Source of the DNA: Pannonibacter sp. SL95
GTDB taxonomy: Bacteria; Pseudomonadota; Alphaproteobacteria; Rhizobiales; Stappiaceae
NCBI RefSeq assembly: GCF_026672425.1
Contig: NZ_JAPPRC010000005.1
Coordinates: 372,001 to 436,000 of the forward strand
DNA: 64,000 bases
Direction: 5' to 3'
The notes under the pieces were generated by a model that worked only from the letters and a program-made list of their open reading frames with translations, searched no databases and was not told the DNA's origin. This document shows, one piece after another, positions 1 through 64,000 of the stretch. A program made the position numbers and the translations under genes. The first letter of the stretch is position 1, and each line of letters begins with the position of its first letter.

Positions 1-29
1 AGCGACTTGGCGGCCTGATCAAGTCCCAT
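1..29 (-). CDS. nuoI: NADH-quinone oxidoreductase subunit I, first 9 codons only (partial)
   Basis: Only the N-terminus is inside the window; the gene continues past the left edge. The visible codons read MGLDQAAKS, which matches the usual alphaproteobacterial NuoI start. An AGGGAAGG ribosome binding site lies about 10 bases upstream of the ATG. NuoI carries two 4Fe-4S clusters in the peripheral arm of complex I and normally follows nuoH, as here. The call rests on these nine codons plus position in the cluster. Confidence 0.75.
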
Positions 30-52
30 CGCTGTTGCCTTCCCTCACGCGC

Positions 53-283
53 TCAGCCGACAAGCTGATGCGCGGCCAGATACCCGATCACCGGAAAACC
101 GAAGACCGGGAGAATGAACACCAGTTTGCGCAGGGCGGGTTCGAACCGGACGGCGAAACCGCCGCCCTTGCGCTTTTGCTTTTCCACCATCGCCGACAGC
201 AGCCCGTTGAGGATGCCGTAGTCGATCCAGCCGATGTAGAGGCCGATACCAGCCCCGATCAGCCCGGCGATGGAAAACTCCAT
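53..283 (-). CDS. small two-helix membrane protein within the nuo cluster
   Basis: This encodes 76 residues with two hydrophobic segments, about residues 5-27 and 50-72, separated by a short basic cytoplasmic-looking loop (KQKRKGGG). It starts 4 bases after the nuoH stop and ends 23 bases before the nuoI start, so it must be co-transcribed with complex I genes. It is not one of the 14 standard Nuo subunits and I do not recognise a named family. An accessory or assembly factor for the membrane arm is possible from position alone; this is inference. Strand, spacing and hydrophobicity make a real gene likely. Confidence 0.7.
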   Translation of the reverse strand: MEFSIAGLIGAGIGLYIGWIDYGILNGLLSAMVEKQKRKGGGFAVRFEPALRKLVFILPVFGFPVIGYLAAHQLVG

Positions 284-287
284 CGCC

Positions 288-1337
288 TTACGGAGCCCAG
301 CCCATCAGCTGCAGCACGCCGGCCACCAGGACCACCATGAACAGCGACAGCGGCAGGAACACCTTCCAGCCCAGACGCATCAGCTGGTCGTAGCGATAGC
401 GCGGGACCATTGCCTTCACCATGGCGAACATGAAGAAGACCAGCAGTGCCTTGAGCGAGAACCAGACAATCCCCGGCACCCAGGTGAAGGGCGCGATGTC
501 GAGCGGCGGCAGCCAGCCACCCATGAACAGGATGGTCATCATCGCGCACATCAGCGCAATGGCGACATACTCGCCGAGCATGAACATCATGTACGGGGTC
601 GAGCCGTATTCCACCATGAAGCCGGCGACCAGCTCGGACTCCGCTTCCGCGAGGTCAAACGGCGGACGGTTCGTCTCGGCGAGCGCCGAGATGAAGAACA
701 CGACGAACATCGGGAACAGAGGCAGCCAGTACCAGTTCAGGATCGACAGCCACGGCAGACCGACATAGCTCGCCAGACCCGTCTTCTGGGCATGGACGAT
801 CTCCGTCAGGTTCAGCGAACCGGCGCAGAGCAGGACGGTGACGATCACGAAGCCGATGGAGACTTCGTAGGACACCATCTGTGCCGCCGAGCGCAGGGCC
901 GACAGGAACGGGTACTTCGAGTTCGACGCCCAGCCACCCATGATGATGCCGTAGACGCCGAGCGACGAGATCGCGAAGATGTAGAGAATGCCAACGTTGA
1001 TGTCAGCGATCACCCAGCCTTCGGCCACCGGCATCACGGCCCAGGAGCTGAGGGCCAGCAACACGCTGATCAGGGGAGCCAGCAGGAACAGGCCCTTGTT
1101 GGAGCCTGCCGGGATCACCGGCTCCTTCAGCACGAACTTCAGAAGATCGGCGAAGGACTGGAAAAGACCCCAGGGACCGACCACGTTAGGGCCACGGCGG
1201 ATCTGCACGGCCGCCCAGATCTTGCGGTCGGCGTAGAGGATGTAGGCGATGACCACCAGGAGCACCACGAGCATCACCACGCTCTGCAGCGCCATCCAGA
1301 GGAAAGGCCAGCCGTAGGTCGTCATAAACTCCGACAT
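288..1337 (-). CDS. nuoH: NADH-quinone oxidoreductase subunit H
   Basis: The 349-residue product is the membrane subunit that joins the peripheral and membrane arms of complex I and forms part of the quinone-binding cavity. It is almost entirely hydrophobic, with about eight membrane segments, and contains the family stretches [11 protein letters not shown] near residue 50 and [19 protein letters not shown]. The start chosen is the ATG of [12 protein letters not shown]; an upstream in-frame ATG would add 30 basic residues without family support. It lies 16 bases downstream of nuoG and just before the small membrane gene, in one minus-strand operon. Confidence 0.96.
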
Positions 1338-1353
1338 GTCTGTCCCCTGCCCC

Positions 1354-3423
1354 TTATTCCGCAGCCGCTGCCATGCGCGCCTTGGCCAGGGCGGAGCATT
1401 CCGCCATGACCTTCGACGCACGGGCAATCGGGTTGGTCAGATAGAAATCGCTGATGACGTTGTGGAACGCCGCCGAGTTGGCCTTGCCACCGGCAGCAGC
1501 CAGCTTCGCCACGTCCGCCGGGTCACCGGCGGCAATGCTGTCGATCGCGGCCATGTGCGGATGCGCCTCGAACAGCTTGGCGCGCAGCTGCGCCAGCGTG
1601 TCGAACGGCAGCGCCTTGCCCAGAACCGCCGAGAGCGCACGCAGGATGGCCCAGTCTTCACGGGCTTCGCCAAGCGGGAAGCCGGCACGCTCACCGAGCT
1701 GCACACGGCCTTCGGTGTTGACGTAGATCGCCGACTTTTCCGTGTAGGCCGCACCCGGCAGGATGACGTCGGCGCGGTGTGCGCCCTTGTCACCGTGGGT
1801 GCCCTGGTAGACGACAAAGGCGCCTGCGGGGATCTGGATCTCGTCCACGCCGAGCAGGAACAGCACGTCGAGGCTGTTCTCGGCGAGGATCTGACCGGTG
1901 GTCAGACCGCCCTCGCCCGGCACGAAGCCGATGTCGAGTGCACCAACCTGGGCAGCTTCCGTGTGCAGGACACTGAACCCGTTCCAGTCGGCACGGACAG
2001 CACCGCGGCTCTCGGCAAGCTTGGCGGCCAGCGCCAGGACGGCCGCGCCATCCGGACGGTTGATCGCGCCCTGACCCACGATGATCAGCGGCTTCTTGGC
2101 GCCCGCGAGGAACGACGCGTCATCAATCAGGGCTGCGAGCGTGTCCGGGCCAGCACCGCGATAGGTCGCCGGGTAGGTCAGATCCGCGTTCTGGCCGATG
2201 ATGTTGACCTCGACCGGACCCTTGACCCAACGCTTGCGCAGACGGGCGTTCAGCACCGGAGCCTCGACGCGCGGGTTGGTGCCGATCAGGACGATGGCAT
2301 CCGCCTCGTCAATGCCGGCAACCGTGGCGTTGAACAGGTAGCTGGCACGACCGTTCTTCGGATGCAGCGGCGAGCCGGGGAAGCGGCTGTCGAGGTTCTT
2401 CACGCCGAGGCTCTCCATGAGCAGCTTCAGCGCAAACATTTCTTCAACGCCCGACAGCTGACCGACGAGCGCGCCGATCTTGTCGGCGCTCGTTGCCTTC
2501 ACCTTGTCGGCGATGATCTGGAACGCCTCGGCCCAGGAGACCGGCACGATCTTGCCGTCCTTGCGGGCATAGGGGCGATCAAGGCGCTGGGTCTTCAGAC
2601 CATCCCAGATGTAGCGGGACTTGTCCGAGATCCACTCCTCGTTGACCTCTTCATTGAGGCGCGGCATGACGCGCATGACTTCACGGCCACGGGTGTCGAC
2701 GCGGATGGCCGAGCCGAGCGCGTCCATCACGTCGATGCTTTCGGTCTTCACCAGTTCCCAGGGACGGGCCTTGAACTCGTAAGGCTTGTGCGTGAGCGCG
2801 CCCACCGGGCACAGGTCAGCGGCGTTGCCCTGCATTTCGGACGACAGCGCAGCTTCCAGGTAGGTGGTGATCTCGGCATCCTCGCCGCGGCCGATCAGGC
2901 CCATGTCGGCGACGCCGCACACTTCCGTCGTGAAACGGACGCAGCGGGTGCAGTGGATGCAGCGGGTCATGATCGTCTTGATCAGCGGACCGATGTTCTT
3001 GTTCTCGACCGCGCGCTTGTTCTCGTGGAACCGCGAACCGTCGACGCCATAGGCCATCGCCTGGTCCTGCAGGTCGCACTCGCCGCCCTGATCGCAGATC
3101 GGGCAATCCAGCGGGTGGTTGATGAGCAGGAACTCCATCACGCCTTCGCGCGCCTTCTTGAGCATCGGGCTCTTGGTCAGGACGACGGGCGGCTCGCCAT
3201 TCGGTCCAGGACGCAGATCCTTGACGCCCATGGCGCAGGATGCGGTCGGCTTCGGGGGGCCGCCCTTCACTTCGACGAGGCACATGCGGCAGTTGCCGGC
3301 AATGGACAGACGGTCGTGATAGCAGAAGCGCGGCACTTCCGCGCCGGCCTCTTCGCAGGCCTGCAGCAGGGTGTAGTCCGCCGGGACGTCTACTTCATTG
3401 CCGTCGATGATCAGCTTTGTCAT
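1354..3423 (-). CDS. nuoG: NADH-quinone oxidoreductase subunit G
   Basis: The 689-residue product is the large iron-sulfur subunit of the peripheral arm, passing electrons from NuoF toward quinone. Near the N-terminus the ferredoxin-like domain has Cys34, Cys45, Cys48 and Cys63 for a 2Fe-2S cluster. The His-Cys cluster follows ([14 protein letters not shown]) and then the 4Fe-4S motif [10 protein letters not shown]. The rest is a molybdopterin-oxidoreductase-like fold without the cofactor, as usual for NuoG. The start [20 protein letters not shown] was preferred to an ATG 28 codons upstream because it matches the family start. It sits 28 bases after nuoF. Confidence 0.96.
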
Positions 3424-3451
3424 CGCGTGTCTCCGAATCCTCGTTCCCGGT

Positions 3452-4753
3452 TTACTCGGCCGCAACCAGCGTCTTGGGCGCACGGGTCTTGGCGACATAG
3501 TCGTCAATCCGCGCCTCGATCACCGGACGGAAGTTCTTGATCAGGCCCTGGATCGGCCAGGCAGCCGCATCGCCAAGGGCGCAGATCGTGTGGCCTTCGA
3601 CCTGCTTGGTCACGTTGAACAGCATGTCGATCTCCTCGCGCGAGGACTGACCCTTGACCATGCGTTCCATGACGCGCCACATCCAGCCCGTGCCCTCGCG
3701 GCACGGCGTGCACTGACCGCAGCTCTCATGCTTGTAGAAGTAGCTGAGACGGGCAATCGCCTTGATGATGTCGGTCGACTTGTCCATCACGATCACCGCC
3801 GCCGTGCCAAGGCCGGAGCCAAGGCCGCGCAGGGTGTCGAAGTCCATGGCGACGTCCTTAACCTGCTCGCCGGTCAGGCAAGGCACGGACGAACCGCCCG
3901 GGATCACGGCCAGAAGATTGTCCCAGCCGCCACGAATGCCGCCGCAATGGCGCTCGATCAGCTCGCGGAACGGAATGCCGAGTTCTTCTTCCACGGTGCA
4001 CGGCTTGTTGACGTGACCGGAGATGCAGAACAGCTTGGTGCCGGTGTTGTTCGGCTTGCCGAGACCGGCAAACCAGGCACCGCCACGACGCAGGATGGTC
4101 GGGGCGACAGCGATGGATTCGACGTTGTTCACCGTCGTCGGGCAGCCGTAGAGGCCAACGTTGGCCGGGAACGGCGGCTTCAGGCGCGGCTGGCCCTTCT
4201 TGCCTTCCAGGCTTTCGAGCAGCGCGGTTTCCTCACCGCAGATGTAGGCACCTGCGCCGTGATGGACGTAGATGTCGAAATCGTAGCCGTTCTTGTTGTT
4301 CTTGCCGATCAGGCCAGCCTCATAGGCCTGGTCGATGGCACCCTGAAGGCGCTCACGCTCGCGAATGAACTCGCCGCGCACATAGATGTAGGCCGCAATG
4401 GCGCCCATGGCGTAGCCGGCGAGCAAGCAGCCTTCAACCAGCGTATGCGGGTCGTGGCGCAGGATCTCGCGGTCCTTGCAGGTGCCCGGCTCGGACTCGT
4501 CGGCGTTGACGACGAGGTAAGACGGACGGCCATCGCTGGCCTTCGGCATGAACGACCACTTGAGACCGGTCGGGAAGCCTGCACCGCCACGGCCGCGCAG
4601 TCCCGACCCCTTCATCTCGTCGATGATCCAGTCACGGCCCTTTTCGATCAACGCCTTGGTGTTGTCCCAATGGCCACGCTTGCGCGCGCCCTCAAGACCC
4701 CAGTCGTGCAGGCCGTAAATATTGGTGAAGATCCGATCCTGATCCTTCAGCAT
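3452..4753 (-). CDS. nuoF: NADH-quinone oxidoreductase subunit F
   Basis: The 433-residue product binds NADH and FMN and takes the first electrons into complex I. The NADH-binding glycine motif [13 protein letters not shown] lies near residues 54-66 and the flavin-site motif NADESEPGT follows. Near the C-terminus Cys345, Cys348, Cys351 (CGQCTPC) and Cys391 bind the N3 4Fe-4S cluster. Length is normal for the family. It lies 9 bases downstream of nuoE in the nuo operon. Confidence 0.97.
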
Positions 4754-4762
4754 CTCGCCCTC

Positions 4763-5935
4763 TCACCCCTCACTCTTGCTGGACGGCACGTCGCCGGCGT
4801 CCACGCGCTTGGAGAATTCCGTTTCGCCGCCGGTCGCCAGGGTCTTGGCCTGAACGATCCACTCTTCACGGTCGATACGGCCCTTGAAGTTCAGATTGGA
4901 TTCAACCCAGGCCTTGTTGGCATCGGTCCAACCGGCGATCTGGTCAAAGTGATAGACGCCAAGCTCGTTCAGCGTGGCTTCGATCTTCGGACCAATCCCC
5001 TTGATCCGCTTGAGATCATCCGCCTTGCCTTCACGGGCAGTCGTCAGCAGGCCGGGCTTCTCGCCCTCACCTGCCGGGCTTGCAGCCTCCGGCTTTGCCG
5101 GTGCAGCAGCAGCAGGAGCTGCGGCAGCAGGGGCCGGCGCAGGTGCTGCAGCAGCTGCCGCCTTACGGGCTGCAACCTCGGCCTTGACGCGCGCGACCGC
5201 ATCCTCAGCCGGCGTCGGAACGCCGTTGTAGTCATGTCCGCCGCCGTTGATCGACGCGCCGGCGAAGGCATGCGAAGCCTTGGCGTTGCCGTCGACAACA
5301 TGGGCGTAGGGCAGCGCGCCAACCGTATCGTCGCTCAGCGAGGTCAGGGTCGTTGCCCCGCCCTCAGGAGCGCCAAAGCGGCGGTCAATCTGCGGACCCG
5401 GTGTGATTTCACGGCCGGCGGCGATGCCCTCGATCAGCTTCTCGAGGCTCTCCGGGGTCAGGTCTTCGTAGGTGTCCTTGAAGATCTGGACCATCGGCGC
5501 GTTGACGCAGGCACCAAGGCACTCGACCTCTTCCCAGGAGAAGTTGCCATCAGCCGACAGTTCGTGCGAATGCGCCGCGATCTTCGACTTGCAGACGCGG
5601 ATCAGGTCCTCAGCGCCCCGCAGCTGGCACGGCGTGGTGCCGCAAACCTGGATATGCGCCTTCTTGCCGACCGGCTGAAGCTGGAACATCGTGTAGAATG
5701 TCGCGACTTCCAGCACGCGGATATGCGGCATGTCCAGCATTTCGGCGATGTAGCGGATGGCAGGCTCGCAGACCCAGCCCTCATTCTGCTCCTGTGCGCG
5801 CCACAGCAACGGAATGACTGCAGAGGCCTGACGACCAGCCGGATAGCGGTCAATCACCTTCTGTGCCCAGGCAAGGTTCTCCGCCGTGAAAGCGAAGTTG
5901 TCCGGTTGTTCCGCGGCAAGTCTGCGAACCGCCAT
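4763..5935 (-). CDS. nuoE: NADH-quinone oxidoreductase subunit E with long C-terminal extension
   Basis: Residues 1-180 form a standard NuoE thioredoxin-like domain with Cys98, Cys103, Cys139 and Cys143 for the N1a 2Fe-2S cluster. Many bacterial NuoE proteins end near 165-180 residues; this one has 390. The extra part has an Ala/Pro-rich linker (about residues 235-285) and a helix-hairpin-helix-like segment ([20 protein letters not shown]) followed by a Trp-rich stretch. Extensions of this kind are known in alphaproteobacterial NuoE; their role is not established from sequence. The gene is separated from nuoD by about 215 noncoding bases. Confidence 0.93.
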
Positions 5936-6151
5936 GGTCTGATCCCCGTTCCGTATGTCTCAGGCCGCTTGGCCCTGTCCTGTAGCCGCCCGATGCGGAC
6001 GTCTTCACGACAGGCCCGCGGCGACTGCGGGTTGCGCCAGGGCAAGGCCCCGGTGCCGATTGAATTGCTGCCGGGAAAGGGCAATCCCCTGCCCGGCTTC
6101 GAAATCTTGCTCCGGCAACCGGTCAGACCGGAGCCGGAAAACGGACCGCGC

Positions 6152-7337
6152 TTAGCGGTCAACCTCGCCGAACACAATGTCGAGCGAGCCAAGGATGGCC
6201 GACACGTCCGCCAGCTGATGGCCACGGCAGAGGTAGTCCATCGCCTGCAGGTGGGCGTAGCCCGGAGCCTTGATCTTGCAGCGGTACGGCTTGTTGGTGC
6301 CGTCAGCCACGAGATAGACGCCGAATTCGCCCTTCGGCGCCTCGACAGCGGCATACACTTCGCCGGCCGGGACGTGATAGCCCTCGGTGTACAGCTTGAA
6401 GTGATGGATCAGCGCTTCCATCGACCGCTTCATCTCGCCGCGCTTCGGCGGCACGATCTTGCCGTCAGTCGACGAAATCGGACCCGTCTCCTTGGTCAGG
6501 CGCTCAAGGCACTGCTTCATGATCCGGACCGACTGGCGCATCTCTTCCACGCGGATGAGATATCGGTCGTAGCAGTCGCCGTTCTTGCCGATCGGAATGT
6601 CGAAGTCGAGATCGGCGTAGCACTCATAGGGCTGCGACTTGCGCAGGTCCCAGGCAGCGCCGGACCCGCGAACCATGACGCCGGAGAAGCCCCAGGCCCA
6701 GGCCTCGTCAAGCGTCACGACGCCGATGTCGACGTTGCGCTGCTTGAAGATACGGTTGTCGGTCAGCAGGCCCCTCGATGTCGTCCAGCGTCTGCAGGAA
6801 CGGATCACAGAAGTCCCAGATGTCGTCCAGCAGCGCACGCGGCAGATCCTGGTGCACACCACCTGGACGAACATAGGCTGCGTGCATGCGGGCGCCACAG
6901 GCGCGCTCATAGAACACCATCAGCTCTTCGCGCGGCTCGAAGCCCCACAGCGGCGGGGTCAGCGCGCCAACGTCCATGGCCTGCGTGGTCACGTTCAGGA
7001 GATGCGACAGGATGCGGCCGATTTCCGAGAAGAGGACGCGGATCAGCTGGCCACGCATCGGCACGGTGATGCCGAGCATCTTTTCCACGGCCAGCGCGAA
7101 GGCATGTTCCTGGTTCATCGGCGCCACGTAATCGAGGCGGTCGAAATACGGAACGGCCTGCAGATAGGTCTTCTGCTCGATCAGCTTCTCGGTGCCGCGA
7201 TGCAGCAGGCCGATATGCGGATCGACGCGCGTGACCACTTCGCCGTCAAGCTCCAGCACGAGGCGCAACACGCCGTGCGCCGCCGGATGCTGCGGACCGA
7301 AGTTGATGTTGAAATTGCGAACCTGAGCCTCAGCCAT
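6152..7337 (-). pseudogene. nuoD: NADH-quinone oxidoreductase subunit D, disrupted by a one-base frameshift
   Basis: NuoD is the 49-kDa subunit that with NuoH forms the quinone site. The first frame starts at [22 protein letters not shown] and runs to a stop at 6708; the rest of the protein, from [18 protein letters not shown] to the C-terminus, lies in the next frame and stops at 6152. The break is at four G on the coding strand (CCCC at 6771-6774), where three would give the family sequence DDIEGLLTDNR. Removing one base restores 394 residues, the expected length. Everything on both sides is well conserved, so this is either a homopolymer sequencing error or a very recent mutation. Confidence 0.9.
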
Positions 7338-7347
7338 CTTGCCCGCC

Positions 7348-7953
7348 TTAATTCGTCGTTGCCTTCTCATCGCCCGGCAGCACGTAGTCCGTGCCTTCCC
7401 AGGGCGAGAGGAAGTCGAAGTTGCGGAATTCCTGGTTCAGACGCACGGGCTCGTAAACCACGCGCTTCTTCTCGTCGTCGTAACGCACTTCGACGTAACC
7501 GGTGACGGGAAAGTCCTTGCGGAGCGGATGGCCGTCAAAACCATAGTCGGTCAGGATGCGGCGCAGATCCGGGTGACCGGAGAACAGGATGCCGTACATG
7601 TCGTAGGCTTCGCGCTCGAACCATTCGGCCGACGGGAACACAGCGATCAGCGAGGGGACCGGCGTGTCTTCGTCGGTCGCGACCTTCACGCGGATGCGCT
7701 GGTTCTGGACCGGAGACATCAGGTGATAGACGACGTCGAACCGCTTTTCGCGTGCCGGGTAGTCCACGCCGCAGATATCCGTCAGGTTGACGAACTTGCA
7801 GCTCGCATCGTCCCGCAGGAAGCGGATCGCATCCACGATCGCCGGCGCGCCGACCACCAGGGTCAGTTCGCCATAGGCGACGGACCAGCCCAGAAGCTTG
7901 TCATGAAGCCCCTGCTGGATATGCTCGCCGAGTTCCTTGAGCGTCTCGTCCAT
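7348..7953 (-). CDS. nuoC: NADH-quinone oxidoreductase subunit C
   Basis: The 201-residue product is the 30-kDa subunit of the connecting arm. The family signature [22 protein letters not shown] is seen as [20 protein letters not shown], followed by [27 protein letters not shown]. Length is normal. It starts 126 bases after nuoB and ends 10 bases before nuoD. NuoC and NuoD are separate here, as in most alphaproteobacteria, rather than fused as in E. coli. Confidence 0.97.
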
Positions 7954-8079
7954 CGTATCGACCTCGACAATGGCCCCGTGAGCGTCACGCGGGGCTCTCC
8001 CTCAAGGCACCGTCGCCGGTGCCGCTGGCAGGTTGTCCCCGCCCGTCCTGCCCAGCCAGACTTGCGCCTGGCCCGAGCC

Positions 8080-8661
8080 TTAGCGTTCGATCGTGCCGGT
8101 GCGGCGGATCTTCTTCTGCAGCATCAGCACGCCATAGAGCAGCGCTTCTGCCGTCGGCGGGCAGCCCGGGACATAGATGTCGACCGGAACGATGCGGTCA
8201 CAGCCGCGCACCACCGAATAGGAATAGTGATAGTAGCCGCCGCCGTTGGCACAGGAGCCCATGGAGATGACATAGCGCGGCTCCGGCATCTGGTCATAGA
8301 CCTTGCGCAGGGCCGGGGCCATCTTGTTGGTCAGCGTGCCGGCGACGATCATCACGTCGGACTGGCGTGGGCTGGCGCGCGGAGCAAAGCCGAAACGCTC
8401 GGCGTCATACCGCGGCATCGACATCTGCATCATTTCGACAGCGCAGCAGGCCAGACCAAAGGTCATCCACATCAGCGAGCCGGTACGGGCCCACTGGATC
8501 AGGCTGTCGGTCGAGGTGACGAGAAAGCCCTTGTCGGCCAGCTCGTCATTGACCTGCGAGAAAAAGGCATCGTTCGAGCCGATCGGCTTGCCGGTGGCCG
8601 GATCGATCAGGCCCTTCGGCTGCGGCGCGACGAGCGGGCCGGAAGACGTGGTCAGTCCCAT
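8080..8661 (-). CDS. nuoB: NADH-quinone oxidoreductase subunit B
   Basis: The 193-residue product carries the terminal 4Fe-4S cluster N2 that reduces quinone. The ligands are visible as adjacent Cys72-Cys73 ([11 protein letters not shown]), Cys137 (SMGSCANGG) and Cys167 ([13 protein letters not shown]). The start [10 protein letters not shown] was chosen because a GAAGAAGGGGG ribosome site lies just upstream inside the end of nuoA; an ATG 7 codons earlier would bury that site. The start overlaps the nuoA stop by about 10 bases, so translation is probably coupled. Confidence 0.96.
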
Positions 8662-9017
8662 TCCAGTGCCCCCTTCTTCCATTCGTAGATGAAGCCGATT
8701 GTCAGCACGCCGAGGAACACCATCATCGACCAGAAGCCGTACCAGCCCAGATCACCGAACACGACGGCCCAGGGGAACAGGAAGGCGACTTCCAGATCGA
8801 AGATGATGAACAGGATCGAGACGAGATAGAAGCGCACGTCAAACTTCATGCGCGCGTCGTCGAAGGCGTTGAACCCGCACTCATAGGCGGAGAGCTTTTC
8901 TGGATCCGGCTTCGAATAGGCCAGCAAAAACGGCGACACCAGCAACGCCAGGCCAATGACCAGCGAGATGCCGATGAAGACGGCAATCGGGATATAGTCC
9001 CGCAACAGATCTTCCAT
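8652..9017 (-). CDS. nuoA: NADH-quinone oxidoreductase subunit A
   Basis: The 121-residue membrane subunit has three hydrophobic segments and the family loop [36 protein letters not shown], whose Cys and acidic residues are typical. It begins at the ATG of [14 protein letters not shown]; longer in-frame upstream starts add basic, Cys-rich sequence without family support. As the first gene of the nuo operon it follows the 450-base region that should hold the operon promoter. Confidence 0.95.
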
Positions 9018-9431
9018 GTCTTTCGCGTCCTTGCATTTGGCGGGCCGGATCGGGAGGAGATCCAGTCGCAACGGACAGGCGCGATGGCGCGACTCATGCC
9101 CGCAGCGGCCCCGGTTTAACCAACATGCGAGCGCACGATTAGCCCACGCGCATGGGCAACGCAAGAGGCCAGACCGGTCAAACACAAGCACAATTCGTTC
9201 TGGCACAAGCCCTGCTCTAGCAATTTTTGCCGGTCACGCCGCGAGGGCAGCGGATTTCCGCCTGAAATGCGCCGCAATTTCTCTCAGCTTGCGGCAGCGC
9301 AAGGCGACACCTCGCCGCAGAACTCTCGCTGGAAATGGTTGTTGGCCGGCTAATCGCCGCAGGCACCGGATGGCGGCCTTTGCACGCAGGGCCGCTGGCG
9401 GTGTGAATGTTCTGGTGAATTGCTGGCAAAG
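9018..9431. other. noncoding region upstream of nuoA
   Basis: No open frame here has family character. The segment must hold the nuo promoter on the minus strand; apart from the weak -35/-10 pair described separately I see no operator, riboswitch or repeat. It ends at the terminator of the tRNA-Asp genes. Confidence 0.5.
9136..9164 (-). promoter_or_regulatory. weak candidate sigma-70 promoter for the nuo operon
   Basis: On the minus strand TTGCGT and TAATCG are separated by 17 bases and point toward nuoA, about 120 bases upstream of its start. Both hexamers differ from consensus, so this is only the best-looking pair found in the region. Confidence 0.25.
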
Positions 9432-9454
9432 AAAAAGGCCCCACGAGGGGGCCT
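9432..9454 (-). terminator. rho-independent terminator after the tRNA-Asp genes
   Basis: On the minus strand AGGCCCC and GGGGCCT form a perfect 7-bp stem followed by TTTTCTTT. It lies 15 bases beyond the 3' end of the second tRNA-Asp. Confidence 0.88.
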
Positions 9455-9468
9455 GTTCTTTTCGTGAG

Positions 9469-9545
9469 TGGCGCGAGTGACGGGGCTCGAACCCGCGACC
9501 TCCGGCGTGACAGGCCGGCACTCTAACCAACTGAGCTACACCCGC
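9469..9545 (-). tRNA. tRNA-Asp (GTC), copy 2
   Basis: The 77-base gene folds into a full cloverleaf with acceptor stem GCGGGTG/CACTCGC, anticodon loop CTGTCAC (anticodon GTC) and encoded CCA. It is identical to the copy 40 bases upstream and probably shares one transcript with it. Confidence 0.97.
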
Positions 9546-9585
9546 ACATCTCACGAAGCGGTCGCCACTTCCAGAACCTGGAGAG

Positions 9586-9662
9586 TGGCGCGAGTGACGG
9601 GGCTCGAACCCGCGACCTCCGGCGTGACAGGCCGGCACTCTAACCAACTGAGCTACACCCGC
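9586..9662 (-). tRNA. tRNA-Asp (GTC), copy 1
   Basis: This is identical over all 77 bases to the following copy, including the encoded CCA, with a repeat period of 117 bases. The pair is a tandem duplication. Anticodon GTC reads GAC and GAU. Confidence 0.97.
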
Positions 9663-10087
9663 TTCGCTCCTGCAAACCGTGTGGCCTGCAAGAAGTGGGC
9701 GTGGTGTACGGCGCTGAGAGCGGGAAGTCAAGCACCTGAAACAGCGTTCTGTGCGGTTTTTCAGAGAGCGCGAAAACTTGCCCGGATCCCTTGCGGAAAC
9801 CTCGGATTTCACTTGTGAATAACCGCCGTTTCCGCAGCCGACTAAAAATTTGGTCCGGCAGAAATCTCTTCTCCGGCAAAAGGTTATCCACAGCCAATGC
9901 AAGAATGCCGGCGTCTGATCCAGACGTCGCAAAGTGGGTCCGACCCGGCAGATTGGCGCGAGCGCCCTCGCCTTCCATCGGTCGTCTGGCTTGCGACAGG
10001 TTGCCGGTACAGGATCAGGCGCCGCAAGGCACAAAAAAACCCGGCGACTTTCGTGCCAGGTTCGTATCGCGTTGACATCGTGCGGAA
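9663..10087. other. spacer between tRNA-Val and tRNA-Asp with two DnaA-box-like sites
   Basis: No gene is supported here. A perfect DnaA box TTATCCACA is at 9884-9892, and TGTGAATAA at 9814-9822 is the same box with one mismatch in opposite orientation; an AT-rich stretch lies between them. Two sites are too few to call an origin, and they may be chance or a minor DnaA-binding locus. Confidence 0.35.
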
Positions 10088-10163
10088 TGGTGGGCGGTGA
10101 GAGACTCGAACTCCCGACATCCTCGGTGTAAACGAGGCGCTCTACCAACTGAGCTAACCGCCC
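10088..10163 (-). tRNA. tRNA-Val (TAC)
   Basis: The 76-base gene has acceptor stem GGGCGGT/ACCGCCC, anticodon stem CCTCG/CGAGG with loop TTTACAC (anticodon TAC) and encoded CCA. It reads GUA and probably GUG. It lies upstream of the tRNA-Asp pair on the same strand. Confidence 0.97.
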
Positions 10164-10441
10164 GCCGATAAATTGGCTCATAGGGGCTTCGGCCCAGCTT
10201 GGCAAGAGGCATTTCGAGGGCGGATTGCAATTCACCAGGAACCTGTGGGCAACATTTCGCGCCCTGCCTTCCCTGCTCAAGACCCGATGTGACAGCTGCA
10301 TTCGCCAGGATCGAGATCAGACGATTCCTCGCGATAAGCGTTTGAGCTGGCGCAGACAGCGCAGGATGGACGCACGTTGGTTCCCACGCGCTCACCCGGA
10401 CCCGCTGCTGTCTCAACTGCTTACGGGATGTCCCGGCCGGT

Positions 10442-10981
10442 TCAGCTCGCAAGCATCGCGTTCGTTACGCTGCTGATGATCGCACCGTTGTTTATGGCAG
10501 AGTAGATTGGTCTGGGCGGTCGCGTCTCCTCCTCAACACGCCTGCGAATCCAGGTCCTTTGCTCCATGCACCGCAGCGATTGCGACAAGGCCCGATCCGT
10601 GATCGAGGGTAAGCTCCGCTTTATTTCTCCGAACGGATGTGGCGTCTGCAGCGTGGTCAGAACCGGCAAGGTCCAGCACAGGCGCAGGAGGTCCTGTTCG
10701 TCAGTCCTGATGATGTGGAGAACCTCATTTGCCAATTTTGCCGCCGCCTCCCCCGCCGGCGTCAGCCGAAATTCCGGTCGTAGCGGGTGCCCGTAGCCCG
10801 GGTTTCGCTCCAGCAGTCCGATCATCAGGAGATGATCAAGGCTTTGCAGAAAAGCCGTCCTGCCGGCGCCAGTCGCAGCCAACAGCGCAGCCTGCCGCCC
10901 GGGGATGCCGAGATGGAGCTTGTCGAGAATGGGCAGCGCCCAGGCCCGCGAGGTGATCTTGACAATGAAGTTTATGTCCAT
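10442..10981 (-). CDS. winged-helix transcriptional regulator, HxlR-like, apparently duplicated domain
   Basis: The 179-residue protein has two consecutive segments that each resemble an HxlR winged helix. Residues about 13-90 run from WALPILDKLHLG through LLERNPGYGHPLRPEFRLTPAGE, and residues about 100-165 run from CWTLPVLTTLQ through LSQSLRCMEQRTWIRRR. No ligand-binding domain is visible. It is divergent from the adjacent VOC-family gene, with only 39 bases between them holding a palindrome, so it probably regulates itself and that gene. The effector is unknown. The pair interrupts a region of otherwise conserved core genes, suggesting it was acquired. Confidence 0.75.
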   Translation of the reverse strand: MDINFIVKITSRAWALPILDKLHLGIPGRQAALLAATGAGRTAFLQSLDHLLMIGLLERNPGYGHPLRPEFRLTPAGEAAAKLANEVLHIIRTDEQDLLRLCWTLPVLTTLQTPHPFGEIKRSLPSITDRALSQSLRCMEQRTWIRRRVEEETRPPRPIYSAINNGAIISSVTNAMLAS

Positions 10982-10985
10982 ATTG

Positions 10986-10998
10986 TATAGTTACTATA
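10986..10998. promoter_or_regulatory. palindromic operator between the HxlR-like and VOC genes
   Basis: TATAGT-T-ACTATA is a perfect 13-base palindrome in the 39-base divergent intergenic gap. Its place over both start regions and its two-fold symmetry fit a dimeric winged-helix repressor, most simply the neighbouring HxlR-like protein. Confidence 0.55.
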
Positions 10999-11020
10999 TT
11001 TTTGAACGAAAGGACAGCCC

Positions 11021-11401
11021 ATGGCTCTGGTTGCAGTCGATGAAACCATCACAATCGCCATGTCGGTCAAGGACCGGCACAAAAGCGCAGACTGGTATAA
11101 GGAGATGCTGGGCTTCGAGACCATCTTCCACATCGATGACGCCGGCTGGTCAGAGGTGCAGACAAACACAAAGCACGTGACGCTCGGTCTCGGCGAGCAC
11201 GTTCAGCCAGCACCGGGGAACTGTGTCCCGGTCTTCGGCATTGCAGATCTCGATGCGGCGCGTGCCAAACTGGAGGGGGTCGGCGTCAGGTTCGATGGCC
11301 CGACAGAAGTCATCGAGGGTATGGTCAAGACCGCCACGTTCTATGATCCCGACGGGAACGCCTTGATGCTTGCGCAGAACCTGATGACGGACGCATCGTG
11401 A
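11021..11401 (+). CDS. VOC-superfamily (glyoxalase/bleomycin-resistance fold) protein
   Basis: The 126-residue product has the two beta-alpha-beta-beta-beta modules of the vicinal oxygen chelate fold: residues 7-60 (SVKDRHKSADWYKEMLGFE) and 68-120, ending in FYDPDGNALMLAQNL, the usual closing motif. Such proteins act as glyoxalases, dioxygenases or drug-binding resistance proteins; the sequence does not decide which. An AAAGGA ribosome site precedes the ATG. It is divergent from the HxlR-like regulator, which probably controls it, and is followed by a terminator. Confidence 0.82.
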   Translation: MALVAVDETITIAMSVKDRHKSADWYKEMLGFETIFHIDDAGWSEVQTNTKHVTLGLGEHVQPAPGNCVPVFGIADLDAARAKLEGVGVRFDGPTEVIEGMVKTATFYDPDGNALMLAQNLMTDAS

Positions 11402-11458
11402 TTGCGGGCGGAATTGTCCGGCAGTCTTTGATCTCCTGATTTAATGTCCGATCACAAG

Positions 11459-11497
11459 GGGCGGCCGGTCCACGAAACTGGCCGCCCTTCCCTTTTG
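11459..11497 (+). terminator. rho-independent terminator of the VOC gene
   Basis: GGGCGGCC at 11459-11466 pairs with GGCCGCCC at 11480-11487, followed by TTCCCTTTT. Confidence 0.75.
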
Positions 11498-11587
11498 TCT
11501 CGTCGCCGCGTGAAGATCCGTCCCGGTTGGACCAGCAACGCGCCACCGCCGGCGTCCGCGGCGGGACCTGCTCCAGAACATCGGCAC

Positions 11588-11620
11588 AAAAAAACCCGCG
11601 CATTCGACCGAATGCGCGGG
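11588..11620 (-). terminator. rho-independent terminator of hupB
   Basis: On the minus strand a perfect 12-bp stem with a two-base loop (arms CCCGCGCATTCG and CGAATGCGCGGG) is followed by seven T. Confidence 0.93.
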
Positions 11621-11646
11621 AAATCCTGTCCTGACGGACAAACAGA

Positions 11647-11922
11647 TCAGGCGTTGACCGCGTCCTTGAGGCCCTTGCCGGCCTTGAACTTCGGCGTCTT
11701 GGAGGCCGGGATCTTGATCGTTTCGCCGGTGCGCGGGTTGCGACCTTCGGTGGCAGCACGCTCGGAAACCGAGAAGTTGCCGAAACCGATGATGCGGACT
11801 TCGTCGCCGCCCTTGAGCGCCTGGGTCACGGCTTCAAAGGTCGCATCAACAGCCTCACCGGCCTGCGCCTTGGTCAGGCCGGTCTTCTCGGCCACGGCCG
11901 CGATCAGATCGTTCTTGTTCAT
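11647..11922 (-). CDS. hupB: HU-family DNA-binding protein
   Basis: The 91-residue product is a histone-like nucleoid protein that binds and bends DNA as a dimer. It starts [21 protein letters not shown] and contains the DNA-arm signature [22 protein letters not shown], ending in the basic [17 protein letters not shown]. Length is standard. It follows lon on the same strand, an arrangement common in proteobacteria, but has its own 188-base upstream region and terminator. Confidence 0.97.
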
Positions 11923-12056
11923 AGCAGTCCCTTTCTACAAAACGGCGAAAAGCAGGCGATTCTCGCCAAAGCCGCTGGCCGGAAATTCGTGGGAAACGGA
12001 CCTCAAATCAAGCCATTTTTTCGCAGAAAACCGCCATTTTCACGCGATTTAGACGC

Positions 12057-12085
12057 AAAAAGCCCCGGTGGTTACCGGGGCTTTC
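12057..12085 (-). terminator. rho-independent terminator of lon
   Basis: On the minus strand AGCCCCGGT pairs with ACCGGGGCT and is followed by a T run. It lies in the gap before hupB. Confidence 0.88.
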
Positions 12086-12110
12086 GTTCGTCTAGACAAA
12101 TTTTGCCGTG

Positions 12111-14540
12111 TCAATGGGCAATCAGGCCCGATGCATCGTCTTCGGCGGGGCGCTTGTCAGCGGCTGCTGCCGCCCGCGCTTCGTCCCATTCGATGGCTTC
12201 GGGCATGCGCAGAAGTGCGTTTTTCAGCACCTCTTCCATGCTCGATACCGGGATGATGTCGAGCGCGTTCTTCACGCTGTCCGGAATGTCCGCCAGATCC
12301 TTGGCGTTGTCCTCCGGGATCATCACGGTCTTGATGCCACCACGCAGGGCTGCAAGCAGCTTCTCCTTGAGGCCACCGATCGGCAGGATTCGGCCACGCA
12401 GGGTGATCTCACCGGTCATGGCGACATCGCGGCGGACCGGAATGCCGGTCATGACCGAGATCACCGCCGTGGCCATGGCGATACCGGCAGACGGACCATC
12501 CTTCGGCGTTGCGCCTTCCGGCACGTGCACGTGGATGTCGCGCTTGTCGAACAGCGGCGGCTCGATGCCGAAGTCGATGGCACGGGAGCGGACGTAGGAT
12601 GCCGCTGCCGAGATCGATTCCTTCATCACGTCGCGCAGGTTGCCCGTGACCGTCATCTTGCCCTTGCCGGGCATCATGACGCCTTCGATGGTCAGCAGTT
12701 CGCCGCCCACTTCCGTCCAGGCAAGACCGGTGACGACACCGACCTGATCCTCGAGTTCCGCTTCGCCATACCGGTAACGCGGCACACCGAGGTAGGTTTC
12801 GACCATCGCGCTGTCGACCTGAACCGAGGTCACACCCTTCATCAGGATGTCCTTGACGGCCTTGCGGGCCAGGGTCGCCATCTCGCGCTCGAGATTACGC
12901 ACGCCCGCTTCGCGGGTATAGCGGCGGATCACCTTGCGCAGCGCCTCGTCATCGACGGAGAACTCACCCGGCTTGAGGCCGTGATCCTTCTCCGCCTTCG
13001 GCAGCAGATGGCGGCGGGAGATCTCGACCTTCTCATCTTCGGTGTAGCCGGCGATGCGAATGATCTCCATGCGGTCCATCAGCGGAGCCGGGATGTTCAG
13101 CGTGTTGGCCGTCGTCACGAACATCACGTCCGAAAGGTCGTACTCGACCTCCAGGTAGTGGTCCATGAAGGCGCTGTTCTGTTCCGGATCGAGCACCTCG
13201 AGCAGGGCTGCCGACGGATCGCCGCGGAAGTCCATGCCCATCTTGTCGATCTCGTCGAGAAGGAACAACGGGTTCGACTTCTTCGCCTTCTTCATCGACT
13301 GGATGACCTTGCCGGGCATCGAGCCGATGTAGGTGCGCCGGTGACCACGGATCTCGGCCTCGTCACGCACGCCGCCCAGCGACATGCGCACGAATTCGCG
13401 GCCTGTCGCCTTGGCAATGGACTTGCCAAGCGAGGTCTTGCCGACGCCCGGAGGGCCGACGAGGCAAAGGATCGGGCCCTTCAGCTTGTTGGCGCGGGCC
13501 AGCACGGCGAGATACTCGACGATGCGTTCCTTGACCTTGTCGAGGCCGTAGTGATCGGTGTCCAGCACCTGTTCGGCGAGGGCGAGGTCGTTCTTGACCT
13601 TGCTCTTCTTGCCCCAGGGAATGCCCAGCATCCAGTCAAGGTAGTTGCGCACCACGGTGGCTTCCGCCGACATGGGGCTCATCTGCTTGAGCTTCTTGAC
13701 CTCGGCATGGGCACGCTCGCGCGCTTCCTTGCTGAGCTTGGTCTTCTTGATGCGCTCTTCCAGTTCGGCCAGCTCGTCACGGCCGTCTTCGCCGTCACCC
13801 AGCTCCTTCTGGATCGCCTTCATCTGTTCATTGAGGTAGTACTCGCGCTGGGTCTTCTCCATCTGGCGCTTGACGCGCGAGCGGATGCGCTTTTCCACCT
13901 GCAGGACGGAAATCTCGCTTTCCATCAGGCCAAGGACGCGCTCCAGACGTTCGGCGACGGAGACGATTCCGAGGATGTCCTGCTTTTCCGGGATCTTGAT
14001 CGCCAGATGCGACGCGATGGTGTCGGCAAGCTTCGAGTAGTCCTCGATCTGGTTGACCGCGCCCAGAACCTCCGGCGAAACCTTCTTGTTCAGTTTCACG
14101 TAGTTCTCGAACTCGGCCACGACAGAGCGGGCGAGCGCCTCGACCTCGATGTTCTCGCCGTCCTTCTCGGGCAGCACTTCCGCCTCGGCCTCGTAGAAGT
14201 CGGACCGGTCGGTGTACTGGGTGATCCGCGCACGCGCGCCGCCCTCGACCAGCACCTTCACGGTGTTGTCGGGCAGCTTCAGCAGCTGGAGAACGGTGGC
14301 AAGCGTGCCGATCTCGTAGATGTCATCCGAGGCCGGATCATCATCGGCAGCGTTCTTCTGGGTGGCAAGCAGGATGTGCTTGTCGGAGGTCATGACCTCT
14401 TCGAGGGCGCGGATGGATTTCTCACGGCCAACGAACAGCGGGACAATCATGTGCGGGAACACAACGATGTCGCGCAGCGGGAGCACCGGATAGACAGTCT
14501 TTCCGGCCTCGTCGAGGGAGCGCGTTTCGATTTCGCTCAT
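12111..14540 (-). CDS. lon: ATP-dependent protease Lon
   Basis: The 809-residue cytoplasmic protease degrades damaged and regulatory proteins. Domains in order are the N-terminal substrate-binding domain ([22 protein letters not shown]), the AAA+ module with Walker [14 protein letters not shown] and Walker [11 protein letters not shown], and the Ser/Lys protease domain with [11 protein letters not shown] and [17 protein letters not shown]. The start is the ATG of MSEIETRSL, because AAGGA lies 6 bases upstream; the ATG two codons earlier is too close to that site. It follows clpX on the same strand. Confidence 0.96.
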
Positions 14541-14810
14541 GTCCATTCCTTTCTGCGGCCTCTGGCGTCCAGGGAGGAGGACGGATGCCTGAGGCTCTCC
14601 TTGGATGGTCTTCCGCCCCGGGGTGGTGCGGATCCTGGCCGGTTCCGGACGTCCCCCATGGGCAACGACGCTGAACCGCCGAACCATCGTTCGACCTATT
14701 AGGTGGACACCGGGGGTCCGGGTGTCAAGGCAGCGGCGGAAGATGGGTGGCCTAGGCTGTTGAAGACGCCAGCCTTCCCACCGCTTCCTGCGGAAATGGT
14801 ATCAGAAATG

Positions 14811-14840
14811 CAAAATGCCGCCCGGAATACGGGCGGCATC
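14811..14840 (-). terminator. rho-independent terminator of clpX
   Basis: On the minus strand ATGCCGCCCG and CGGGCGGCAT form a perfect 10-bp stem followed by TTTGCATTTC. Confidence 0.75.
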
Positions 14841-14864
14841 TGATGCACTCGGCAGTCTGGCGGA

Positions 14865-16127
14865 TCAGGCCGAGGTGGCCGTCTCGGCGCGGTCTTCGTA
14901 GATGTAGAGCGGGCGAGCCTTGCCCTCCACCACATCCGGCGAGATCACGACTTCCTTGACGCCCTTCAGGCCCGGCAGCTCGTACATGGTGTCGAGCAGG
15001 ATCGCTTCCAGGATCGAACGCAGTCCGCGCGCACCGGTCTTGCGGTCAATGGCGCGGCGGGCGATCGACTTCAGTGCGTCCTCGTGGAACGACAGCTCGA
15101 CATTCTCCATCTCGAACAGACGCTGATACTGCTTCACAAGCGCGTTCTTCGGCTCGGTCAGGATGGTGATCAGTGCGTCTTCGTCGAGGTCCTCGAGGGT
15201 CGCGATCACCGGCAGTCGGCCGACGAATTCCGGGATCAGACCGAACTTCAGCAGATCTTCCGGCTCCAGTTCCGCAAACAGCTCACCGATGCGGCGGTCT
15301 TCCGGACCGACAACATTGGCCTTGAAGCCAATGGTCGACTTGCGGCCACGATCGGAAATGATCTTGTCGAGACCGGCAAAGGCGCCGCCGCAGATGAACA
15401 GGATGTTGGTCGTGTCCACCTGCAGGAATTCCTGCTGCGGGTGCTTGCGGCCGCCCTGCGGCGGAACCGAGGCCACGGTGCCTTCCATGATCTTCAAGAG
15501 GGCCTGCTGCACGCCTTCGCCCGAGACGTCACGGGTGATGGACGGATTGTCGGCCTTGCGCGAGATCTTGTCGACTTCGTCGATGTAGACGATGCCGCGC
15601 TGCGCGCGCTCGACGTTGTAGTCGGCCGCCTGCAGCAGCTTGAGGATGATGTTCTCCACATCCTCACCGACGTAACCGGCTTCGGTCAGCGTCGTGGCAT
15701 CGGACATGGTGAAGGGAACATCGAGAATGCGCGCCAGCGTCTGGGCAAGCAGCGTCTTGCCGCAACCAGTCGGGCCGCAGAGCAGGATGTTCGACTTCGC
15801 CAGTTCCACGTCGTTGTTCTTCGAGGCGTGGTTCAGGCGCTTGTAATGGTTGTGCACTGCCACCGACAGCACCTTCTTGGCGCTGTTCTGGCCGATCACA
15901 TAGTCATCCAGGACATGGCGAATTTCCTGCGGCGTGGGGATGCCATCGCGCGATTTCACCAGCGAGGACTTGTTCTCCTCGCGTATGATGTCCATGCACA
16001 GCTCGACACATTCATCGCAGATGAAAACAGTCGGGCCGGCGATCAGCTTGCGAACTTCGTGCTGGCTCTTGCCGCAGAACGAGCAGTAGAGCGTATTCTT
16101 GGAGTCGCTGCCGCTGGCCTTTGTCAT
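14865..16127 (-). CDS. clpX: ATP-dependent Clp protease ATP-binding subunit ClpX
   Basis: The 420-residue unfoldase feeds substrates to ClpP. The N-terminal zinc domain has Cys15, Cys18, Cys37 and Cys40. The AAA+ domain has Walker A GPTGCGKT, Walker [11 protein letters not shown] and sensor regions further on, including [11 protein letters not shown]. Length is normal. It lies 203 bases downstream of clpP on the same strand. In alphaproteobacteria ClpXP also degrades cell-cycle regulators. Confidence 0.98.
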
Positions 16128-16293
16128 CTATTCAACCCCGCAGGTTCCGAAAGGGCTCGCGCCCTTCCCCTTGTCGTTCCGGACCATGCACTGTGCACCT
16201 GATCCGACATTCGGTCCATGACCGCGTTTTCGGCGACTTCCACGGACGACCATCGTTCATGGATCGCCCGAAAAAATCAATATTCGTTTAAGC

Positions 16294-16313
16294 GGGCCAG
16301 ACAAAGCTGGCCC
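16294..16313 (-). terminator. hairpin downstream of clpP, possible weak terminator
   Basis: GGGCCAG and CTGGCCC form a 7-bp stem with a 6-base loop just past the clpP stop. On the minus strand the following bases are only moderately T-rich, so clpX may be partly read through. Confidence 0.45.
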
Positions 16314-16330
16314 TAACTCGTTATGACCGC

Positions 16331-16966
16331 TCAGGCCGTCGGAGCAGCCGACAGGCTGGAACGGTCGGAAATGACCGCATCGACGATGCCGAAGGACTTC
16401 GCCACCTCGGCAGTCATGAAGTTGTCACGTTCCAGCGCTTCTTCCACCTGGTCAAGCGACTGACCGGTGTGCTTCACGTAGATTTCATTCAGCCGGCGCT
16501 TCAGGCTCAGGATTTCCTGGGCATGCAGCATGATGTCGGCAGCCTGGCCACGGAAGCCACCCGACGGCTGGTGCACCATCACGCGAGCATTCGGCAGCGA
16601 GAAGCGGCTGCCCTTGTGGCCGGCCGCGAGCAGCAGCGAGCCCATCGAGGCGGCCTGACCGATGCACAGCGTCGACACTTCCGGCCGGATGAACTGCATC
16701 GTGTCATAGATCGCAAGGCCAGCCGTCACGAGGCCGCCGGGCGAATTGATGTAGATCGCGATTTCCTTGGTCGGATTTTCCGATTCCAGGAACAGCAGCT
16801 GGGCGCAGACGAGCGTCGCCAGGTGATCCTCGATCGGCCCCGTCAGGAAAATGATCCGCTCCTTGAGGAGACGGGAGTAGATATCGAAGGCCCGCTCACC
16901 GCGGTTCGTCTGCTCGACAACCATCGGCACGAGCGTGTTCGTGTAGAATTCGACGGGATCCTTCAT
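16331..16966 (-). CDS. clpP: ATP-dependent Clp protease proteolytic subunit
   Basis: The 211-residue serine protease forms the double-heptamer chamber used by ClpX and ClpA. The catalytic triad is visible as Ser107 (GQAASMGS), His132 (MVHQPSGG) and Asp181 (ERDNFM). The N-terminal propeptide ends near the [20 protein letters not shown] segment. Length is normal. It is followed by clpX and preceded by tig on the same strand, the usual order tig-clpP-clpX-lon. Confidence 0.98.
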
Positions 16967-17183
16967 ACCTTGTCCACTTGCTGGCGCGTACCGGCCGGAT
17001 CACCGGACGGCAGGCGGGAAAACGCGAGGCTCGACTTTCATGGGCCAGCCGGCGTGCAGCAGGCCCCTTGAGTCGAAAAGAGCGACACCCATACATAGGG
17101 GATGCCGCCCAGATCGCAAGATTGTGGCCGATGCGGCGTGAAGGCAAGGTTAAAGCCCACACGCCGCTGGAACGGTCAGAGGG

Positions 17184-18554
17184 TCAGCCGGCGGCTGCCT
17201 CATCCTTTTCCTCATCCTCGGCAACGAGCTTCTGCAGCTCTTCCTTGGTCACGGTCTTGTCGGTGACCTTGGCGAGGGTGAGGATGAAGTCCACGACCTT
17301 TTCTTCGTAGATCGGTGCGCGCAGGGTGGCGAGAGCCTGCGGGTTGTTCTTGTAGAACTCGAACACCTGACGCTCCTGGCCCGGGAACTGGCGGACGCGG
17401 TCGAACAGCGCGCGCTGGACTTCCTCGTCGGTCACCTGGACAGAGTTCTTCTCGCCGACTTCCGACAGCACCAGACCCAGGCGCACGCGGCGCTCGGCAA
17501 TCTTGCGGTAATCGGCCTTGGCGGCCTCTTCCGTGGTGCCTTCGTCTTCGAAGGTCTTGCCGTTGCGCTTCATGTCGTTCTCGACCTGGTTCCAGATGTT
17601 CTGGAATTCGGTGTCGAGCAGCTTGGACGGCAGGTCGAAGGTGTAGACGGCATCGAGCTTGTCGAGCAGCTGACGCTTGACGCGCTGACGGGTCATGGCG
17701 CCGAACTGGCTTTCGATCTGGCCGCGGATGATGTCCTTCAGGCTGTCGAGCGATTCCAGGCCAAGGCTCTTGGCGAATTCGTCATCGACGGAGACTTCAC
17801 CCGGAGCGGCAACGTCCTTGAGGACGATGTCGAAGGTGACTTCCTTGCCAGCCAGGTGCTCAGCCGGGTAGTCGGCCGGGAACGTCACCGAAATGACCTT
17901 CTCTTCGCCCTGCTTCATGCCAACAACGGCTTCTTCGAAGCCCGGGATGAACTGGTTGGAACCCAGGACCAGCTGGCCGTTGTCGTCCGCGCCGCCGTCG
18001 AACGGCACGCCGTCGAGCTTGCCGAGGTAGGACATGGTCACGCGGTCGCCGTTTTCGGCAACGGCACCATCGCCCTTGCTGACGAACGGACGGTTGTTGG
18101 CGGCAATCGCCTCGACCTGCTCCATCACGCCGGCTTCGGAAATCTCGACGATTTCGCGTTCCAGTTCGATGGAGGAGAAGTCGACGATGTCGAAGGTCGG
18201 CAGCAGGTCATAGATGACCTTGAATGCCAGATCAGCGGAGCCTTCGATGATGGCTTCGGCTTCGTCATCGGCCAGGTCGATGTCCGGCTGCAGCGCCGGG
18301 CGCTCGGAACGGTCCTCGATCGCCTTGAGGCTCGACTCCTGGATGGTCTTGGAGACGATTTCCGCCATGGCCTGACGGCCGTACATGCGCTTCATGTGCG
18401 CAGCCGGAACCTTGCCCGGACGGAAGCCGTTGATCCGGACCTTGTCCTTCAGTTCATCGAGGTACGAGTCGAGCTTCGACGCCAGCTCGGTAGCCGGGAT
18501 GACGATCTTGAGTTCGCGCTTGAGGCCCTCGGAAAGGGTTTCGGTCACCTGCAT
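17184..18554 (-). CDS. tig: trigger factor
   Basis: The 456-residue ribosome-bound chaperone and peptidyl-prolyl isomerase folds nascent chains. The N-terminal ribosome-binding domain contains the signature around NGFRPGKVPAAHMKRMYG (residues 42-59). The FKBP-type domain follows near residues 165-245 (GDRVTMSYLGKLDGVPFDGG), then a long helical C-terminal domain ending in an acidic tail. Length is normal. It is first in the tig-clpP-clpX-lon run. Confidence 0.97.
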   Translation of the reverse strand: MQVTETLSEGLKRELKIVIPATELASKLDSYLDELKDKVRINGFRPGKVPAAHMKRMYGRQAMAEIVSKTIQESSLKAIEDRSERPALQPDIDLADDEAEAIIEGSADLAFKVIYDLLPTFDIVDFSSIELEREIVEISEAGVMEQVEAIAANNRPFVSKGDGAVAENGDRVTMSYLGKLDGVPFDGGADDNGQLVLGSNQFIPGFEEAVVGMKQGEEKVISVTFPADYPAEHLAGKEVTFDIVLKDVAAPGEVSVDDEFAKSLGLESLDSLKDIIRGQIESQFGAMTRQRVKRQLLDKLDAVYTFDLPSKLLDTEFQNIWNQVENDMKRNGKTFEDEGTTEEAAKADYRKIAERRVRLGLVLSEVGEKNSVQVTDEEVQRALFDRVRQFPGQERQVFEFYKNNPQALATLRAPIYEEKVVDFILTLAKVTDKTVTKEELQKLVAEDEEKDEAAAG

Positions 18555-18769
18555 GGTAGTGTGCTTCGTCCTCGGTATGGAACCCGGCAGGATCCCATCT
18601 CATGTTAGCAATCGGCCCCGGAGGGCCCTCTTCAGGGCGATCGAGACGCTCAGGATCCACACGGCTGCCAGGGATCGCGACTGTTAAACCTGTCGGATCT
18701 TTGGAAGACGGGGACCGGCGCACAGTCGACCGGTTCAGCCTCGGCTAGCGACTCCGGGCCTTATCGCCG

Positions 18770-18855
18770 TGGTGCGGGCGGAGGGACTTGAACCCCCACG
18801 GCTTACGCCACCAGAACCTAAATCTGGCGTGTCTACCAGTTCCACCACGCCCGCG
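18770..18855 (-). tRNA. tRNA-Leu (TAG)
   Basis: The 86-base gene has acceptor stem GCGGGCG/CGCCCGC, anticodon stem CCAGA/TCTGG with loop TTTAGGT (anticodon TAG), a long variable arm typical of class II tRNAs, and encoded CCA. Confidence 0.96.
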
Positions 18856-18952
18856 ACGGCCTTGGACGCCCGAAGCCTGGGCGCGGCCTCTATAACACCC
18901 GACCTTGCCGCATCAAAGCAAAAATGCCGCGTCGGCCGAATTCACGCAGGCT

Positions 18953-20524
18953 TTATTCCGCCTGCAGCCTGGCCAGCGCACTGGCCAAAGCTGGCAAAAG
19001 GTCTTCCGCGGTCATTCCCGGCCCGCAGAGCGCGCCGGCCGCTCCGTGCAGGTGAACCCCCATCGCTGCGGCCTCGAACGGGGCAACCCCTTGTGCCAGC
19101 AAGCCGGCTATCGTTCCGGCGAGCACGTCGCCCGAACCCGCCGTCGCCAGACAGGGCGGTGCATTGTCGTTGATATAGGTGCGCCCATCGGGCGCGGCGA
19201 TGACGGTGTCTGGTCCCTTGGACACGATGATTGCACCGGAGAGTTCTGCTGCCGCGCGTGCGGCGGACAGTCGGTCCAGACCGCCAAGGCCGGCGAACAG
19301 TCGGCGGAATTCGCCCGCATGCGGGGTCAGCACTGCCGGCTGCTGGCGCTCACAAAGGGACTGGAACAGCGTGTCGGGGGCCTCCTCGAACACGGAGAGG
19401 GCGTCTGCATCAAGGACAAGACCAAGCCTTGCCGACGCCCTTGCCCTTGCCAGCTGCAACACCCGCGCCTTCAGCTTGCCGGCGTCAGCTCCACCTCGGC
19501 CGGCACCCGGCCCGATGACCGCCGCCATGAGCCTTTGGTCCTCCAGCAGCCCGGCCAGGTCGTCTTCACCGCGCAAGGGGCGCAGCATCACCGCCGTGAG
19601 ATGGGCCACGAGAGCCGCCGTCGCCGACGGATCGCACGCGACCGTGACCAGCCCTGCCCCGACCCGCAGCGCCGCCTCTGCCGATAGGCGAATGGCACCG
19701 GTCATACTGTAGGGGCCACTGACTGCCAGCACGGAACCGCGGCTGTACTTGTGCGCCATCACACCCGGTTGCGGTAGCCTACGGGGCCAGGCAGCGGGCG
19801 CGTTCAGGCGCGTCTTCGGCCTCAATCCGGAGATCGTTTCACTACAAATGCCAATATCGCAAACAACTGCTTCACCGCAGAGTTCTCGCCCCGGAAGGAG
19901 AAGATGCCCAGGCTTGCGCCGCGCGAACGTCACCGTCCTGTCAGCACGCATGACAGGTCCCTCCGCGGTTCCCGTTGCCCCGTCGAGGCCGGATGGCACG
20001 TCAACGGCCAGAACCGGACAAGAGCTGGCCGCCACCACCGAGACAAGTTCGGCTGCCTGCCCTGACAGGGCACGCGACAGTCCCGCCCCGAACAGGGCAT
20101 CAATGACAAGACCGCACTCCGGGCTTCGCAGATCCCCGATCAGCTGCGTCAGATCTCCAAAGGGCGCGATCTCGCCGCCGCCGCCGAGCCACTCCCGGGT
20201 GGCAAGCGCTGCGTCCCCCTTGAGGGCATCCAGCCTTGCCAGCAAATGCAGCTGCACCGGAACGCCCCACCCTGACAGAACCCTTGCGGCAATCAGGCCA
20301 TCGCCGCCATTGTTGCCCGGTCCGCAGAGGATGATGACCTTCCGGCCCGCGCGACCCGTCTGTTGCAGCATGACCGCCGCCTGCCGCGCGACGGCAGCTC
20401 CGGCGCGGCGCATCAGCACGATACCGGGTGTTCCGGATGCAATCGTCCGCCGGTCCGCCTCAGCCATCTCGTCCGGCGTCAGCAAGGCAGCCGAACTTTG
20501 CCGCGCATCATCGCCCCAGCTCAT
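18953..20524 (-). CDS. nnr: bifunctional NAD(P)HX epimerase / ADP-dependent NAD(P)HX dehydratase
   Basis: The 523-residue enzyme repairs hydrated NADH and NADPH. The N-terminal YjeF_N epimerase domain has LCGPGNNGGDGLIAARVL near residue 68 and VLAVDVPSGLDG. The C-terminal ribokinase-like dehydratase domain has LTPHAGEFRRLF and the nucleotide-site motif CLATAGSGDVLAGTIAGLL. The start MSWGDDARQSSAALLTPDEM was chosen because an ATG 50 codons upstream adds Cys- and Arg-rich sequence without family support. It is divergent from glnB. Confidence 0.93.
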   Translation of the reverse strand: MSWGDDARQSSAALLTPDEMAEADRRTIASGTPGIVLMRRAGAAVARQAAVMLQQTGRAGRKVIILCGPGNNGGDGLIAARVLSGWGVPVQLHLLARLDALKGDAALATREWLGGGGEIAPFGDLTQLIGDLRSPECGLVIDALFGAGLSRALSGQAAELVSVVAASSCPVLAVDVPSGLDGATGTAEGPVMRADRTVTFARRKPGHLLLPGRELCGEAVVCDIGICSETISGLRPKTRLNAPAAWPRRLPQPGVMAHKYSRGSVLAVSGPYSMTGAIRLSAEAALRVGAGLVTVACDPSATAALVAHLTAVMLRPLRGEDDLAGLLEDQRLMAAVIGPGAGRGGADAGKLKARVLQLARARASARLGLVLDADALSVFEEAPDTLFQSLCERQQPAVLTPHAGEFRRLFAGLGGLDRLSAARAAAELSGAIIVSKGPDTVIAAPDGRTYINDNAPPCLATAGSGDVLAGTIAGLLAQGVAPFEAAAMGVHLHGAAGALCGPGMTAEDLLPALASALARLQAE

Positions 20525-21305
<781 letters not shown>

Positions 21306-21313
21306 CGTTTTTT

Positions 21314-21336
21314 GCGGGCTCGCCCGCTCATCCTTT
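21314..21336 (+). terminator. small hairpin between glnB and glnA
   Basis: GCGGGC and GCCCGC form a 6-bp stem with a two-base loop, followed by TCATCCTTTT. It may reduce readthrough into glnA or protect the processed 3' end of glnB mRNA; it is not a strong terminator. Confidence 0.4.
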
Positions 21337-21427
21337 TCGGCTCTGCCGGAGCTGGCGCCCTGACCGGCGCGATCCCGGAGCCGAGAACAAGCCCACGTGA
21401 CAACCAGAACACCAGGGAAGTGAATAC

Positions 21428-22837
21428 ATGACCACCGCTGCTGAGATCCTCAAGGATATCAAGGACAAGGACATCAAGTTCGTCGACCTGCGCTTTACCG
21501 ACCCGCGCGGCAAGATGCACCACGTGACCATGGACGCCGGCCTTGTCGACGAAGACATGTTTGCTGAAGGCGTTGCCTTCGACGGTTCGTCGATTGCTGG
21601 CTGGAAGGCCATCGACGCCTCGGACATGACGCTGGTCCTGGATCCGGCCACCGTGCACATGGACCCGTTCTTCGCCCAGTCCACGATGGTGATCCTCTGC
21701 GACATCGTCGACCCGCGCACCGGCGAGACCTACAACCGCGACCCGCGCACCATCGCCAAGAAGGCCGAAGCCTACGTGAAGGCTGGCGGCTTCGGCGACA
21801 CCATCGTGTTCGGCCCGGAAGCTGAATTCTTCATCTTCGACGACGTGCGTTTTGCCTCGGAGCCGTTCAACACGGGCTTCAAGCTGGACTGCTCGGAACT
21901 GCCGACCAACCTCGACACCGAGTACGAAGCTGGCAACATGGGTCACCGTCCGCGCATCAAGGGCGGCTACTTCCCGGTTCCCCCGATCGACAGCGCCCAG
22001 GACATCCGTTCCGAAATGCTGACCGTGATGTCCGAAATGGGCGTCGTGGTCGAGAAGCACCACCACGAAGTGGCTGCTGCCCAGCATGAACTTGGCATCA
22101 AGTTCAACACCATGGTCACCTGCGCCGACCACATGCAGATCTACAAGTACGTGGTGCACCAGGTTGCTCATGCCTACGGCAAGACCGCAACCTTCATGCC
22201 GAAGCCGGTGTTCGGTGACAACGGCTCGGGCATGCACTGCCACCAGTCGATCTGGAAGGATGGCAAGCCGCTGTTCGCCGGCAACCTCTATGCTGACCTC
22301 AGCGAGATGTGCCTGTACTACATCGGTGGCATTCTTAAGCACGCCAAGGCCCTGAACGCCTTCACCAACCCGTCGACCAACTCCTACAAGCGTCTGGTCC
22401 CGGGCTATGAAGCTCCGGTGCTGCTGGCCTACTCCTCGGGCAACCGTTCGGCCTCCTGCCGCATCCCCTACACCTCGTCGCCTAAGGCCAAGCGCATCGA
22501 AGTCCGCTTCCCGGATCCGGCTGCGAACCCGTACCTGGCCTTTGCTGCCCAGCTGATGGCCGGTCTTGATGGTATCAAGAACAAGATCCATCCGGGCGAT
22601 GCCATGGACAAGAACCTCTACGACCTGCCGCCGGAAGAGCTGGCCGAGATCCCGACCGTCTGCGGCTCGCTGCGCGAAGCCCTGCAGTCGCTGGACATCG
22701 ACCGCGAGTTCCTGAAGGCCGGCGGCGTGTTCGACGACGACTTCATCGACAGCTACATCGAGCTGAAGATGGAAGAGAACATGCGCTACGAAATGACCCC
22801 GCATCCGGTCGAGTTCGACATGTACTACTCCGTCTGA
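21428..22837 (+). CDS. glnA: glutamine synthetase, type I
   Basis: The 469-residue enzyme makes glutamine from glutamate, ammonia and ATP as a dodecamer. Signatures include [12 protein letters not shown] near residue 52, the ATP-region motif [16 protein letters not shown] and the glutamate flap [17 protein letters not shown]. The adenylylation motif NLYDLPPEE has Tyr398, so activity is probably controlled by GlnE. It is the second gene after glnB and is followed by a strong terminator. Confidence 0.98.
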
Positions 22838-22860
22838 TCCTCACCGGGATTGGAACAGGA

Positions 22861-22890
22861 AAGGCCGGGCAATCGCCCGGCCTTTTCGTT
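22861..22890 (+). terminator. rho-independent terminator of glnA
   Basis: AAGGCCGGGC and GCCCGGCCTT form a 10-bp stem with loop AATC, followed by TTCGTTT. Confidence 0.92.
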
Positions 22891-22913
22891 TGTGTGGTCT
22901 AGCAATCACGTCA

Positions 22914-23873
22914 TCAACTCTGTTGTTGTGCGTTTTGCCTGATCCTTGCGTTCAGGATGACGATGATCTTTCGCATGAGGGCGGCGATTGCGAGGATTGG
23001 CTTCTTCCCGTTGTTGATAAGCCTTTGATAGACCTCCTTTAATGGCCCGTTTGCGCGGCTTGCGGACAAGGCGGCCATGAAGAGGGCCGGCTTGACGGTG
23101 GAGCGTCCGCCGTGCATCCGGCGATATCCCTTGAGGGTTCCGCTGTCCTTGGGATGAGGGGCGACCCCGGCGAGGCTTGCGGCCTGGCGCCGGTCCATCG
23201 TTCCCAGTTCCGGCATGGTTGCGGCGAGGGTGATGGCGGTGCGCTTGCCCACGCCCGGCAGGGAGCAGCAGACCTCGATCCGGCGGGCGAGCTGCGGCGA
23301 GGCGTCGACGAGCGCCTCGATGGCGGCGTCGATGGCCTCGATCTCGTGCAGGATCGCCCGCAGGATGACCTGGCAGGAGCGGCGGATGATCGCGATGCCA
23401 GGTCCCTCTCCGGGGATCTTTGAGCGGTTCTGCTCGGCCACCTTGAGGGCGAGAAGCTCCTGACGGCGGGCATTGAGGCTGGCGAGTGTGCTCTGGGTCT
23501 CATCGGTAGGCGTGAACAGGGCGAGTGTCTTCCAGCGCTCCTCGCCATAGCGGGCCAGAGCCTGGGCATCGATGGCGTCTGTCTTGGCAAGACGGCCAAA
23601 GGACCGGCTGAATGCCTTGACCTTGACGGTATCGGCCCGGTGGCAGGCCAGGCCTGCAGCGGTCAGTTCGCCCACCAGCAGGCGCTCGTGGCCGCCGGTC
23701 GGCTCCAGCACGCACAGGCAGTCGGCCGACAGGCCTGTCAGCGCCTTGCGGATGCTGGCGGAGCGGTTGGGGAAGGTCGTGACACGGCCGGTGGCGGTGT
23801 CGAAGGCGGTGATGCTGTCCTTGGCGACATCGAAGCCGCAGACATGGGCGGGAGGCTGCTGCAGGGCGGGCAT
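22914..23873 (-). CDS. IS110-family transposase (DEDD / serine recombinase type)
   Basis: The 319-residue protein has the N-terminal RuvC-like DEDD domain with Asp15 (GFDVAKDS), Glu57 (LEPTGGHE), Asp99 and Asp102 (KTDAIDAQALARYG). The C-terminal transposase_20 domain has the helix-hairpin-helix-like LPGVGKRTA and GVAPHPKDSGTLKG, whose Ser is the nucleophile in IS110 enzymes. The start MPALQQPPAHVCGFDVAKDS was preferred to an ATG 21 codons upstream, because the latter would intrude on the structured noncoding end. No frameshift or stop interrupts it, so it may be active. Confidence 0.92.
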   Translation of the reverse strand: MPALQQPPAHVCGFDVAKDSITAFDTATGRVTTFPNRSASIRKALTGLSADCLCVLEPTGGHERLLVGELTAAGLACHRADTVKVKAFSRSFGRLAKTDAIDAQALARYGEERWKTLALFTPTDETQSTLASLNARRQELLALKVAEQNRSKIPGEGPGIAIIRRSCQVILRAILHEIEAIDAAIEALVDASPQLARRIEVCCSLPGVGKRTAITLAATMPELGTMDRRQAASLAGVAPHPKDSGTLKGYRRMHGGRSTVKPALFMAALSASRANGPLKEVYQRLINNGKKPILAIAALMRKIIVILNARIRQNAQQQS

Positions 23874-24060
23874 GGCCGTGCTATCCTTGACGTGCTTCGG
23901 ATTGTTTGCGGGCGTGGGTGTCAGCCAGAGGCCCAATCAACTCTCCAAGCGGGAAAAGGGAAGCGTCAGGGAGCCATGATGACAGCGGGTGAAAGCCCGA
24001 CCCCGGGACGGTCGCCTGACGCTGAAGCTGCGGGTTAAGGGTCGCAGCTTCCCCTTTACC
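23874..24060 (-). ncRNA. candidate bridge RNA region of the IS110 element
   Basis: This 187-base noncoding end is upstream of the transposase, on the same strand. Reading the minus strand, a 9-bp stem (GAAGCTGCG/CGCAGCTTC, 24024-24051) comes first, then a second 9-bp stem (AGCGTCAGG at the element side 24015-24023 pairing with CCTGACGCT at 23962-23970) closes a large loop that contains a smaller CGACC/GGTCG hairpin. Length, position and a leading stem-loop plus internal loops match the recently described IS110 bridge RNA; transcription is not shown by the sequence. Confidence 0.5.
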
Positions 24061-24090
24061 CTAGCACCTCGGACAACAAACAATCCCGGG

Positions 24091-24210
24091 CGCAGCAAAG
24101 CGAAGACCCGGGACCGGAGAGCCCTGGCTCGTCCGTATCGCGTTCATTGATCAAGTTTCGCCTCGGCTCTCCGGTCCCGGCTCTCGCGGTGCTCGGCCGG
24201 GATGACGATG
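24091..24210. repeat. intergenic palindromic repeat
   Basis: CCGGGACCGGAGAGCC at 24108-24123 and its exact reverse complement at 24165-24180 form 16-bp inverted arms around a 41-base centre, flanked by further CCGGG/CCCGG motifs. This is the form of the interspersed palindromic elements common between genes in Rhizobiales. It lies next to the insertion sequence, between it and the following gene. Confidence 0.6.
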
Positions 24211-24271
24211 AAGCGCTTGCCAGCCAATTCCTGGCGGTCGTCCACACTCGAATTTTCGCCTGATCCGCAAA

Positions 24272-25498
24272 TTATTCCGGCATCACGACCGCCCGTTGCC
24301 GCTCCCGTTCCGGGGCCCAGGCCACAAGCATCTCACGAGCCGGGTTGGGCCCGAGCGTCAATCTGTGGAAGTCAAACGTGTCTTCCCGCTGCGAGGCGAA
24401 GAAGTAGCAGAAATGCAGCGCGAAGAAGTGCCAGCGCAGATGGTTGAAGCGGTCCCGCCCCATTGCGTCCGGTGCCCTGCCGCTGTAGCTGCGCGGTGCA
24501 AGCATCGGCGTCGCGCTCCATCGCCGGCCATAGTCGGCGACCGGATTGGCCCGGCCGCAGCACAGGGCATCCTGGGGCACGTAGATGTCGCTCCAGTCGA
24601 TCCCGGGAGCCGCTCCCACACGGGCAACAGCGCGCTCAAACGCGCCGCCCGCATGGTATCCGCCGATGTATCCGATCGCCGAGCCAAGCGTCGCCAGCGC
24701 AATGCCGCCCCGTGCGACACCGAGGTCCGGTTTTTGCTCCAGCGCCTTGGCAAGCGCCATGACGAGGACGAAGGCACCGGAGCTGTGCGCGCACAGAAGG
24801 ATATCGTCATCCGCCACCGCCTCGCGCTCCACCTGCAGGATTTTGCTGGCGAAGTGCGTGATGCGCCCGGTCATGTCCGCATCACGGTCAAAGGCAAGCT
24901 GGCGGATCGCATGCCAGTCATTGACCAGATACCAGAAGTACGTCGACGGCTCGATGAGGCGGGACAGGCCATGCACCAGGGCCGCCCAGATCCCCCATCC
25001 GGCCAGCCAGACCGGCCAGGCGACAAGCTGCGGCAAGCCGACCTCGTTCACCACCCCTCGCACCGGCTCAAGCATGACGGCGGGCGCACACAGGAGCATC
25101 AGATAGATCAGCAGGAGGAGGACCGGATAGACGTGGAAGATGCCATTCGGCCAATGGCGACGGAAGCTGTCGATGTATCCGCCGCTGCGCGCAAATCCGG
25201 CAAAGCTCGCAAAGGCTCCCAGCATCCGCTTCGGCCAGGAGCGCTGGAAGTCGCGCTTGGCGAGATCTCGCCAGCCCAGGAGATGAAAGATTGTACGTGT
25301 CTCGCCTTCCGGCCATGCGGCCCGACCGCGCCAGGTCGCCGACGCACCGCCCGGTCCCTGGCCATCCGCAAAGCCGGAAAGCTCCGCATCAACGCCCCGA
25401 ATCCGGCCCATCGCCTCGGCTTCCTCAGCCATCGTCGACTGGAGGAACGATGGCCGGCGCAGGTCATAGCCGGGAATGAAGATGACATGTCGCAGCAA
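24272..25498 (-). CDS. alpha/beta-hydrolase-like membrane protein of unknown function
   Basis: The 408-residue product begins MLRHVIFIPGYDLRRPSFLQ, which resembles the first strand and oxyanion loop of a hydrolase fold. Two hydrophobic segments lie at about residues 122-145 and 155-180. A nucleophile-elbow-like AHSSGAFVLVMALAKAL follows near residue 240, then LATLGSAIG. A catalytic His is possible near the C-terminus (HLRWHFFALHF) but not certain. I cannot assign a substrate. It is divergent from tyrS with about 180 bases between. Confidence 0.75.
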   Translation of the reverse strand: MLRHVIFIPGYDLRRPSFLQSTMAEEAEAMGRIRGVDAELSGFADGQGPGGASATWRGRAAWPEGETRTIFHLLGWRDLAKRDFQRSWPKRMLGAFASFAGFARSGGYIDSFRRHWPNGIFHVYPVLLLLIYLMLLCAPAVMLEPVRGVVNEVGLPQLVAWPVWLAGWGIWAALVHGLSRLIEPSTYFWYLVNDWHAIRQLAFDRDADMTGRITHFASKILQVEREAVADDDILLCAHSSGAFVLVMALAKALEQKPDLGVARGGIALATLGSAIGYIGGYHAGGAFERAVARVGAAPGIDWSDIYVPQDALCCGRANPVADYGRRWSATPMLAPRSYSGRAPDAMGRDRFNHLRWHFFALHFCYFFASQREDTFDFHRLTLGPNPAREMLVAWAPERERQRAVVMPE

Positions 25499-25681
25499 GG
25501 GATCGGCACCAGTTGGGAATCAAGGGAAGCGGCTTATGCCAGAGCTTGCAGAGCGGATCAGGATTTTTGCTGCTGAACCGGTGAAATCACCACAGACTTC
25601 CGATATAGCGGACACAATCACTTTCAGACCAGGGTCAAGCCTCGACGCCTGTACCCGCTTTTGACATGGAATGCGCGAAAG

Positions 25682-26935
25682 ATGACCGAATACAAGTCGG
25701 AGTTCCTGAAAACGCTCGCCGAGCGCGGTTTCATCCATCAGGTGTCGGATCATGAGGCGCTGGACAAGCTCCTCACCACGGAAACCGTGACCGCCTATAT
25801 CGGCTTCGACTGCACCGCGCCCAGCCTGCATGCCGGGTCGCTGGTCACCATCATGATGCTGTACTGGCTGCAGCAGACCGGGCACCGGCCGATCGCGCTG
25901 ATGGGCTCCGGCACCACGCGCGTCGGTGATCCGACCGGCAAGGACGAGAGCCGCAAGATCCTCTCCGACGAGGATATCGAGGCCAACAAGGCCGGCATCC
26001 GCAAGGTCTTCGAAAAGCTGCTGACCTTCGGCGATGGCCCGCGCGACGCCATCATGCTCGACAATGCCGACTGGCTGATGAAGCTCAACTATGTCGAGTT
26101 CCTGCGTGACATCGGCCGCCATTTCTCGGTCAACCAGATGATCCAGCGCGACAGCGTGCGCCTGCGTCTTGAGCGCGAGCAGCACCTGTCGTTCCTAGAA
26201 TTCAACTACATGCTGCTGCAGGGCTACGACTTCCTGGAGATCTACCAGCAGACCGGTTGCCGCCTGCAGATGGGCGGCTCCGACCAGTGGTCGAACATCC
26301 TGTCCGGCGTCGACCTGATCCGCCGCAAGGCCGGTATCGAGGCCTTCGCGCTGACCGCCCCGCTGCTGACGACCTCTTCGGGCGCGAAGATGGGCAAGAC
26401 CGCCGCTGGGGCCGTCTGGCTCAATCCGGAGCAGCTGTCCGCCTATGACTACTGGCAGTACTGGCGCAACACCGAGGATGCGGACGTCGAGCGCTTCCTG
26501 AAGCTGTTCACCGTCCTGCCGCTCGCCGAAATCGCACGCCTGGCGGCCTTGCAGGGCTCGGAGATCAACGAGGCCAAGAAGGTGCTGGCGACCGAGGCAA
26601 CTGCCATGGTCCATGGCCGGGAAGCCGCGGAAGCAGCCGCAGAAACCGCCCGCCGCGCCTTCGAGGAAGGCGCACTCGCCGAAGGCCTGCCGACCGTCGA
26701 GATCGCCGCTGCCGACCTTGCCGCCGGTATCGGTGTCCTGGCCGCCTTCGTGACCGCAGGCCTGTCCGCCTCCAATGGCGAGGCCCGGCGCAACATTGCC
26801 GGCGGCGCGCTGAAGATCAACGACGTCTCTGTCACCGACGACAAGCGCGTGCTCGGCACGGCCGATCTCACCGGCGAAGGCGTCATCAAGCTGTCGATGG
26901 GCAAGAAGAAGCACGTGCTGCTGAAGCCGCTCTGA
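25682..26935 (+). CDS. tyrS: tyrosyl-tRNA synthetase
   Basis: The 417-residue class I synthetase charges tRNA-Tyr. The HIGH-type motif is HAGSL (near residue 52, after FDCTAPSL), the tyrosine pocket includes [25 protein letters not shown], and the KMSKS loop reads KMGKT. A C-terminal S4 RNA-binding domain covers about residues 350-417. The start MTEYKSEF was chosen over an ATG seven codons earlier because GAAAG sits upstream and it matches the family. A strong terminator follows. Confidence 0.97.
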
Positions 26936-26961
26936 GCCTTCAGTCCTCGATCAACATCAGG

Positions 26962-26988
26962 AGCCCGGCCATGTGCCGGGCTTTTTTT
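26962..26988 (+). terminator. rho-independent terminator of tyrS
   Basis: AGCCCGGC and GCCGGGCT form an 8-bp stem with a five-base loop, followed by a run of seven T. Confidence 0.94.
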
Positions 26989-27005
26989 GTTCCCGAGACG
27001 AGCAA

Positions 27006-30000
27006 TCAGCGGAATTCGAACATCTTGCGGAAGATGCCGGGGGCGATGGCGGAGACTGGATTGACCGCAAGCACGGGAGCACTGACCGGACCTGACAGTC
27101 GATAGGTCACCCCGATCAACCCTTCCTGGCTGCCGCCGCCAAGGGCAAAGCCGAGAAGCGGGATCTTGGCGAACAGGTTGTTCAGCGCAAAAATGGGCAC
27201 GAAGGTGCCGGTGAGCGACATTTCGCGGGTGTTGAGATCCACCGTTCCACCAACGGTTCCGCCCACCACCGCCCCCTGAAGGATCCCCTCCTCGAGGGTC
27301 AGCGTGTCGCCCTTGCGCGAGAAGCGGATGTCCATCCGGTCGAAGGACGCGTCGCCGGATGCTGTCAAGGCCGCGCCATTCGGCACAACCTGATTGTCCG
27401 GCCGCGGCGCAGAAACCTCGGGCAGTTCGGCCAGCTTGCGCAGGGCCGGATCTTCCGTGATCGAGAACCCGCGCACACCCAGTGTGCCGAACCAGGTGCT
27501 GTCGGATGGCAGTGACACCAGCAGACGGCCGGAGCCCCCGCGCATCCGGTCGTAGAGATCCAGGAAGCGCAGCACGGCGCCGGTGTCGGCGAAATCGCCG
27601 CTGGCAGCCCGCGCTTCGCCTTCCCCGGTAATCTCGATCTTGAATGCCCCGCGGTTGTTCGTGGCGCCGGTGAGCTTGAGGGTCGCGATATCACCCTTGT
27701 CAGCCAGCACATCGCCGATGACATCGGTGGCAAAGATCCCCTGGAAGCCCTGCAGGCGGCCGATCTTCAGGCTGATCCTGTAGGACGTCTTCGACGGCGT
27801 CTTGTCCGCGTCCGAGCCCTTGCGATCACGGATCTGCTTGATGAGCCCTCGGCCGTCAAACTGCGGCCCGGTCAGGGCGACACGGTAGCGGCCGGCATTC
27901 TCTCTCGTGATCTTCAGCGCCGCAGAATCGCCAGGGCGGATCTGGAACGTGCCAAAATCCGCCTCGCGGAAATCGCCTGCCTTGCTGAGCAGAACCGATC
28001 CCTCCAGCACCACGCCCTCGGATCGCAGCGAGAAATTGCGCAACCGGCGTTCGGTCTCCGTCTCGGTGAGCAGGAACGAGGCGCTGGCGGCAACGCCCGG
28101 CGCTTTCTCCCATCCGATTTCGGTAAGCCGCAGAGCCGCGTCCTTCAGGTCAATCTCGAAGCGCTGGCCGTCTGGTGTTTCGGCGAGCTTCAAGACAAGC
28201 GTTCCACTCAGGAGCGTGCCAAGGTCGACGCCACGCTTGGCAAGCTCTGCCGCCGTCACTTTCAGCTCGACATCCTGTCGCGCCGTGACCTGGCTTGCAT
28301 CAAGCGGATAGACAATGTCGATATTGGCCTGCAGCCCGTCGATCCGGCCACGGCCCTTGATGTCGACCTGCATCGGATCCGCCGTCAGCTGGATCGTAGC
28401 ATCGGTGATCTTGTGCCCCTCGATTGGCTTGTCGGCAGAAAACGCGGACAGCTTGGCGCGCGCCGCCCAACCCACCTCGTCGACGGACAAGGCGAGCTTC
28501 AGCGGCAGCTTGGCGGTCACGTCGATATCGCCCGATCCGGACAGGCCGACACCGGAGAGGTCAGCCTTGTCAAGGATCCGGAACGGCTTGGCATTGGCGA
28601 TCTCGGCAAGGGGGCCAAGCGCCCCTTGTAGCTTCAGGTCCAGTGTCCCGGTCTTGATGTCGCGATCGGCAAGGTCAGGGATTTCAAAGCGCCCCGCAGG
28701 AACCGAGACAATGCCCCCTGACGGCGTGGTGACGCTGCCCGAGCGCATGTCAACCGTCAGCACCTCCTGTTCGATCCGAACGGTACCGGCAAGATCCGTG
28801 ATCGGTGGCAGTGTTTCCAGAGGCGCCAGATCTGTGTCGATCAGGGTCAGCTCGAGCTTCAGGTCGTCGCCTCCCCAACCCGGATCAGGATGGGCCGCGT
28901 CGAAGGCCGGCGGGCGGATCGATGCATCAACCCTGGCACTCTGGATCTGTCCGGCTTTCATATGGTCGATGACCCAGCGCCGCGCTGGCGGTGTCAGCGT
29001 GATCGGCCAGATCTGCTTCAGCATCGCGACCGGCATCGCCTCGGCGTCTGCAGCCAGCGCCAGATAGGGTCCGTCATCGCGCAGGTCCAGCGAGGCAATC
29101 GCGCGGAAGATTGCAGGGCCGGACTGCAGCTGCAGCCGGTCGACCAGCACCGCCTTCTGGGCAAGGTTCACCCGACCCTCCAGGCCAAGGTAGTCGGCCA
29201 CGACCGGTGGCTCGGCGACATCCGCCGAGCCAAAACGTGCCCGATCGGCCGTGATCCGGAACGTCCAGTCGTCTGCTCCAGTTGCGCCCGGACTTACAGC
29301 ACCGCTGAAGAAAATCTCCGTATCGCCGCGCACGACATGCGATTTGCCGATAGCGATCTCCGACGAACCGGCGGACCACCCAAGCGCCACGGCCACATCA
29401 TCGAAGCGGATCAGGGTCGGTCCGGAGCGCATCCAGCCGTTCTGACCGCGCGCCACCAGATTGGCAGCTTCGAACCCGCCGGCTGTGTCCAGAGTGGCGC
29501 TGAACTGGATTTCCAGCGGCAACCCAAGGCCCTTGCCGGCGTCGACCTGTTCGTTGGTTGGAAACAGCTCGGCCAGCGCCATGTCGCGGATGTAGAGACC
29601 GATTTCACGGCCCTTGTCATCAGATCTGGGCACGCGGCGCAGCGCCAGATCCCACAGGCCCATACGGCCGGCGATCTGCGCTTCCGCAATCAGCCCGCCC
29701 TGACTGTCGCGATGCATGACAGCATCGATCTCGTTGATCCGCCGCGGGACAGGACCCAGGATATCGACTTGGCCGTTGGTAATGCGAACTTCTCTGAGGT
29801 TGCGCTGGCGAAACTCGTCATCAACGATCCCGCCGACGCGGTCCACCGCTTCCATCGCCTCGTCCATCGACAGAAGGCTGGTCTCCGCATCGCCCGGACG
29901 CAGGGACACATGCGGCTGGTCGATCTCGAGGGCCGAGAACTGCAACCGCCCGGAGAGCAAGGGCTCCAGTTCGACAATGGCCTCGACACGCGGCAGGCGC

Positions 30001-30254
30001 AGTTCCGTCTGCGCGTCGCCGGGCACGACGAGCACCGCGTCCTGAATGAGCACCCGGCTGCCGCCGGATGCGAACAGGTCCAGCTGCAGCGACCCGACGG
30101 TCAGGTCCAACCCTTCGGCGCGCGCCTGCCGCGACATCAAGTCGGCCACGCCTGGTATGGGCGTTGGCCCCATCGACAGCACACCCGCAAGCGCGCCGGC
30201 AGACAGCAGGACCACCAGCCCAGCCCCGATCACGCCCCGGCGCAGGCGCCGCAA
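27006..30254 (-). CDS. large AsmA-like / DUF3971 envelope protein
   Basis: The 1082-residue protein has a basic N-terminus, one membrane anchor (about residues 7-28, VIGAGLVVLLSAGALAGVL) and a long beta-rich periplasmic part. The C-terminal ~150 residues (GTVGGTVDLNTREMSLTGTFVPIFALNNLFAKIPLLGFALGGG) match the AsmA-like C-terminal domain of the YhdP/TamB group. These bridge-like proteins are thought to move phospholipid between membranes. The start is a TTG; there is no ATG nearby and the basic-then-hydrophobic signal starts here. It is divergent from the bcp gene. Confidence 0.83.
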   Translation of the reverse strand: MRRLRRGVIGAGLVVLLSAGALAGVLSMGPTPIPGVADLMSRQARAEGLDLTVGSLQLDLFASGGSRVLIQDAVLVVPGDAQTELRLPRVEAIVELEPLLSGRLQFSALEIDQPHVSLRPGDAETSLLSMDEAMEAVDRVGGIVDDEFRQRNLREVRITNGQVDILGPVPRRINEIDAVMHRDSQGGLIAEAQIAGRMGLWDLALRRVPRSDDKGREIGLYIRDMALAELFPTNEQVDAGKGLGLPLEIQFSATLDTAGGFEAANLVARGQNGWMRSGPTLIRFDDVAVALGWSAGSSEIAIGKSHVVRGDTEIFFSGAVSPGATGADDWTFRITADRARFGSADVAEPPVVADYLGLEGRVNLAQKAVLVDRLQLQSGPAIFRAIASLDLRDDGPYLALAADAEAMPVAMLKQIWPITLTPPARRWVIDHMKAGQIQSARVDASIRPPAFDAAHPDPGWGGDDLKLELTLIDTDLAPLETLPPITDLAGTVRIEQEVLTVDMRSGSVTTPSGGIVSVPAGRFEIPDLADRDIKTGTLDLKLQGALGPLAEIANAKPFRILDKADLSGVGLSGSGDIDVTAKLPLKLALSVDEVGWAARAKLSAFSADKPIEGHKITDATIQLTADPMQVDIKGRGRIDGLQANIDIVYPLDASQVTARQDVELKVTAAELAKRGVDLGTLLSGTLVLKLAETPDGQRFEIDLKDAALRLTEIGWEKAPGVAASASFLLTETETERRLRNFSLRSEGVVLEGSVLLSKAGDFREADFGTFQIRPGDSAALKITRENAGRYRVALTGPQFDGRGLIKQIRDRKGSDADKTPSKTSYRISLKIGRLQGFQGIFATDVIGDVLADKGDIATLKLTGATNNRGAFKIEITGEGEARAASGDFADTGAVLRFLDLYDRMRGGSGRLLVSLPSDSTWFGTLGVRGFSITEDPALRKLAELPEVSAPRPDNQVVPNGAALTASGDASFDRMDIRFSRKGDTLTLEEGILQGAVVGGTVGGTVDLNTREMSLTGTFVPIFALNNLFAKIPLLGFALGGGSQEGLIGVTYRLSGPVSAPVLAVNPVSAIAPGIFRKMFEFR

Positions 30255-30468
30255 TCCAGTGCGGCCAGCCGTCCGTATGGTCTCAGTGTCTGACGTGGAC
30301 TGGGGCTGTGTCAGCGTTGGATACCCTTATCCGGTTTGGTCAAAATCGAGTCGGCTTGCAAACTATGATAAATCGCGGCGCACCAAAACCCGAAGCGCCG
30401 TCGAAAGGCCCCGTGCAATCGTGGATCCAGCCGGATAAACCGGTGCAGTATGACAGAAGGAAGGCAAC

Positions 30469-30936
30469 ATGAGTGAATTGCAGATCGGCGACACCGCTCC
30501 GGACATCGCCCTGGCACTCGATGGTGATCGGGTCGTGCAGCTGTCATCGCTTCAGGGCAAGTCTGTCGTGATCTATTTCTACCCGAAGGCCGACACGCCC
30601 GCCTGCACGGAAGAATGCATCGCCTTCAGCCGAATGAAGGGCGACTTTGCCGCCGCAGGTGCCGAACTGATTGGTGTCTCGCCGGACGAGGCCAAGAAGA
30701 ATGCCCGCTTCAAGGCCAAGCATGAGCTGACCGTTGACCTTGCCTCAGATCCGACCAACGCCGTTTGCGAGGCCTTTGGGGTCTGGGTGGAAAAGGCCAT
30801 GTATGGCAAGAAGTACATGGGCGTTGAACGGAGCACGTTCCTGATCGGCCCGGATGGCAAGGTTGCCGGCATCTGGCGCAAGGTCAAGGTTCCGGGCCAT
30901 GCGGATGCCGTGCTGACCGCCGTGAAGGCTCTTTGA
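30469..30936 (+). CDS. bcp: thioredoxin-dependent thiol peroxidase (BCP-type peroxiredoxin)
   Basis: The 155-residue peroxidase reduces hydrogen peroxide and organic peroxides. The active-site region FYPKADTPACTEECIAFS has the peroxidatic Cys46; a second Cys, Cys50, is only four residues later, a spacing slightly different from E. coli Bcp (Cys45/Cys50). The protein ends with the usual FLIGPDGKVAGIWRKVKVPGHAD. An AAGGAA ribosome site precedes the start. The DUF455 gene follows after 26 bases, so the two are probably co-transcribed. Confidence 0.95.
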   Translation: MSELQIGDTAPDIALALDGDRVVQLSSLQGKSVVIYFYPKADTPACTEECIAFSRMKGDFAAAGAELIGVSPDEAKKNARFKAKHELTVDLASDPTNAVCEAFGVWVEKAMYGKKYMGVERSTFLIGPDGKVAGIWRKVKVPGHADAVLTAVKAL

Positions 30937-30962
30937 TTCTGTCTGTCCTGGAATAAGCTGCC

Positions 30963-31799
30963 ATGTCGATCCCCAGTGACCTTGACCGTGCCGATACTCT
31001 TGTCGGCCGCGCCAATGCCATCGTCCGTGCAGCCGACACGGCCGAAAAGGTCCGCCTTGCCTATGACACGGCCAAGGCCTGGTTTTCCCGGCAGCTTGCA
31101 CTTGGCAGCGTGTCGCTTGGCGGGCAGATGCCGGACCGCCCCGGACGGCCGGAGCATCCGGTGCTGCTTGCGCCGCGCGACATGCCCAAGCGCGCGCTTG
31201 GCGGTGACGCCGGCAAGATCGCCCTGCTCCACTCGCTCGCCCACATCGAGCTCAACGCCGTTGACCTGACCTGGGATCTGATCGGACGCTTTGCCGACGT
31301 CAGGCTGCCGCGCTCCTATTATGACGACTGGGTCCGTGTCGGTCTTGAGGAAGCCAAGCATTTTTCCATGCTGGAGGACCGGCTGGGCGAGCTTGGCGCG
31401 CGCTATGGCGATCTGCCGGCCCATGATGGTCTCTGGCAGGCCGCCCAGGCGACCGGACGGGATCTTGCCGCAAGGCTCGCCATCATCCCGCTGGTGCTGG
31501 AGGCGCGCGGGTTGGACATTACCCCGCCGATGATCGAAAAGGCCGAGGCGCTGGGGGACCATGCAACGGCGCGCGTGATGGGCATCATCTACCGCGACGA
31601 AAAGAATCACGTCGCCTTCGGCGCCAAATGGTTCCGATTCCTCTGTGACCGGACCGGTGTGCGCCCCGAACCTAAGTTCCATGAGCTGGTCCGGGCGCAT
31701 TTTCGCGGTGCCCTGAAGCCGCCTTTCAACGACCGGGCACGGTCCGAGGCCGGGTTGACGCCGGGATTCTACCGCCCTCTTGCAAAGCTTGTCGGGTGA
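30963..31799 (+). CDS. DUF455 ferritin-like protein
   Basis: The 278-residue protein has the helices and metal ligands of a ferritin-like four-helix bundle: HIELNAVDL (about residue 97), GLEEAKHFSMLEDRL (about 130), an Glu in PLVLEARGLD, and YRDEKNHVAFG (about 215). This is the DUF455 arrangement. Function is not established; a di-iron oxidase or hydroxylase is likely, and the adjacent peroxiredoxin would fit an oxidative role. Length is normal for the family. Confidence 0.88.
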   Translation: MSIPSDLDRADTLVGRANAIVRAADTAEKVRLAYDTAKAWFSRQLALGSVSLGGQMPDRPGRPEHPVLLAPRDMPKRALGGDAGKIALLHSLAHIELNAVDLTWDLIGRFADVRLPRSYYDDWVRVGLEEAKHFSMLEDRLGELGARYGDLPAHDGLWQAAQATGRDLAARLAIIPLVLEARGLDITPPMIEKAEALGDHATARVMGIIYRDEKNHVAFGAKWFRFLCDRTGVRPEPKFHELVRAHFRGALKPPFNDRARSEAGLTPGFYRPLAKLVG

Positions 31800-31879
31800 C
31801 CTGCAGTTCTGTTTCCGTTTCGGCAGGTCGCAAGGGCTTTGTTAACCTTACCGCTTTCTAATCATCCCGACTGGCAGAC

Positions 31880-33244
31880 ATGAAGTCTGCCTTGAGGATG
31901 ACGGCAAGCGACATGTCCGACCCCACAGCCAGTTCCCGCCATGGCTTCGGAAGACGCAAGTCCCTGCACCATGTGACCATTACGACCGGAGAGCGAAGCC
32001 GAACCTTCAGCTTCCGTCCCTGGGTTCTGGGAACGGTGCTCGGCAGCGTCGGGCTTTTTGCCGTGGGATATCTGTCAGCGACAGCCTATCTGTTCTGGCG
32101 CGACGACATCCTGGCGGCCCGCGACACCGAGCGGCACCAGATTGAAGCCTCCTACGAGAATCGCATCGCCTATCTGCGTGCCGAGATCGACCGCCTCGCC
32201 AGCTCGCAGGTGTTCGAACGGCGTTCAGTTGAGACGATGGTCGATTCGCTGATCGAGCGGCAGAACCTGTTGACCGACAAGCACGCCCGCGTCCGCGCCC
32301 TGCTGGACAAGGCCGCAGCCAGTGGCTTGACCGCCGACCTGTCGACGCCGGTCCCGGCGGAAAAGCCAACCGCTCCAGCTGGCCTCCTGTCGTTCCAGGC
32401 AACCGGTGACGGTCTTGCTGTGGGTGGTGAGCCCGCGCCGCTTCCCTCCGGTCCCCTGCCCTCGCTGGGCCTGCGCGGATCGTCGAATGACATCGGTACC
32501 GATGCGGCCGCTCCCCTTGCCCCCGCTATCGATGCCCCCGGCCCGCAGGCGCATGCAGAGGACCTTCTCGGCATTGGCGCAACCCTGGATGCCATGAATG
32601 TCGAGAGCGAACGGGCACTGGATGCCCTCGCCCTTGCAGCCGAACGCAACATCCGCACGCTGACCGCAGCCCTCGATCCGCTGGGCCTCGATCTTCGGCG
32701 TCTGGCGCCAGAGGCCACCGGCGGCCCGTTTGTTCCCGTCGAAGCGACTGATTTCAGTGCCCGGTTGCTGCGCGCCGAGAAAGCACTCATTGCTTATGAC
32801 GTCCTGCGCGGGACAGCCAAGCGCCTGCCGCTTGCGCGCCCGATCCGCAACGTCGAAGTCTCGAGCGATTTTGGCCCGCGCCTTGATCCGTTCCTCGGTA
32901 CGCTCGCCATGCACACCGGCATCGACTTCAAGGCTGACTATGGCACTGCGATCCGTTCCGCCGGTGCTGGCCGTGTCGTCACCGCTTCCTATCAGGGTGG
33001 CTATGGCAACATGGTGGAGATCGAGCACCCGGGTGGCTACGTCACGCGCTACGCCCACATGAGCCGGATCATGGTCAGTGAAGGCGAGGAAATCCTCGCT
33101 GGCGAAATGGTTGGCCGCGTCGGCAGCACCGGACGTTCCACCGGCCCGCATCTGCATTACGAGCTGCGCCGCGATGGTGCCGCGCTCGACCCCTCGCGGT
33201 TTGTCATCGCAGGTGACCGGCTGGCGGGCGTTTTGCTGCGCTGA
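31880..33244 (+). CDS. M23-family metallopeptidase, membrane anchored
   Basis: The protein is up to 454 residues. A basic N-terminus precedes one membrane anchor (about residues 48-72), then a coiled-coil segment (residues 75-135), a low-complexity Pro/Ala linker, a second helical region and a C-terminal LytM/M23 domain. The zinc site has MHTGIDF and HLHYE near residues 350 and 420, complete for an active endopeptidase. It may cut peptidoglycan cross-links or act as an amidase activator. In-frame ATGs at 31880, 31898 and 31913 are all possible starts; none has a clear ribosome site. Confidence 0.88.
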   Translation: MKSALRMTASDMSDPTASSRHGFGRRKSLHHVTITTGERSRTFSFRPWVLGTVLGSVGLFAVGYLSATAYLFWRDDILAARDTERHQIEASYENRIAYLRAEIDRLASSQVFERRSVETMVDSLIERQNLLTDKHARVRALLDKAAASGLTADLSTPVPAEKPTAPAGLLSFQATGDGLAVGGEPAPLPSGPLPSLGLRGSSNDIGTDAAAPLAPAIDAPGPQAHAEDLLGIGATLDAMNVESERALDALALAAERNIRTLTAALDPLGLDLRRLAPEATGGPFVPVEATDFSARLLRAEKALIAYDVLRGTAKRLPLARPIRNVEVSSDFGPRLDPFLGTLAMHTGIDFKADYGTAIRSAGAGRVVTASYQGGYGNMVEIEHPGGYVTRYAHMSRIMVSEGEEILAGEMVGRVGSTGRSTGPHLHYELRRDGAALDPSRFVIAGDRLAGVLLR

Positions 33245-33263
33245 CCTGGTCCGCTGTGCCAAC

Positions 33264-33299
33264 AAAAAAGCCGCCCCGTCTGACGGAGCGGCTTTTCTC
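33264..33299. terminator. bidirectional terminator between the M23 gene and prfB
   Basis: GCCGC and GCGGC flank an inner CCGTC/GACGG hairpin, with an A run to the left and TTTTCTCT to the right, so it can act for both convergent genes. Confidence 0.85.
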
Positions 33300-33322
33300 T
33301 TTCGGATGCGTGCGGACGCGTC

Positions 33323-34457
33323 TCAGTCGACGTCGCTGATCTCGGCGCCGTCACCAGCACCGAAGACGCGCTGCGCAAGCGCTGCTTCCATGAAAGCGTC
33401 GACGTCACCATCGAGCACGTCGCCCGGCGCGGTGCTCTCGACGCCGGTGCGCAGGTCCTTGACCAGCTGGTACGGCTGCAGCACGTAGGACCGGATCTGG
33501 TGACCCCAGCCGATGGCCGTCTTGGAGGCGGCTTCCGAGTTCGCGGCTTCTTCCCGCTTCTGCAGCTCCGCCTCGTACAGACGTGCCTTCAGCATGCTCC
33601 ACGCCGTGGCGCGGTTCTTGTGCTGGGAGCGGTCGTTCTGGCACTGAACCACGATCCCGGTGGGGATATGGGTGATGCGGACGGCCGAGTCGGTCGTGTT
33701 GACGTGCTGGCCACCGGCACCGGATGCGCGATACGTGTCGATGCGGCAGTCGCTTTCGTTCACCTCGATCTCGATGGAATCATCGATGACCGGATATACC
33801 CAGGCGCTGGCAAAGGACGTGTGGCGGCGGGCCTGGCTGTCGTAGGGCGAGATGCGCACCAGACGGTGGACACCGGACTCGGTCTTCAGCCAGCCATAGG
33901 CGTTCTCGCCCTTGATCAGCAGCGTGGCCGACTTGATGCCCGCTTCTTCACCGTCATGGTATTCCAGCAGCTCGACCTTGAAGCCGCGCTTTTCCGCCCA
34001 GCGGCGGTACATTCGCAGCAGCATCGAGGCCCAGTCCTGGCTCTCGGTGCCGCCGGCGCCGGAATTGATTTCCAGGTAGGTGTCGTTGCCATCGGCTTCG
34101 CCGGACAGCAGCGAGGCAAGCTGCAGCTTGTTGACCTCAGCCTTCAGGCTGCGCATGGCCGCCTCGGCTTCCTCGACCACCGACTTGTCACCTTCCTCGG
34201 TGCCCATCTCGATCAGCTCGATGTTGTCCGTCAGCTCGTTTTCCAGACGGCGCACACCGGTGATGCCGTCCTCCAGCTGCTGGCGCTCGCGCATGAGCTT
34301 CTGTGCCTTGGACGGGTCGTTCCAGAGGCTCGGATCTTCGGACAGGGCGTTCAGTTCGTCCAGACGGACAAGGGCCTGATCCCAGTCAAAGATGCCTCCT
34401 CAGCAGGCTGAGGGCCTGCTTGATCTCGTCGACGATGGCTTCCATTTCGGCGCGCAT
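33323..34457 (-). CDS. prfB: peptide chain release factor 2, with programmed +1 frameshift
   Basis: RF2 releases peptides at UGA and UAA. The first 23 codons ([23 protein letters not shown]) end at an in-frame TGA at 34386-34388. The rest continues in the +1 frame as [19 protein letters not shown] and includes the catalytic [15 protein letters not shown]. The slippage site is CTT TGA C with AGGAGG exactly three bases before CTT, the classic autoregulatory arrangement. With the shift the protein has 377 residues. The codon-recognition tripeptide reads SPY instead of the E. coli SPF. It lies downstream of the PBP1A gene. Confidence 0.97.
34386..34400 (-). promoter_or_regulatory. programmed +1 ribosomal frameshift site of prfB
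   Basis: On the coding strand AGGAGG, CAT, CTT, TGA and C follow one another. The internal Shine-Dalgarno-like AGGAGG and the slow UGA codon make ribosomes slip when RF2 is scarce, so RF2 controls its own synthesis. Confidence 0.95.
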
Positions 34458-34581
34458 CGGATACCTCGCTACGGGGTTGCCGGAAGGGTGGAATAAGCAC
34501 CGGCCCGCCTTTGGGACGGGCCGGAATTTGGGGCGTGAACCTAGCTGCGCAAGGCCGCTCTGTAAACCGTGGACTGGGCTT

Positions 34582-37023
34582 TCAGTAAAGACCACCTGTA
34601 CCGGTCAGCACAGCCTCGCCGGCTTCCGGAGAAACGGTGCGCGGCACGCCCATTTCATCCTGGAAGCCGATGACCGAATAGGTGTCCGGCGGTGCGGTGC
34701 CCGGCTTGAAGGCTTCGAGGATCGTGTCCTCGACCCCGGCCACGGCCCGCAGCCCTGTACGGCGGTTGATCGGGATCAGCTGCAGCCCCTTCGGAACACG
34801 GAACTCGACCGGCGGCTTGTCCTTCAGCGCCATCTGCAGGAACTCGGTGAAGATCGGGGCGGCGACCTGGCCACCGGTGCCGCCACGTCCCATCGGACGC
34901 GGCTGGTCGAAGCCGAGGAACACGCCAACGGTCAGATCCGGCGTGTAGCCGATGAACCAGGCGTCCTTCTCGTCGTTGGTGGTGCCGGTCTTGCCGGCGA
35001 CAGGGCGGCCAAGCGCCTTCACGCTGGTCGCGGTGCCGCGCTGGACCACGCCTTCCATCATCGATGTGATCTGGTAGGCGGTCATCGGATCGAGCACCTG
35101 CTCGCGTTCGTCAATCAGCTCCGGCTCGTCCTGCCCCGACCAGTCCATGTCGGCACAGGTCTCGCAGATCCGGCTGTCGTGCTTGTAGATCGTGCGGCCA
35201 TAGCGGTCCTGGATGCGGTCGATCAGCGTCGGGGTGATCTTGCGTCCGCCATTGGCGAGGATCGAATAGGCCGTGACCATGCGCAGCACGGTGGTCTCGC
35301 CCGCACCCAGCGACATCGACAGAACCGGCATCATATTGTCATAGATGCCAAAGCGCTTGGCATACTCGGCGACCAGCGGCATGCCCATGTCCTGGGCCAG
35401 GCGGATGGTCATCAGGTTACGCGACAGCTCGATACCGGTGCGCAGGGTCGAGGGGCCATAGAACTTGCCGCCGTAGTTCTGCGGGCGCCAGACATCCTGA
35501 CCCGGAACGGCCAGCTCAAGCGGGGCATCCATGACCACGCTCGACGGGGTGTAACCATTGTCGAGTGCGGCGGCGTAGAGGAACGGCTTGAACGAGGACC
35601 CCGGCTGACGCATGGCCTGCGTGGCGCGGTTGAACTCGCTCTGGGAGAAACTGAACCCGCCGACCATGGCCAGCACGCGGCCCGTGAAGGGGTCCATGGC
35701 AACGAGTGCACCCGAGATCTTCGGGATCTGGCGCAGCTGGTAGGATCCGCCCACGGCCTGCACATAGACCACATCGCCCGGCTTCAGCACGGTGCTGACA
35801 GCAGCCGGTGCCCTGCCCTCGACGCGGGCCCATTTCATGTCGGCGAGCTGCAGCGTCGCGGTCTCGCGCTCAGGTCCAAGTTGTCCGCTGACGAGGCGCT
35901 TCGGCTGCAGGCCGATTTCGGCCTGGTCCTTGCCGGCAGACAGAACCACGGCAAGCCGCCACTCCGGCAGATCGGCCAGGGCTTCCACCTTACCCACATC
36001 GACGCCCCAGTCGGCGCTGAGAGCGATCTCGGCGACAGGCCCACGCCAGCTGCCGCGCTTCTGGTCGAAGTCGAGCAGCCCGTCCATCAGGGCCTTGCGC
36101 GCCATGACCTGCATCTTCGGATCCAGCGTCGAGCGCACGGAGAGACCACCTTCATAAAGGCTGTTCTCGCCGTAGATGTTCGCCACCTCGCGGCGAACCT
36201 CCTCGGTAAAGTATTCGCCAGCAAACTGCTGCGAACCGGCTTCGCGCGGCGTGACCTCGAGCGGCCGCGCCTTGGCGGCTTCGCCATCGGCGGCCGTGAC
36301 GTAGCCGTTCTCGACCATGCGGTCGATCACCCAGTTGCGCCGCTCGATCGCGCGCTCGCGGCCGCGGAACGGATGATAGTTGTTGGGAGCCTTCGGCAGG
36401 GCTGCCAGATAGGCGACTTCGTCCAGGGTCAGTTCATGCACCGACTTGTCGAAATAGACGAGCGAGGCAGCCGCGACACCATAGGCACCAAGACCCAGGT
36501 AGATCTCGTTCAGATACAGCTCAAGGATCTCGTCCTTGGTGTAGGCCTGCTCGATGCGAAGCGACAGGATGGCTTCCTTGATCTTGCGATCGATCGACAC
36601 TTCGTTGGTCAGGAGGAAATTCTTTGCGACCTGCTGGGTGATGGTCGACGCGCCTTCCGGACGGCGGCCCGAGCCGTAGTTCTGGACGAAGCGGATGGTC
36701 GCGCGGGCGATGCCCTCCGGATCGATACCGACGTGGCTGTAGAAGTTCTTGTCTTCGGACGAGATATAGGCCTGCTTGACCAGATCCGGGATCGCCTGGA
36801 TGGGCAGGAACATGCGGCGCTGCTTGGCATACTCGGCCATCAGGCTGCCATCTGCGGCATGGACACGGGTCATGACCGGCGGCTCATAGTTCTTGAGCGC
36901 GGTGTAGTCCGGCAGGTCCTTGGACAGGTTGTCGAGATAGACCCAGACACCTGCAGCCACCAGCAGCGCCAAGACAGCGCCGATGCCGAACAGATACCCG
37001 AAAAACTTGATCAGAAACTTCAT
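34582..37023 (-). CDS. mrcA: penicillin-binding protein 1A
   Basis: The 813-residue bifunctional peptidoglycan synthase has a membrane anchor at about residues 2-28, a GT51 glycosyltransferase domain with SSEDKNFYSHVGIDPEGIARA and RPEGASTITQQVAKNFLL, and a transpeptidase domain with SSFKPFLYAAALD (SxxK), SRN (in ELSRNLMT) and GKTGTTND. All catalytic motifs are present. The start MKFLIKFFGYLFG was preferred to an ATG 18 codons upstream. It lies between the amidase gene and prfB, a common order in this group. Confidence 0.96.
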   Translation of the reverse strand: MKFLIKFFGYLFGIGAVLALLVAAGVWVYLDNLSKDLPDYTALKNYEPPVMTRVHAADGSLMAEYAKQRRMFLPIQAIPDLVKQAYISSEDKNFYSHVGIDPEGIARATIRFVQNYGSGRRPEGASTITQQVAKNFLLTNEVSIDRKIKEAILSLRIEQAYTKDEILELYLNEIYLGLGAYGVAAASLVYFDKSVHELTLDEVAYLAALPKAPNNYHPFRGRERAIERRNWVIDRMVENGYVTAADGEAAKARPLEVTPREAGSQQFAGEYFTEEVRREVANIYGENSLYEGGLSVRSTLDPKMQVMARKALMDGLLDFDQKRGSWRGPVAEIALSADWGVDVGKVEALADLPEWRLAVVLSAGKDQAEIGLQPKRLVSGQLGPERETATLQLADMKWARVEGRAPAAVSTVLKPGDVVYVQAVGGSYQLRQIPKISGALVAMDPFTGRVLAMVGGFSFSQSEFNRATQAMRQPGSSFKPFLYAAALDNGYTPSSVVMDAPLELAVPGQDVWRPQNYGGKFYGPSTLRTGIELSRNLMTIRLAQDMGMPLVAEYAKRFGIYDNMMPVLSMSLGAGETTVLRMVTAYSILANGGRKITPTLIDRIQDRYGRTIYKHDSRICETCADMDWSGQDEPELIDEREQVLDPMTAYQITSMMEGVVQRGTATSVKALGRPVAGKTGTTNDEKDAWFIGYTPDLTVGVFLGFDQPRPMGRGGTGGQVAAPIFTEFLQMALKDKPPVEFRVPKGLQLIPINRRTGLRAVAGVEDTILEAFKPGTAPPDTYSVIGFQDEMGVPRTVSPEAGEAVLTGTGGLY

Positions 37024-37188
37024 GCGTCCGGCTCGCCCTAAATCCAGGCCTGAGGTCGTCTGCGCCCCACGTAACACACCCGTAACGGCGCGGCACCGCT
37101 TTTCAGCACGATGCGACCCATGCTCTTAGTCCTCGAGCAATATGGCGATGCTGAGGCATCGCAGGCTCAGTCCCTTGCAGATGCACGT

Positions 37189-38517
37189 CTATTGCGCTGT
37201 TGCCTGCACGGCGGGGGCCTTTTCCATGGCAAGGCGCGGCTGGAAGAACGTGTCGATCGCCTCTGCAACAGCCGTTGCCGTCCGGGTGCGCCATTCTTCC
37301 GAGATCAGCAGCTTCTCGTCATGCTCGTTTGACAGATAACCGAGCTCGACCAGCACCGACGGCACATCATGCGCCTTGAGGACAACAAAGCCAGCTGAGC
37401 GATGCGGGTTGTTGATGAGCTTCACCGCGCTCTTCAGCTCCTCGACGAGGGTGCGCGCGAAATGGATCGAAAACACCTTGGTCTCGCGCCGGGCGAGATC
37501 GATCAGGATGTCGGTGACTTCGGCCGGTTCCTGGTTCAGCTCCACACCGGCGATCACGTCCGACAGGTTTTCAGATTCTGCAATCTGCGCGGCAACATCG
37601 TCCGAGGCCTTGTCAGACAGGGTGTAGACCGTGGCCCCGCGTACGATGTCGGTGCCGCTGCGCACGGAATCGGCGTGGATGGAAATCAGCAGATCCGCCT
37701 TGAGTTCCCGCCCCATCGCCGCGCGCTTGCGCAGAGGCACGAACGTGTCGCCTTCCCGCGTCATGTGAACGGTGTAGCGGCCTGAGGCTTCGAGCTTGCG
37801 CTTGAGCTCGTTTGTGAAATCGAGCACGACGGCCTTTTCCAGCGTGCCGTGCACGCCGACAGCGCCGGTGTCGATCCCGCCGTGCCCGGCATCGAGCAGG
37901 ATCACAGGCCGGGTCTTGGCCGCAGTGTCCAGCCGGTCGCCTTTCGGCGCAGCAACCGGCGCGGCGTCACCCGCCTGGTCCGGTTGACGTGTCGCCTCAA
38001 CTGCGGCCAGGAATTTCTCGCGGTCCGACTTGACCAGATCCAGCACCAGACGCGCCGGCTGATCTTCCACGGCGGGCAGCACGAAACTCTTGTCGAGGTC
38101 CGCCGGCTCGCGCAGATCCAGGACGATGCGCGACTTGCCGGCCGCAAAGGATCCATAGCGCCAGGCCTTGATCAGGCCCCTGCCCTCATCTCCGGCGCGC
38201 GGTGGCAAACGGAAGTCCATCGCCGGCAGATCGATGATCAGCCGATAGGGATCCGCCAGCTTTGAAATGGAGAATGTCACGGGGGCATCGACGTCGAGGA
38301 TGAAACGGGTGCGGCTTTCATCTCCGGCGATTCGCGCATCTGTGGCTGCTGCCACCGGTTGAGACGCCGCTTGCACCTGGCAAACATCGACGAGAACCAC
38401 GCCAGCAAAGAGCGCCACAGCAGCCAGGACAGCCCGCGCAAACAGGCTCCGCCGAGCCCGGCCCTGATCAGGGACCGTCACGGCCGGATGCATCTGCTGG
38501 CATTTGCTGCAATGCAT
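37189..38517 (-). CDS. N-acetylmuramoyl-L-alanine amidase (AmiC-like)
   Basis: The 442-residue periplasmic zinc amidase splits septal peptidoglycan. A signal/anchor lies at about residues 24-48, an AMIN domain at about 60-170 and an Amidase_3 domain from PVILLDAGHGGIDTGAVG to the end, with SIHADS and the catalytic Glu of VLVELGYLSNEHDE. The start MHCSKCQQMHPA was chosen because GGAG lies 9 bases upstream; an ATG five codons earlier lacks a ribosome site. The Cys-x2-Cys at the very N-terminus before the signal is unusual. It precedes mrcA on the same strand. Confidence 0.9.
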   Translation of the reverse strand: MHCSKCQQMHPAVTVPDQGRARRSLFARAVLAAVALFAGVVLVDVCQVQAASQPVAAATDARIAGDESRTRFILDVDAPVTFSISKLADPYRLIIDLPAMDFRLPPRAGDEGRGLIKAWRYGSFAAGKSRIVLDLREPADLDKSFVLPAVEDQPARLVLDLVKSDREKFLAAVEATRQPDQAGDAAPVAAPKGDRLDTAAKTRPVILLDAGHGGIDTGAVGVHGTLEKAVVLDFTNELKRKLEASGRYTVHMTREGDTFVPLRKRAAMGRELKADLLISIHADSVRSGTDIVRGATVYTLSDKASDDVAAQIAESENLSDVIAGVELNQEPAEVTDILIDLARRETKVFSIHFARTLVEELKSAVKLINNPHRSAGFVVLKAHDVPSVLVELGYLSNEHDEKLLISEEWRTRTATAVAEAIDTFFQPRLAMEKAPAVQATAQ

Positions 38518-39274
38518 TGCGTCGAACTCCATCGTGGTCAGGCGCCGGGCGCTCCCTGTCGCAGCCGCATTACCCGCTGAATTCCGGGCTTTTCTGCCCT
38601 TACGGAAGACAGCTGGCGACAAAACCGGGAAGCACCGAAATGCTGCTTCAGGCTGCCTTGGTCAGGTTAACCTTTCGCTAACGCTTGACGCATTGCAGCG
38701 CAAGCGCTTCTCCACCATTTCCATTGCTTGCCAAGGGGCGCAACGGACCGTAAAAGGGACTCTACGGATTTCGGTTTGCAACCGATACCGGTTAGACAGA
38801 TGGAACAGCACGACTTTCCACATGTCATCGCAGGTTTGACCGGACGCACGGCTAGGGGAGAGGCCACTTCATCCCGACCGTCAGCGGCCCGACCGGGTGG
38901 CGAGACAACCGGCAGCGCGTTGCAGGCTTCACGGGAATGCCCGCCTTTTTGACGTGGTTGCTTGCCGGGAGTGCGGCCCGGATCCGGATCATCAGAGGTT
39001 GGATGCAAGGGCAAGGGCCTGCGCATCAAGCCTCCATAGCGTAACACAAGTTCAACGACGGCAGGCACTGCCTTGACGATTTTCGCGATGCAAGCGGGGA
39101 CAAGACAACCGGTGGATCATCCCCTCAGGGACCGTCGGACCGCAGGCATCAGCGCGCGCAGGCCAGCCCTTTTCCTCTTCACATCAAGCGACAAGAAAAC
39201 GATTCGCCGTGCCCTCAGCGATGGAGCGCGTTCGCCGCGCCCAGAGGGGTCGGGAATCGTGGAGATCCCTATCA
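38518..39274. other. long noncoding region between the divergent amidase and rne genes
   Basis: No gene is supported in these 757 bases. RNase E genes often have long 5' leaders through which the enzyme controls its own mRNA, so much of this may be the rne leader. TTAACCTTTCGCTAAC at 38667-38682 is one mismatch from the CtrA motif TTAA-N7-TTAAC and could serve the amidase gene. No convincing sigma-70 promoter was found by eye. Confidence 0.4.
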
Positions 39275-41893
39275 ATGGCAAACAAGATGCTGATCGACGC
39301 GGCACACCCGGAGGAAACCCGGGTTGTCGTGGTCCGTGGCAATCGGGTTGAAGAATTCGACTTCGAGGCAGCTAATCGCAAGCAACTGCGCGGAAATATC
39401 TACCTGGCCAAGGTGACGCGTGTCGAGCCGTCCCTGCAGGCCGCCTTTGTCGAGTATGGCGGCAACCGGCATGGCTTCCTCGCCTTCAGCGAAATCCATC
39501 CGGACTACTACCAGATCCCGATGGCCGACCGGCAGGCGCTGATCGACGACGAACGCGCCGAAGACGAACGCCGTGAAGCCGCAGAGCGTGCCGCCCAGGC
39601 GCGCAAGAGCAGTGAAGCCGAAACCAGCGACGACGAAAACGACGGTGATAGCGACGGCGACGGCGATCACGACAATGATCGCCATGGCGACGACGACGCG
39701 GACCATGTCGAATCCGTTGGCGCTGAAGACGCCATGGAAGAAGTGCCGGAGCGCCGCATGCGCCAGCGCCGGCAGTACAAGATCCAGGAAGTGATCAAGC
39801 GCCGCCAGGTGCTGCTGGTCCAGGTCGTCAAGGAAGAGCGCGGCAACAAGGGCGCGGCCCTCACGACCTATCTGTCGCTCGCCGGCCGCTACTCGGTTCT
39901 CATGCCGAACACCGGTCGCGGTGGCGGCATTTCCCGCAAGATCACCCAGCCGACCGACCGCAAGCGCCTGAAGAAGATCGCTTCGGAGCTGGATGTGCCG
40001 GAGGGCATGGGCGTCATCCTGCGCACTGCAGGTGCCAGCCGCACCAAGGCCGAGATCAAGCGCGACTTCGAATATCTGATGCGCCTGTGGGAGAACGTGC
40101 GCGACCTGACGCTGAAGTCGTCGGCGCCCTGCCTCGTTTATGAGGAAGGCAGCCTGATCAAGCGCTCGATCCGCGACCTCTACAACAAGGACATCGACGA
40201 GGTTCTCGTCGCCGGCGAGGAAGGCTATCGCGAGGCCAAGGACTTCATGCGCATGCTCATGCCGAGCCATGCCAAGAACGTCCAGCCCTACCGCGATGCC
40301 ACGCCGATCTTCACCCGTTTCGGCGTCGAGCCGCAGCTTGACGCGATGTTCTCGCCGCAGGTCACCCTGCGTTCGGGCGGCTACATCGTCATCAACCAGA
40401 CCGAAGCGCTGGTGTCGATCGACGTGAACTCGGGCAAGTCGACGCGCGAGCACAACATCGAGGACACCGCCCTCCAGACAAACCTTGAAGCCGCCGAGGA
40501 GATCACCCGTCAGTTGCGCCTGCGCGATCTGGCCGGTCTCATCGTCATCGACTTCATCGACATGGAGGAGAACAAGAACAACCGGTCCGTCGAGCGCAAG
40601 CTCAAGGATTGCCTGAAGAACGACCGCGCCCGTATCCAGGTCGGCCGCATCTCGCACTTCGGCCTGCTGGAAATGTCGCGTCAGCGCATCCGCACCGGTG
40701 TTCTGGAAAGCTCGACCACCGTCTGCCCGCATTGCCATGGCACCGGCATGATCCGCTCCGTGGAGTCGGTTGCGCTGCATGTGCTGCGGTCGCTGGAAGA
40801 CTTCCTGCTGAAGGGCGTGACGCACAACATCATCGTGCGCACGAACACCTCCGTCGCGCTCTACATCCTCAACCAGAAGCGCAAGCACCTCGGTGACCTC
40901 GAAGCCCGTTTCGGCCTCGAGATTTCCATCCAGGCGGAAGATATCGGGCATGGCCAGCATTATGTGCTGGAGCGCTCGACGCTGATCGACCGCGAACGTA
41001 TCCCCCTGCCCGCGCCGACCATGGTGCAGCCGCACATGATCGTCATGGACGAGATTGACGACGTGGTCGAGGAGATCGAGGAAGAGGAAGACGAGGAAGA
41101 AGTCGCCGCACCGGCCGCCAAGCGCTCGCGTGGCGCGGAAGTGTCCGAGGATGGCGAGAGCGAAGGCGAACGCAACCGCCGCCGCCGCCGCCGCAAGCGC
41201 CGGCGCGGTCCGGATGCTGGCCAGGCTGACGGCGCGTCCGAAGGCCGTGGCGAGACTGGTGCTCCGCAGGCCGGCGGTGAGGCTTCCGGCTCCGCTGATG
41301 GCGAGAGTGACGAAGACGGCGAAGGCGAAGAGGGCGGTGACGAACAGTCCGGCCTCGGCGCTGACGGCGAAACCAAGCGCAAGCGCCGCCGGGGCCGCCG
41401 TGGCGGTCGTCGTGGCCGCCGCAATGGCGATCGCGAAGGTGACACCGGCGAAGACGGTCAGTCCGAGGAAGGTTCCGCTGACGAAGAGCGGTCTGCCGAG
41501 AGCCATTCCGCTGACAGCGAAGCCGATGCGGGTGACCAGTCCGGCGATCAGGCTGACACCGTGATCGTCGGCGCCGCCGATGTCGCTCCGGCCGAGGTTG
41601 CTCCTGTCGAGCCGGTTGCCGCTGAGACCGCGCCTGAGCAGGACAGCGTCCGCCCTGCAGCCGCCGATGAAACGGTCACTGAAGCTCCGGCTGAAGCCGC
41701 CGCTCCTGAAGAGCCTGCCCCTGTCGCAGCTGCGCCTGCTGCAGAGCCCGCAGCCGTGGAAGAGCCCGTTGTTCCGGCCAAGCCGCGTGCCCCGCTGACA
41801 CCTGTCGTGACCAGCGAAGGCAATGGCGATGACGACGGCGACGACGACAAGCCGAAGCGGTCCGGCTGGTGGCAGCGCCGCTCGTTCTTCTGA
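39275..41893 (+). CDS. rne: ribonuclease E/G
   Basis: The 872-residue endoribonuclease begins the decay and processing of most RNAs and scaffolds the degradosome. The S1 domain (about residues 36-200) is interrupted by a very acidic insert at about 105-155, a known alphaproteobacterial feature. The catalytic core has VSIDVNSGKSTREHNIEDTA and the zinc-link CPHCHGTG. The C-terminal ~300 residues alternate acidic stretches with Arg-rich blocks (RNRRRRRRKRRR, KRKRRRGRRGG) that bind RNA. The start MANKMLIDAAHPEETRVVVV follows GGAG by about 10 bases. Confidence 0.96.
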   Translation: MANKMLIDAAHPEETRVVVVRGNRVEEFDFEAANRKQLRGNIYLAKVTRVEPSLQAAFVEYGGNRHGFLAFSEIHPDYYQIPMADRQALIDDERAEDERREAAERAAQARKSSEAETSDDENDGDSDGDGDHDNDRHGDDDADHVESVGAEDAMEEVPERRMRQRRQYKIQEVIKRRQVLLVQVVKEERGNKGAALTTYLSLAGRYSVLMPNTGRGGGISRKITQPTDRKRLKKIASELDVPEGMGVILRTAGASRTKAEIKRDFEYLMRLWENVRDLTLKSSAPCLVYEEGSLIKRSIRDLYNKDIDEVLVAGEEGYREAKDFMRMLMPSHAKNVQPYRDATPIFTRFGVEPQLDAMFSPQVTLRSGGYIVINQTEALVSIDVNSGKSTREHNIEDTALQTNLEAAEEITRQLRLRDLAGLIVIDFIDMEENKNNRSVERKLKDCLKNDRARIQVGRISHFGLLEMSRQRIRTGVLESSTTVCPHCHGTGMIRSVESVALHVLRSLEDFLLKGVTHNIIVRTNTSVALYILNQKRKHLGDLEARFGLEISIQAEDIGHGQHYVLERSTLIDRERIPLPAPTMVQPHMIVMDEIDDVVEEIEEEEDEEEVAAPAAKRSRGAEVSEDGESEGERNRRRRRRKRRRGPDAGQADGASEGRGETGAPQAGGEASGSADGESDEDGEGEEGGDEQSGLGADGETKRKRRRGRRGGRRGRRNGDREGDTGEDGQSEEGSADEERSAESHSADSEADAGDQSGDQADTVIVGAADVAPAEVAPVEPVAAETAPEQDSVRPAAADETVTEAPAEAAAPEEPAPVAAAPAAEPAAVEEPVVPAKPRAPLTPVVTSEGNGDDDGDDDKPKRSGWWQRRSFF

Positions 41894-41916
41894 GCCGCTG
41901 CAAACGATCAAGACTG

Positions 41917-41950
41917 AAAACACCTCCGGGATCCGTCCCGGAGGTGTTTT
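41917..41950. terminator. bidirectional terminator between rne and the caspase-like gene
   Basis: AAAACACCTCCGGGA and TCCCGGAGGTGTTTT form a perfect 15-bp stem with loop TCCG. A and T runs on both sides fit termination of both convergent genes. Confidence 0.95.
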
Positions 41951-41965
41951 CGTTTCACCGGCCCG

Positions 41966-42778
41966 TCACGGGCACACGACACCATTCTGCAAACCGCACT
42001 GGAAGAAGCCGGTGCCGCCGGTGTTCCACTGGATCAGCAGCCCGTAATTGTGGCTCTCGCCAATGGGATAGACAGGAGCGTTGAGAAACTTGTCCTGCAC
42101 CGCCAGACGAAAGACATCGAGCGAAGCCATATCGGCGTTGCCGGTGTAGGTCTGGCAGGCCGCCTGCCATGTCATACCGCTGTCGACGTAGTTCTGGGTC
42201 GTCCAGACAGTCATGATGTTGCCGACAACCGCCGCAAACTGGTTGCCTGGCAGCAGCCCGGCGCCATAGCGATTTTCGGCGTCGGCCACGTTCGGATTGC
42301 CATTGCCAACCAGTTGGCAAGCCCCCTGCGGCCCATACAGCGCCGGGATCTGGTTGCCATAAAGGGCATTGGTCTGCGCCAGCACCGTGTTGGCACCGCT
42401 CGCGGTGTTGCAACTGTCAAAATACACCGTTGCCGGCAGGGACGGATGCGCGGCCAGGAGATTTGCAGCGAACTGGGCCTTGGCGAAAGGGCCGACATAA
42501 TCCGCGTTTCCATGCGAGACGACATACACGTTCTGCCGCGTGTCCAGGGCTACAGCCGTGTTCATCGGCACCACCGCGTTCGTGTCGTCGCGCATGTAGA
42601 ACACGTCATTCGCGCCATAGCGCCGCGAAACCCACAACGTGTCGATTGCATCGCGCGGGTTGTCGCAGATCGCCGAGGTCATGACGACGGCGCCATCCGC
42701 AAGCGCGGCGGAGAGTTGAGCAAGGGTCAGCACTGCGCCGCAGATAAGGCGTTTGAGAACCGGAAAGCGGATTGGCAT
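41966..42778 (-). CDS. secreted protein with caspase-like (clan CD) His/Cys motifs
   Basis: The 270-residue product has a Sec signal peptide (about residues 1-27, ending AALADG). Two motifs, NVYVVSHGNADYVGP with His89-Gly90 and TVYFDSCNTASGAN with Cys123, have the hydrophobic strand plus His-Gly and Asp-Ser-Cys pattern seen in clan CD cysteine proteases, C80-type and CHAT domains. The rest is Asn/Gly-rich with further Cys that could form disulfides in the periplasm. I do not know a named family. The start MPIRFPVLKRLICGAV follows GGGAGATTGCC; upstream ATGs add Arg-rich sequence. Confidence 0.65.
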   Translation of the reverse strand: MPIRFPVLKRLICGAVLTLAQLSAALADGAVVMTSAICDNPRDAIDTLWVSRRYGANDVFYMRDDTNAVVPMNTAVALDTRQNVYVVSHGNADYVGPFAKAQFAANLLAAHPSLPATVYFDSCNTASGANTVLAQTNALYGNQIPALYGPQGACQLVGNGNPNVADAENRYGAGLLPGNQFAAVVGNIMTVWTTQNYVDSGMTWQAACQTYTGNADMASLDVFRLAVQDKFLNAPVYPIGESHNYGLLIQWNTGGTGFFQCGLQNGVVCP

Positions 42779-42839
42779 GGCAATCTCCCGATGTTTGTCC
42801 ACACCGGGAGAGACGTTTGCGCCTGCGATCCGTGAGGTC

Positions 42840-44012
42840 TTACCCGCGCCGCTGCATCCAGATGGCGAGGCGATCCAGAGCCTCCGCAATATCCGCCGTC
42901 GCGCCGGCAAACGAAAACCGCATGAAGCTTGCGCCATGGACCGGATCGAAATCGGCCCCCGGCGTTGCCGCAATGCCCGCTTCGGTCAGCATCGAGCGGG
43001 TAAAGGCCAGGGAGTCATCACAGAACCCGCCGATGTCGGCATAGACGTAGAAGGCCCCATCAACAGGCAACAGGCGGTCGAAGCCGATGCGCGGCAGGCG
43101 CTCGAGCAGCATCGACCGGTTGGCCGCGTAGCCGGCCTTGACGAGTTCCAGCTCGGCTGTGGCATCAAACGCCGCCGTGGCGGCGATCTGGGACAATTCC
43201 GGCGGCGAGATGTAGAGCGACTGGGCAATCCGCTCGGCCGGGCGCATCAGGCACTCGGGCAGGATCATCCAGCCGATGCGCCAGCCGGTCATGCAATAGT
43301 ATTTCGAGAAGCTGTTGATCAGGATCACGTTGTCGGAGGTGGACAGTGCCGTCGCCTGCTGCCCCTCGTAGACGAGCCCGTGGTAGATCTCGTCGGAAAT
43401 GAACCAGATGCCCTCGCCCTCACAGTAAGAGACGAGTTCAGCCAGCGCCTCAGGGGTCATCATCGTGCCCGTCGGGTTGGCTGGGCTCGCGACAAGAACA
43501 CCCTTGACCGGTCCATTGGCGCGGGCGGCCTCGATCAGCTCGGGCGTCAGGCTCCATCGTGTTTCCGGCCCGACCTCGATCTCGACCGGCACGAGCCCAA
43601 GCGCGCGGATGATGTTGCGATAGGCCGTATAGCCTGGCGCCGTCAGCACGATCCGGTCGCCCGGATCAAACGCTGCCAGAAAGGCGAGGTTGAACCCGGC
43701 CGACGATCCGGTCGTGACCATCACGCGCGCTTCCGGCACATCGACGCCATAGGTGTCGAGGTAGTGACGCGAAATCCGCTTGCGCAGCGACTGGATGCCG
43801 GCCGCCTCGGTGTAGCCGAGCCTGCCACCTTCCAGCGCCTGTCGGGCGGCGTTCAGAACCAGTGCCGGAGCTGGCGCGCCCGGCTGCCCGACTTCCATGT
43901 GGATGATGCTGCGCCCCTCGGCCTCCAGCTTTCGCGCTGCGGCCAGAATGTCCATCGCGATGAACGGATCAACGGCACTGCGGCGGGACGCGGAGAGCTT
44001 GGGACTGGACAC
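42840..44012 (-). CDS. PLP-dependent aminotransferase, class I/II
   Basis: The ~390-residue enzyme has the fold-type I motifs: VMVTTGSSAGFNLAF, the Asn-Pro stretch SPANPTGTMM, ISDEIYHGLVY and the PLP lysine in NSFSKYYCMTGWRIGW. The substrate cannot be told; similar proteins include aspartate/tyrosine-type aminotransferases. I chose the GTG start (VSSPKLSASRRSAVDPF) because GAGG lies 8 bases upstream; an ATG 12 codons earlier, at 44048, has no ribosome site. It is divergent from the M48 protease gene. Confidence 0.88.
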   Translation of the reverse strand: MSSPKLSASRRSAVDPFIAMDILAAARKLEAEGRSIIHMEVGQPGAPAPALVLNAARQALEGGRLGYTEAAGIQSLRKRISRHYLDTYGVDVPEARVMVTTGSSAGFNLAFLAAFDPGDRIVLTAPGYTAYRNIIRALGLVPVEIEVGPETRWSLTPELIEAARANGPVKGVLVASPANPTGTMMTPEALAELVSYCEGEGIWFISDEIYHGLVYEGQQATALSTSDNVILINSFSKYYCMTGWRIGWMILPECLMRPAERIAQSLYISPPELSQIAATAAFDATAELELVKAGYAANRSMLLERLPRIGFDRLLPVDGAFYVYADIGGFCDDSLAFTRSMLTEAGIAATPGADFDPVHGASFMRFSFAGATADIAEALDRLAIWMQRRG

Positions 44013-44213
44013 GGCATAACCTCGAAGAACAGGAGGATCGGGACGCATGGCGCAGCTGGAAGGGCTGCGGACGTTTCCCTACTCCATCGCTGCCGCGCTG
44101 TCGCCCCATTCAATCAGTTGACTGGCGCTGAGAAGCGATACGGTTGACCTGCCAGCGGGGGCTGCCTACCCTTCCCTGACAAGGTTGCGCGAGGAAGACT
44201 GCCGACGGCGCGT

Positions 44214-45716
44214 GTGACAACGACCGCCGATACTGATCATGCAATGCAAGGTACGCCCGTGAGCGAGAAGACTGAGCTTTCCCCTGGTCGCACAGAAGGT
44301 TCGCTGGCCACATCCTGCCGCCGCCTGATTGCGCGAACACTGACCCGGACGTTGGCCCTGACGCTGTCTGGAGCGATGACCGCATCGCTGGCCATGACAG
44401 GCCTGTCCTCGCCTCTTCAGGCGCAGGGCGCCAAGATCCCGCTTGTGCGCGATGCAGAGACGGAAGAGCTGCTCCGGGACTACGCCCGGCCGATCTTCAA
44501 GGCGGCGGGCATCGACCAGGGTCAGGTCGAGATTATCTTGGTCAATGACAAGGATTTCAACGCCTTCGTACCCGACGCGCGGCGCATGTTCATCAACATC
44601 GGCGTCATCATGGACGCACAGACGCCGGGCGAGGTCATCGGCGTCATTGCCCATGAATCGGGCCATATCGCAGGCCGCCATCTGGTCCGCCTGCGCGAGG
44701 CGCTCGCCAATGCGCAGATCATGTCGGTGATCGGCATGGTTCTGGGCGCCGGCGCCGTCGTGGCGGGTGCGTCACAAGGGGCCGGCGGCATCGATGGCAG
44801 CGGTGCGGCCATGGCCCTCAGCGCGGGCAGCATCGGCCAGCGCTCGCTGCTCGCCTATCAGCGCGGCGAGGAGGCCGCCGCAGACAAGGCCGCGCTGAAA
44901 TACCTCGAAATGACCGGACAGTCGGCAAGAGGCATGCTCAAAACCTTCGAGCGCTTCGCCGACCAGCAGCTTGTCGCCTCGAAATACACCGACCCCTACG
45001 CCCTTAGCCACCCGATGGCGCGCGAGCGCTACGCCTCGCTCGAGGCTGCCGCGGCAAAGAGCAAGTACTTCGACAAGCCCGCCCCTCCGGCGCTTCAGGC
45101 CCGGCATGACATGGTGCGGGCGAAGCTGATCGCCTTCTCCAGCCACCCCAATGCGGTTGCCCGCGTTTATCCCAGTTCTGACACCAGCCTTCCGGCCCAG
45201 TACGCCCGCGCCATTGCGGCGATGCAGTCGCGCGGGCGCGGCGCGTTGAAGGACATCGATGCGCTGATCAAGCAACAGCCGGACAATCCGCATTTCCATG
45301 AGCTGAAGGGCCAAACCTTGCTCGAATCAGGCAAGCCGCGCGAGGCGATCCCCTCGTTCCAGCGCGCGCTGGCGTTGCGGCCGGACGAAGGCCAGTTCCA
45401 CATCTGGCTTGGCTATGCGCTGGTCGGAGCCAATGACAAGTCGCTGCTGCCGGAAGCCGAGCGCGTGCTGCGCGCCGGCCTGGTGCGGGATCCGAATTCA
45501 GGGATCGGCTACAGCCAGCTCGCCATCGCCTTGGGCCGCCAGGGCAAGCAGGCCGAGGCGGATGTTGCGACCGCACAGGGCCTGTCGATGTCCGGGGACT
45601 TCGAAGGCGCGCGGCGCTATGCCGCCCGGGCTCAAAAGAATTTGAAGCCGGGTTCACCGGCATGGCTGCAGGCTGATGATATTGTGGCGTATAAGCCGCC
45701 CAAGCTGGGACGCTGA
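44214..45716 (+). CDS. M48-family metalloprotease with C-terminal TPRs (BepA-like)
   Basis: The protein has up to 500 residues with a signal region ending near ALSGAMTASLAMTGLSSPLQAQG. The M48 domain has the zinc motif HESGH near residue 145 and the third ligand Glu in EEAAADKAALKYL. The C-terminal third holds TPR-like repeats (ALKDIDALIKQQPDNPHFHELKG, GKPREAIPSFQRALALRPDE). BepA-type enzymes assist or degrade outer-membrane proteins such as LptD. A GTG at 44214 and an ATG at 44244 are both possible starts. The DsbA-family gene follows after 51 bases, suggesting co-transcription for envelope quality control. Confidence 0.9.
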   Translation: MTTTADTDHAMQGTPVSEKTELSPGRTEGSLATSCRRLIARTLTRTLALTLSGAMTASLAMTGLSSPLQAQGAKIPLVRDAETEELLRDYARPIFKAAGIDQGQVEIILVNDKDFNAFVPDARRMFINIGVIMDAQTPGEVIGVIAHESGHIAGRHLVRLREALANAQIMSVIGMVLGAGAVVAGASQGAGGIDGSGAAMALSAGSIGQRSLLAYQRGEEAAADKAALKYLEMTGQSARGMLKTFERFADQQLVASKYTDPYALSHPMARERYASLEAAAAKSKYFDKPAPPALQARHDMVRAKLIAFSSHPNAVARVYPSSDTSLPAQYARAIAAMQSRGRGALKDIDALIKQQPDNPHFHELKGQTLLESGKPREAIPSFQRALALRPDEGQFHIWLGYALVGANDKSLLPEAERVLRAGLVRDPNSGIGYSQLAIALGRQGKQAEADVATAQGLSMSGDFEGARRYAARAQKNLKPGSPAWLQADDIVAYKPPKLGR

Positions 45717-45767
45717 ACCCTGCCCTTCTGTTGTCGGACCCTTGCCGGGTTCAGTCGGAGTTGACCC

Positions 45768-46541
45768 ATGAAACGCCTGCTTGCCGCCGCCGCTGCCTGT
45801 GCCCTCACCTGCGCAGTGACTTTCCTGCCTCTGCAGCCGTCACCCGCCCTGGCCCAGGACAAGCCGCTCGACAAGGCGGCCATCGAAGCCATCGTGAAGG
45901 ACTATCTCCTCAACAATCCGGAAGTGGTGCGCGACGCCCTCGTCGAACTTGATCGCCGCGAAAAGGCCGAGGCCGAAGCCGCCACCGCCAAGCTTGTCGG
46001 CGACAGTTCCGGCATCCTGTTCAACTCGACGCGGCAGGTGGTGCTTGGCAACCCGAAGGGCGATGTGACGCTGGTCGAGTTCTTTGACTACAACTGCGGC
46101 TACTGCAAGCGGGCCATGTCCGACATGGAGCGCCTGATCGAGGAAGACCCGAACCTGCGCGTTGTGCTGAAGGAATTCCCGGTGCTTGGCCAGGGCTCGA
46201 TCGAAGCCGCCCAGGTTGCCATCGCGGTCAACACGGTCGCCCCGGACAAGTACGGCGCCTTCCATTCGGCGCTGATGTCGAACCGTGGCAAGGCCGACCG
46301 GGCCATCGCCCTTGAAATGGCCAAGGACGCAGGCGTGCCGTCCAAGGATATCGAGGCAGCGATCCGTTCCGACGAGGTGCTTGCGACGCTCGAGGAGGTC
46401 TATGGTCTTGCCAACCAGCTCGGCCTGTCTGGGACCCCGGCCTATGTAATCGGCAATGAAGTGATCCCGGGCGCCGTCGGCTATGACACGCTGAAGACGG
46501 CAATCGCCTCGGTGCGCAAATGCGGCCAGTCGAGCTGCTGA
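45768..46541 (+). CDS. DsbA-family periplasmic thiol:disulfide oxidoreductase
   Basis: The 257-residue protein has a signal peptide (about residues 1-29, ending PALAQ), a short helical N-terminal region (KAAIEAIVKDYLLNNPEVV) and a thioredoxin-like domain with active site CGYC in DYNCGYCKRAM. The cis-Pro loop is GTPAYV. The helical N-terminal addition is typical of the alphaproteobacterial DsbA/Com1-like group. A C-terminal Cys pair (RKCGQSSC) is unusual. It lies downstream of the M48 protease gene. Confidence 0.92.
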   Translation: MKRLLAAAAACALTCAVTFLPLQPSPALAQDKPLDKAAIEAIVKDYLLNNPEVVRDALVELDRREKAEAEAATAKLVGDSSGILFNSTRQVVLGNPKGDVTLVEFFDYNCGYCKRAMSDMERLIEEDPNLRVVLKEFPVLGQGSIEAAQVAIAVNTVAPDKYGAFHSALMSNRGKADRAIALEMAKDAGVPSKDIEAAIRSDEVLATLEEVYGLANQLGLSGTPAYVIGNEVIPGAVGYDTLKTAIASVRKCGQSSC

Positions 46542-46585
46542 GCACCGCCACGGCGTCTTCTGGCAACTTTTCGTCAAGACTTCCT

Positions 46586-46621
46586 GGGGGCATGCGAACC
46601 ATGCCCCCGTTCGGGGCTTTT
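46586..46621 (+). terminator. two overlapping hairpins before aroQ, terminator-like
   Basis: GGGGGCATG (46586-46594) can pair with CATGCCCCC (46600-46608), while the overlapping GCCCC (46603-46607) can pair with GGGGC (46613-46617) followed by TTTT. The two folds exclude each other. The second is a short terminator after the DsbA-family gene. Confidence 0.55.
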
Positions 46622-46675
46622 CCTGACGGCCGCAAATCCCTATAAGAGGTCGGACTTCGCGGCCCTGGAGACGGA

Positions 46676-47116
46676 ATGCCCGCAACCCTGTTCATTCTGA
46701 ACGGCCCCAATCTCAATCGGCTCGGCACACGCGAGCCGGAGACCTATGGCCGGACCACGCTTGCGGATATCGAGGCCCAGTGCCGTGCGACTGGCGCGCG
46801 CCATGGCTTCGACATCGTCTTCCGCCAGTCCAACAGCGAAGGCACCCTGGTCGACTGGATCCAGGAGGCAGGCGACGTCGCGCGCGGCCTCATCATCAAT
46901 CCGGCGGCCTATACCCACACCTCGGTGGCCCTGCACGATGCGATCCGCACGGCGGCCATTCCGACGGTGGAAGTGCATCTGTCCAATGTCTTCGCCCGTG
47001 AGGCGTTCCGGCACCATTCCTATGTGTCGCCGGTCGCCCTGGGCGTGATCTGTGGCTTTGGCGCCAAGGGCTATGACCTGGCGATCGAGGCCCTGGCACA
47101 CAAGATCGGCGCTTGA
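46676..47116 (+). CDS. aroQ: 3-dehydroquinate dehydratase, type II
   Basis: The 146-residue dodecameric enzyme catalyses the third step of the shikimate pathway. It has [17 protein letters not shown] with the catalytic Tyr, the substrate loop [14 protein letters not shown], the [17 protein letters not shown] motif and the catalytic His of VEVHLSN. Length is normal. It precedes accB-accC, a conserved neighbourhood in alphaproteobacteria. Confidence 0.97.
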
Positions 47117-47140
47117 CGCCAGAACCGAAAGAACTCCGTG

Positions 47141-47614
47141 ATGACCAAAGAAAACAACGGTTTCGATAAGAATCTCATCCGTGAGCTGGCACTTCTCCTC
47201 GACGAGACCAACCTGTCGGAGATCGAGCTGGAGCAGAAGGACTTCCGCATCCGCGTCGCCCGCCAGCTGCGCATCGAAGCGTCGGTCCCGACTTATGCTG
47301 CCGCAGCTCCCGTTGCCGCGCCGGTCGCAGCAGCCGCCCCGGTGGCTGCCGTCGCAGAAGTGGCTGACCCGGCCAAGCACCCGGGCGTCGTGCCCTCGCC
47401 GATGGTTGGTACCGCCTACCTGTCGCCGGAACCGGGCGCGCGCCCCTACATCGAAGTTGGCGAGCGCGTCAACGAAGGCCAGACGGTCCTGATCGTCGAG
47501 GCCATGAAGACCATGAACCAGATTCCGGCTCCGCGCAGCGGCGTGCTGAAGCAGGTCCTCGTCAAGGACGCGCAGCCGGTTGAATACGGCGAGCCGCTCT
47601 TCATCATCGAATAA
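47141..47614 (+). CDS. accB: biotin carboxyl carrier protein of acetyl-CoA carboxylase
   Basis: The 157-residue carrier has an N-terminal helical region ([24 protein letters not shown]), an Ala/Pro-rich flexible linker (about residues 50-75) and a C-terminal biotinyl domain with the biotin-attachment motif EAMKTMN. A GTG directly before the ATG could also start translation. It is 24 bases after aroQ and 11 bases before accC. Confidence 0.97.
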
Positions 47615-47625
47615 GGGGCGACCTC

Positions 47626-48972
47626 ATGTTCACCAAGATCCTGATCGCCAACCGCGGCGAGATTGCCCTCCGGGTGCTGCGCGCCTGCAAGGAGCTCGGC
47701 ATCTCGACGGTGGCGGTGCATTCGACGGCGGATGCCGACGCGATGCATGTGCGCCTTGCAGACGAGAGCGTCTGCATCGGCCCCGCCCCGGCACGCGACA
47801 GCTACCTCAACATCCCCTCGCTGCTCGCTGCCTGCGAGATCACCGGTGCGGATGCGGTGCACCCCGGCTACGGTTTCCTCTCGGAAAACGCCCGCTTTGC
47901 CGAGATCCTCGAAGCGCACAACATCACCTTCATCGGCCCGACGTCGGAACACATCCGCATCATGGGCGACAAGATCGAGGCCAAGCAGACTGCCAAACGC
48001 CTCGGCATTCCGGTGGTGCCCGGGTCTGATGGCGCCGTCGGCCCCAAGGACGACGCCCACGCCATCGCCCGCGAGATCGGTTTCCCGGTGCTCGTGAAGG
48101 CTGCTGCCGGTGGTGGTGGCCGCGGCATGAAGGTCGCCCTCACCGAAGCCGATCTCGACAACGCGCTGGCCACCGCTCGCGCCGAAGCCAAGGCTGCGTT
48201 TGGTGATGATGCTCTCTACATGGAGAAGTATCTCGCCAAGCCGCGCCACATCGAGATCCAGGTTCTCGGCGATGGGCAGGGCAATGCCATCCATCTGGGC
48301 GAACGCGACTGCTCGCTGCAGCGCCGCCACCAGAAGGTGCTGGAAGAGGCCCCGTCCCCGTCCCTTAACGCTGGCCAGCGTGCCCAGATCGGCGAGATCG
48401 TCGCCGATGCCATGCGCAAGCTGAAGTACCGCGGTGTCGGCACGATCGAGTTCCTCTACGAGGACGGCGAGTTCTACTTCATCGAGATGAACACCCGTCT
48501 GCAGGTGGAGCATCCGGTGACCGAAATGATCACCGGCATTGACCTCGTCAACGAGCAGATCCGCATCGCCGCCGGCGGCACCCTTGGCCTGCGCCAGGAA
48601 GACGTGCTGTTCGAAGGTCATGCCATCGAGTGCCGCATCAATGCAGAAAACCCGCGCACCTTCGCCCCGTCGCCGGGCATGATCACCTACTACCACCCGC
48701 CCGGCGGGCTTGGTGTGCGCGTCGATTCCGGCGTCTATCAGGGCTACAAGATCCCGCCCTACTACGACAGCCTGATCGGCAAGCTGATCGTGCATGGCCG
48801 CAACCGCGTCGAATGCATGATGCGCCTGCGCCGCTGCCTCGACGAATTCGTCGTGGACGGTGTGCAGACGACGATCCCGCTGTTCCGCGAACTGGTCGAC
48901 AACCAGGACATCGCCAACGGCCAGTATGATATTCACTGGCTGGAGAAGTATCTGGCAGAGGACAAGGCCTGA
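47626..48972 (+). CDS. accC: acetyl-CoA carboxylase, biotin carboxylase subunit
   Basis: The 448-residue ATP-grasp enzyme carboxylates the biotin on AccB. It starts [21 protein letters not shown], has the glycine-rich ATP loop [11 protein letters not shown], the [16 protein letters not shown] strand and the metal-site motif [16 protein letters not shown]. Length is normal. accB precedes it by 11 bases and aat follows by 28, in one operon. Confidence 0.98.
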
Positions 48973-49000
48973 ACGGGGGCCTGAGGCCCCGGAAACGGTC

Positions 49001-49699
49001 ATGGCAAAGCGAAAGAACAAGAACGGCGACCTGCCCGAGATCACGCCGCAGCTGGTGCTCCGCGCCTATGCCTGCGGCATCTTCCCGATGGCAGAGTCTG
49101 CCGAGGATCCGGACCTGTTCTGGGTCGAACCCGAGCGGCGGGGTCTCCTGCCGCTCGAGACGTTTCATGTGCCCCGGCGTCTCGCCCGCACGGTCCGCGC
49201 CGATCTGTTCGAGATCCGCATCGACAGCACGTTCCAGGGCGTCATTGACGGTTGCGCCACACCGGCGCCGGGCCGGCGCAAGACCTGGATCAACGGCGAA
49301 ATCCGCCGCCTCTACGGCGACCTCTTTGACCTTGGCCATTGCCACACGGTGGAAGCCTGGCGTGATGGCAAGCTGGTCGGCGGGCTCTACGGCATCAGCC
49401 TCGGCGGCGCATTCTTCGGAGAAAGCATGTTTTCCTTCGAGCGCGATGCCTCAAAGGTCGCGCTCGTGCACCTTGCCGCCCGCTTGATTGCCGGCGGCTA
49501 TCGCCTGCTCGACACCCAGTTTGTCACCGAGCATCTCGCCCGCTTTGGCGCGATCGAGGTCGACAAGCAGGACTACGAGATCCTGCTGCAGGCCGCGCTG
49601 CCGCATGACGGCAACTACACCGCCCTCCCCGCCGCGGCGACAGGCGCGATGGTCATGGATATCCTGGACCGTCGCGCAGAGGCTGAAGACGCCTCCTGA
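49001..49699 (+). CDS. aat: leucyl/phenylalanyl-tRNA--protein transferase
   Basis: The 232-residue enzyme adds Leu or Phe to N-terminal Arg or Lys, marking proteins for ClpAP. Motifs are [41 protein letters not shown], the tRNA/peptide site TWINGEI and [19 protein letters not shown]. The start [17 protein letters not shown] was set at the ATG 28 bases after accC; longer frames would overlap accC without family sequence. Confidence 0.96.
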
Positions 49700-49769
49700 C
49701 CAAGCGATCTGTAGGCCTCCATGACGAGGCCTCTTTCAGGTCACGCTATCAGTACGCAGGCCGCCCTGC

Positions 49770-50321
49770 TCAGAACAGCGGCGGCTTGGGCCGGGGCACG
49801 GGCACGGCAACACCATCCAGCGGCGCGGCTGCTGCATCGGGGGCAGCCGGGGCACCAGCGCCCAGCGTATCAGCACCTTCCTGGACGATCTGCACCGGCG
49901 GGCCTGCGTAGCCTTCCGGCGGCGGGACCGTCGAGGTCTGACGGCAATCGGTCAGCCAGACGTCATAGACCGGATGCTCGACGGCATGCAGGCCGGGGCT
50001 GGCCGCGAACATCCAGCCAGAAAAGATCCGCCGGACCTCGTTGTTCAGCGTGATTTCATCCACCTGGACGAAGGACGTCGTCTGCGGGTTTTCCGTCTGC
50101 GGCCGGGTGTTGCAGACGCGCGGGGTCACCTGCAGCGCGCCGAACTGCACCGTCTCTCCGATATAGACATCGAAGCTGGTGATGCGGCCGGTGATCTTGT
50201 CGAGGCCGGAAAAGACGGCCACCGGGTTCTCGATCTTCTCAGCAAGGGCTGGCGATTGACCAAGACCGCTGAGGGCCACAAGACCAATCCCGATCTGCTT
50301 CATCCTGATAGAAAGCCGCAT
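49770..50321 (-). CDS. DUF2155-domain exported protein
   Basis: The 183-residue product has a signal peptide (about residues 1-27, ending SPALAE), then the DUF2155 core with FSGLDKITGRITSFDVYIGETVQFGAL, a conserved Cys (PRVCNTRP) and FSGWMFAASPGLHAVEHPVYDVWLTDC, whose second Cys may form a disulfide with the first. The C-terminus is Pro/Ala-rich. The function is unknown; the family often sits beside accBC-aat in this group, as here. The start MRLSIRMKQIG has AAGGA six bases upstream. Confidence 0.9.
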   Translation of the reverse strand: MRLSIRMKQIGIGLVALSGLGQSPALAEKIENPVAVFSGLDKITGRITSFDVYIGETVQFGALQVTPRVCNTRPQTENPQTTSFVQVDEITLNNEVRRIFSGWMFAASPGLHAVEHPVYDVWLTDCRQTSTVPPPEGYAGPPVQIVQEGADTLGAGAPAAPDAAAAPLDGVAVPVPRPKPPLF

Positions 50322-50450
50322 GACATCCTTCGGCACTGATTCATCGGCGCGAGGCCATTGGCGCTTCTAGCGCCGGATTGCGGCCCCGAAAAGGCCAACG
50401 CACGGCTGCCGGCCACGATGAGCGGCCGACAGCCAGTCCAGTTCAGGCAC

Positions 50451-53282
50451 TCAGCCGATCTGGGCGAGACGGCTCAGCGCGATTTCGGTCTGCACCTTGC
50501 GCTCGGTGAGTTCAGCGAGCTTCTCGCGCTCGCCTTCCACCACTTCCTCCTTGGCCTTCTCGATGAAGGCCGGATTGGAGAGCTTCTTCTCGATGCGCCC
50601 AATCTCTTCGGCGATCTTGCCCAGTTCCTTGTTCAGGCGTGCCTGCTCGGCGGCAAGGTCAATGACACCGGCGAGCGGCAGGCAGATCGTTGCCTCACCA
50701 TAGATGATCTGCGCCGCGCCCTTCGGCAGCTCGCTGGACTGTGTCAGAGCATCGGCGCGGGCAAGCCGCTGGATGGCTGCCTCATGCGTCGCCAGACGCG
50801 CCTGCGTCACTTCATTCGCCCCCACGACCACGACAGGCACTTGCGCCCCGGCCGGAACGTTCATTTCCGAGCGCACGGAGCGGATCTCGGTGATGAGCCC
50901 GACCAGCCAGTTGATCTCGTCAGCCGCAGCCGCATCGACCAGCGCCGGAGCCGGCCAGCTGGACAGCATGAGGATCTGATCGGGCTTGCCGGTCTCCTCG
51001 CCAAGACGCTCCCACAGCTCTTCGGTGAGGAAGGGCATGAACGGGTGCAGGATCTTGAGGATCTCGTCCAGCGCCCAGGCGGCGGTGGCGCGCGTCTCGG
51101 CCTTGGCGGCCTCGTCATCGCCGTTGAACACCGGCTTGGCCAGTTCAAGGAACCAGTCGCAATAGGTGTTCCAGACGAAGCGGTAGACGGCATTGGCCGC
51201 ATCGTTGAAGCGGTAGCCTTCCAGCGCCGCCGTGACATCTTCGGCGCAGCGGCCGACTTCCGTCGCGATCCAGCGGTTGAGCGTCCGCGTCGCACGGGCC
51301 GGGTCGAAGCCGGCGACACGCTTGCAGCCGTTCATCTCGGCGAAGCGGGCTGCGTTCCAGAGCTTGGTGGCGAAGTTGCGATAACCGCCGACGCGGCTCG
51401 TCGCCAGCTTGATATCGCGGCCCTGCGCTGCCATGGCAGCCAGCGTGAAGCGCAGCGCATCGGCGCCGAATTCGTCGATCAGCTGAAGCGGATCAATGAC
51501 GTTGCCCTTCGACTTCGACATCTTCTGCCCCTTCTCGTCACGGACGAGGGCATGGATGTAGACGGTCTCGAACGGCTCGGTCTTCATGAAATGCAGCGAC
51601 ATCATCATCATCCGGGCAACCCAGAAGAAGATGATGTCGAAGCCGGTGATGAGAACCGACGTCGGGAAGTAGCGGGCAAGCTCCGGCGTCTTGTCCGGCC
51701 AGCCGAGCGTGGAGAAGGGCCACAGCGCGGAGGAGAACCAGGTGTCGAGCACGTCCTCGTCGCGGTGCATGAGGACCTTGTCCCCTGCCCCGGCTTCCCA
51801 GGAGGCAATGGCCGCTTCGGTGTCCGTCACCTCGACCGGCTTGCCATAAAAGGCGCTGGCGGCGGCAATTGCCTCGGCTTCCGATTTCTCGACGAAGACC
51901 TTACCGTCCGGGCCGTACCAGGCCGGGATCTGGTGACCCCACCACAGCTGGCGCGAGACGCACCAGGGCTGGATGTTTTCCATCCACTCGTAATAGGTCT
52001 TGTCCCAGTTCGACGGAACGAACTTGGTGCGGCCTTCGCGGACGGAGGCAATGGCCGGCTTGGCGAGCGTTGCGGCATCGACATACCACTGGTCGGTCAG
52101 CATCGGCTCGATCGGCACGCCGCCGCGGTCGCCATGCGGAACCATGTGCGGGTGATCGTCGATCCGGTCGAGGAGGCCCTGCTCTTCCATGCGGGCGACC
52201 AGCGCCTTGCGGACGACAAAGCGGTCCTGGCCGTGGAAAGCGGCCATCGTCTCGTCCAGCATCGCCGAAGCAGGAACGCCCTCGAGGAACTCCGGATTGT
52301 CCCTGAGGACGACCGCAGCTTCGCGGTCGAGGATCGAGATCATCGGCAGATCGTGACGCTTGCCGACTTCGAAGTCGTTGAAGTCATGCGCCGGGGTGAT
52401 CTTCACCGCGCCGGAGCCGGCGGTCGGATCGGCGTAGTCGTCGCCGACGATCGGGATGCGCCGGCCGACGAGCGGCAGGATGACATGCTTGCCGATCAGG
52501 TCCTTGTAGCGCGGGTCTTCCGGGTTCACGGCAACAGCCGTGTCACCCAGCATGGTTTCCGGACGCGTGGTGGCGACGACAATATAGTCGCGGGTCTCGA
52601 ACTCGGTCGGGTTGCCCTCGTCGTCGAAGGCAATCGGCGCCTGATAGGTCGCCCCGCCCTCCAGCGGATAGCGGAAGTGCCAGAGGTTGCCCTTGACGTC
52701 CTGCTGCACGACTTCCAGGTCCGAAATCGCGGTCAGCAGCTTCGGGTCCCAGTTGACGAGCCGCTTGTCCTTGTAGATCAGCTTTTCCTTGTAGAGCGAG
52801 ACGAACACTTCCAGGACGGCGGCGGACAGGCCCTCGTCCATGGTGAAGCGCTCGCGGCTCCAGTCGCAGGAAGCGCCAAGGCGCTTCAGCTGGTTGAAGA
52901 TCATGCCGCCGGACTCGCCCTTCCAGGTCCAGACCCGGTCGAGGAAGGCCGCACGTCCCATCTCGCGGCGCGACGGCTCCTTGCGTTCGGCCAGCTGGCG
53001 CTCGACAACCATCTGCGTGGCGATGCCGGCATGGTCCATGCCCGGCTGCCACAGCACGTCCTTGCCACGCATGCGCTCGAAGCGGACGAGAATGTCCTGC
53101 AGCGTGTTGTTCAGCGCATGGCCCATATGCAGCGAGCCAGTGACATTCGGCGGCGGGATCACGATCGTGTAGGACGGCGCGCCCTCGGCAGCGCCGGCTC
53201 CAGCGCGCGAGGCTCCAGCCTGTTCCCACATTTCGGTGATGCGCGGCTCGACGCTTGCCGCGTCATAGGTCTTGTCCAGCAT
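50451..53282 (-). CDS. valS: valyl-tRNA synthetase
   Basis: The 943-residue class I synthetase has the HIGH motif in PPPNVTGSLHMGHAL, the tyrosine/serine-rich catalytic core, the editing domain (about residues 200-380, with TTRPETMLGDTAVAV and GSGAVKITPAHDFNDFEVG), the KMSKSKGN loop and a C-terminal coiled coil that binds tRNA. Length is normal. It is followed by the DUF2155 gene region and preceded by popZ on the same strand. Confidence 0.98.
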   Translation of the reverse strand: MLDKTYDAASVEPRITEMWEQAGASRAGAGAAEGAPSYTIVIPPPNVTGSLHMGHALNNTLQDILVRFERMRGKDVLWQPGMDHAGIATQMVVERQLAERKEPSRREMGRAAFLDRVWTWKGESGGMIFNQLKRLGASCDWSRERFTMDEGLSAAVLEVFVSLYKEKLIYKDKRLVNWDPKLLTAISDLEVVQQDVKGNLWHFRYPLEGGATYQAPIAFDDEGNPTEFETRDYIVVATTRPETMLGDTAVAVNPEDPRYKDLIGKHVILPLVGRRIPIVGDDYADPTAGSGAVKITPAHDFNDFEVGKRHDLPMISILDREAAVVLRDNPEFLEGVPASAMLDETMAAFHGQDRFVVRKALVARMEEQGLLDRIDDHPHMVPHGDRGGVPIEPMLTDQWYVDAATLAKPAIASVREGRTKFVPSNWDKTYYEWMENIQPWCVSRQLWWGHQIPAWYGPDGKVFVEKSEAEAIAAASAFYGKPVEVTDTEAAIASWEAGAGDKVLMHRDEDVLDTWFSSALWPFSTLGWPDKTPELARYFPTSVLITGFDIIFFWVARMMMMSLHFMKTEPFETVYIHALVRDEKGQKMSKSKGNVIDPLQLIDEFGADALRFTLAAMAAQGRDIKLATSRVGGYRNFATKLWNAARFAEMNGCKRVAGFDPARATRTLNRWIATEVGRCAEDVTAALEGYRFNDAANAVYRFVWNTYCDWFLELAKPVFNGDDEAAKAETRATAAWALDEILKILHPFMPFLTEELWERLGEETGKPDQILMLSSWPAPALVDAAAADEINWLVGLITEIRSVRSEMNVPAGAQVPVVVVGANEVTQARLATHEAAIQRLARADALTQSSELPKGAAQIIYGEATICLPLAGVIDLAAEQARLNKELGKIAEEIGRIEKKLSNPAFIEKAKEEVVEGEREKLAELTERKVQTEIALSRLAQIG

Positions 53283-53384
53283 GAAACTACTCGAAGCTCA
53301 AGGATACGTGGTCCCGTGTAAATCGGATGGCTCGGGCCGAGTCAACCGGCGACAGCGGGATTGGCGGCAGCGGAGGCCAGAAAC

Positions 53385-53408
53385 GCAAACGCCGCCCGGC
53401 GGGCGGCG
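53385..53408 (-). terminator. rho-independent terminator of popZ
   Basis: On the minus strand CGCCGCCC and GGGCGGCG form an 8-bp stem with a 3-base loop, followed by TTTGCGTTTC. Confidence 0.75.
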
Positions 53409-53438
53409 CTTCCAGACGGATCTGCCGACCGCACCTGT

Positions 53439-54161
53439 TCAGCGGCGGCGGGCTACGCGCTCGATTTCCTGACGGACGAGGCGCTCGACGATGACCGGCA
53501 AGTTCTGGTCCAGCCAGTTCTTCAGCATCGGTCGCAGCATGTCGGTCACCAGGTCTTCCAGCGTGCGGGCGTTCGCAGACAGGATCGTGGTCGACAGATT
53601 CTCGAAGGCGGCATGAACGGCAGCGCCGGTTCCATCGGAGACGAGCGGTTCACTCTCGTCCACCTCGTCAAGCTGGCTCATGTCGACCGGCTTTGTCGCG
53701 ACTGTCGGCTTGGCAACCGGCTTGGGAGCGGGAGCCGGTGCCTCGAACGCGACCTCCTCCTCTTCCTCCTCGACGAAGGCAATATCACCGCTGTCGTCGT
53801 CGACGCTTTCGGCGAGCCCTTCGACCATGTCGAAATCGTCGCTTTCGTCCTCGTCGACGGCCAGTTCTTCGGTCAGTTCGAGAACGTCTTCGCCTTCTTC
53901 CTCGGCGAAGGCGACGTCACCTGCGTCGTCGGCATCGTCGCCGCCGTCCATGTCGAACAGCTTGTCGAGATCGTCCTGCGACATCGCGACGTCTTCCTCG
54001 GCCTCGGCGGCCTCGAAAGCATCATCGATGTCCAGCTCCTCTTCAACAGGTGCAGGCGCGGCCTTCTTGGCGGCCGGAGCTTCCTCGTCGGAGATGATCC
54101 GGCGGATGGACGCCAGAATTTCTTCCATCGAGGGCTCTTGGGCCTGACTCGCCTTCGACAT
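53439..54161 (-). CDS. popZ: polar organizing protein PopZ (DUF2497)
   Basis: The 240-residue protein has the three PopZ parts: an N-terminal helix for partner binding (EPSMEEILASIRRIISDEE), a long acidic disordered linker rich in Asp and Glu (about residues 35-165), and the C-terminal oligomerisation helices (TLEDLVTDMLRPMLKNWLDQ, then NLPVIVERLVRQEIERVARR). PopZ forms a polar matrix that anchors the chromosome origin and cell-cycle kinases. The start MSKASQAQEPS follows a GGGGG-containing ribosome site. It lies between tolC and valS. Confidence 0.93.
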   Translation of the reverse strand: MSKASQAQEPSMEEILASIRRIISDEEAPAAKKAAPAPVEEELDIDDAFEAAEAEEDVAMSQDDLDKLFDMDGGDDADDAGDVAFAEEEGEDVLELTEELAVDEDESDDFDMVEGLAESVDDDSGDIAFVEEEEEEVAFEAPAPAPKPVAKPTVATKPVDMSQLDEVDESEPLVSDGTGAAVHAAFENLSTTILSANARTLEDLVTDMLRPMLKNWLDQNLPVIVERLVRQEIERVARRR

Positions 54162-54420
54162 GAGTTCCCCCAGCACTGAATCAGCTACGCACCGTCGCAA
54201 AGACCAACTGTTACGATTCGGTTAAATCAATTATGCGACGTCAAGTCTGCGCAGGATAGGACGCCGTTGGTCCCATGCCAGCCTTTTCCCCTTCAAAAGC
54301 TGTCCAAGGGTCAACGATTGCTGACCCGGGCTGCTTGCGTTTGAACCAATCCCGGCAAAAGCGCACGCCTAACCCCTTCAACGGGAGAAAAACGCCCTTC
54401 GTGCCACCACGAAGGGAGCA
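54162..54420. other. upstream region of popZ
   Basis: No gene is supported here. Apart from the CtrA-like site described separately, the AT-rich stretch near 54211-54240 is the most promoter-like part. I see no repeat or structured RNA. Confidence 0.4.
54211..54225 (-). promoter_or_regulatory. candidate CtrA binding site upstream of popZ
   Basis: On the minus strand the sequence reads TTAACCGAATCGTAA and is followed by C, one mismatch from TTAA-N7-TTAAC. It lies 50-65 bases before the popZ start, a normal distance for CtrA control of a promoter. Confidence 0.4.
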
Positions 54421-54451
54421 AAAGCAAAAGGCCGGGCAACATGCCCGGCCT
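54421..54451 (-). terminator. rho-independent terminator of tolC
   Basis: On the minus strand AGGCCGGGCA and TGCCCGGCCT form a 10-bp stem with a 3-base loop, followed by TTTGCTTT. Confidence 0.92.
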
Positions 54452-54478
54452 GTCTGATTCGCTGTCCGGAGGCCAGAC

Positions 54479-55855
54479 TTAGCGGCCGTCCGGCGTCTTC
54501 ATGCCGAACCACTTGTCGCGCACCTTGTCATAGTGCTCCTTCGGGTCGTAACGGGCGACCTTCAGGCCCAGGTATTCCGCATCCAGCTTGCCCGTTGCCG
54601 AGATCAGCTGGAAGGCAGCCACGATGCGGTTGCGCTGAGCGGTGACGAGGTTGACGCGCTGGTCGACCAGTTCACGCTGGGCATCGAGAACGTCGAGCGT
54701 CGTGCGCTGGCCGACGCGCTGCTCTTCGATGACGCCTTCAAGCGCCAGCTGCTGCGCTTCAACGGCGGCCTGCGCTGCGCTGATCGATGCCTCTGCCGCC
54801 TGATACTGGCCCCAGGCCGAAATCACGTTGGCGCGGATACGGTCACGAACGACGTCGAGCTGGATCTGGGTGCGGCCCAGTTCTTCCTTGGCCTGACGCA
54901 CGCGCGAAGATGTGGTGCCACCCTGATAGATCGGAACGGACACGCGGCCGAACACCGATGCCGAGTTCGACACGGCAACGTTCGACGACGGGTTCCAGGA
55001 CCGTTCCACGGAACCTTCGACCGACACGGTCGGCAGCGCCTCGCCTTCGATGGTCTTGACGGCAAACTGTGCCGCGTCGACCAGATGCTGCGCCTGGCGA
55101 ATCAGCGGCTGGCTGTCTTCGCTGGTGATGAGAGCGGTCTCGAGGGTCTTCGGGACCAGCTTGCCGACCGGCGTGCTGGCCGAAAGGCTGCGCGCCTCGA
55201 TGCCGACGACCTGGCGATAGATCGCCCGGCTGGAATTGAGGTTGGCGATGGAACTGTTGAGGCTCGCCTGTGCTTCCGCACGGCGCGCTTCGGCCTGAGA
55301 CACGTCGGTCCGGGTGCCTTCACCGACCTCAAACCGGTCGCGCGCGGCGCGAACCTGTTCGGCGAGGAACTCGACGTCGGAGCGCTGCAGCGACACGAGT
55401 GCGGTGTCGCGGATGACGTTGACGTAGGCTTCCGCTGCCGACAGCAGAACGTCCTGCTCGGTCGCGTTCAGGCTTTCGCGCTGCGAGCGGACAATCGCCT
55501 CGGCCTGACGGGTCGAATTGACCGTCCGGAAGCCGCGGAACAGCGCCTGCTGCACAGTGAGCGAGATGGAAGCATTGTTGCGGTAGTTGTTAAAACCGGA
55601 GCCGCTCGACGAGATGCTGCCGACACTGCCGTTCGCAGTGATGGTCGGCCGCCAGCCGGCCAGGGCCTGCGGGACGCGTTCATCGACGCCGCGCAGTTCA
55701 GCCCGCGCAGCATTCAGCGTCGGATTGTTGGCATAGGCAAGCGCCAGTGCCTCGGCGATGGTTTCGGCCTTGGCGCCAGAAACCGGAAAAACGGAGACCG
55801 AAGTCAACGCTGCGAGGCCAAAGACTGTGGCAGTCAGAGATACGCGAAAATACAC
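54479..55855 (-). CDS. tolC: TolC-family outer-membrane efflux channel
   Basis: The 458-residue protein has a signal peptide (about residues 1-30, ending SGAKAE) and two homologous halves of the outer-membrane efflux fold. Each half has long helices, e.g. TIAEALALAYANNPTLNAARAEL and GQYQAAEASISAAQAAVEAQ, with the strand motif FGRVSVPIYQGG. It would form the trimeric exit duct for type I secretion and RND pumps. The start is a GTG (VYFRVSLTATVFG). It lies between the pcm-like gene and popZ on one strand. Confidence 0.93.
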   Translation of the reverse strand: MYFRVSLTATVFGLAALTSVSVFPVSGAKAETIAEALALAYANNPTLNAARAELRGVDERVPQALAGWRPTITANGSVGSISSSGSGFNNYRNNASISLTVQQALFRGFRTVNSTRQAEAIVRSQRESLNATEQDVLLSAAEAYVNVIRDTALVSLQRSDVEFLAEQVRAARDRFEVGEGTRTDVSQAEARRAEAQASLNSSIANLNSSRAIYRQVVGIEARSLSASTPVGKLVPKTLETALITSEDSQPLIRQAQHLVDAAQFAVKTIEGEALPTVSVEGSVERSWNPSSNVAVSNSASVFGRVSVPIYQGGTTSSRVRQAKEELGRTQIQLDVVRDRIRANVISAWGQYQAAEASISAAQAAVEAQQLALEGVIEEQRVGQRTTLDVLDAQRELVDQRVNLVTAQRNRIVAAFQLISATGKLDAEYLGLKVARYDPKEHYDKVRDKWFGMKTPDGR

Positions 55856-56092
55856 TGAAGTCAGCCCCTTGTGTCACGGACCCCCACCCGTGCCGAAAGA
55901 TGGTGGCAGTATAGCCACCGCGAAGGTCATGCCTACCCCGAACGATCCGGCTGGATCGCAATTCCGCACCCCTGCGGCACGGGAGCAACATGTTACGAAA
56001 AGGTTAATTCCGCAAGGCGCAGAATTTCCCCGGGCGGGCGAGCTGCCTGTCCCGGGGGTGCCGCGTCAACGCCCCGAGCGGGGCGGCGGGTA

Positions 56093-56755
56093 TCAGAATA
56101 CGAATTCGCGGGCCTTCTCGAAGCCCGGCAACAGATGCGCATTGGCGTTGAAGCCGAAACGCGCGCCGATCGCATCGCCGGAGGCCTGGTAGAGCCGGGC
56201 AACACCGGCACGGCCCAGTCCCTCGATCGCAACCAGACGGCCACCGGACTTCAGCTGCGCAGCCAGGCTCTCGGGCAGGACCTCGACCGCGCCATCCAGC
56301 ACGATCACGTCATACGGACCTTCCGAGGCACAGCCGGCCGTCAGCTTGCCTTCGACGACAGCCGCATTCTCGATACCGAGTTCAACCAGCGTGGCGCTTG
56401 CCTTGGCCGCAAGGGCCGCGTCTTCCTCGACCATGACGACCGCGCCGGCGAGGCTTGCAAGCACGGCAGCGCTGTAGCCCGTCGATCCGCCGACGACCAG
56501 GACGACGTCGGTCGGCTTGACCAGCGCGAGCTGCACCAGCTTGCCGAAGACATGCGGCTTCATCAGATAGCGGTTCGGTCCGGTGTCCGAGACAAGGACG
56601 TCCTCGTCGATATAGGCCACAGGCCGCTTCGAGGCCGCGACAAACATCTCGCGCGGAATGCGTTCCATCGCGTCGAGGATGCGAAGGTCGGTCACATCAT
56701 TGGTTCGCAGCTGGTTGTCGACCATCCGCGTGCGGGACTGTGCATAATCACCCAT
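56093..56755 (-). CDS. protein-L-isoaspartate O-methyltransferase family protein
   Basis: The 220-residue protein has the PCMT fold: an N-terminal RTRMVDNQLRTNDVTDLRIL and AMERIPREMFVA, the loop MKPHVFGKLVQLAL and the SAM-binding motif VLVVGGSTGYSAAVLASLAG. The usual EIGTGSGYQ is changed to VVGGSTGYS, so repair activity is not certain. Many alphaproteobacteria have this divergent form next to tolC. The start MGDYAQSRTRM follows GAGG; an ATG four codons upstream is also possible. Confidence 0.88.
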   Translation of the reverse strand: MGDYAQSRTRMVDNQLRTNDVTDLRILDAMERIPREMFVAASKRPVAYIDEDVLVSDTGPNRYLMKPHVFGKLVQLALVKPTDVVLVVGGSTGYSAAVLASLAGAVVMVEEDAALAAKASATLVELGIENAAVVEGKLTAGCASEGPYDVIVLDGAVEVLPESLAAQLKSGGRLVAIEGLGRAGVARLYQASGDAIGARFGFNANAHLLPGFEKAREFVF

Positions 56756-57047
56756 GGCGAGCCTCATGCCTTGTGCGGCCGCGCACTGCGACCGTCCTCT
56801 CTCTGCTGTTCCCTTAACGAGGCGAGCCAGCGCTGACAAGGGCTCCTCGTATCGGCATCCCTCTCTGTCACCCGTTCTGTGGCCAGATCTGTGGCCAGAC
56901 TGGCGACCGGCCGCGCAGCGCGACATGACGGCGCAGTGGAAATCATTCACCTGCAAATCGTCAGTTTTGGCGAGCCCCATTCCGTTCTGCGCGACAACTT
57001 CAGCCGAGACAAATGTGCAAATTCGGTGACAGCCGCAGTTCGGCCCC
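56756..57047. other. noncoding region between the pcm-like gene and tRNA-Cys
   Basis: No gene is supported. It must hold the promoter of the pcm-tolC unit on the minus strand; no clear pair of hexamers was found by eye. Confidence 0.4.
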
Positions 57048-57076
57048 TTGACAGCGGCAACCATCTCCTTGAAAAG
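57048..57076 (+). promoter_or_regulatory. candidate promoter of tRNA-Cys
   Basis: CTTGACA provides a perfect -35 (TTGACA at 57048-57053); the hexamer 17 bases later, GAAAAG, is a poor -10. The position, 10 bases before the tRNA, is close to what is expected. Confidence 0.35.
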
Positions 57077-57085
57077 GCACGCAAC

Positions 57086-57159
57086 GGCCTCGTGGCGGAG
57101 TGGTGACGCAGCGGATTGCAAATCCGTGAACCCCGGTTCGATTCCGGGCGAGGCCTCCA
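57086..57159 (+). tRNA. tRNA-Cys (GCA)
   Basis: The 74-base gene has acceptor stem GGCCTCG/CGAGGCC, anticodon stem GGATT/AATCC region with loop TTGCAAA (anticodon GCA), T-arm CCCGG/CCGGG and encoded CCA. Its 3' end faces the phage-like region, so it may be the attachment site. Confidence 0.96.
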
Positions 57160-57206
57160 GCCTTCCTTTACTGACGCTGAAAACAAAGGCTTTTTCGCCT
57201 TTTTTG

Positions 57207-57247
57207 GTCCCACCTTTTTCCATGCCGGAAAAGGTGGGACTTTTTTG
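57207..57247 (+). terminator. strong terminator downstream of tRNA-Cys
   Basis: GTCCCACCTTTT and AAAAGGTGGGAC form a 12-bp stem with a 10-base loop, followed by TTTTTTG. A weaker AGGC/GCCT hairpin with a T run sits just before it. Confidence 0.9.
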
Positions 57248-57384
57248 TTCGCCCGCCGTTCCCGGGCACGACCTGCAATCCCCTATCCCGGCGCATGACC
57301 GGAGACCGCCTGTGCGGCTCCGTCCACCCCCGCGCCGGGCTGGCTGATTCCGCGTCGCACAGGCCCTCCGAACTGGAGAGCCAC

Positions 57385-57753
57385 ATGGCCCTGACCTTGC
57401 AGCAGCAAATCACCGCGCTCTATGACGCGGCATTCAACCGCCCGCCCGACGCGGCAGGCCTCGCCCATCACATCGACCTGATCACATCCGGCCAGCTGGA
57501 CCTCTACAGCGTCGCCGACGCGTTTGCCGCCAGCGCGGAGTTTGCCGCCGGCACAGGGCTCGGCGGCACGCCATCAGTCATCGTGCAACGGCTCTACAGC
57601 AACGCGCTCAACCGCGCCGGCAGCGTCGAGGAGTCCAGCGCATGGCTGGACCTCCTCTACACCGGACGCGCCGACATGGGCGACGCGCTCGCCGGATTTG
57701 CCCTGTCCGCCGAGTACGCCACCCTGGTCGGCTGGCACCACGACGCAGCCTGA
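57385..57753 (+). CDS. DUF4214-domain protein
   Basis: The 122-residue product is essentially one DUF4214 unit: ITALYDAAFNRPPDAAGLAHHIDLITSG, then ASAEFA, a second YSNALNRAGSVEESSAWLDLL and ALSAEYATLVGWHHDAA. DUF4214 repeats occur in extracellular and surface-associated proteins of alphaproteobacteria and in some phage virion proteins; no signal peptide is seen here. The start MALTLQQQI has GGAGAG upstream. It is the first gene after tRNA-Cys and could be either host or phage. Confidence 0.75.
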   Translation: MALTLQQQITALYDAAFNRPPDAAGLAHHIDLITSGQLDLYSVADAFAASAEFAAGTGLGGTPSVIVQRLYSNALNRAGSVEESSAWLDLLYTGRADMGDALAGFALSAEYATLVGWHHDAA

Positions 57754-57757
57754 CACC

Positions 57758-57790
57758 AGCCCCGGCGGCACCTCACGGCGCCGCCGGGCT
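57758..57790. terminator. hairpin between the convergent DUF4214 and methylase genes
   Basis: AGCCCCGGCGGC pairs with GCCGCCGGGCT with one bulged base. There is no T run, so it would be a weak terminator. It overlaps the last codons of the methylase gene. Confidence 0.45.
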
Positions 57791-58615
57791 CGCCAAAAGC
57801 GGGTGCTCAAAATTGGCAATGATCAGCTCGCCAAACTCGCCCGGCGCACCCTCCGAAATCGAATAGGTTACGGTCACCGGCAGCATCGTGAACCGGCCGA
57901 ATATCTCGCGCACCTCCGGCGTATCGTTGATCGACAGAATCACCCGCCCCTGCAGCCCGGCCATCAACTCAGCCAGGCGCGTAAAATCGTCACAGGCGAA
58001 CATGTCCTTGCCGTAGTCGGTCTCACAGCCGAAATACGGCGGATCACAGTAGAACAGCGTACCCGGCCGGTCATAGCGCGGGATGAACTCCTGAAACGGC
58101 AGGTTCTCGATGATGACGCCCGAGAGCCGCTCATGCACCGCCTCGAGCATGGGTGCCAGCGTCGTCAGGTCGAACCGACCGCGCCCATCGGTGACGACGC
58201 CGAAGGTCCGCCCACGAACTTTGCCGCCGAAGGCCGTCCGTTGCAGGTACAAAAACCGGGCAGCGCGCTCGAGATCCGTCAGCGTCGACGGATCGACCCG
58301 GGTGAGCCGCTCGAACTCGCGCCGGCTTGTGATCTGAAACCGGAGGCAATCGAGAAACTGCGGATAATGCCGCTGCAAGATCCGGAACAGGGTCGTCACC
58401 TCGCCGGAAAAATCATTGATCACCTCGGCACTCGGCAACACCCGCCGCCGCAGGAACACGCCGCCCATGCCCACGAATGCCTCGGCATAAAGGCTGTGCT
58501 CGACGGCAGCGATCAGCCGTGTAAGCCGCTTGGCGAGCACGCGCTTACCCCCGATCCAGGGCGCAACGGGAGAGACGGGCGAGGTTTCCCGCTCCCCAAA
58601 GAGATTTGACAACAT
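57773..58615 (-). CDS. DNA adenine methylase, D12 class
   Basis: The 280-residue enzyme methylates adenine N6 in duplex DNA. The SAM-binding region is YAEAFVGMGGVFLRRR (about residue 46) and the catalytic motif is the CDPPYFGCETDY near residue 195. WIGGKRVLAKRLTRLI near the N-terminus is the D12 family start, and INDTPEVREIF is motif-like near the end. Target sequence cannot be predicted. Lone phage methylases of this type protect phage DNA or alter host regulation. The start MLSNLFGERETS is supported by family alignment; longer starts are not. Confidence 0.9.
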   Translation of the reverse strand: MLSNLFGERETSPVSPVAPWIGGKRVLAKRLTRLIAAVEHSLYAEAFVGMGGVFLRRRVLPSAEVINDFSGEVTTLFRILQRHYPQFLDCLRFQITSRREFERLTRVDPSTLTDLERAARFLYLQRTAFGGKVRGRTFGVVTDGRGRFDLTTLAPMLEAVHERLSGVIIENLPFQEFIPRYDRPGTLFYCDPPYFGCETDYGKDMFACDDFTRLAELMAGLQGRVILSINDTPEVREIFGRFTMLPVTVTYSISEGAPGEFGELIIANFEHPLLASPAAP

Positions 58616-58785
58616 GTGGAATTGGCCTTCCTGATGCGCGCGATCTGCGGTCAGCAGAATCAGACCCACGGGTCTGATCGCGGGGCGATGCATGTCTAGG
58701 CCATCGGTCCGGTTACAATCTTGCAGGAGCGTACCGGATTGCCGGGTGATCCCGGCCCCCGCGTCAGCGGGATCTGAGTTGCCAT

Positions 58786-58803
58786 TGACTGCTCGGGCAG
58801 TCA
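58786..58803. promoter_or_regulatory. perfect inverted repeat between the methylase and small genes
   Basis: TGACTGC and GCAGTCA flank TCGG, in the divergent gap between the methylase and the next gene. It overlaps a TTGACT hexamer and could be an operator. Confidence 0.4.
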
Positions 58804-58842
58804 TGTAGCAAAAGAACAAAAAGCGAACTCTGAGCCCCCGAC

Positions 58843-59055
58843 ATGCCGCACCCCACGCTCCCGGAACACCTCCCGATCACGGTCGAGGCGCGCGATGAAA
58901 CGGGTCGCATCGTCGAGTTGATCGCGCGCTGCGCGAATGTGACCGTGGCACGCGGCGCATTCGAGGCCGCACGGACCTGCCGCCAGGGCGTCGAGATCAT
59001 GATCCGCGACCGCTCACGAGTGATCGCGGCGGAATTTTTACCAGTGGCCCGATAA
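58843..59055 (+). CDS. small phage-region protein of unknown function
   Basis: The product has 70 residues, EARDETGRIVELIARCANVTVARGAFEAARTCRQGVEIMIRDRSRVI in its central part, with a mix of short strands and helices and no membrane segment. I do not recognise it. No strong ribosome site precedes the ATG. It lies between the methylase gene and the first repeated promoter module. It is plausible as a gene because the frame fills the gap and has normal codon use. Confidence 0.5.
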   Translation: MPHPTLPEHLPITVEARDETGRIVELIARCANVTVARGAFEAARTCRQGVEIMIRDRSRVIAAEFLPVAR

Positions 59056-59060
59056 TCTTC

Positions 59061-59142
59061 TTTACAGTGCGGAATTTCCGCACTATATTTGAACCATGGC
59101 GAGGCGGTAGAGCCTAGGCCGAATGTCAGAGGAGACACACAG
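59061..59142 (+). promoter_or_regulatory. repeated promoter-operator-leader module, copy 1
   Basis: The -35 TTTACA (59061-59066) and -10 TATATT (59084-59089) are 17 bases apart. The whole spacer, GTGCGGAATTTCCGCAC, is a perfect palindrome with a central T, an ideal operator for a dimeric repressor. Then come ATGGCGAGGCGG, an AGGC/GCCT hairpin, TAGGCCGAATGTC and the AGAGGAG ribosome site of the next gene. Two more copies follow at 59418 and 60747. Confidence 0.85.
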
Positions 59143-59352
59143 ATGACCAATACGAACGACGCATACAAAGCCTGCCTCGAAGCGACCCGGTTCTCCCTGG
59201 AAGAAGCCTTGAAGGTGGTAACGGAAGCTATTTCGGACCTTGAAACGCATAACCGCAACACGTCGGTCGGCGGCCTCCTGAAAGCAGACACACCGCTCGA
59301 AACCGCTCAGGCGACCTACAAGGCCGCCCTCGCAATCCACGCGATGCGCTGA
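59143..59352 (+). CDS. small phage-region protein under promoter module 1
   Basis: The 69-residue product (MTNTNDAYKACLEATRFSLE and on) is mostly helical, with EEALKVVTEAISDLETHNRN and ETAQATYKAALAIHA, and may form a small helical bundle. I do not recognise it. The start is fixed by AGAGGAG eight bases upstream, the same site as in the other two modules; an earlier in-frame ATG lies inside the leader. It is probably repressed with the other module genes. Confidence 0.7.
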   Translation: MTNTNDAYKACLEATRFSLEEALKVVTEAISDLETHNRNTSVGGLLKADTPLETAQATYKAALAIHAMR

Positions 59353-59417
59353 GACGGACAGGGCCGCGCCTCAGCCGCGGCCCTACCAACAATTGCGCAA
59401 GGCATCTTGATTACCTA

Positions 59418-59497
59418 TTTACAACGCGGGATTTCCGCTTTATATTCTAACCATGGCGAGGCGATACAGCCTAGGCCGATGTCAGAGGAGACAGAAC
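59418..59497 (+). promoter_or_regulatory. repeated promoter-operator-leader module, copy 2
   Basis: TTTACA (59418-59423), a 17-base spacer containing GCGGGATTTCCGC, and TATATT (59441-59446) are followed by the same leader with an AGGC/GCCT hairpin and AGAGGAG before the next gene. It is about 85 per cent identical to copy 1 over 80 bases. Confidence 0.85.
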
Positions 59498-59752
59498 ATG
59501 AGCATCAAGATCACCCGCGCCGCGAAGCTTTCCAGGATCGGCAGCACCCCGCGCAGCTTCGCGGCCATGGCCGAGTACCTGCCTGACAGCGTCATCAAGT
59601 CCCTGACCAGCGCCCAGCTGGCCGAGATGATCGACGCGCTCTGGACCTGCGCAGGCGATGCGAAGGCGATTGCCGCACGCGAGGCCATCGAATCCGGCCG
59701 CGTCTGGGACGCCAAGCGCGGCGTCTCCCGCGACCTGGCCCCGCTGGCCTGA
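59498..59752 (+). CDS. small phage-region protein under promoter module 2
   Basis: The 84-residue product begins MSIKITRAAKLSRIGSTPRS and continues with MAEYLPDSVIKSLTSAQLAEMIDALWTCAGDA; it is helical and basic at the N-terminus. I do not recognise it, although the SVIKSLTSAQLAEMIDALW stretch resembles short phage accessory proteins. The start lies seven bases after AGAGGAG. A frame continues upstream into the leader (ATGGCGAGGCGATAC), so a longer form is possible in this copy only. Confidence 0.7.
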   Translation: MSIKITRAAKLSRIGSTPRSFAAMAEYLPDSVIKSLTSAQLAEMIDALWTCAGDAKAIAAREAIESGRVWDAKRGVSRDLAPLA

Positions 59753-59760
59753 CCGGCCCG

Positions 59761-59783
59761 GTGCCCGCCAAAACGGCGGGCAC
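59761..59783 (+). promoter_or_regulatory. perfect 9-bp hairpin between two small genes
   Basis: GTGCCCGCC and GGCGGGCAC form a 9-bp stem with loop AAAAC. No T run follows, so it is either a weak terminator or a structure that affects translation of the next gene. Confidence 0.45.
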
Positions 59784-59814
59784 CATGTCCAAACGATACT
59801 GCGAGGCCAAAGCC

Positions 59815-60066
59815 ATGACAGACAAGGTCGAAATCTACTGCGACAGCAACACCCACGGTGCCTTTTTTGCCAAGCAAGGCGACAAGTGGTTTACCGTCCC
59901 GTCCTGCCCCACCGGGTGGGCCAAACGGCGCGAATGGCAGCCCTGCGCGGCCATGGTGCAGCGCCTCATGCGCCACGGCATGCGGATGGGCTTCTATGGC
60001 CACGGCTGGCTGGCTGAGGCTGTTCTCGGCATTCCGCGCGACATGGTCGCAGTGACCAGGCACTGA
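59815..60066 (+). CDS. small phage-region protein with two N-terminal Cys
   Basis: The 83-residue product (MTDKVEIYCDSNTHGAFFAK) has beta-strand-like segments, then WAKRREWQPCAAMVQRLMRHGMRMGFYGHGWLAEAVLGIP. Cys9, Cys33 or so and Cys43 could bind a metal but the spacing is not a known motif. I do not recognise it. GAGG eight bases upstream supports this ATG over a GTG at 59761 that lies inside a hairpin. A terminator follows directly. Confidence 0.6.
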   Translation: MTDKVEIYCDSNTHGAFFAKQGDKWFTVPSCPTGWAKRREWQPCAAMVQRLMRHGMRMGFYGHGWLAEAVLGIPRDMVAVTRH

Positions 60067-60072
60067 CAACAA

Positions 60073-60102
60073 AACAGCCCGCTCGTTTCCGGGCGGGCTG
60101 TT
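60073..60102 (+). terminator. terminator after the small phage genes
   Basis: AACAGCCCGC and GCGGGCTGTT form a perfect 10-bp stem with a 10-base loop, followed by a short T-containing stretch. Confidence 0.75.
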
Positions 60103-60122
60103 CGCTTGGGCATGAGCCCAAC

Positions 60123-60250
60123 CTAAAGAAAAACTAGGTTTCGATCCAACACGACAGCGTTAGCCACCGCGACATTGGCATGTGCCAAGGCACATACTAA
60201 AGAACAACTAAGTTTCGATCCAGCGCGACAGGCAGGACCACCGCGACACC
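60123..60250. repeat. two imperfect direct repeats with an inner palindrome
   Basis: A block of about 52 bases starting CTAAAGAAAAACTAGG at 60123 returns as CTAAAGAACAACTAAG at 60197, with period 74. Both contain GTTTCGATCCA, CGACAG and end CCACCGCGACA. Between them lie the overlapping palindromes TTGGCA-TG-TGCCAA (60175-60188) and ATGTGCC-AA-GGCACAT (60180-60195). This arrangement is typical of operators or a protein-DNA assembly site. Confidence 0.65.
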
Positions 60251-60316
60251 GCCAGCCCCATGCGCTGACCCCTCAACCATACGATGCACCTCAGGCCCCG
60301 TCAACACGCGAGCAAC

Positions 60317-60706
60317 ATGACCATGCATTCCAACCTCGCCCAGGCGCTGATCATCCGCGCCATCGCCCGCGAAGACGCCGAGCGCGCTCTGATCGGCGCC
60401 CCCTCGCCGCCCTGCGCGCCGGCAGGTCGCCGCGGCGAACACGCCGACCACCCGGCAGCCCTGACCGCCGATGCGGTACGGCAGGAGATCAGGAGCCTCG
60501 GCGTTTGCGACATGCCCCCGGCGACCGACCTGGTCGCCACACTTCTGGAGACGCTGTCGCAGCGCCTTGGAGGCAACGGCTATAAATCCGCCTGGGAGGC
60601 CATCGGCATCAAGCCCACGCGGGGCCGGGACCTGCTCGCCCGCTCGGCCGGCGCCGTTGACTGGCCGATCTGGAAAACACTCCGGGATGCCGCGCTGGCG
60701 GATTGA
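60317..60706 (+). CDS. phage-region protein of unknown function
   Basis: The ~129-residue protein has an N-terminal helical part (MTMHSNLAQALIIRAIARED), a Pro/Arg-rich middle and a C-terminal block LGGNGYKSAWEAIGIKPTRGRDLLARSAGAVDWPIWKTLRDAAL. The last block has the pattern of a small helix-turn-helix (WEAIGIKPTRGRDLLAR) and might bind DNA. I do not recognise the family. Starts at 60317 and 60323 are both possible. It follows the direct repeats and precedes promoter module 3. Confidence 0.6.
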   Translation: MTMHSNLAQALIIRAIAREDAERALIGAPSPPCAPAGRRGEHADHPAALTADAVRQEIRSLGVCDMPPATDLVATLLETLSQRLGGNGYKSAWEAIGIKPTRGRDLLARSAGAVDWPIWKTLRDAALAD

Positions 60707-60746
60707 GCATCGCGGGCGAAAAACTCCCGCATCCACAAATCGCCCC

Positions 60747-60826
60747 TTTACAATGCGGGATTTCCGCTCTATATTCTGACCATGGCAAGGCGATGACGCC
60801 TGGGCCGAATGTCAGAGGAGACGAAA
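60747..60826 (+). promoter_or_regulatory. repeated promoter-operator-leader module, copy 3
   Basis: TTTACA (60747-60752), a 17-base spacer with GCGGGATTTCCGC, and TATATT (60770-60775) are followed by the conserved leader; here the hairpin is AGGCG/CGCCT. AGAGGAG at 60814-60820 precedes the next gene. The copy is about 85 per cent identical to the others, although it lies more than 1 kb away. Confidence 0.85.
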
Positions 60827-61456
60827 TTGACCAACGAAACCGCGTTCCGCTTCGCAGATCATCTCAGCACCCTGTGCGCCGCGCTCGGCGACGGCTGGGG
60901 GTGGACGATTGATGCCGAAATCCCGCACTACGGGCAGGTTAACAGCCCCGACGGGATTGTGTTCACCGCCGTCCATGACGCCAACAAACGCTCCGTCGGC
61001 CTCTATCTGACGCCCCCGGCTGATCACGGCCGCCCCATGTCGGTGGCTGACTGGCTGGGCGAGAACACGTTTGGCGCGTCGATTGCGCCGTCCTGGTCGG
61101 AGTCCTCGACGGCAGAACTGGCGGCAGGCCTCGTCGAAGCGGCCCTCGGCGCGTGCCACGACTGCATGCGGCAGATCAACGAGCGCAAATCCCACGTCGA
61201 GGCAGAGCGCGGCGCTGTTAACGCTATTGATGCCGACCTCGCTGCTCTCGGATTTCTGCGGCGCGGTTCCGGCCATAACGTGAGTTCGTGCTGGGTCCTC
61301 AAATCTGGCCGGCCGGGATCACCGAACCGAGCCAGCGCGACTGTCGAGTTTGAAATGTTCAGCGAACGGGCGACGGCTGATATCACGATCCCGCGCCAAT
61401 TCGTTCCGGCACTTTGCAATTTCCTCGCCGACCTCATGGCCCGGAATGCCGGCTAA
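60827..61456 (+). CDS. phage-region protein under promoter module 3
   Basis: The 209-residue protein contains RFADHLSTLCAALGDGWGWTID, IVFTAVHDANKRSVGLYLTPP, a helical ACHDCMRQINERKSHVEAERG and a C-terminal RQFVPALCNFLADLMARN. I do not recognise it. By comparison with the other two modules the start is the TTG at 60827, six bases after AGAGGAG; the ATG at 60809 is inside the conserved leader and would hide the ribosome site. A run of nine G lies 25 bases past its stop. Confidence 0.65.
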   Translation: MTNETAFRFADHLSTLCAALGDGWGWTIDAEIPHYGQVNSPDGIVFTAVHDANKRSVGLYLTPPADHGRPMSVADWLGENTFGASIAPSWSESSTAELAAGLVEAALGACHDCMRQINERKSHVEAERGAVNAIDADLAALGFLRRGSGHNVSSCWVLKSGRPGSPNRASATVEFEMFSERATADITIPRQFVPALCNFLADLMARNAG

Positions 61457-61562
61457 CCAACCGAAAAGCCCTCCTCTCACAGGGGGGGGGCAACAAACCC
61501 GCTGCGCTGGCCTGCGGCCGCCAGGCTGAGAAATCTCAGGCCTGACGGCGCTAGGCGCAAAA
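61457..61562. other. noncoding lead-in to the repeat array with G9 tract and hairpins
   Basis: A run of nine G (61482-61490) can pair partly with GCCCTCC just before it. CTGAG-AAAT-CTCAG and a GCCTG/CAGGC hairpin follow. These may end transcription from the plus-strand gene. No gene is supported. Confidence 0.45.
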
Positions 61563-61732
61563 CCCCGCGTGTGCGAGGAACGCAGTCCGCACCACCATTC
61601 GATACGGATCATCCCCGCGTGTGCGGGGAACTTAGTCCGCGCTGTGATGCGATACGGATCATCCCCGCGTGTGCGAGGAACTTAGTCCGACCCACAACCA
61701 GATACGGATCATCCCCTCGCGTGAGGGGATGC
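61563..61732 (-). CRISPR. type I-E-like repeat mini-array, four units, no cas genes
   Basis: Four hairpin repeats recur with an exact 50-base period (CCCC at 61563, 61613, 61663, 61713). On the minus strand the central unit reads AAGTTCCCCGCACACGCGG followed by GGATGATCCG; it matches the E. coli type I-E repeat at 23 of 29 positions, including both stem arms and the CCG end. Between repeats only 11 bases vary, because TATC and CGGACT next to the repeat are also conserved. Outer units are degenerate. The short variable part and absence of cas genes argue against a normal array. Confidence 0.45.
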
Positions 61733-61761
61733 CGCATCCTATGCGCGCAGTTTGCGCGGTG

Positions 61762-62093
61762 TCAACTCCGCCCCCGCCACAGCCCCAACACATCGCGCGC
61801 TGTCGCCAGCGGGTCCCTGCTTGCCCGCAGCGCGAACGCAGCCCAGTTGCGCCCCGTGAGCGCCAGCCCCGCCGCCACCGCGTCCGACCAGGTCGGGTCG
61901 AGCGACAAAACTGCCGGATCGGCTCGGCGAAAATCACCGCCGCGCCGAGCCCTGCCGCCACCGCCAGCAGCCGCCCCCACAGGGACAGGTCCCGCTGCAT
62001 CAACGCGCCGAGAACGGCAAAGGCGAGTATCATCAGCCATTTGGTCAGCGACGCGTGGGCAAGCCATTGCCCGATCAGATCAATCAGTTTCAC
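61762..62093 (-). pseudogene. phage membrane protein of the lysis cassette, with frameshift
   Basis: The first frame gives MKLIDLIGQWLAHASLTKWL, with two hydrophobic segments to about residue 60 (IFAEPIRQF). The conserved remainder (LSLDPTWSDAVAAGLALTGR, then NWAAFALRASRD) is in another frame. One missing T at TTTT (AAAA 61907-61910 on the plus strand) explains it; adding it gives a 110-residue protein reading RQFLSLDPTW. The GTG start follows AGGAG. It could be a holin or antiholin. The frameshift may be real or a sequencing error in a homopolymer. Confidence 0.65.
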
Positions 62094-62337
62094 CGCATCG
62101 CTCCTGTAAAGTGTCAATTCGCGCCAGCGACAGCACCAGCCGGTCGCTCGCGTGGTCCATATCCTCCGGCTCCCAGCTGACAGCCGCCAGCAACGGCCGC
62201 AGCTGTTCGCAGGCCAGCGCCCGGTCAGCGCCGCCGGCTGCCGTGCTGACGAGCGGCGGCCCGCTCGCGCAGCCGCTGGCGCAGAGCGTCAAGGCCCCCG
62301 CCACCAGCCACCATCTGATCAACCGTCCATCTCGCAT
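62080..62337 (-). CDS. Rz1-like outer-membrane spanin lipoprotein
   Basis: The 85-residue product has a lipoprotein signal (RWWLVAGALTLCASGC, lipobox Cys near residue 23). After it come ACEQLRPLLAAVSWEPEDMD and ARIDTLQERC, with the Cys-LRP...S...D...Cys layout of Rz1-type o-spanins in many phages. It overlaps the preceding i-spanin gene by 113 bases in a different frame, the usual Rz/Rz1 arrangement. With the i-spanin it would fuse inner and outer membranes at lysis. Confidence 0.72.
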   Translation of the reverse strand: MRDGRLIRWWLVAGALTLCASGCASGPPLVSTAAGGADRALACEQLRPLLAAVSWEPEDMDHASDRLVLSLARIDTLQERCGETD

Positions 62338-62476
62338 CCCGCACCTCCTCGCGCACAGCCTGCGCGGCCTGCCCCCGGCCCTCGGCCCGGGTGAGACGGA
62401 TCAACCGCCAGCGATCGAGGAGCTGGCCGGCAAACGCGGCCAGCACCTCGGCTAGAATCGCCCACACCGTAGCCAT
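62225..62476 (-). CDS. Rz-like inner-membrane spanin
   Basis: The 83-residue protein has an N-terminal membrane segment (about residues 2-20, ATVWAILAEVLAAFAGQLL) followed by a charged helical region (RAEGRGQAAQAVREEVRDA and ALRQRLRERAAARQ). This is the i-spanin layout. The start MATVWAIL is 4 bases after the upstream holin-like gene stop, and the Rz1-like lipoprotein gene begins inside it in another frame. Confidence 0.65.
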   Translation of the reverse strand: MATVWAILAEVLAAFAGQLLDRWRLIRLTRAEGRGQAAQAVREEVRDARWTVDQMVAGGGGLDALRQRLRERAAARQHGSRRR

Positions 62477-62480
62477 CGGC

Positions 62481-62948
62481 TCAGCCCTGAGACCGCCCGA
62501 CAACACCGTCGCCGTTGAGATCCGCACCGAGCCGCGCCTCGATCATCTCGACGAGCCGCCCCCGGTCGATCCCGAAATAGGTCAGCGCCTGCGGCACCGC
62601 CGCCATCGCATAGCGCGCGGCCTCGGCCACCATCTCGTTGCGGAGATCCACCGTCAGCGGCCCGGCCGTCACCCTGCCAACCTTGGACCGGGCGAAATCC
62701 ACCGCGTAAAACAGCGCGTCCTGCAACCGAGCCCGCATCTGCTCGTCGAGCTGCATGTCCGCGCGATCCTCAAACACGGCAATCGCCCGGCGCAACAGCC
62801 AGAGCAAAGCGCCGGCCAGCAGCGTCAGGCCGATCTCGATCACGGGCGCCGCCATCGGCGACAGGTCGACCACGGTCGAGGCCGCAGCCGGGTTGAGGGC
62901 AAGCAAAAGCAGGCCAGCGCCGAGCGCCAGCGTCATCATCATGCGCAT
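62481..62948 (-). CDS. holin-like phage membrane protein
   Basis: The 155-residue product has two hydrophobic segments (about residues 3-24 and 34-53) with a signal-like cut after PAAAS between them. A long helical tail follows with ARLQDALFYAVDFARSKVG and EMVAEAARYAMAAVPQALTYFG. The tail pattern resembles the LL-H-type holin superfamily. GGAGA precedes the start. It lies between the endolysin and the spanins, which fits a lysis role. Confidence 0.62.
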   Translation of the reverse strand: MRMMMTLALGAGLLLLALNPAAASTVVDLSPMAAPVIEIGLTLLAGALLWLLRRAIAVFEDRADMQLDEQMRARLQDALFYAVDFARSKVGRVTAGPLTVDLRNEMVAEAARYAMAAVPQALTYFGIDRGRLVEMIEARLGADLNGDGVVGRSQG

Positions 62949-62973
62949 GTCAGTCTCCTGGGATTGCGAGGCG

Positions 62974-63651
62974 TCACGCCTCGTTTGTGGTCACCTGACC
63001 CTCAGCGGTCAGGGCGACAGGACCGGTCAGCGGCAGCGGCACCGAGGCCGGCCACCGGAAGCCGAGCAGCCGATCGCGGGCGATGCGGGCAATGCTCACC
63101 ATGTTCGATTGATTGCCGCCGAGAATGTGATAGTGCGTCGCGTCCTCGCCGACATAGAACCCGACGTGTCCGGACGAGCCCGTCCGCGAGCCGCGCCAGA
63201 ACACTGCCACCGCGCCGACAGACGGCCGCGCCAGCTTCACGCCGAACGTGAGCCAGTTGCGGGCGAGATACGGATTGGTGGGCAGCACCTCATTTGTCAG
63301 CGCCAGTGCAAGCGAGGTCTCGACAAAATCCCCGCACCAGGGCAGCCGCGACGGATCGCCCAGCGTTTTGCCGTCCGACCGCAGCCAGGCCATCAGCCCG
63401 CCCCGGTTGCGCCGCTCATGCAGCCCCATTTTGGAGCGGGCGACGGTCAGCCAGGACGGCTCCAGATCGCCAGACACCGGCCCCAGCAGCGCACGACGCG
63501 TCACCGGCCCGACGATCCCGTCCGGCGTCAGGTTATGCGCTGCCTGAAACCGCACGACAGCCGCGCGCGTGCGCCGCCCGGGAATGCCGTCAATCGCCCC
63601 GGGCCGAAAGCCCTTGGCCTCCAGCGCCCGCTGGATCTCTTTCCAGTCCAT
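62974..63651 (-). CDS. phage endolysin, peptidoglycan-binding plus CHAP/TIGR02594-type domain
   Basis: The 225-residue protein starts with a peptidoglycan-binding_1 domain (about residues 1-55, EIQRALEAKGFRPGAIDGIPG then AAVVRFQAAHNL). The catalytic domain of the TIGR02594 type follows, with PWCGDFVETSLA (catalytic Cys) and SGHVGFYVG (catalytic His). No signal peptide is visible, so it probably needs the holin. The start MDWKEIQ was chosen because GGAG lies six bases upstream; the ATG four codons earlier directly follows a terminator T run. Confidence 0.85.
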   Translation of the reverse strand: MDWKEIQRALEAKGFRPGAIDGIPGRRTRAAVVRFQAAHNLTPDGIVGPVTRRALLGPVSGDLEPSWLTVARSKMGLHERRNRGGLMAWLRSDGKTLGDPSRLPWCGDFVETSLALALTNEVLPTNPYLARNWLTFGVKLARPSVGAVAVFWRGSRTGSSGHVGFYVGEDATHYHILGGNQSNMVSIARIARDRLLGFRWPASVPLPLTGPVALTAEGQVTTNEA

Positions 63652-63663
63652 CTCGATCTCCAT

Positions 63664-63688
63664 AAAAAAAGGCCCGCCGAAGCGAGCC
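63664..63688 (-). terminator. rho-independent terminator before the endolysin gene
   Basis: On the minus strand GGCTCGC and GCGGGCC form a 7-bp stem (one G-T pair) with a TTCG tetraloop, followed by seven T. It ends transcription of the upstream phage gene, so the lysis genes may need their own promoter or antitermination. Confidence 0.85.
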
Positions 63689-63714
63689 AGAAGGTCACAT
63701 TGTGTGCGGGATAA

Positions 63715-64000
63715 TCAGGCGACGATGTCCACCTCGGTCAGCGTCCGCAAATCGTAGTCATCCCCCATCCACTGGGGGAACACCCGCTTGCGCAGGCTGT
63801 CGAGCGGATAGCTCGGATTGAGGTAGACGACATAAGGCAGCCCCTGCCGGGCAAGATCCGCATCCGCAGCGGCCACCAGTTCCGGCAGGCCGGTCAACAG
63901 ATGATCCGCACGCACCGCCAGCCAGACGCCGGGGACAATGATTTGAGGCGTCAGCTCGTAGCCCTCGTCGTCAAACGTCGCATCTTGAGCGTAGACCGTG
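63715..64000 (-). CDS. phage protein, C-terminal part (runs off the right edge)
   Basis: About 95 residues are visible, from VYAQDATFDDEGYELTPQII through PGVWLAVRADHLLTGLPEL to the stop at 63715 after DYDLRTLTEVDIVA. There is no start within the window in good context; a GTG at 63915 is only internal. The sequence looks globular, without membrane segments. Position upstream of the lysis cassette suggests a tail or host-contact protein, but I do not recognise it. Confidence 0.65.
   Translation of the reverse strand, partial: TVYAQDATFDDEGYELTPQIIVPGVWLAVRADHLLTGLPELVAAADADLARQGLPYVVYLNPSYPLDSLRKRVFPQWMGDDYDLRTLTEVDIVA

Follow-up and report, generated by a model that had tools for sequence, protein, structure and literature searches.

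Organisation of the locus

Within the 64,000-nucleotide stretch of DNA analysed here (the window), three plus-strand genes are each preceded by a copy of the same promoter-leader module, the copies starting at 59061, 59418 and 60747. Each copy has the form TTTACA-N2-GCGGRATTTCCGC-N2-TATATT, followed by a common leader and AGAGGAG. A preliminary description of this DNA had reported a repeat of about 80 bases at these three points, consisting of TTTACA, exactly 17 bases, TATATT, a leader and AGAGGAG, and every element of it is present in all three copies. The promoter of module 1 (59061-59089) comprises TTTACA at 59061-59066, a 17-base spacer containing a dyad, and TATATT at 59084-59089. Its palindrome, AGTGCGGAATTTCCGCACT, is indeed perfect, but it covers 19 bp (59066-59084) rather than the 17 bases first assigned to it. 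The promoters of modules 2 (59418-59446) and 3 (60747-60775) carry the dyad core GCGGGATTTCCGC at 59426-59438 and 60755-60767 respectively, with an A to G change in one half-site and unpaired outer bases; we therefore take the 13-mer GCGGRATTTCCGC as the common core. The predicted inverted repeat, a candidate operator dyad, thus lies within the core of a strong promoter in each module and is perfect in one of the three window copies. A search for TTTACANNGCGGNATTTCCGCNNTATATT allowing up to 3 mismatches returned three matches in the window, namely the three modules, all of them exact (0 mismatches), whereas 100 dinucleotide-preserving shuffles of the window gave a mean of 0.00. The placement of a predicted dyad between the -35 and -10 elements of three promoters close to consensus agrees with the earlier proposal that a repressor and RNA polymerase would compete for these sites.

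The genes of the cluster are all encoded on the plus strand. A 70-aa gene (58843-59055) stands immediately 5' of module 1. Gene 1 (59143-59352, 69 aa) is followed by a GC-rich hairpin at 59361-59383 (59353-59400 folds at -20.4 kcal/mol), a possible terminator without a U-run, and gene 2 (59498-59752, 84 aa) by another at 59760-59784 (59752-59795, -25.9 kcal/mol). Unit 2 contains a second gene (59815-60066, 83 aa), which has no family at the curated cut-off, and beyond it lies a hairpin at 60073-60103 (60064-60112, -25.7 kcal/mol) that is terminator-like on the minus strand. Gene 3 (60827-61456) starts with TTG and encodes 209 aa. Family searches gave no significant match for genes 1, 2 or 3, no protein encoded downstream of a module gained a family name, and an Rfam search found tRNA alone.

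The module is specific to related phages

The module was detected in 2 of the 101 genomes searched: the source genome and one other of the same genus, where it lies in the prophage of a sister species (G001). The remaining 99 of the 100 other related genomes lack it. Among IMG/VR sequences it occurs in one contig, a 50-kb phage. Exact modules gave 0 matches in genome_contigs, a collection that may omit very close records, and a phage BLAST with 59040-60840 gave no match. Plasmid BLAST with 57200-64000 returned 21 records, of which the 20 listed match solely within DNA adenine methylase or endolysin genes, and the flanks in three of these plasmid records have neighbourhoods unrelated to the window. 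Looser patterns in viral_contigs produced 7 extra loci, which were rejected as none has the second hexamer correctly positioned.

A genome-wide search had been proposed as a check on whether the module is spread at random, and it is not: all seven exact dyad sites in the 5.04-Mb source genome fall in copies of the prophage. The number of prophage copies is uncertain, since the three seen are nearly the same along most of their length (99.4-99.6% identity) and two of them are at the ends of contigs. In prophage contig C2 the place of modules 1 and 2, at about 1500-1648, is taken by a homopolymer of well over 100 G; this is probably an assembly artefact, and the absence of these modules from C2 is consequently uninformative. 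The near-consensus promoter pattern TT[TG]AC[AT]-N16-18-TA[AT][AT][ATC]T matched once in C2, three times in the contig end that holds the window, twice in the IMG/VR phage and once in the 90 kb around the G001 prophage, and every match is a module. A second G001 module, with TATCTT as its -10, was missed by this pattern. A coordinated, phage-specific set of promoters, as suggested at the outset, is thereby supported.

Across the six distinct copies from the three phages, 23 of 29 positions are invariant; the variable columns are two flanking bases on each side, one half-site base and one -10 base. The surroundings are also partly conserved. In the IMG/VR phage a relative of the 70-aa gene stands immediately before the first module; in G001 it is located farther upstream. 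A stretch of 38-39 bases over the 60073-60103 hairpin is 97-100% identical in both.

The leader begins with a predicted hairpin

Conservation continues past the promoter into the leader, as first described: relative to copy 3, copy 1 is 84% identical over 77 bases and copy 2 88% over 76 bases. The module 1 leader (59090-59142, plus strand) opens with a predicted 5' hairpin, GGC.AGGC(6)GCCU..GCC, and contains the Shine-Dalgarno sequence AGAGGAG. The same stem recurs in the module 2 leader (59447-59497), whose aligned leader is one base shorter, and the module 3 leader (60776-60826) has the most stable predicted hairpin of the three (z -3.1). From the GGAG of AGAGGAG to the start codon there are 6-8 bases, the starts being ATG, ATG and TTG for modules 1, 2 and 3. 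Changes among the leaders spare the predicted stem, affecting 0 of 14 paired columns versus 6 of 9 unpaired columns. This pattern favours the earlier suggestion that the leader RNA has a role of its own, but only in part: the leader is uniform within one phage, the more distant IMG/VR phage has a leader sequence that differs from the window type, and duplication of whole units would also yield like leaders.

Two further readings were considered and rejected. An upstream mini-ORF (MARR*) acting as an attenuator does not fit, with its ATG missing from the IMG/VR leaders and copy 2 reading through into the gene. N4-type hairpin promoters serve a virion polymerase; the largest ORF of contig C2 encodes 1897 aa and looks by eye like a tape measure protein.

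A conserved neighbouring gene encodes a candidate regulator

Among the modules lies a gene for a 129-aa protein (60317-60706, plus strand), which is encoded in the same setting in all three phages with pairwise identities of 80-87%. Dyad and protein thus occur together in three phage lineages. The C-terminal domain models as a helix-turn-helix (pLDDT 76; a helix of 7 residues and one of 11 joined by a turn of 4), while the full-length model is poor (pLDDT 51). Nine of the 13 PDB fold matches listed are XRE, Cro-CI, HipB, CII-type or similar phage regulators; the best has an E of 2.8 and is not significant. At E <= 1 the protein matches no Pfam or NCBIfam model, Pfam including one for Aca2/YdiL, and its single PHROG match, to a group of unknown function, is insignificant (E 0.044). 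A PDB sequence search with its profile found nothing. Relatives were found in viral_contigs in the same IMG/VR phage only, in genome_contigs in a Stappia fragment only, and nowhere in the phage and plasmid collections. Over a short stretch the window's version of the gene departs from its relatives in a way that resembles two indels compensating for each other. Autoregulation is not visible, since the gene has no module of its own and a terminator-like hairpin intervenes between it and unit 2.

A CRISPR-repeat mimic array adjoins the modules

About 100 bases beyond gene 3, on the minus strand, lies an array of four hairpins resembling type I-E CRISPR repeats at a 50-base period (61555-61735). 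It stands behind its own predicted promoter (61736-61765, minus strand), TTGACA-N18-TAGGAT, whose spacer carries the dyad CGCGCAAACTGCGCG. By eye the last hairpin of the array, at about 61580-61556, looks like an intrinsic terminator. The host possesses I-E cas genes, and its CRISPR repeats match the mimic over 26 bases with 1 change. A mimic of the repeat of the host's own subtype downstream of a predicted promoter is a feature of RNA anti-CRISPRs (Racrs); these have a solitary repeat, whereas there are four here. Judged by its sequence, the array is a candidate multi-repeat RNA anti-CRISPR.

The exact repeat mimic had 0 matches in viral_contigs. The 30 spacers extracted from the host do not match its own prophage, and thus CRISPR inhibition is not needed to explain the survival of this prophage. 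Among 149 spacers from the same genus, at least one matches the G001 prophage (28/32) and at least two distinct ones match the IMG/VR phage (30/32 and 28/32); 2 of 3 of these matches on related phages lack AAG before the target.

Discussion

We favour, with a probability of about one half, a reading in which the modules act as a common early promoter for a regulon of accessory genes, probably directed against host defences, that an Aca-like repressor controls. In each unit a strong sigma-70 promoter, whose hexamers flank a 13-bp dyad, would precede a leader opening with a hairpin and then one or two small genes; GC-rich hairpins follow units 1 and 2. Immediately upon infection the promoters, still unoccupied, would be active; later a phage helix-turn-helix protein, most likely the product of 60317-60706, would build up, bind the dyad and turn the units off, much like the action of Aca proteins at acr operons. 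The repeated promoter and its restriction to phages, its constancy across phages whose CI-type repressor genes differ, the conserved 129-aa gene nearby, the pattern of the leader hairpin and the adjoining repeat mimic with its predicted promoter are features of the sequences themselves, whereas the operator role of the dyad, its binding by the 129-aa protein, the timing and the anti-defence role are inferred. The genes themselves most likely serve counter-defence or other host-takeover functions, and the CRISPR-repeat look-alike RNA gene adjoining the modules makes a counter-defence set probable. An extended version of this reading, which we hold as speculative and rather doubtful, is a two-layer counter-CRISPR island in which unrelated small inhibitor genes would act alongside a separately controlled four-repeat mimic RNA that loads Cas6e/Cascade with unusable guides, and in which a new helix-turn-helix regulator would read both the dyad and the leader hairpin, providing control at the level of DNA and RNA.

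Other explanations of the module deserve consideration. It is possible, if somewhat doubtful, that the modules are constitutive moron promoters that have been duplicated or shuffled within the phage, the dyad being incidental and the leader merely travelling along. Units 1 and 2 do resemble promoter-gene-hairpin morons, with clear promoters and hairpins of -20 to -26 kcal/mol, although their U-runs are poor; the leaders agree within a phage but not between the window type and the IMG/VR phage, just what concerted copying would give, and copy 1 alone has a perfect palindrome. Without constraint a 17-base spacer should drift, yet across phages the 13-mer within it varies no more than the hexamers do, in contrast to the leader, which has diverged. 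A further possibility is an immunity-type regulon, in which the CI repressor of the prophage binds the modules and silences their genes in the lysogen. The phage is temperate, the dyad sits within a sigma-70 promoter, and a CI-type HTH_3 gene is present on contig C2 (34.4-35.1 kb), but we consider this reading unlikely. The CI-type repressor genes of the three phages encode HTH_3 alone, HTH_26 with Peptidase_S24, and HTH_26 alone, and show no mutual tblastn match at E 1e-4; since they differ while the dyad stays constant, the dyad is probably read by another protein. Nor does the operator occur in the immunity regions, where the closest sites to the 13-mer have 2 mismatches (C2) or 3 and where other dyads are found, GCACGCTTTGGCGTGC in C2 and ACATATGGACCCATATGT beside the repressor gene of the IMG/VR phage. 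If up to 1 mismatch is allowed, C2 has the 13-mer in the module and at one site inside gene 3 and nowhere else, the IMG/VR phage has it in both modules and at 30904, and the G001 surroundings have it in both modules and at three other sites, none in the immunity region. The module dyad is therefore probably not the classical prophage operator, and control of the single-repressor regulon first proposed by the prophage's own immunity repressor is not supported. Dispersed operators or promoter-gene-terminator units are familiar in temperate phages from the P1 c1 operators, the L5 stoperators and lambdoid morons; the present dyad differs from these in having no close copy in the immunity region and in not changing with the type of repressor.

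Activation or control by proteins other than a phage repressor appears less compelling still. GANTC is the methylation site linked to GcrA, and a phage GcrA-like protein acting with sigma-70 might activate the modules: C2 and the IMG/VR phage both have matches to Pfam GcrA (2.7e-14 and 1.1e-25, respectively), and the G001 prophage encodes a relative of the C2 protein. With GANTC in 0 of the 6 modules and their leaders, and promoters that already look strong unaided, we regard this as quite improbable. A host regulator reading the dyad is very improbable indeed. The modules contain no CtrA, LexA or GANTC site as these motifs are generally known, the exact dyads of the genome all fall within prophage copies, and the module is missing from nearly all of the related genomes. 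On the other side, GCGGRATTTCCGC with up to 1 mismatch occurs 32 and 37 times per strand in the source genome versus 8 and 14 with the reversed pattern used as a control, which leaves room for a looser host site, and alphaproteobacterial phages can reportedly be under the control of host CtrA (PMC9437464).

The module has partial parallels in published systems. In acr-aca operons the core promoter contains the site for Aca (PMC9410906, PMC9410881), and the present locus shares with them near-consensus -35 and -10 elements, a dyad between or over the hexamers, and small phage genes; a probable helix-turn-helix gene lies nearby. It differs in that several separate units each carry a copy of one promoter-leader. 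In addition, the gene for the candidate regulator does not close a module operon, and its product matches no model in Pfam or NCBIfam. In archaeal viruses, one conserved promoter sequence serves unrelated small anti-defence genes, sequence beyond the core differs between viruses, and a small DNA-binding protein has been proposed as repressor (PMC11065993). Here, too, a conserved strong-promoter sequence recurs before unrelated single small genes, but in a bacterial phage, with sigma-70 hexamers, with conservation that includes a leader with a predicted hairpin, and with an anti-defence role that we infer. The 17-bp dyads of mycobacteriophage Cluster O and the SAS/ESAS of Cluster K are likewise short repeats scattered among small genes; most Cluster O sites lie away from predicted promoters and the SAS, which have inverted repeats, are placed at translation starts (PMC4351075, PMC3203893), whereas every exact copy of the dyad described here is within a promoter. 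The array resembles the RNA anti-CRISPRs of PMC10651486 in being a prophage mimic of the host I-E repeat, behind a predicted promoter and near small genes of unknown function, and differs from that solitary repeat in its four repeats at a 50-base period. The published finder of solitary repeat units throws out clustered repeats (PMC10651486).

If these proposals are correct, they would have several consequences. As the host has a matching I-E system, the claims are readily testable. The array would represent an RNA anti-CRISPR with several repeats, a form that the design of the published search excludes, and the regulator may lie beyond the known Aca families. The locus would provide a natural test of whether one protein governs a cassette at both its DNA and its leader RNA. 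More broadly, the repeated promoter-leader could serve as bait for counter-defence genes of bacterial phages, as has been done for archaeal viruses.

Results

The prophage starts at the 3' end of a tRNA-Cys gene (57086-57159), with identity to a second prophage copy beginning at 57143, and the window lies near the end of C5, a contig of the 5.04-Mb genome. Its gene order runs from a D12-class adenine methyltransferase (minus strand, 2.8e-21) through a 70-aa gene (58843-59055, plus strand), three promoter modules among small plus-strand genes and a repeat array to lysis-type genes on the minus strand. Each module (59061, 59418 and 60747, plus strand) comprises TTTACA, a 17-base spacer with a dyad, TATATT, a leader and AGAGGAG.

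The repeated module of the preliminary description was recovered: when up to three mismatches to TTTACANNGCGGNATTTCCGCNNTATATT were tolerated, three hits were obtained, all of them exact, against none in 100 shuffles. Modules also account for three of the five promoter-like sites found by a sigma-70 scan of 57100-64000 (shuffle mean 0.7). The genome-wide search suggested in that description placed every exact module of this genome on the prophage-bearing contigs C5, C6 and C2: three in the window, three on C6 and one on C2, seven in all. On C2 a G run of well over 100 bases (G000:C2:1500-1648) stands in place of modules 1 and 2 and is probably an assembly artefact masking the other copies there; three prophage copies were assembled, and the true number may be lower. 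Separately, a weak match to the -10/leader part (83% over module positions 28-62, E 0.028) was seen outside the prophages at G000:C3:893305-893338. Among 101 genomes the pattern occurs in two, this one and the same-genus genome G001, whose prophage has two copies, one with a single mismatch. One IMG/VR contig, a phage of 50 kb, also carries two copies, while an exact scan of genome_contigs, from which near-duplicate records are possibly absent, gave no match to the pattern. We regard both the promoter set and its specificity for phages as established.

The comparison covered six distinct copies: all three in the window, the two in the IMG/VR phage and the first one in G001, whose other copy is identical to window copy 3. 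Since 23 of the 29 columns of the promoter do not vary and the leaders can be aligned only loosely (41-43 identities across alignments of 65-68 columns, IMG/VR versus window-type), the promoter and dyad have been retained across phages while the leader has diverged or been replaced. For window copy 1 the alignment to the IMG/VR leader scored 9.0, less than the 12.0 that the best among 500 shuffles reached. Copies inside one phage remain alike: the window-type copies have a common leader, and the IMG/VR phage has a different one, the same in both of its copies.

All six leaders are predicted to fold into a hairpin close to the probable start (z -0.5 to -3.1, with the weakest values in the IMG/VR leaders). 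In the four distinct window-type leaders none of the 14 paired hairpin columns varies, compared with six of nine unpaired columns (hypergeometric p 0.0008; p 0.007 for the same contrast over the whole leader). Because the structure was chosen post hoc and the copies are related, this pattern is support rather than proof. The earlier proposal that the leader RNA may have a role of its own is sustained in part: variation spares the predicted stem, but the IMG/VR leader differs in sequence, and copying of whole modules would likewise yield similar leaders. The simplest role would be in mRNA stability or access to the ribosome binding site. A bolder reading is that the leader might be controlled by an RNA-binding HTH protein, as has reportedly been found for Aca2.

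One order is common to G001, the window and the IMG/VR phage: first the 70-aa gene or its relative, then one or more modules together with variable genes, a conserved hairpin, and the gene for a 129-aa protein (60317-60706, plus strand). In G001 other genes, without modules, lie between the first of these and the first module. A 74-base tandem duplication (60101-60248, copies 73% identical) lies 5' of the 129-aa gene in the window and is apparently single in the other two phages. In the IMG/VR phage the unit that follows (L049:4142-5069) has a stretch resembling a promoter by eye, which contains the dyad ATACACCATTGGTGTAT. Behind it come a 133-aa gene and the gene for a small HTH protein, whose match to Aca2/YdiL is weak and falls below the cut-off (E 8e-4). 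These two genes are possibly an acr-aca pair, and the neighbourhood has the look of an acr-type hotspot.

About 100 bases past gene 3 (60827-61456, plus strand), which follows module 3, lie four hairpins resembling type I-E CRISPR repeats, with a 50-base period (61555-61765 including the promoter, minus strand). In the crRNA sense this mimic array is preceded by a predicted promoter, TTGACA-N18-TAGGAT, whose spacer contains a dyad. Its terminus, CCTCGCACACGCGGGGTTTT, is terminator-like by eye, and a terminator scan made no call there. Window and G001 arrays are 94.5% identical over 181 columns, compared with 89.8% and 80.7% for the flanks, and the first hairpin shows a compensatory stem change (CCCCTC..GAGGGG to CCCCGC..GCGGGG). 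The array was not found in the IMG/VR phage, where the best single site has five mismatches. The gene preceding the array in the window (61762-62117, minus strand) appears frameshifted relative to a 116-aa IMG/VR relative, reflecting either sequencing error or a pseudogene.

The host has a type I-E system (L071, G000:C4:216001-236000), in which an NCBIfam search on cas genes other than cas2 matched cas3, cse1, cse2, cas7, cas5e, cas6e and cas1 between and beside two arrays with a 61-base period and 32-base spacers. We extracted 30 spacers here, 67 from G002 and 52 from G004, both of the same genus (arrays L076 and L077), and matched them at E 0.1. At least one G002 spacer matches the G001 prophage (28/32, GGA before the target). 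At least two G004 spacers match the IMG/VR phage, one of them present twice (30/32, AAA) and another at 28/32 (AAG); matches to sister-species spacers link this phage to the host genus. The 30 host spacers shared only short words with their own prophage, of at most 15 bases among mismatch-free matches.

Discussion

The dyad is likely an operator, and the question is which protein reads it. Each phage encodes a CI-type protein (HTH_3 in the C2 phage, HTH_26 with Peptidase_S24 in the IMG/VR phage, HTH_26 in the G001 prophage), and a CI regulon could in principle embrace the modules. This is unlikely, because the repressors differ (no mutual tblastn match at E 1e-4), and the immunity regions hold their nearest sites for the 13-mer dyad core at two mismatches (C2) or three (IMG/VR phage, G001), with different dyads of their own in C2 and the IMG/VR phage. 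Furthermore, 13-mers within one mismatch are few outside modules: C2 has one, within gene 3, the IMG/VR phage has one, and the 90 kb surrounding the G001 prophage have three. In the window, too, gene 3 contains a dyad with one mismatch, GCGGGATTTCGGC (60914-60926, minus strand), 159 bases 3' of the module 3 dyad and also present in C2, C6 and G001; it may be an additional binding site or a chance occurrence within a gene that is conserved.

The 129-aa protein is, in our view, a good guess for the regulator of the modules. It and the 70-aa gene are among those near the modules in all three phages, and its pairwise identity is 80-87%. Modelled at full length, the protein scores poorly (pLDDT 51); the C-terminal 74 residues, modelled with a fourth sequence from a Stappia record, reach pLDDT 76, with four residues between a helix at 34-40 and another at 45-55. 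Foldseek gave this domain no significant PDB match, although nine of the 13 matches listed, none significant, are XRE/Cro-CI/HipB/CII-type or similar phage regulators; BFVD returned none at E <= 0.001. A GcrA-like protein is also common to the three phages, and is located away from the modules (Pfam GcrA, 2.7e-14 at L035:11970-12839 on C2 and 1.1e-25 at L051:1841-2647). By eye, the N-terminal HTH segment of the C2 protein is repeated.

Judged by its sequence, the mimic array is a candidate multi-repeat RNA anti-CRISPR. Racrs in the literature are solitary, and the published finder drops clustered repeats (PMC10651486); the single repeat of those Racrs differs from the four, at a 50-base period, of the window. 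Each element of the module-mimic cluster resembles something known. In our searches of the open-licence literature no example came up in which a bacterial phage combines a promoter-leader cassette in several copies with a CRISPR mimic of more than one repeat. The spacer matches show that CRISPR pressure in this genus is real, and the context of the module genes makes an anti-defence role for them plausible.
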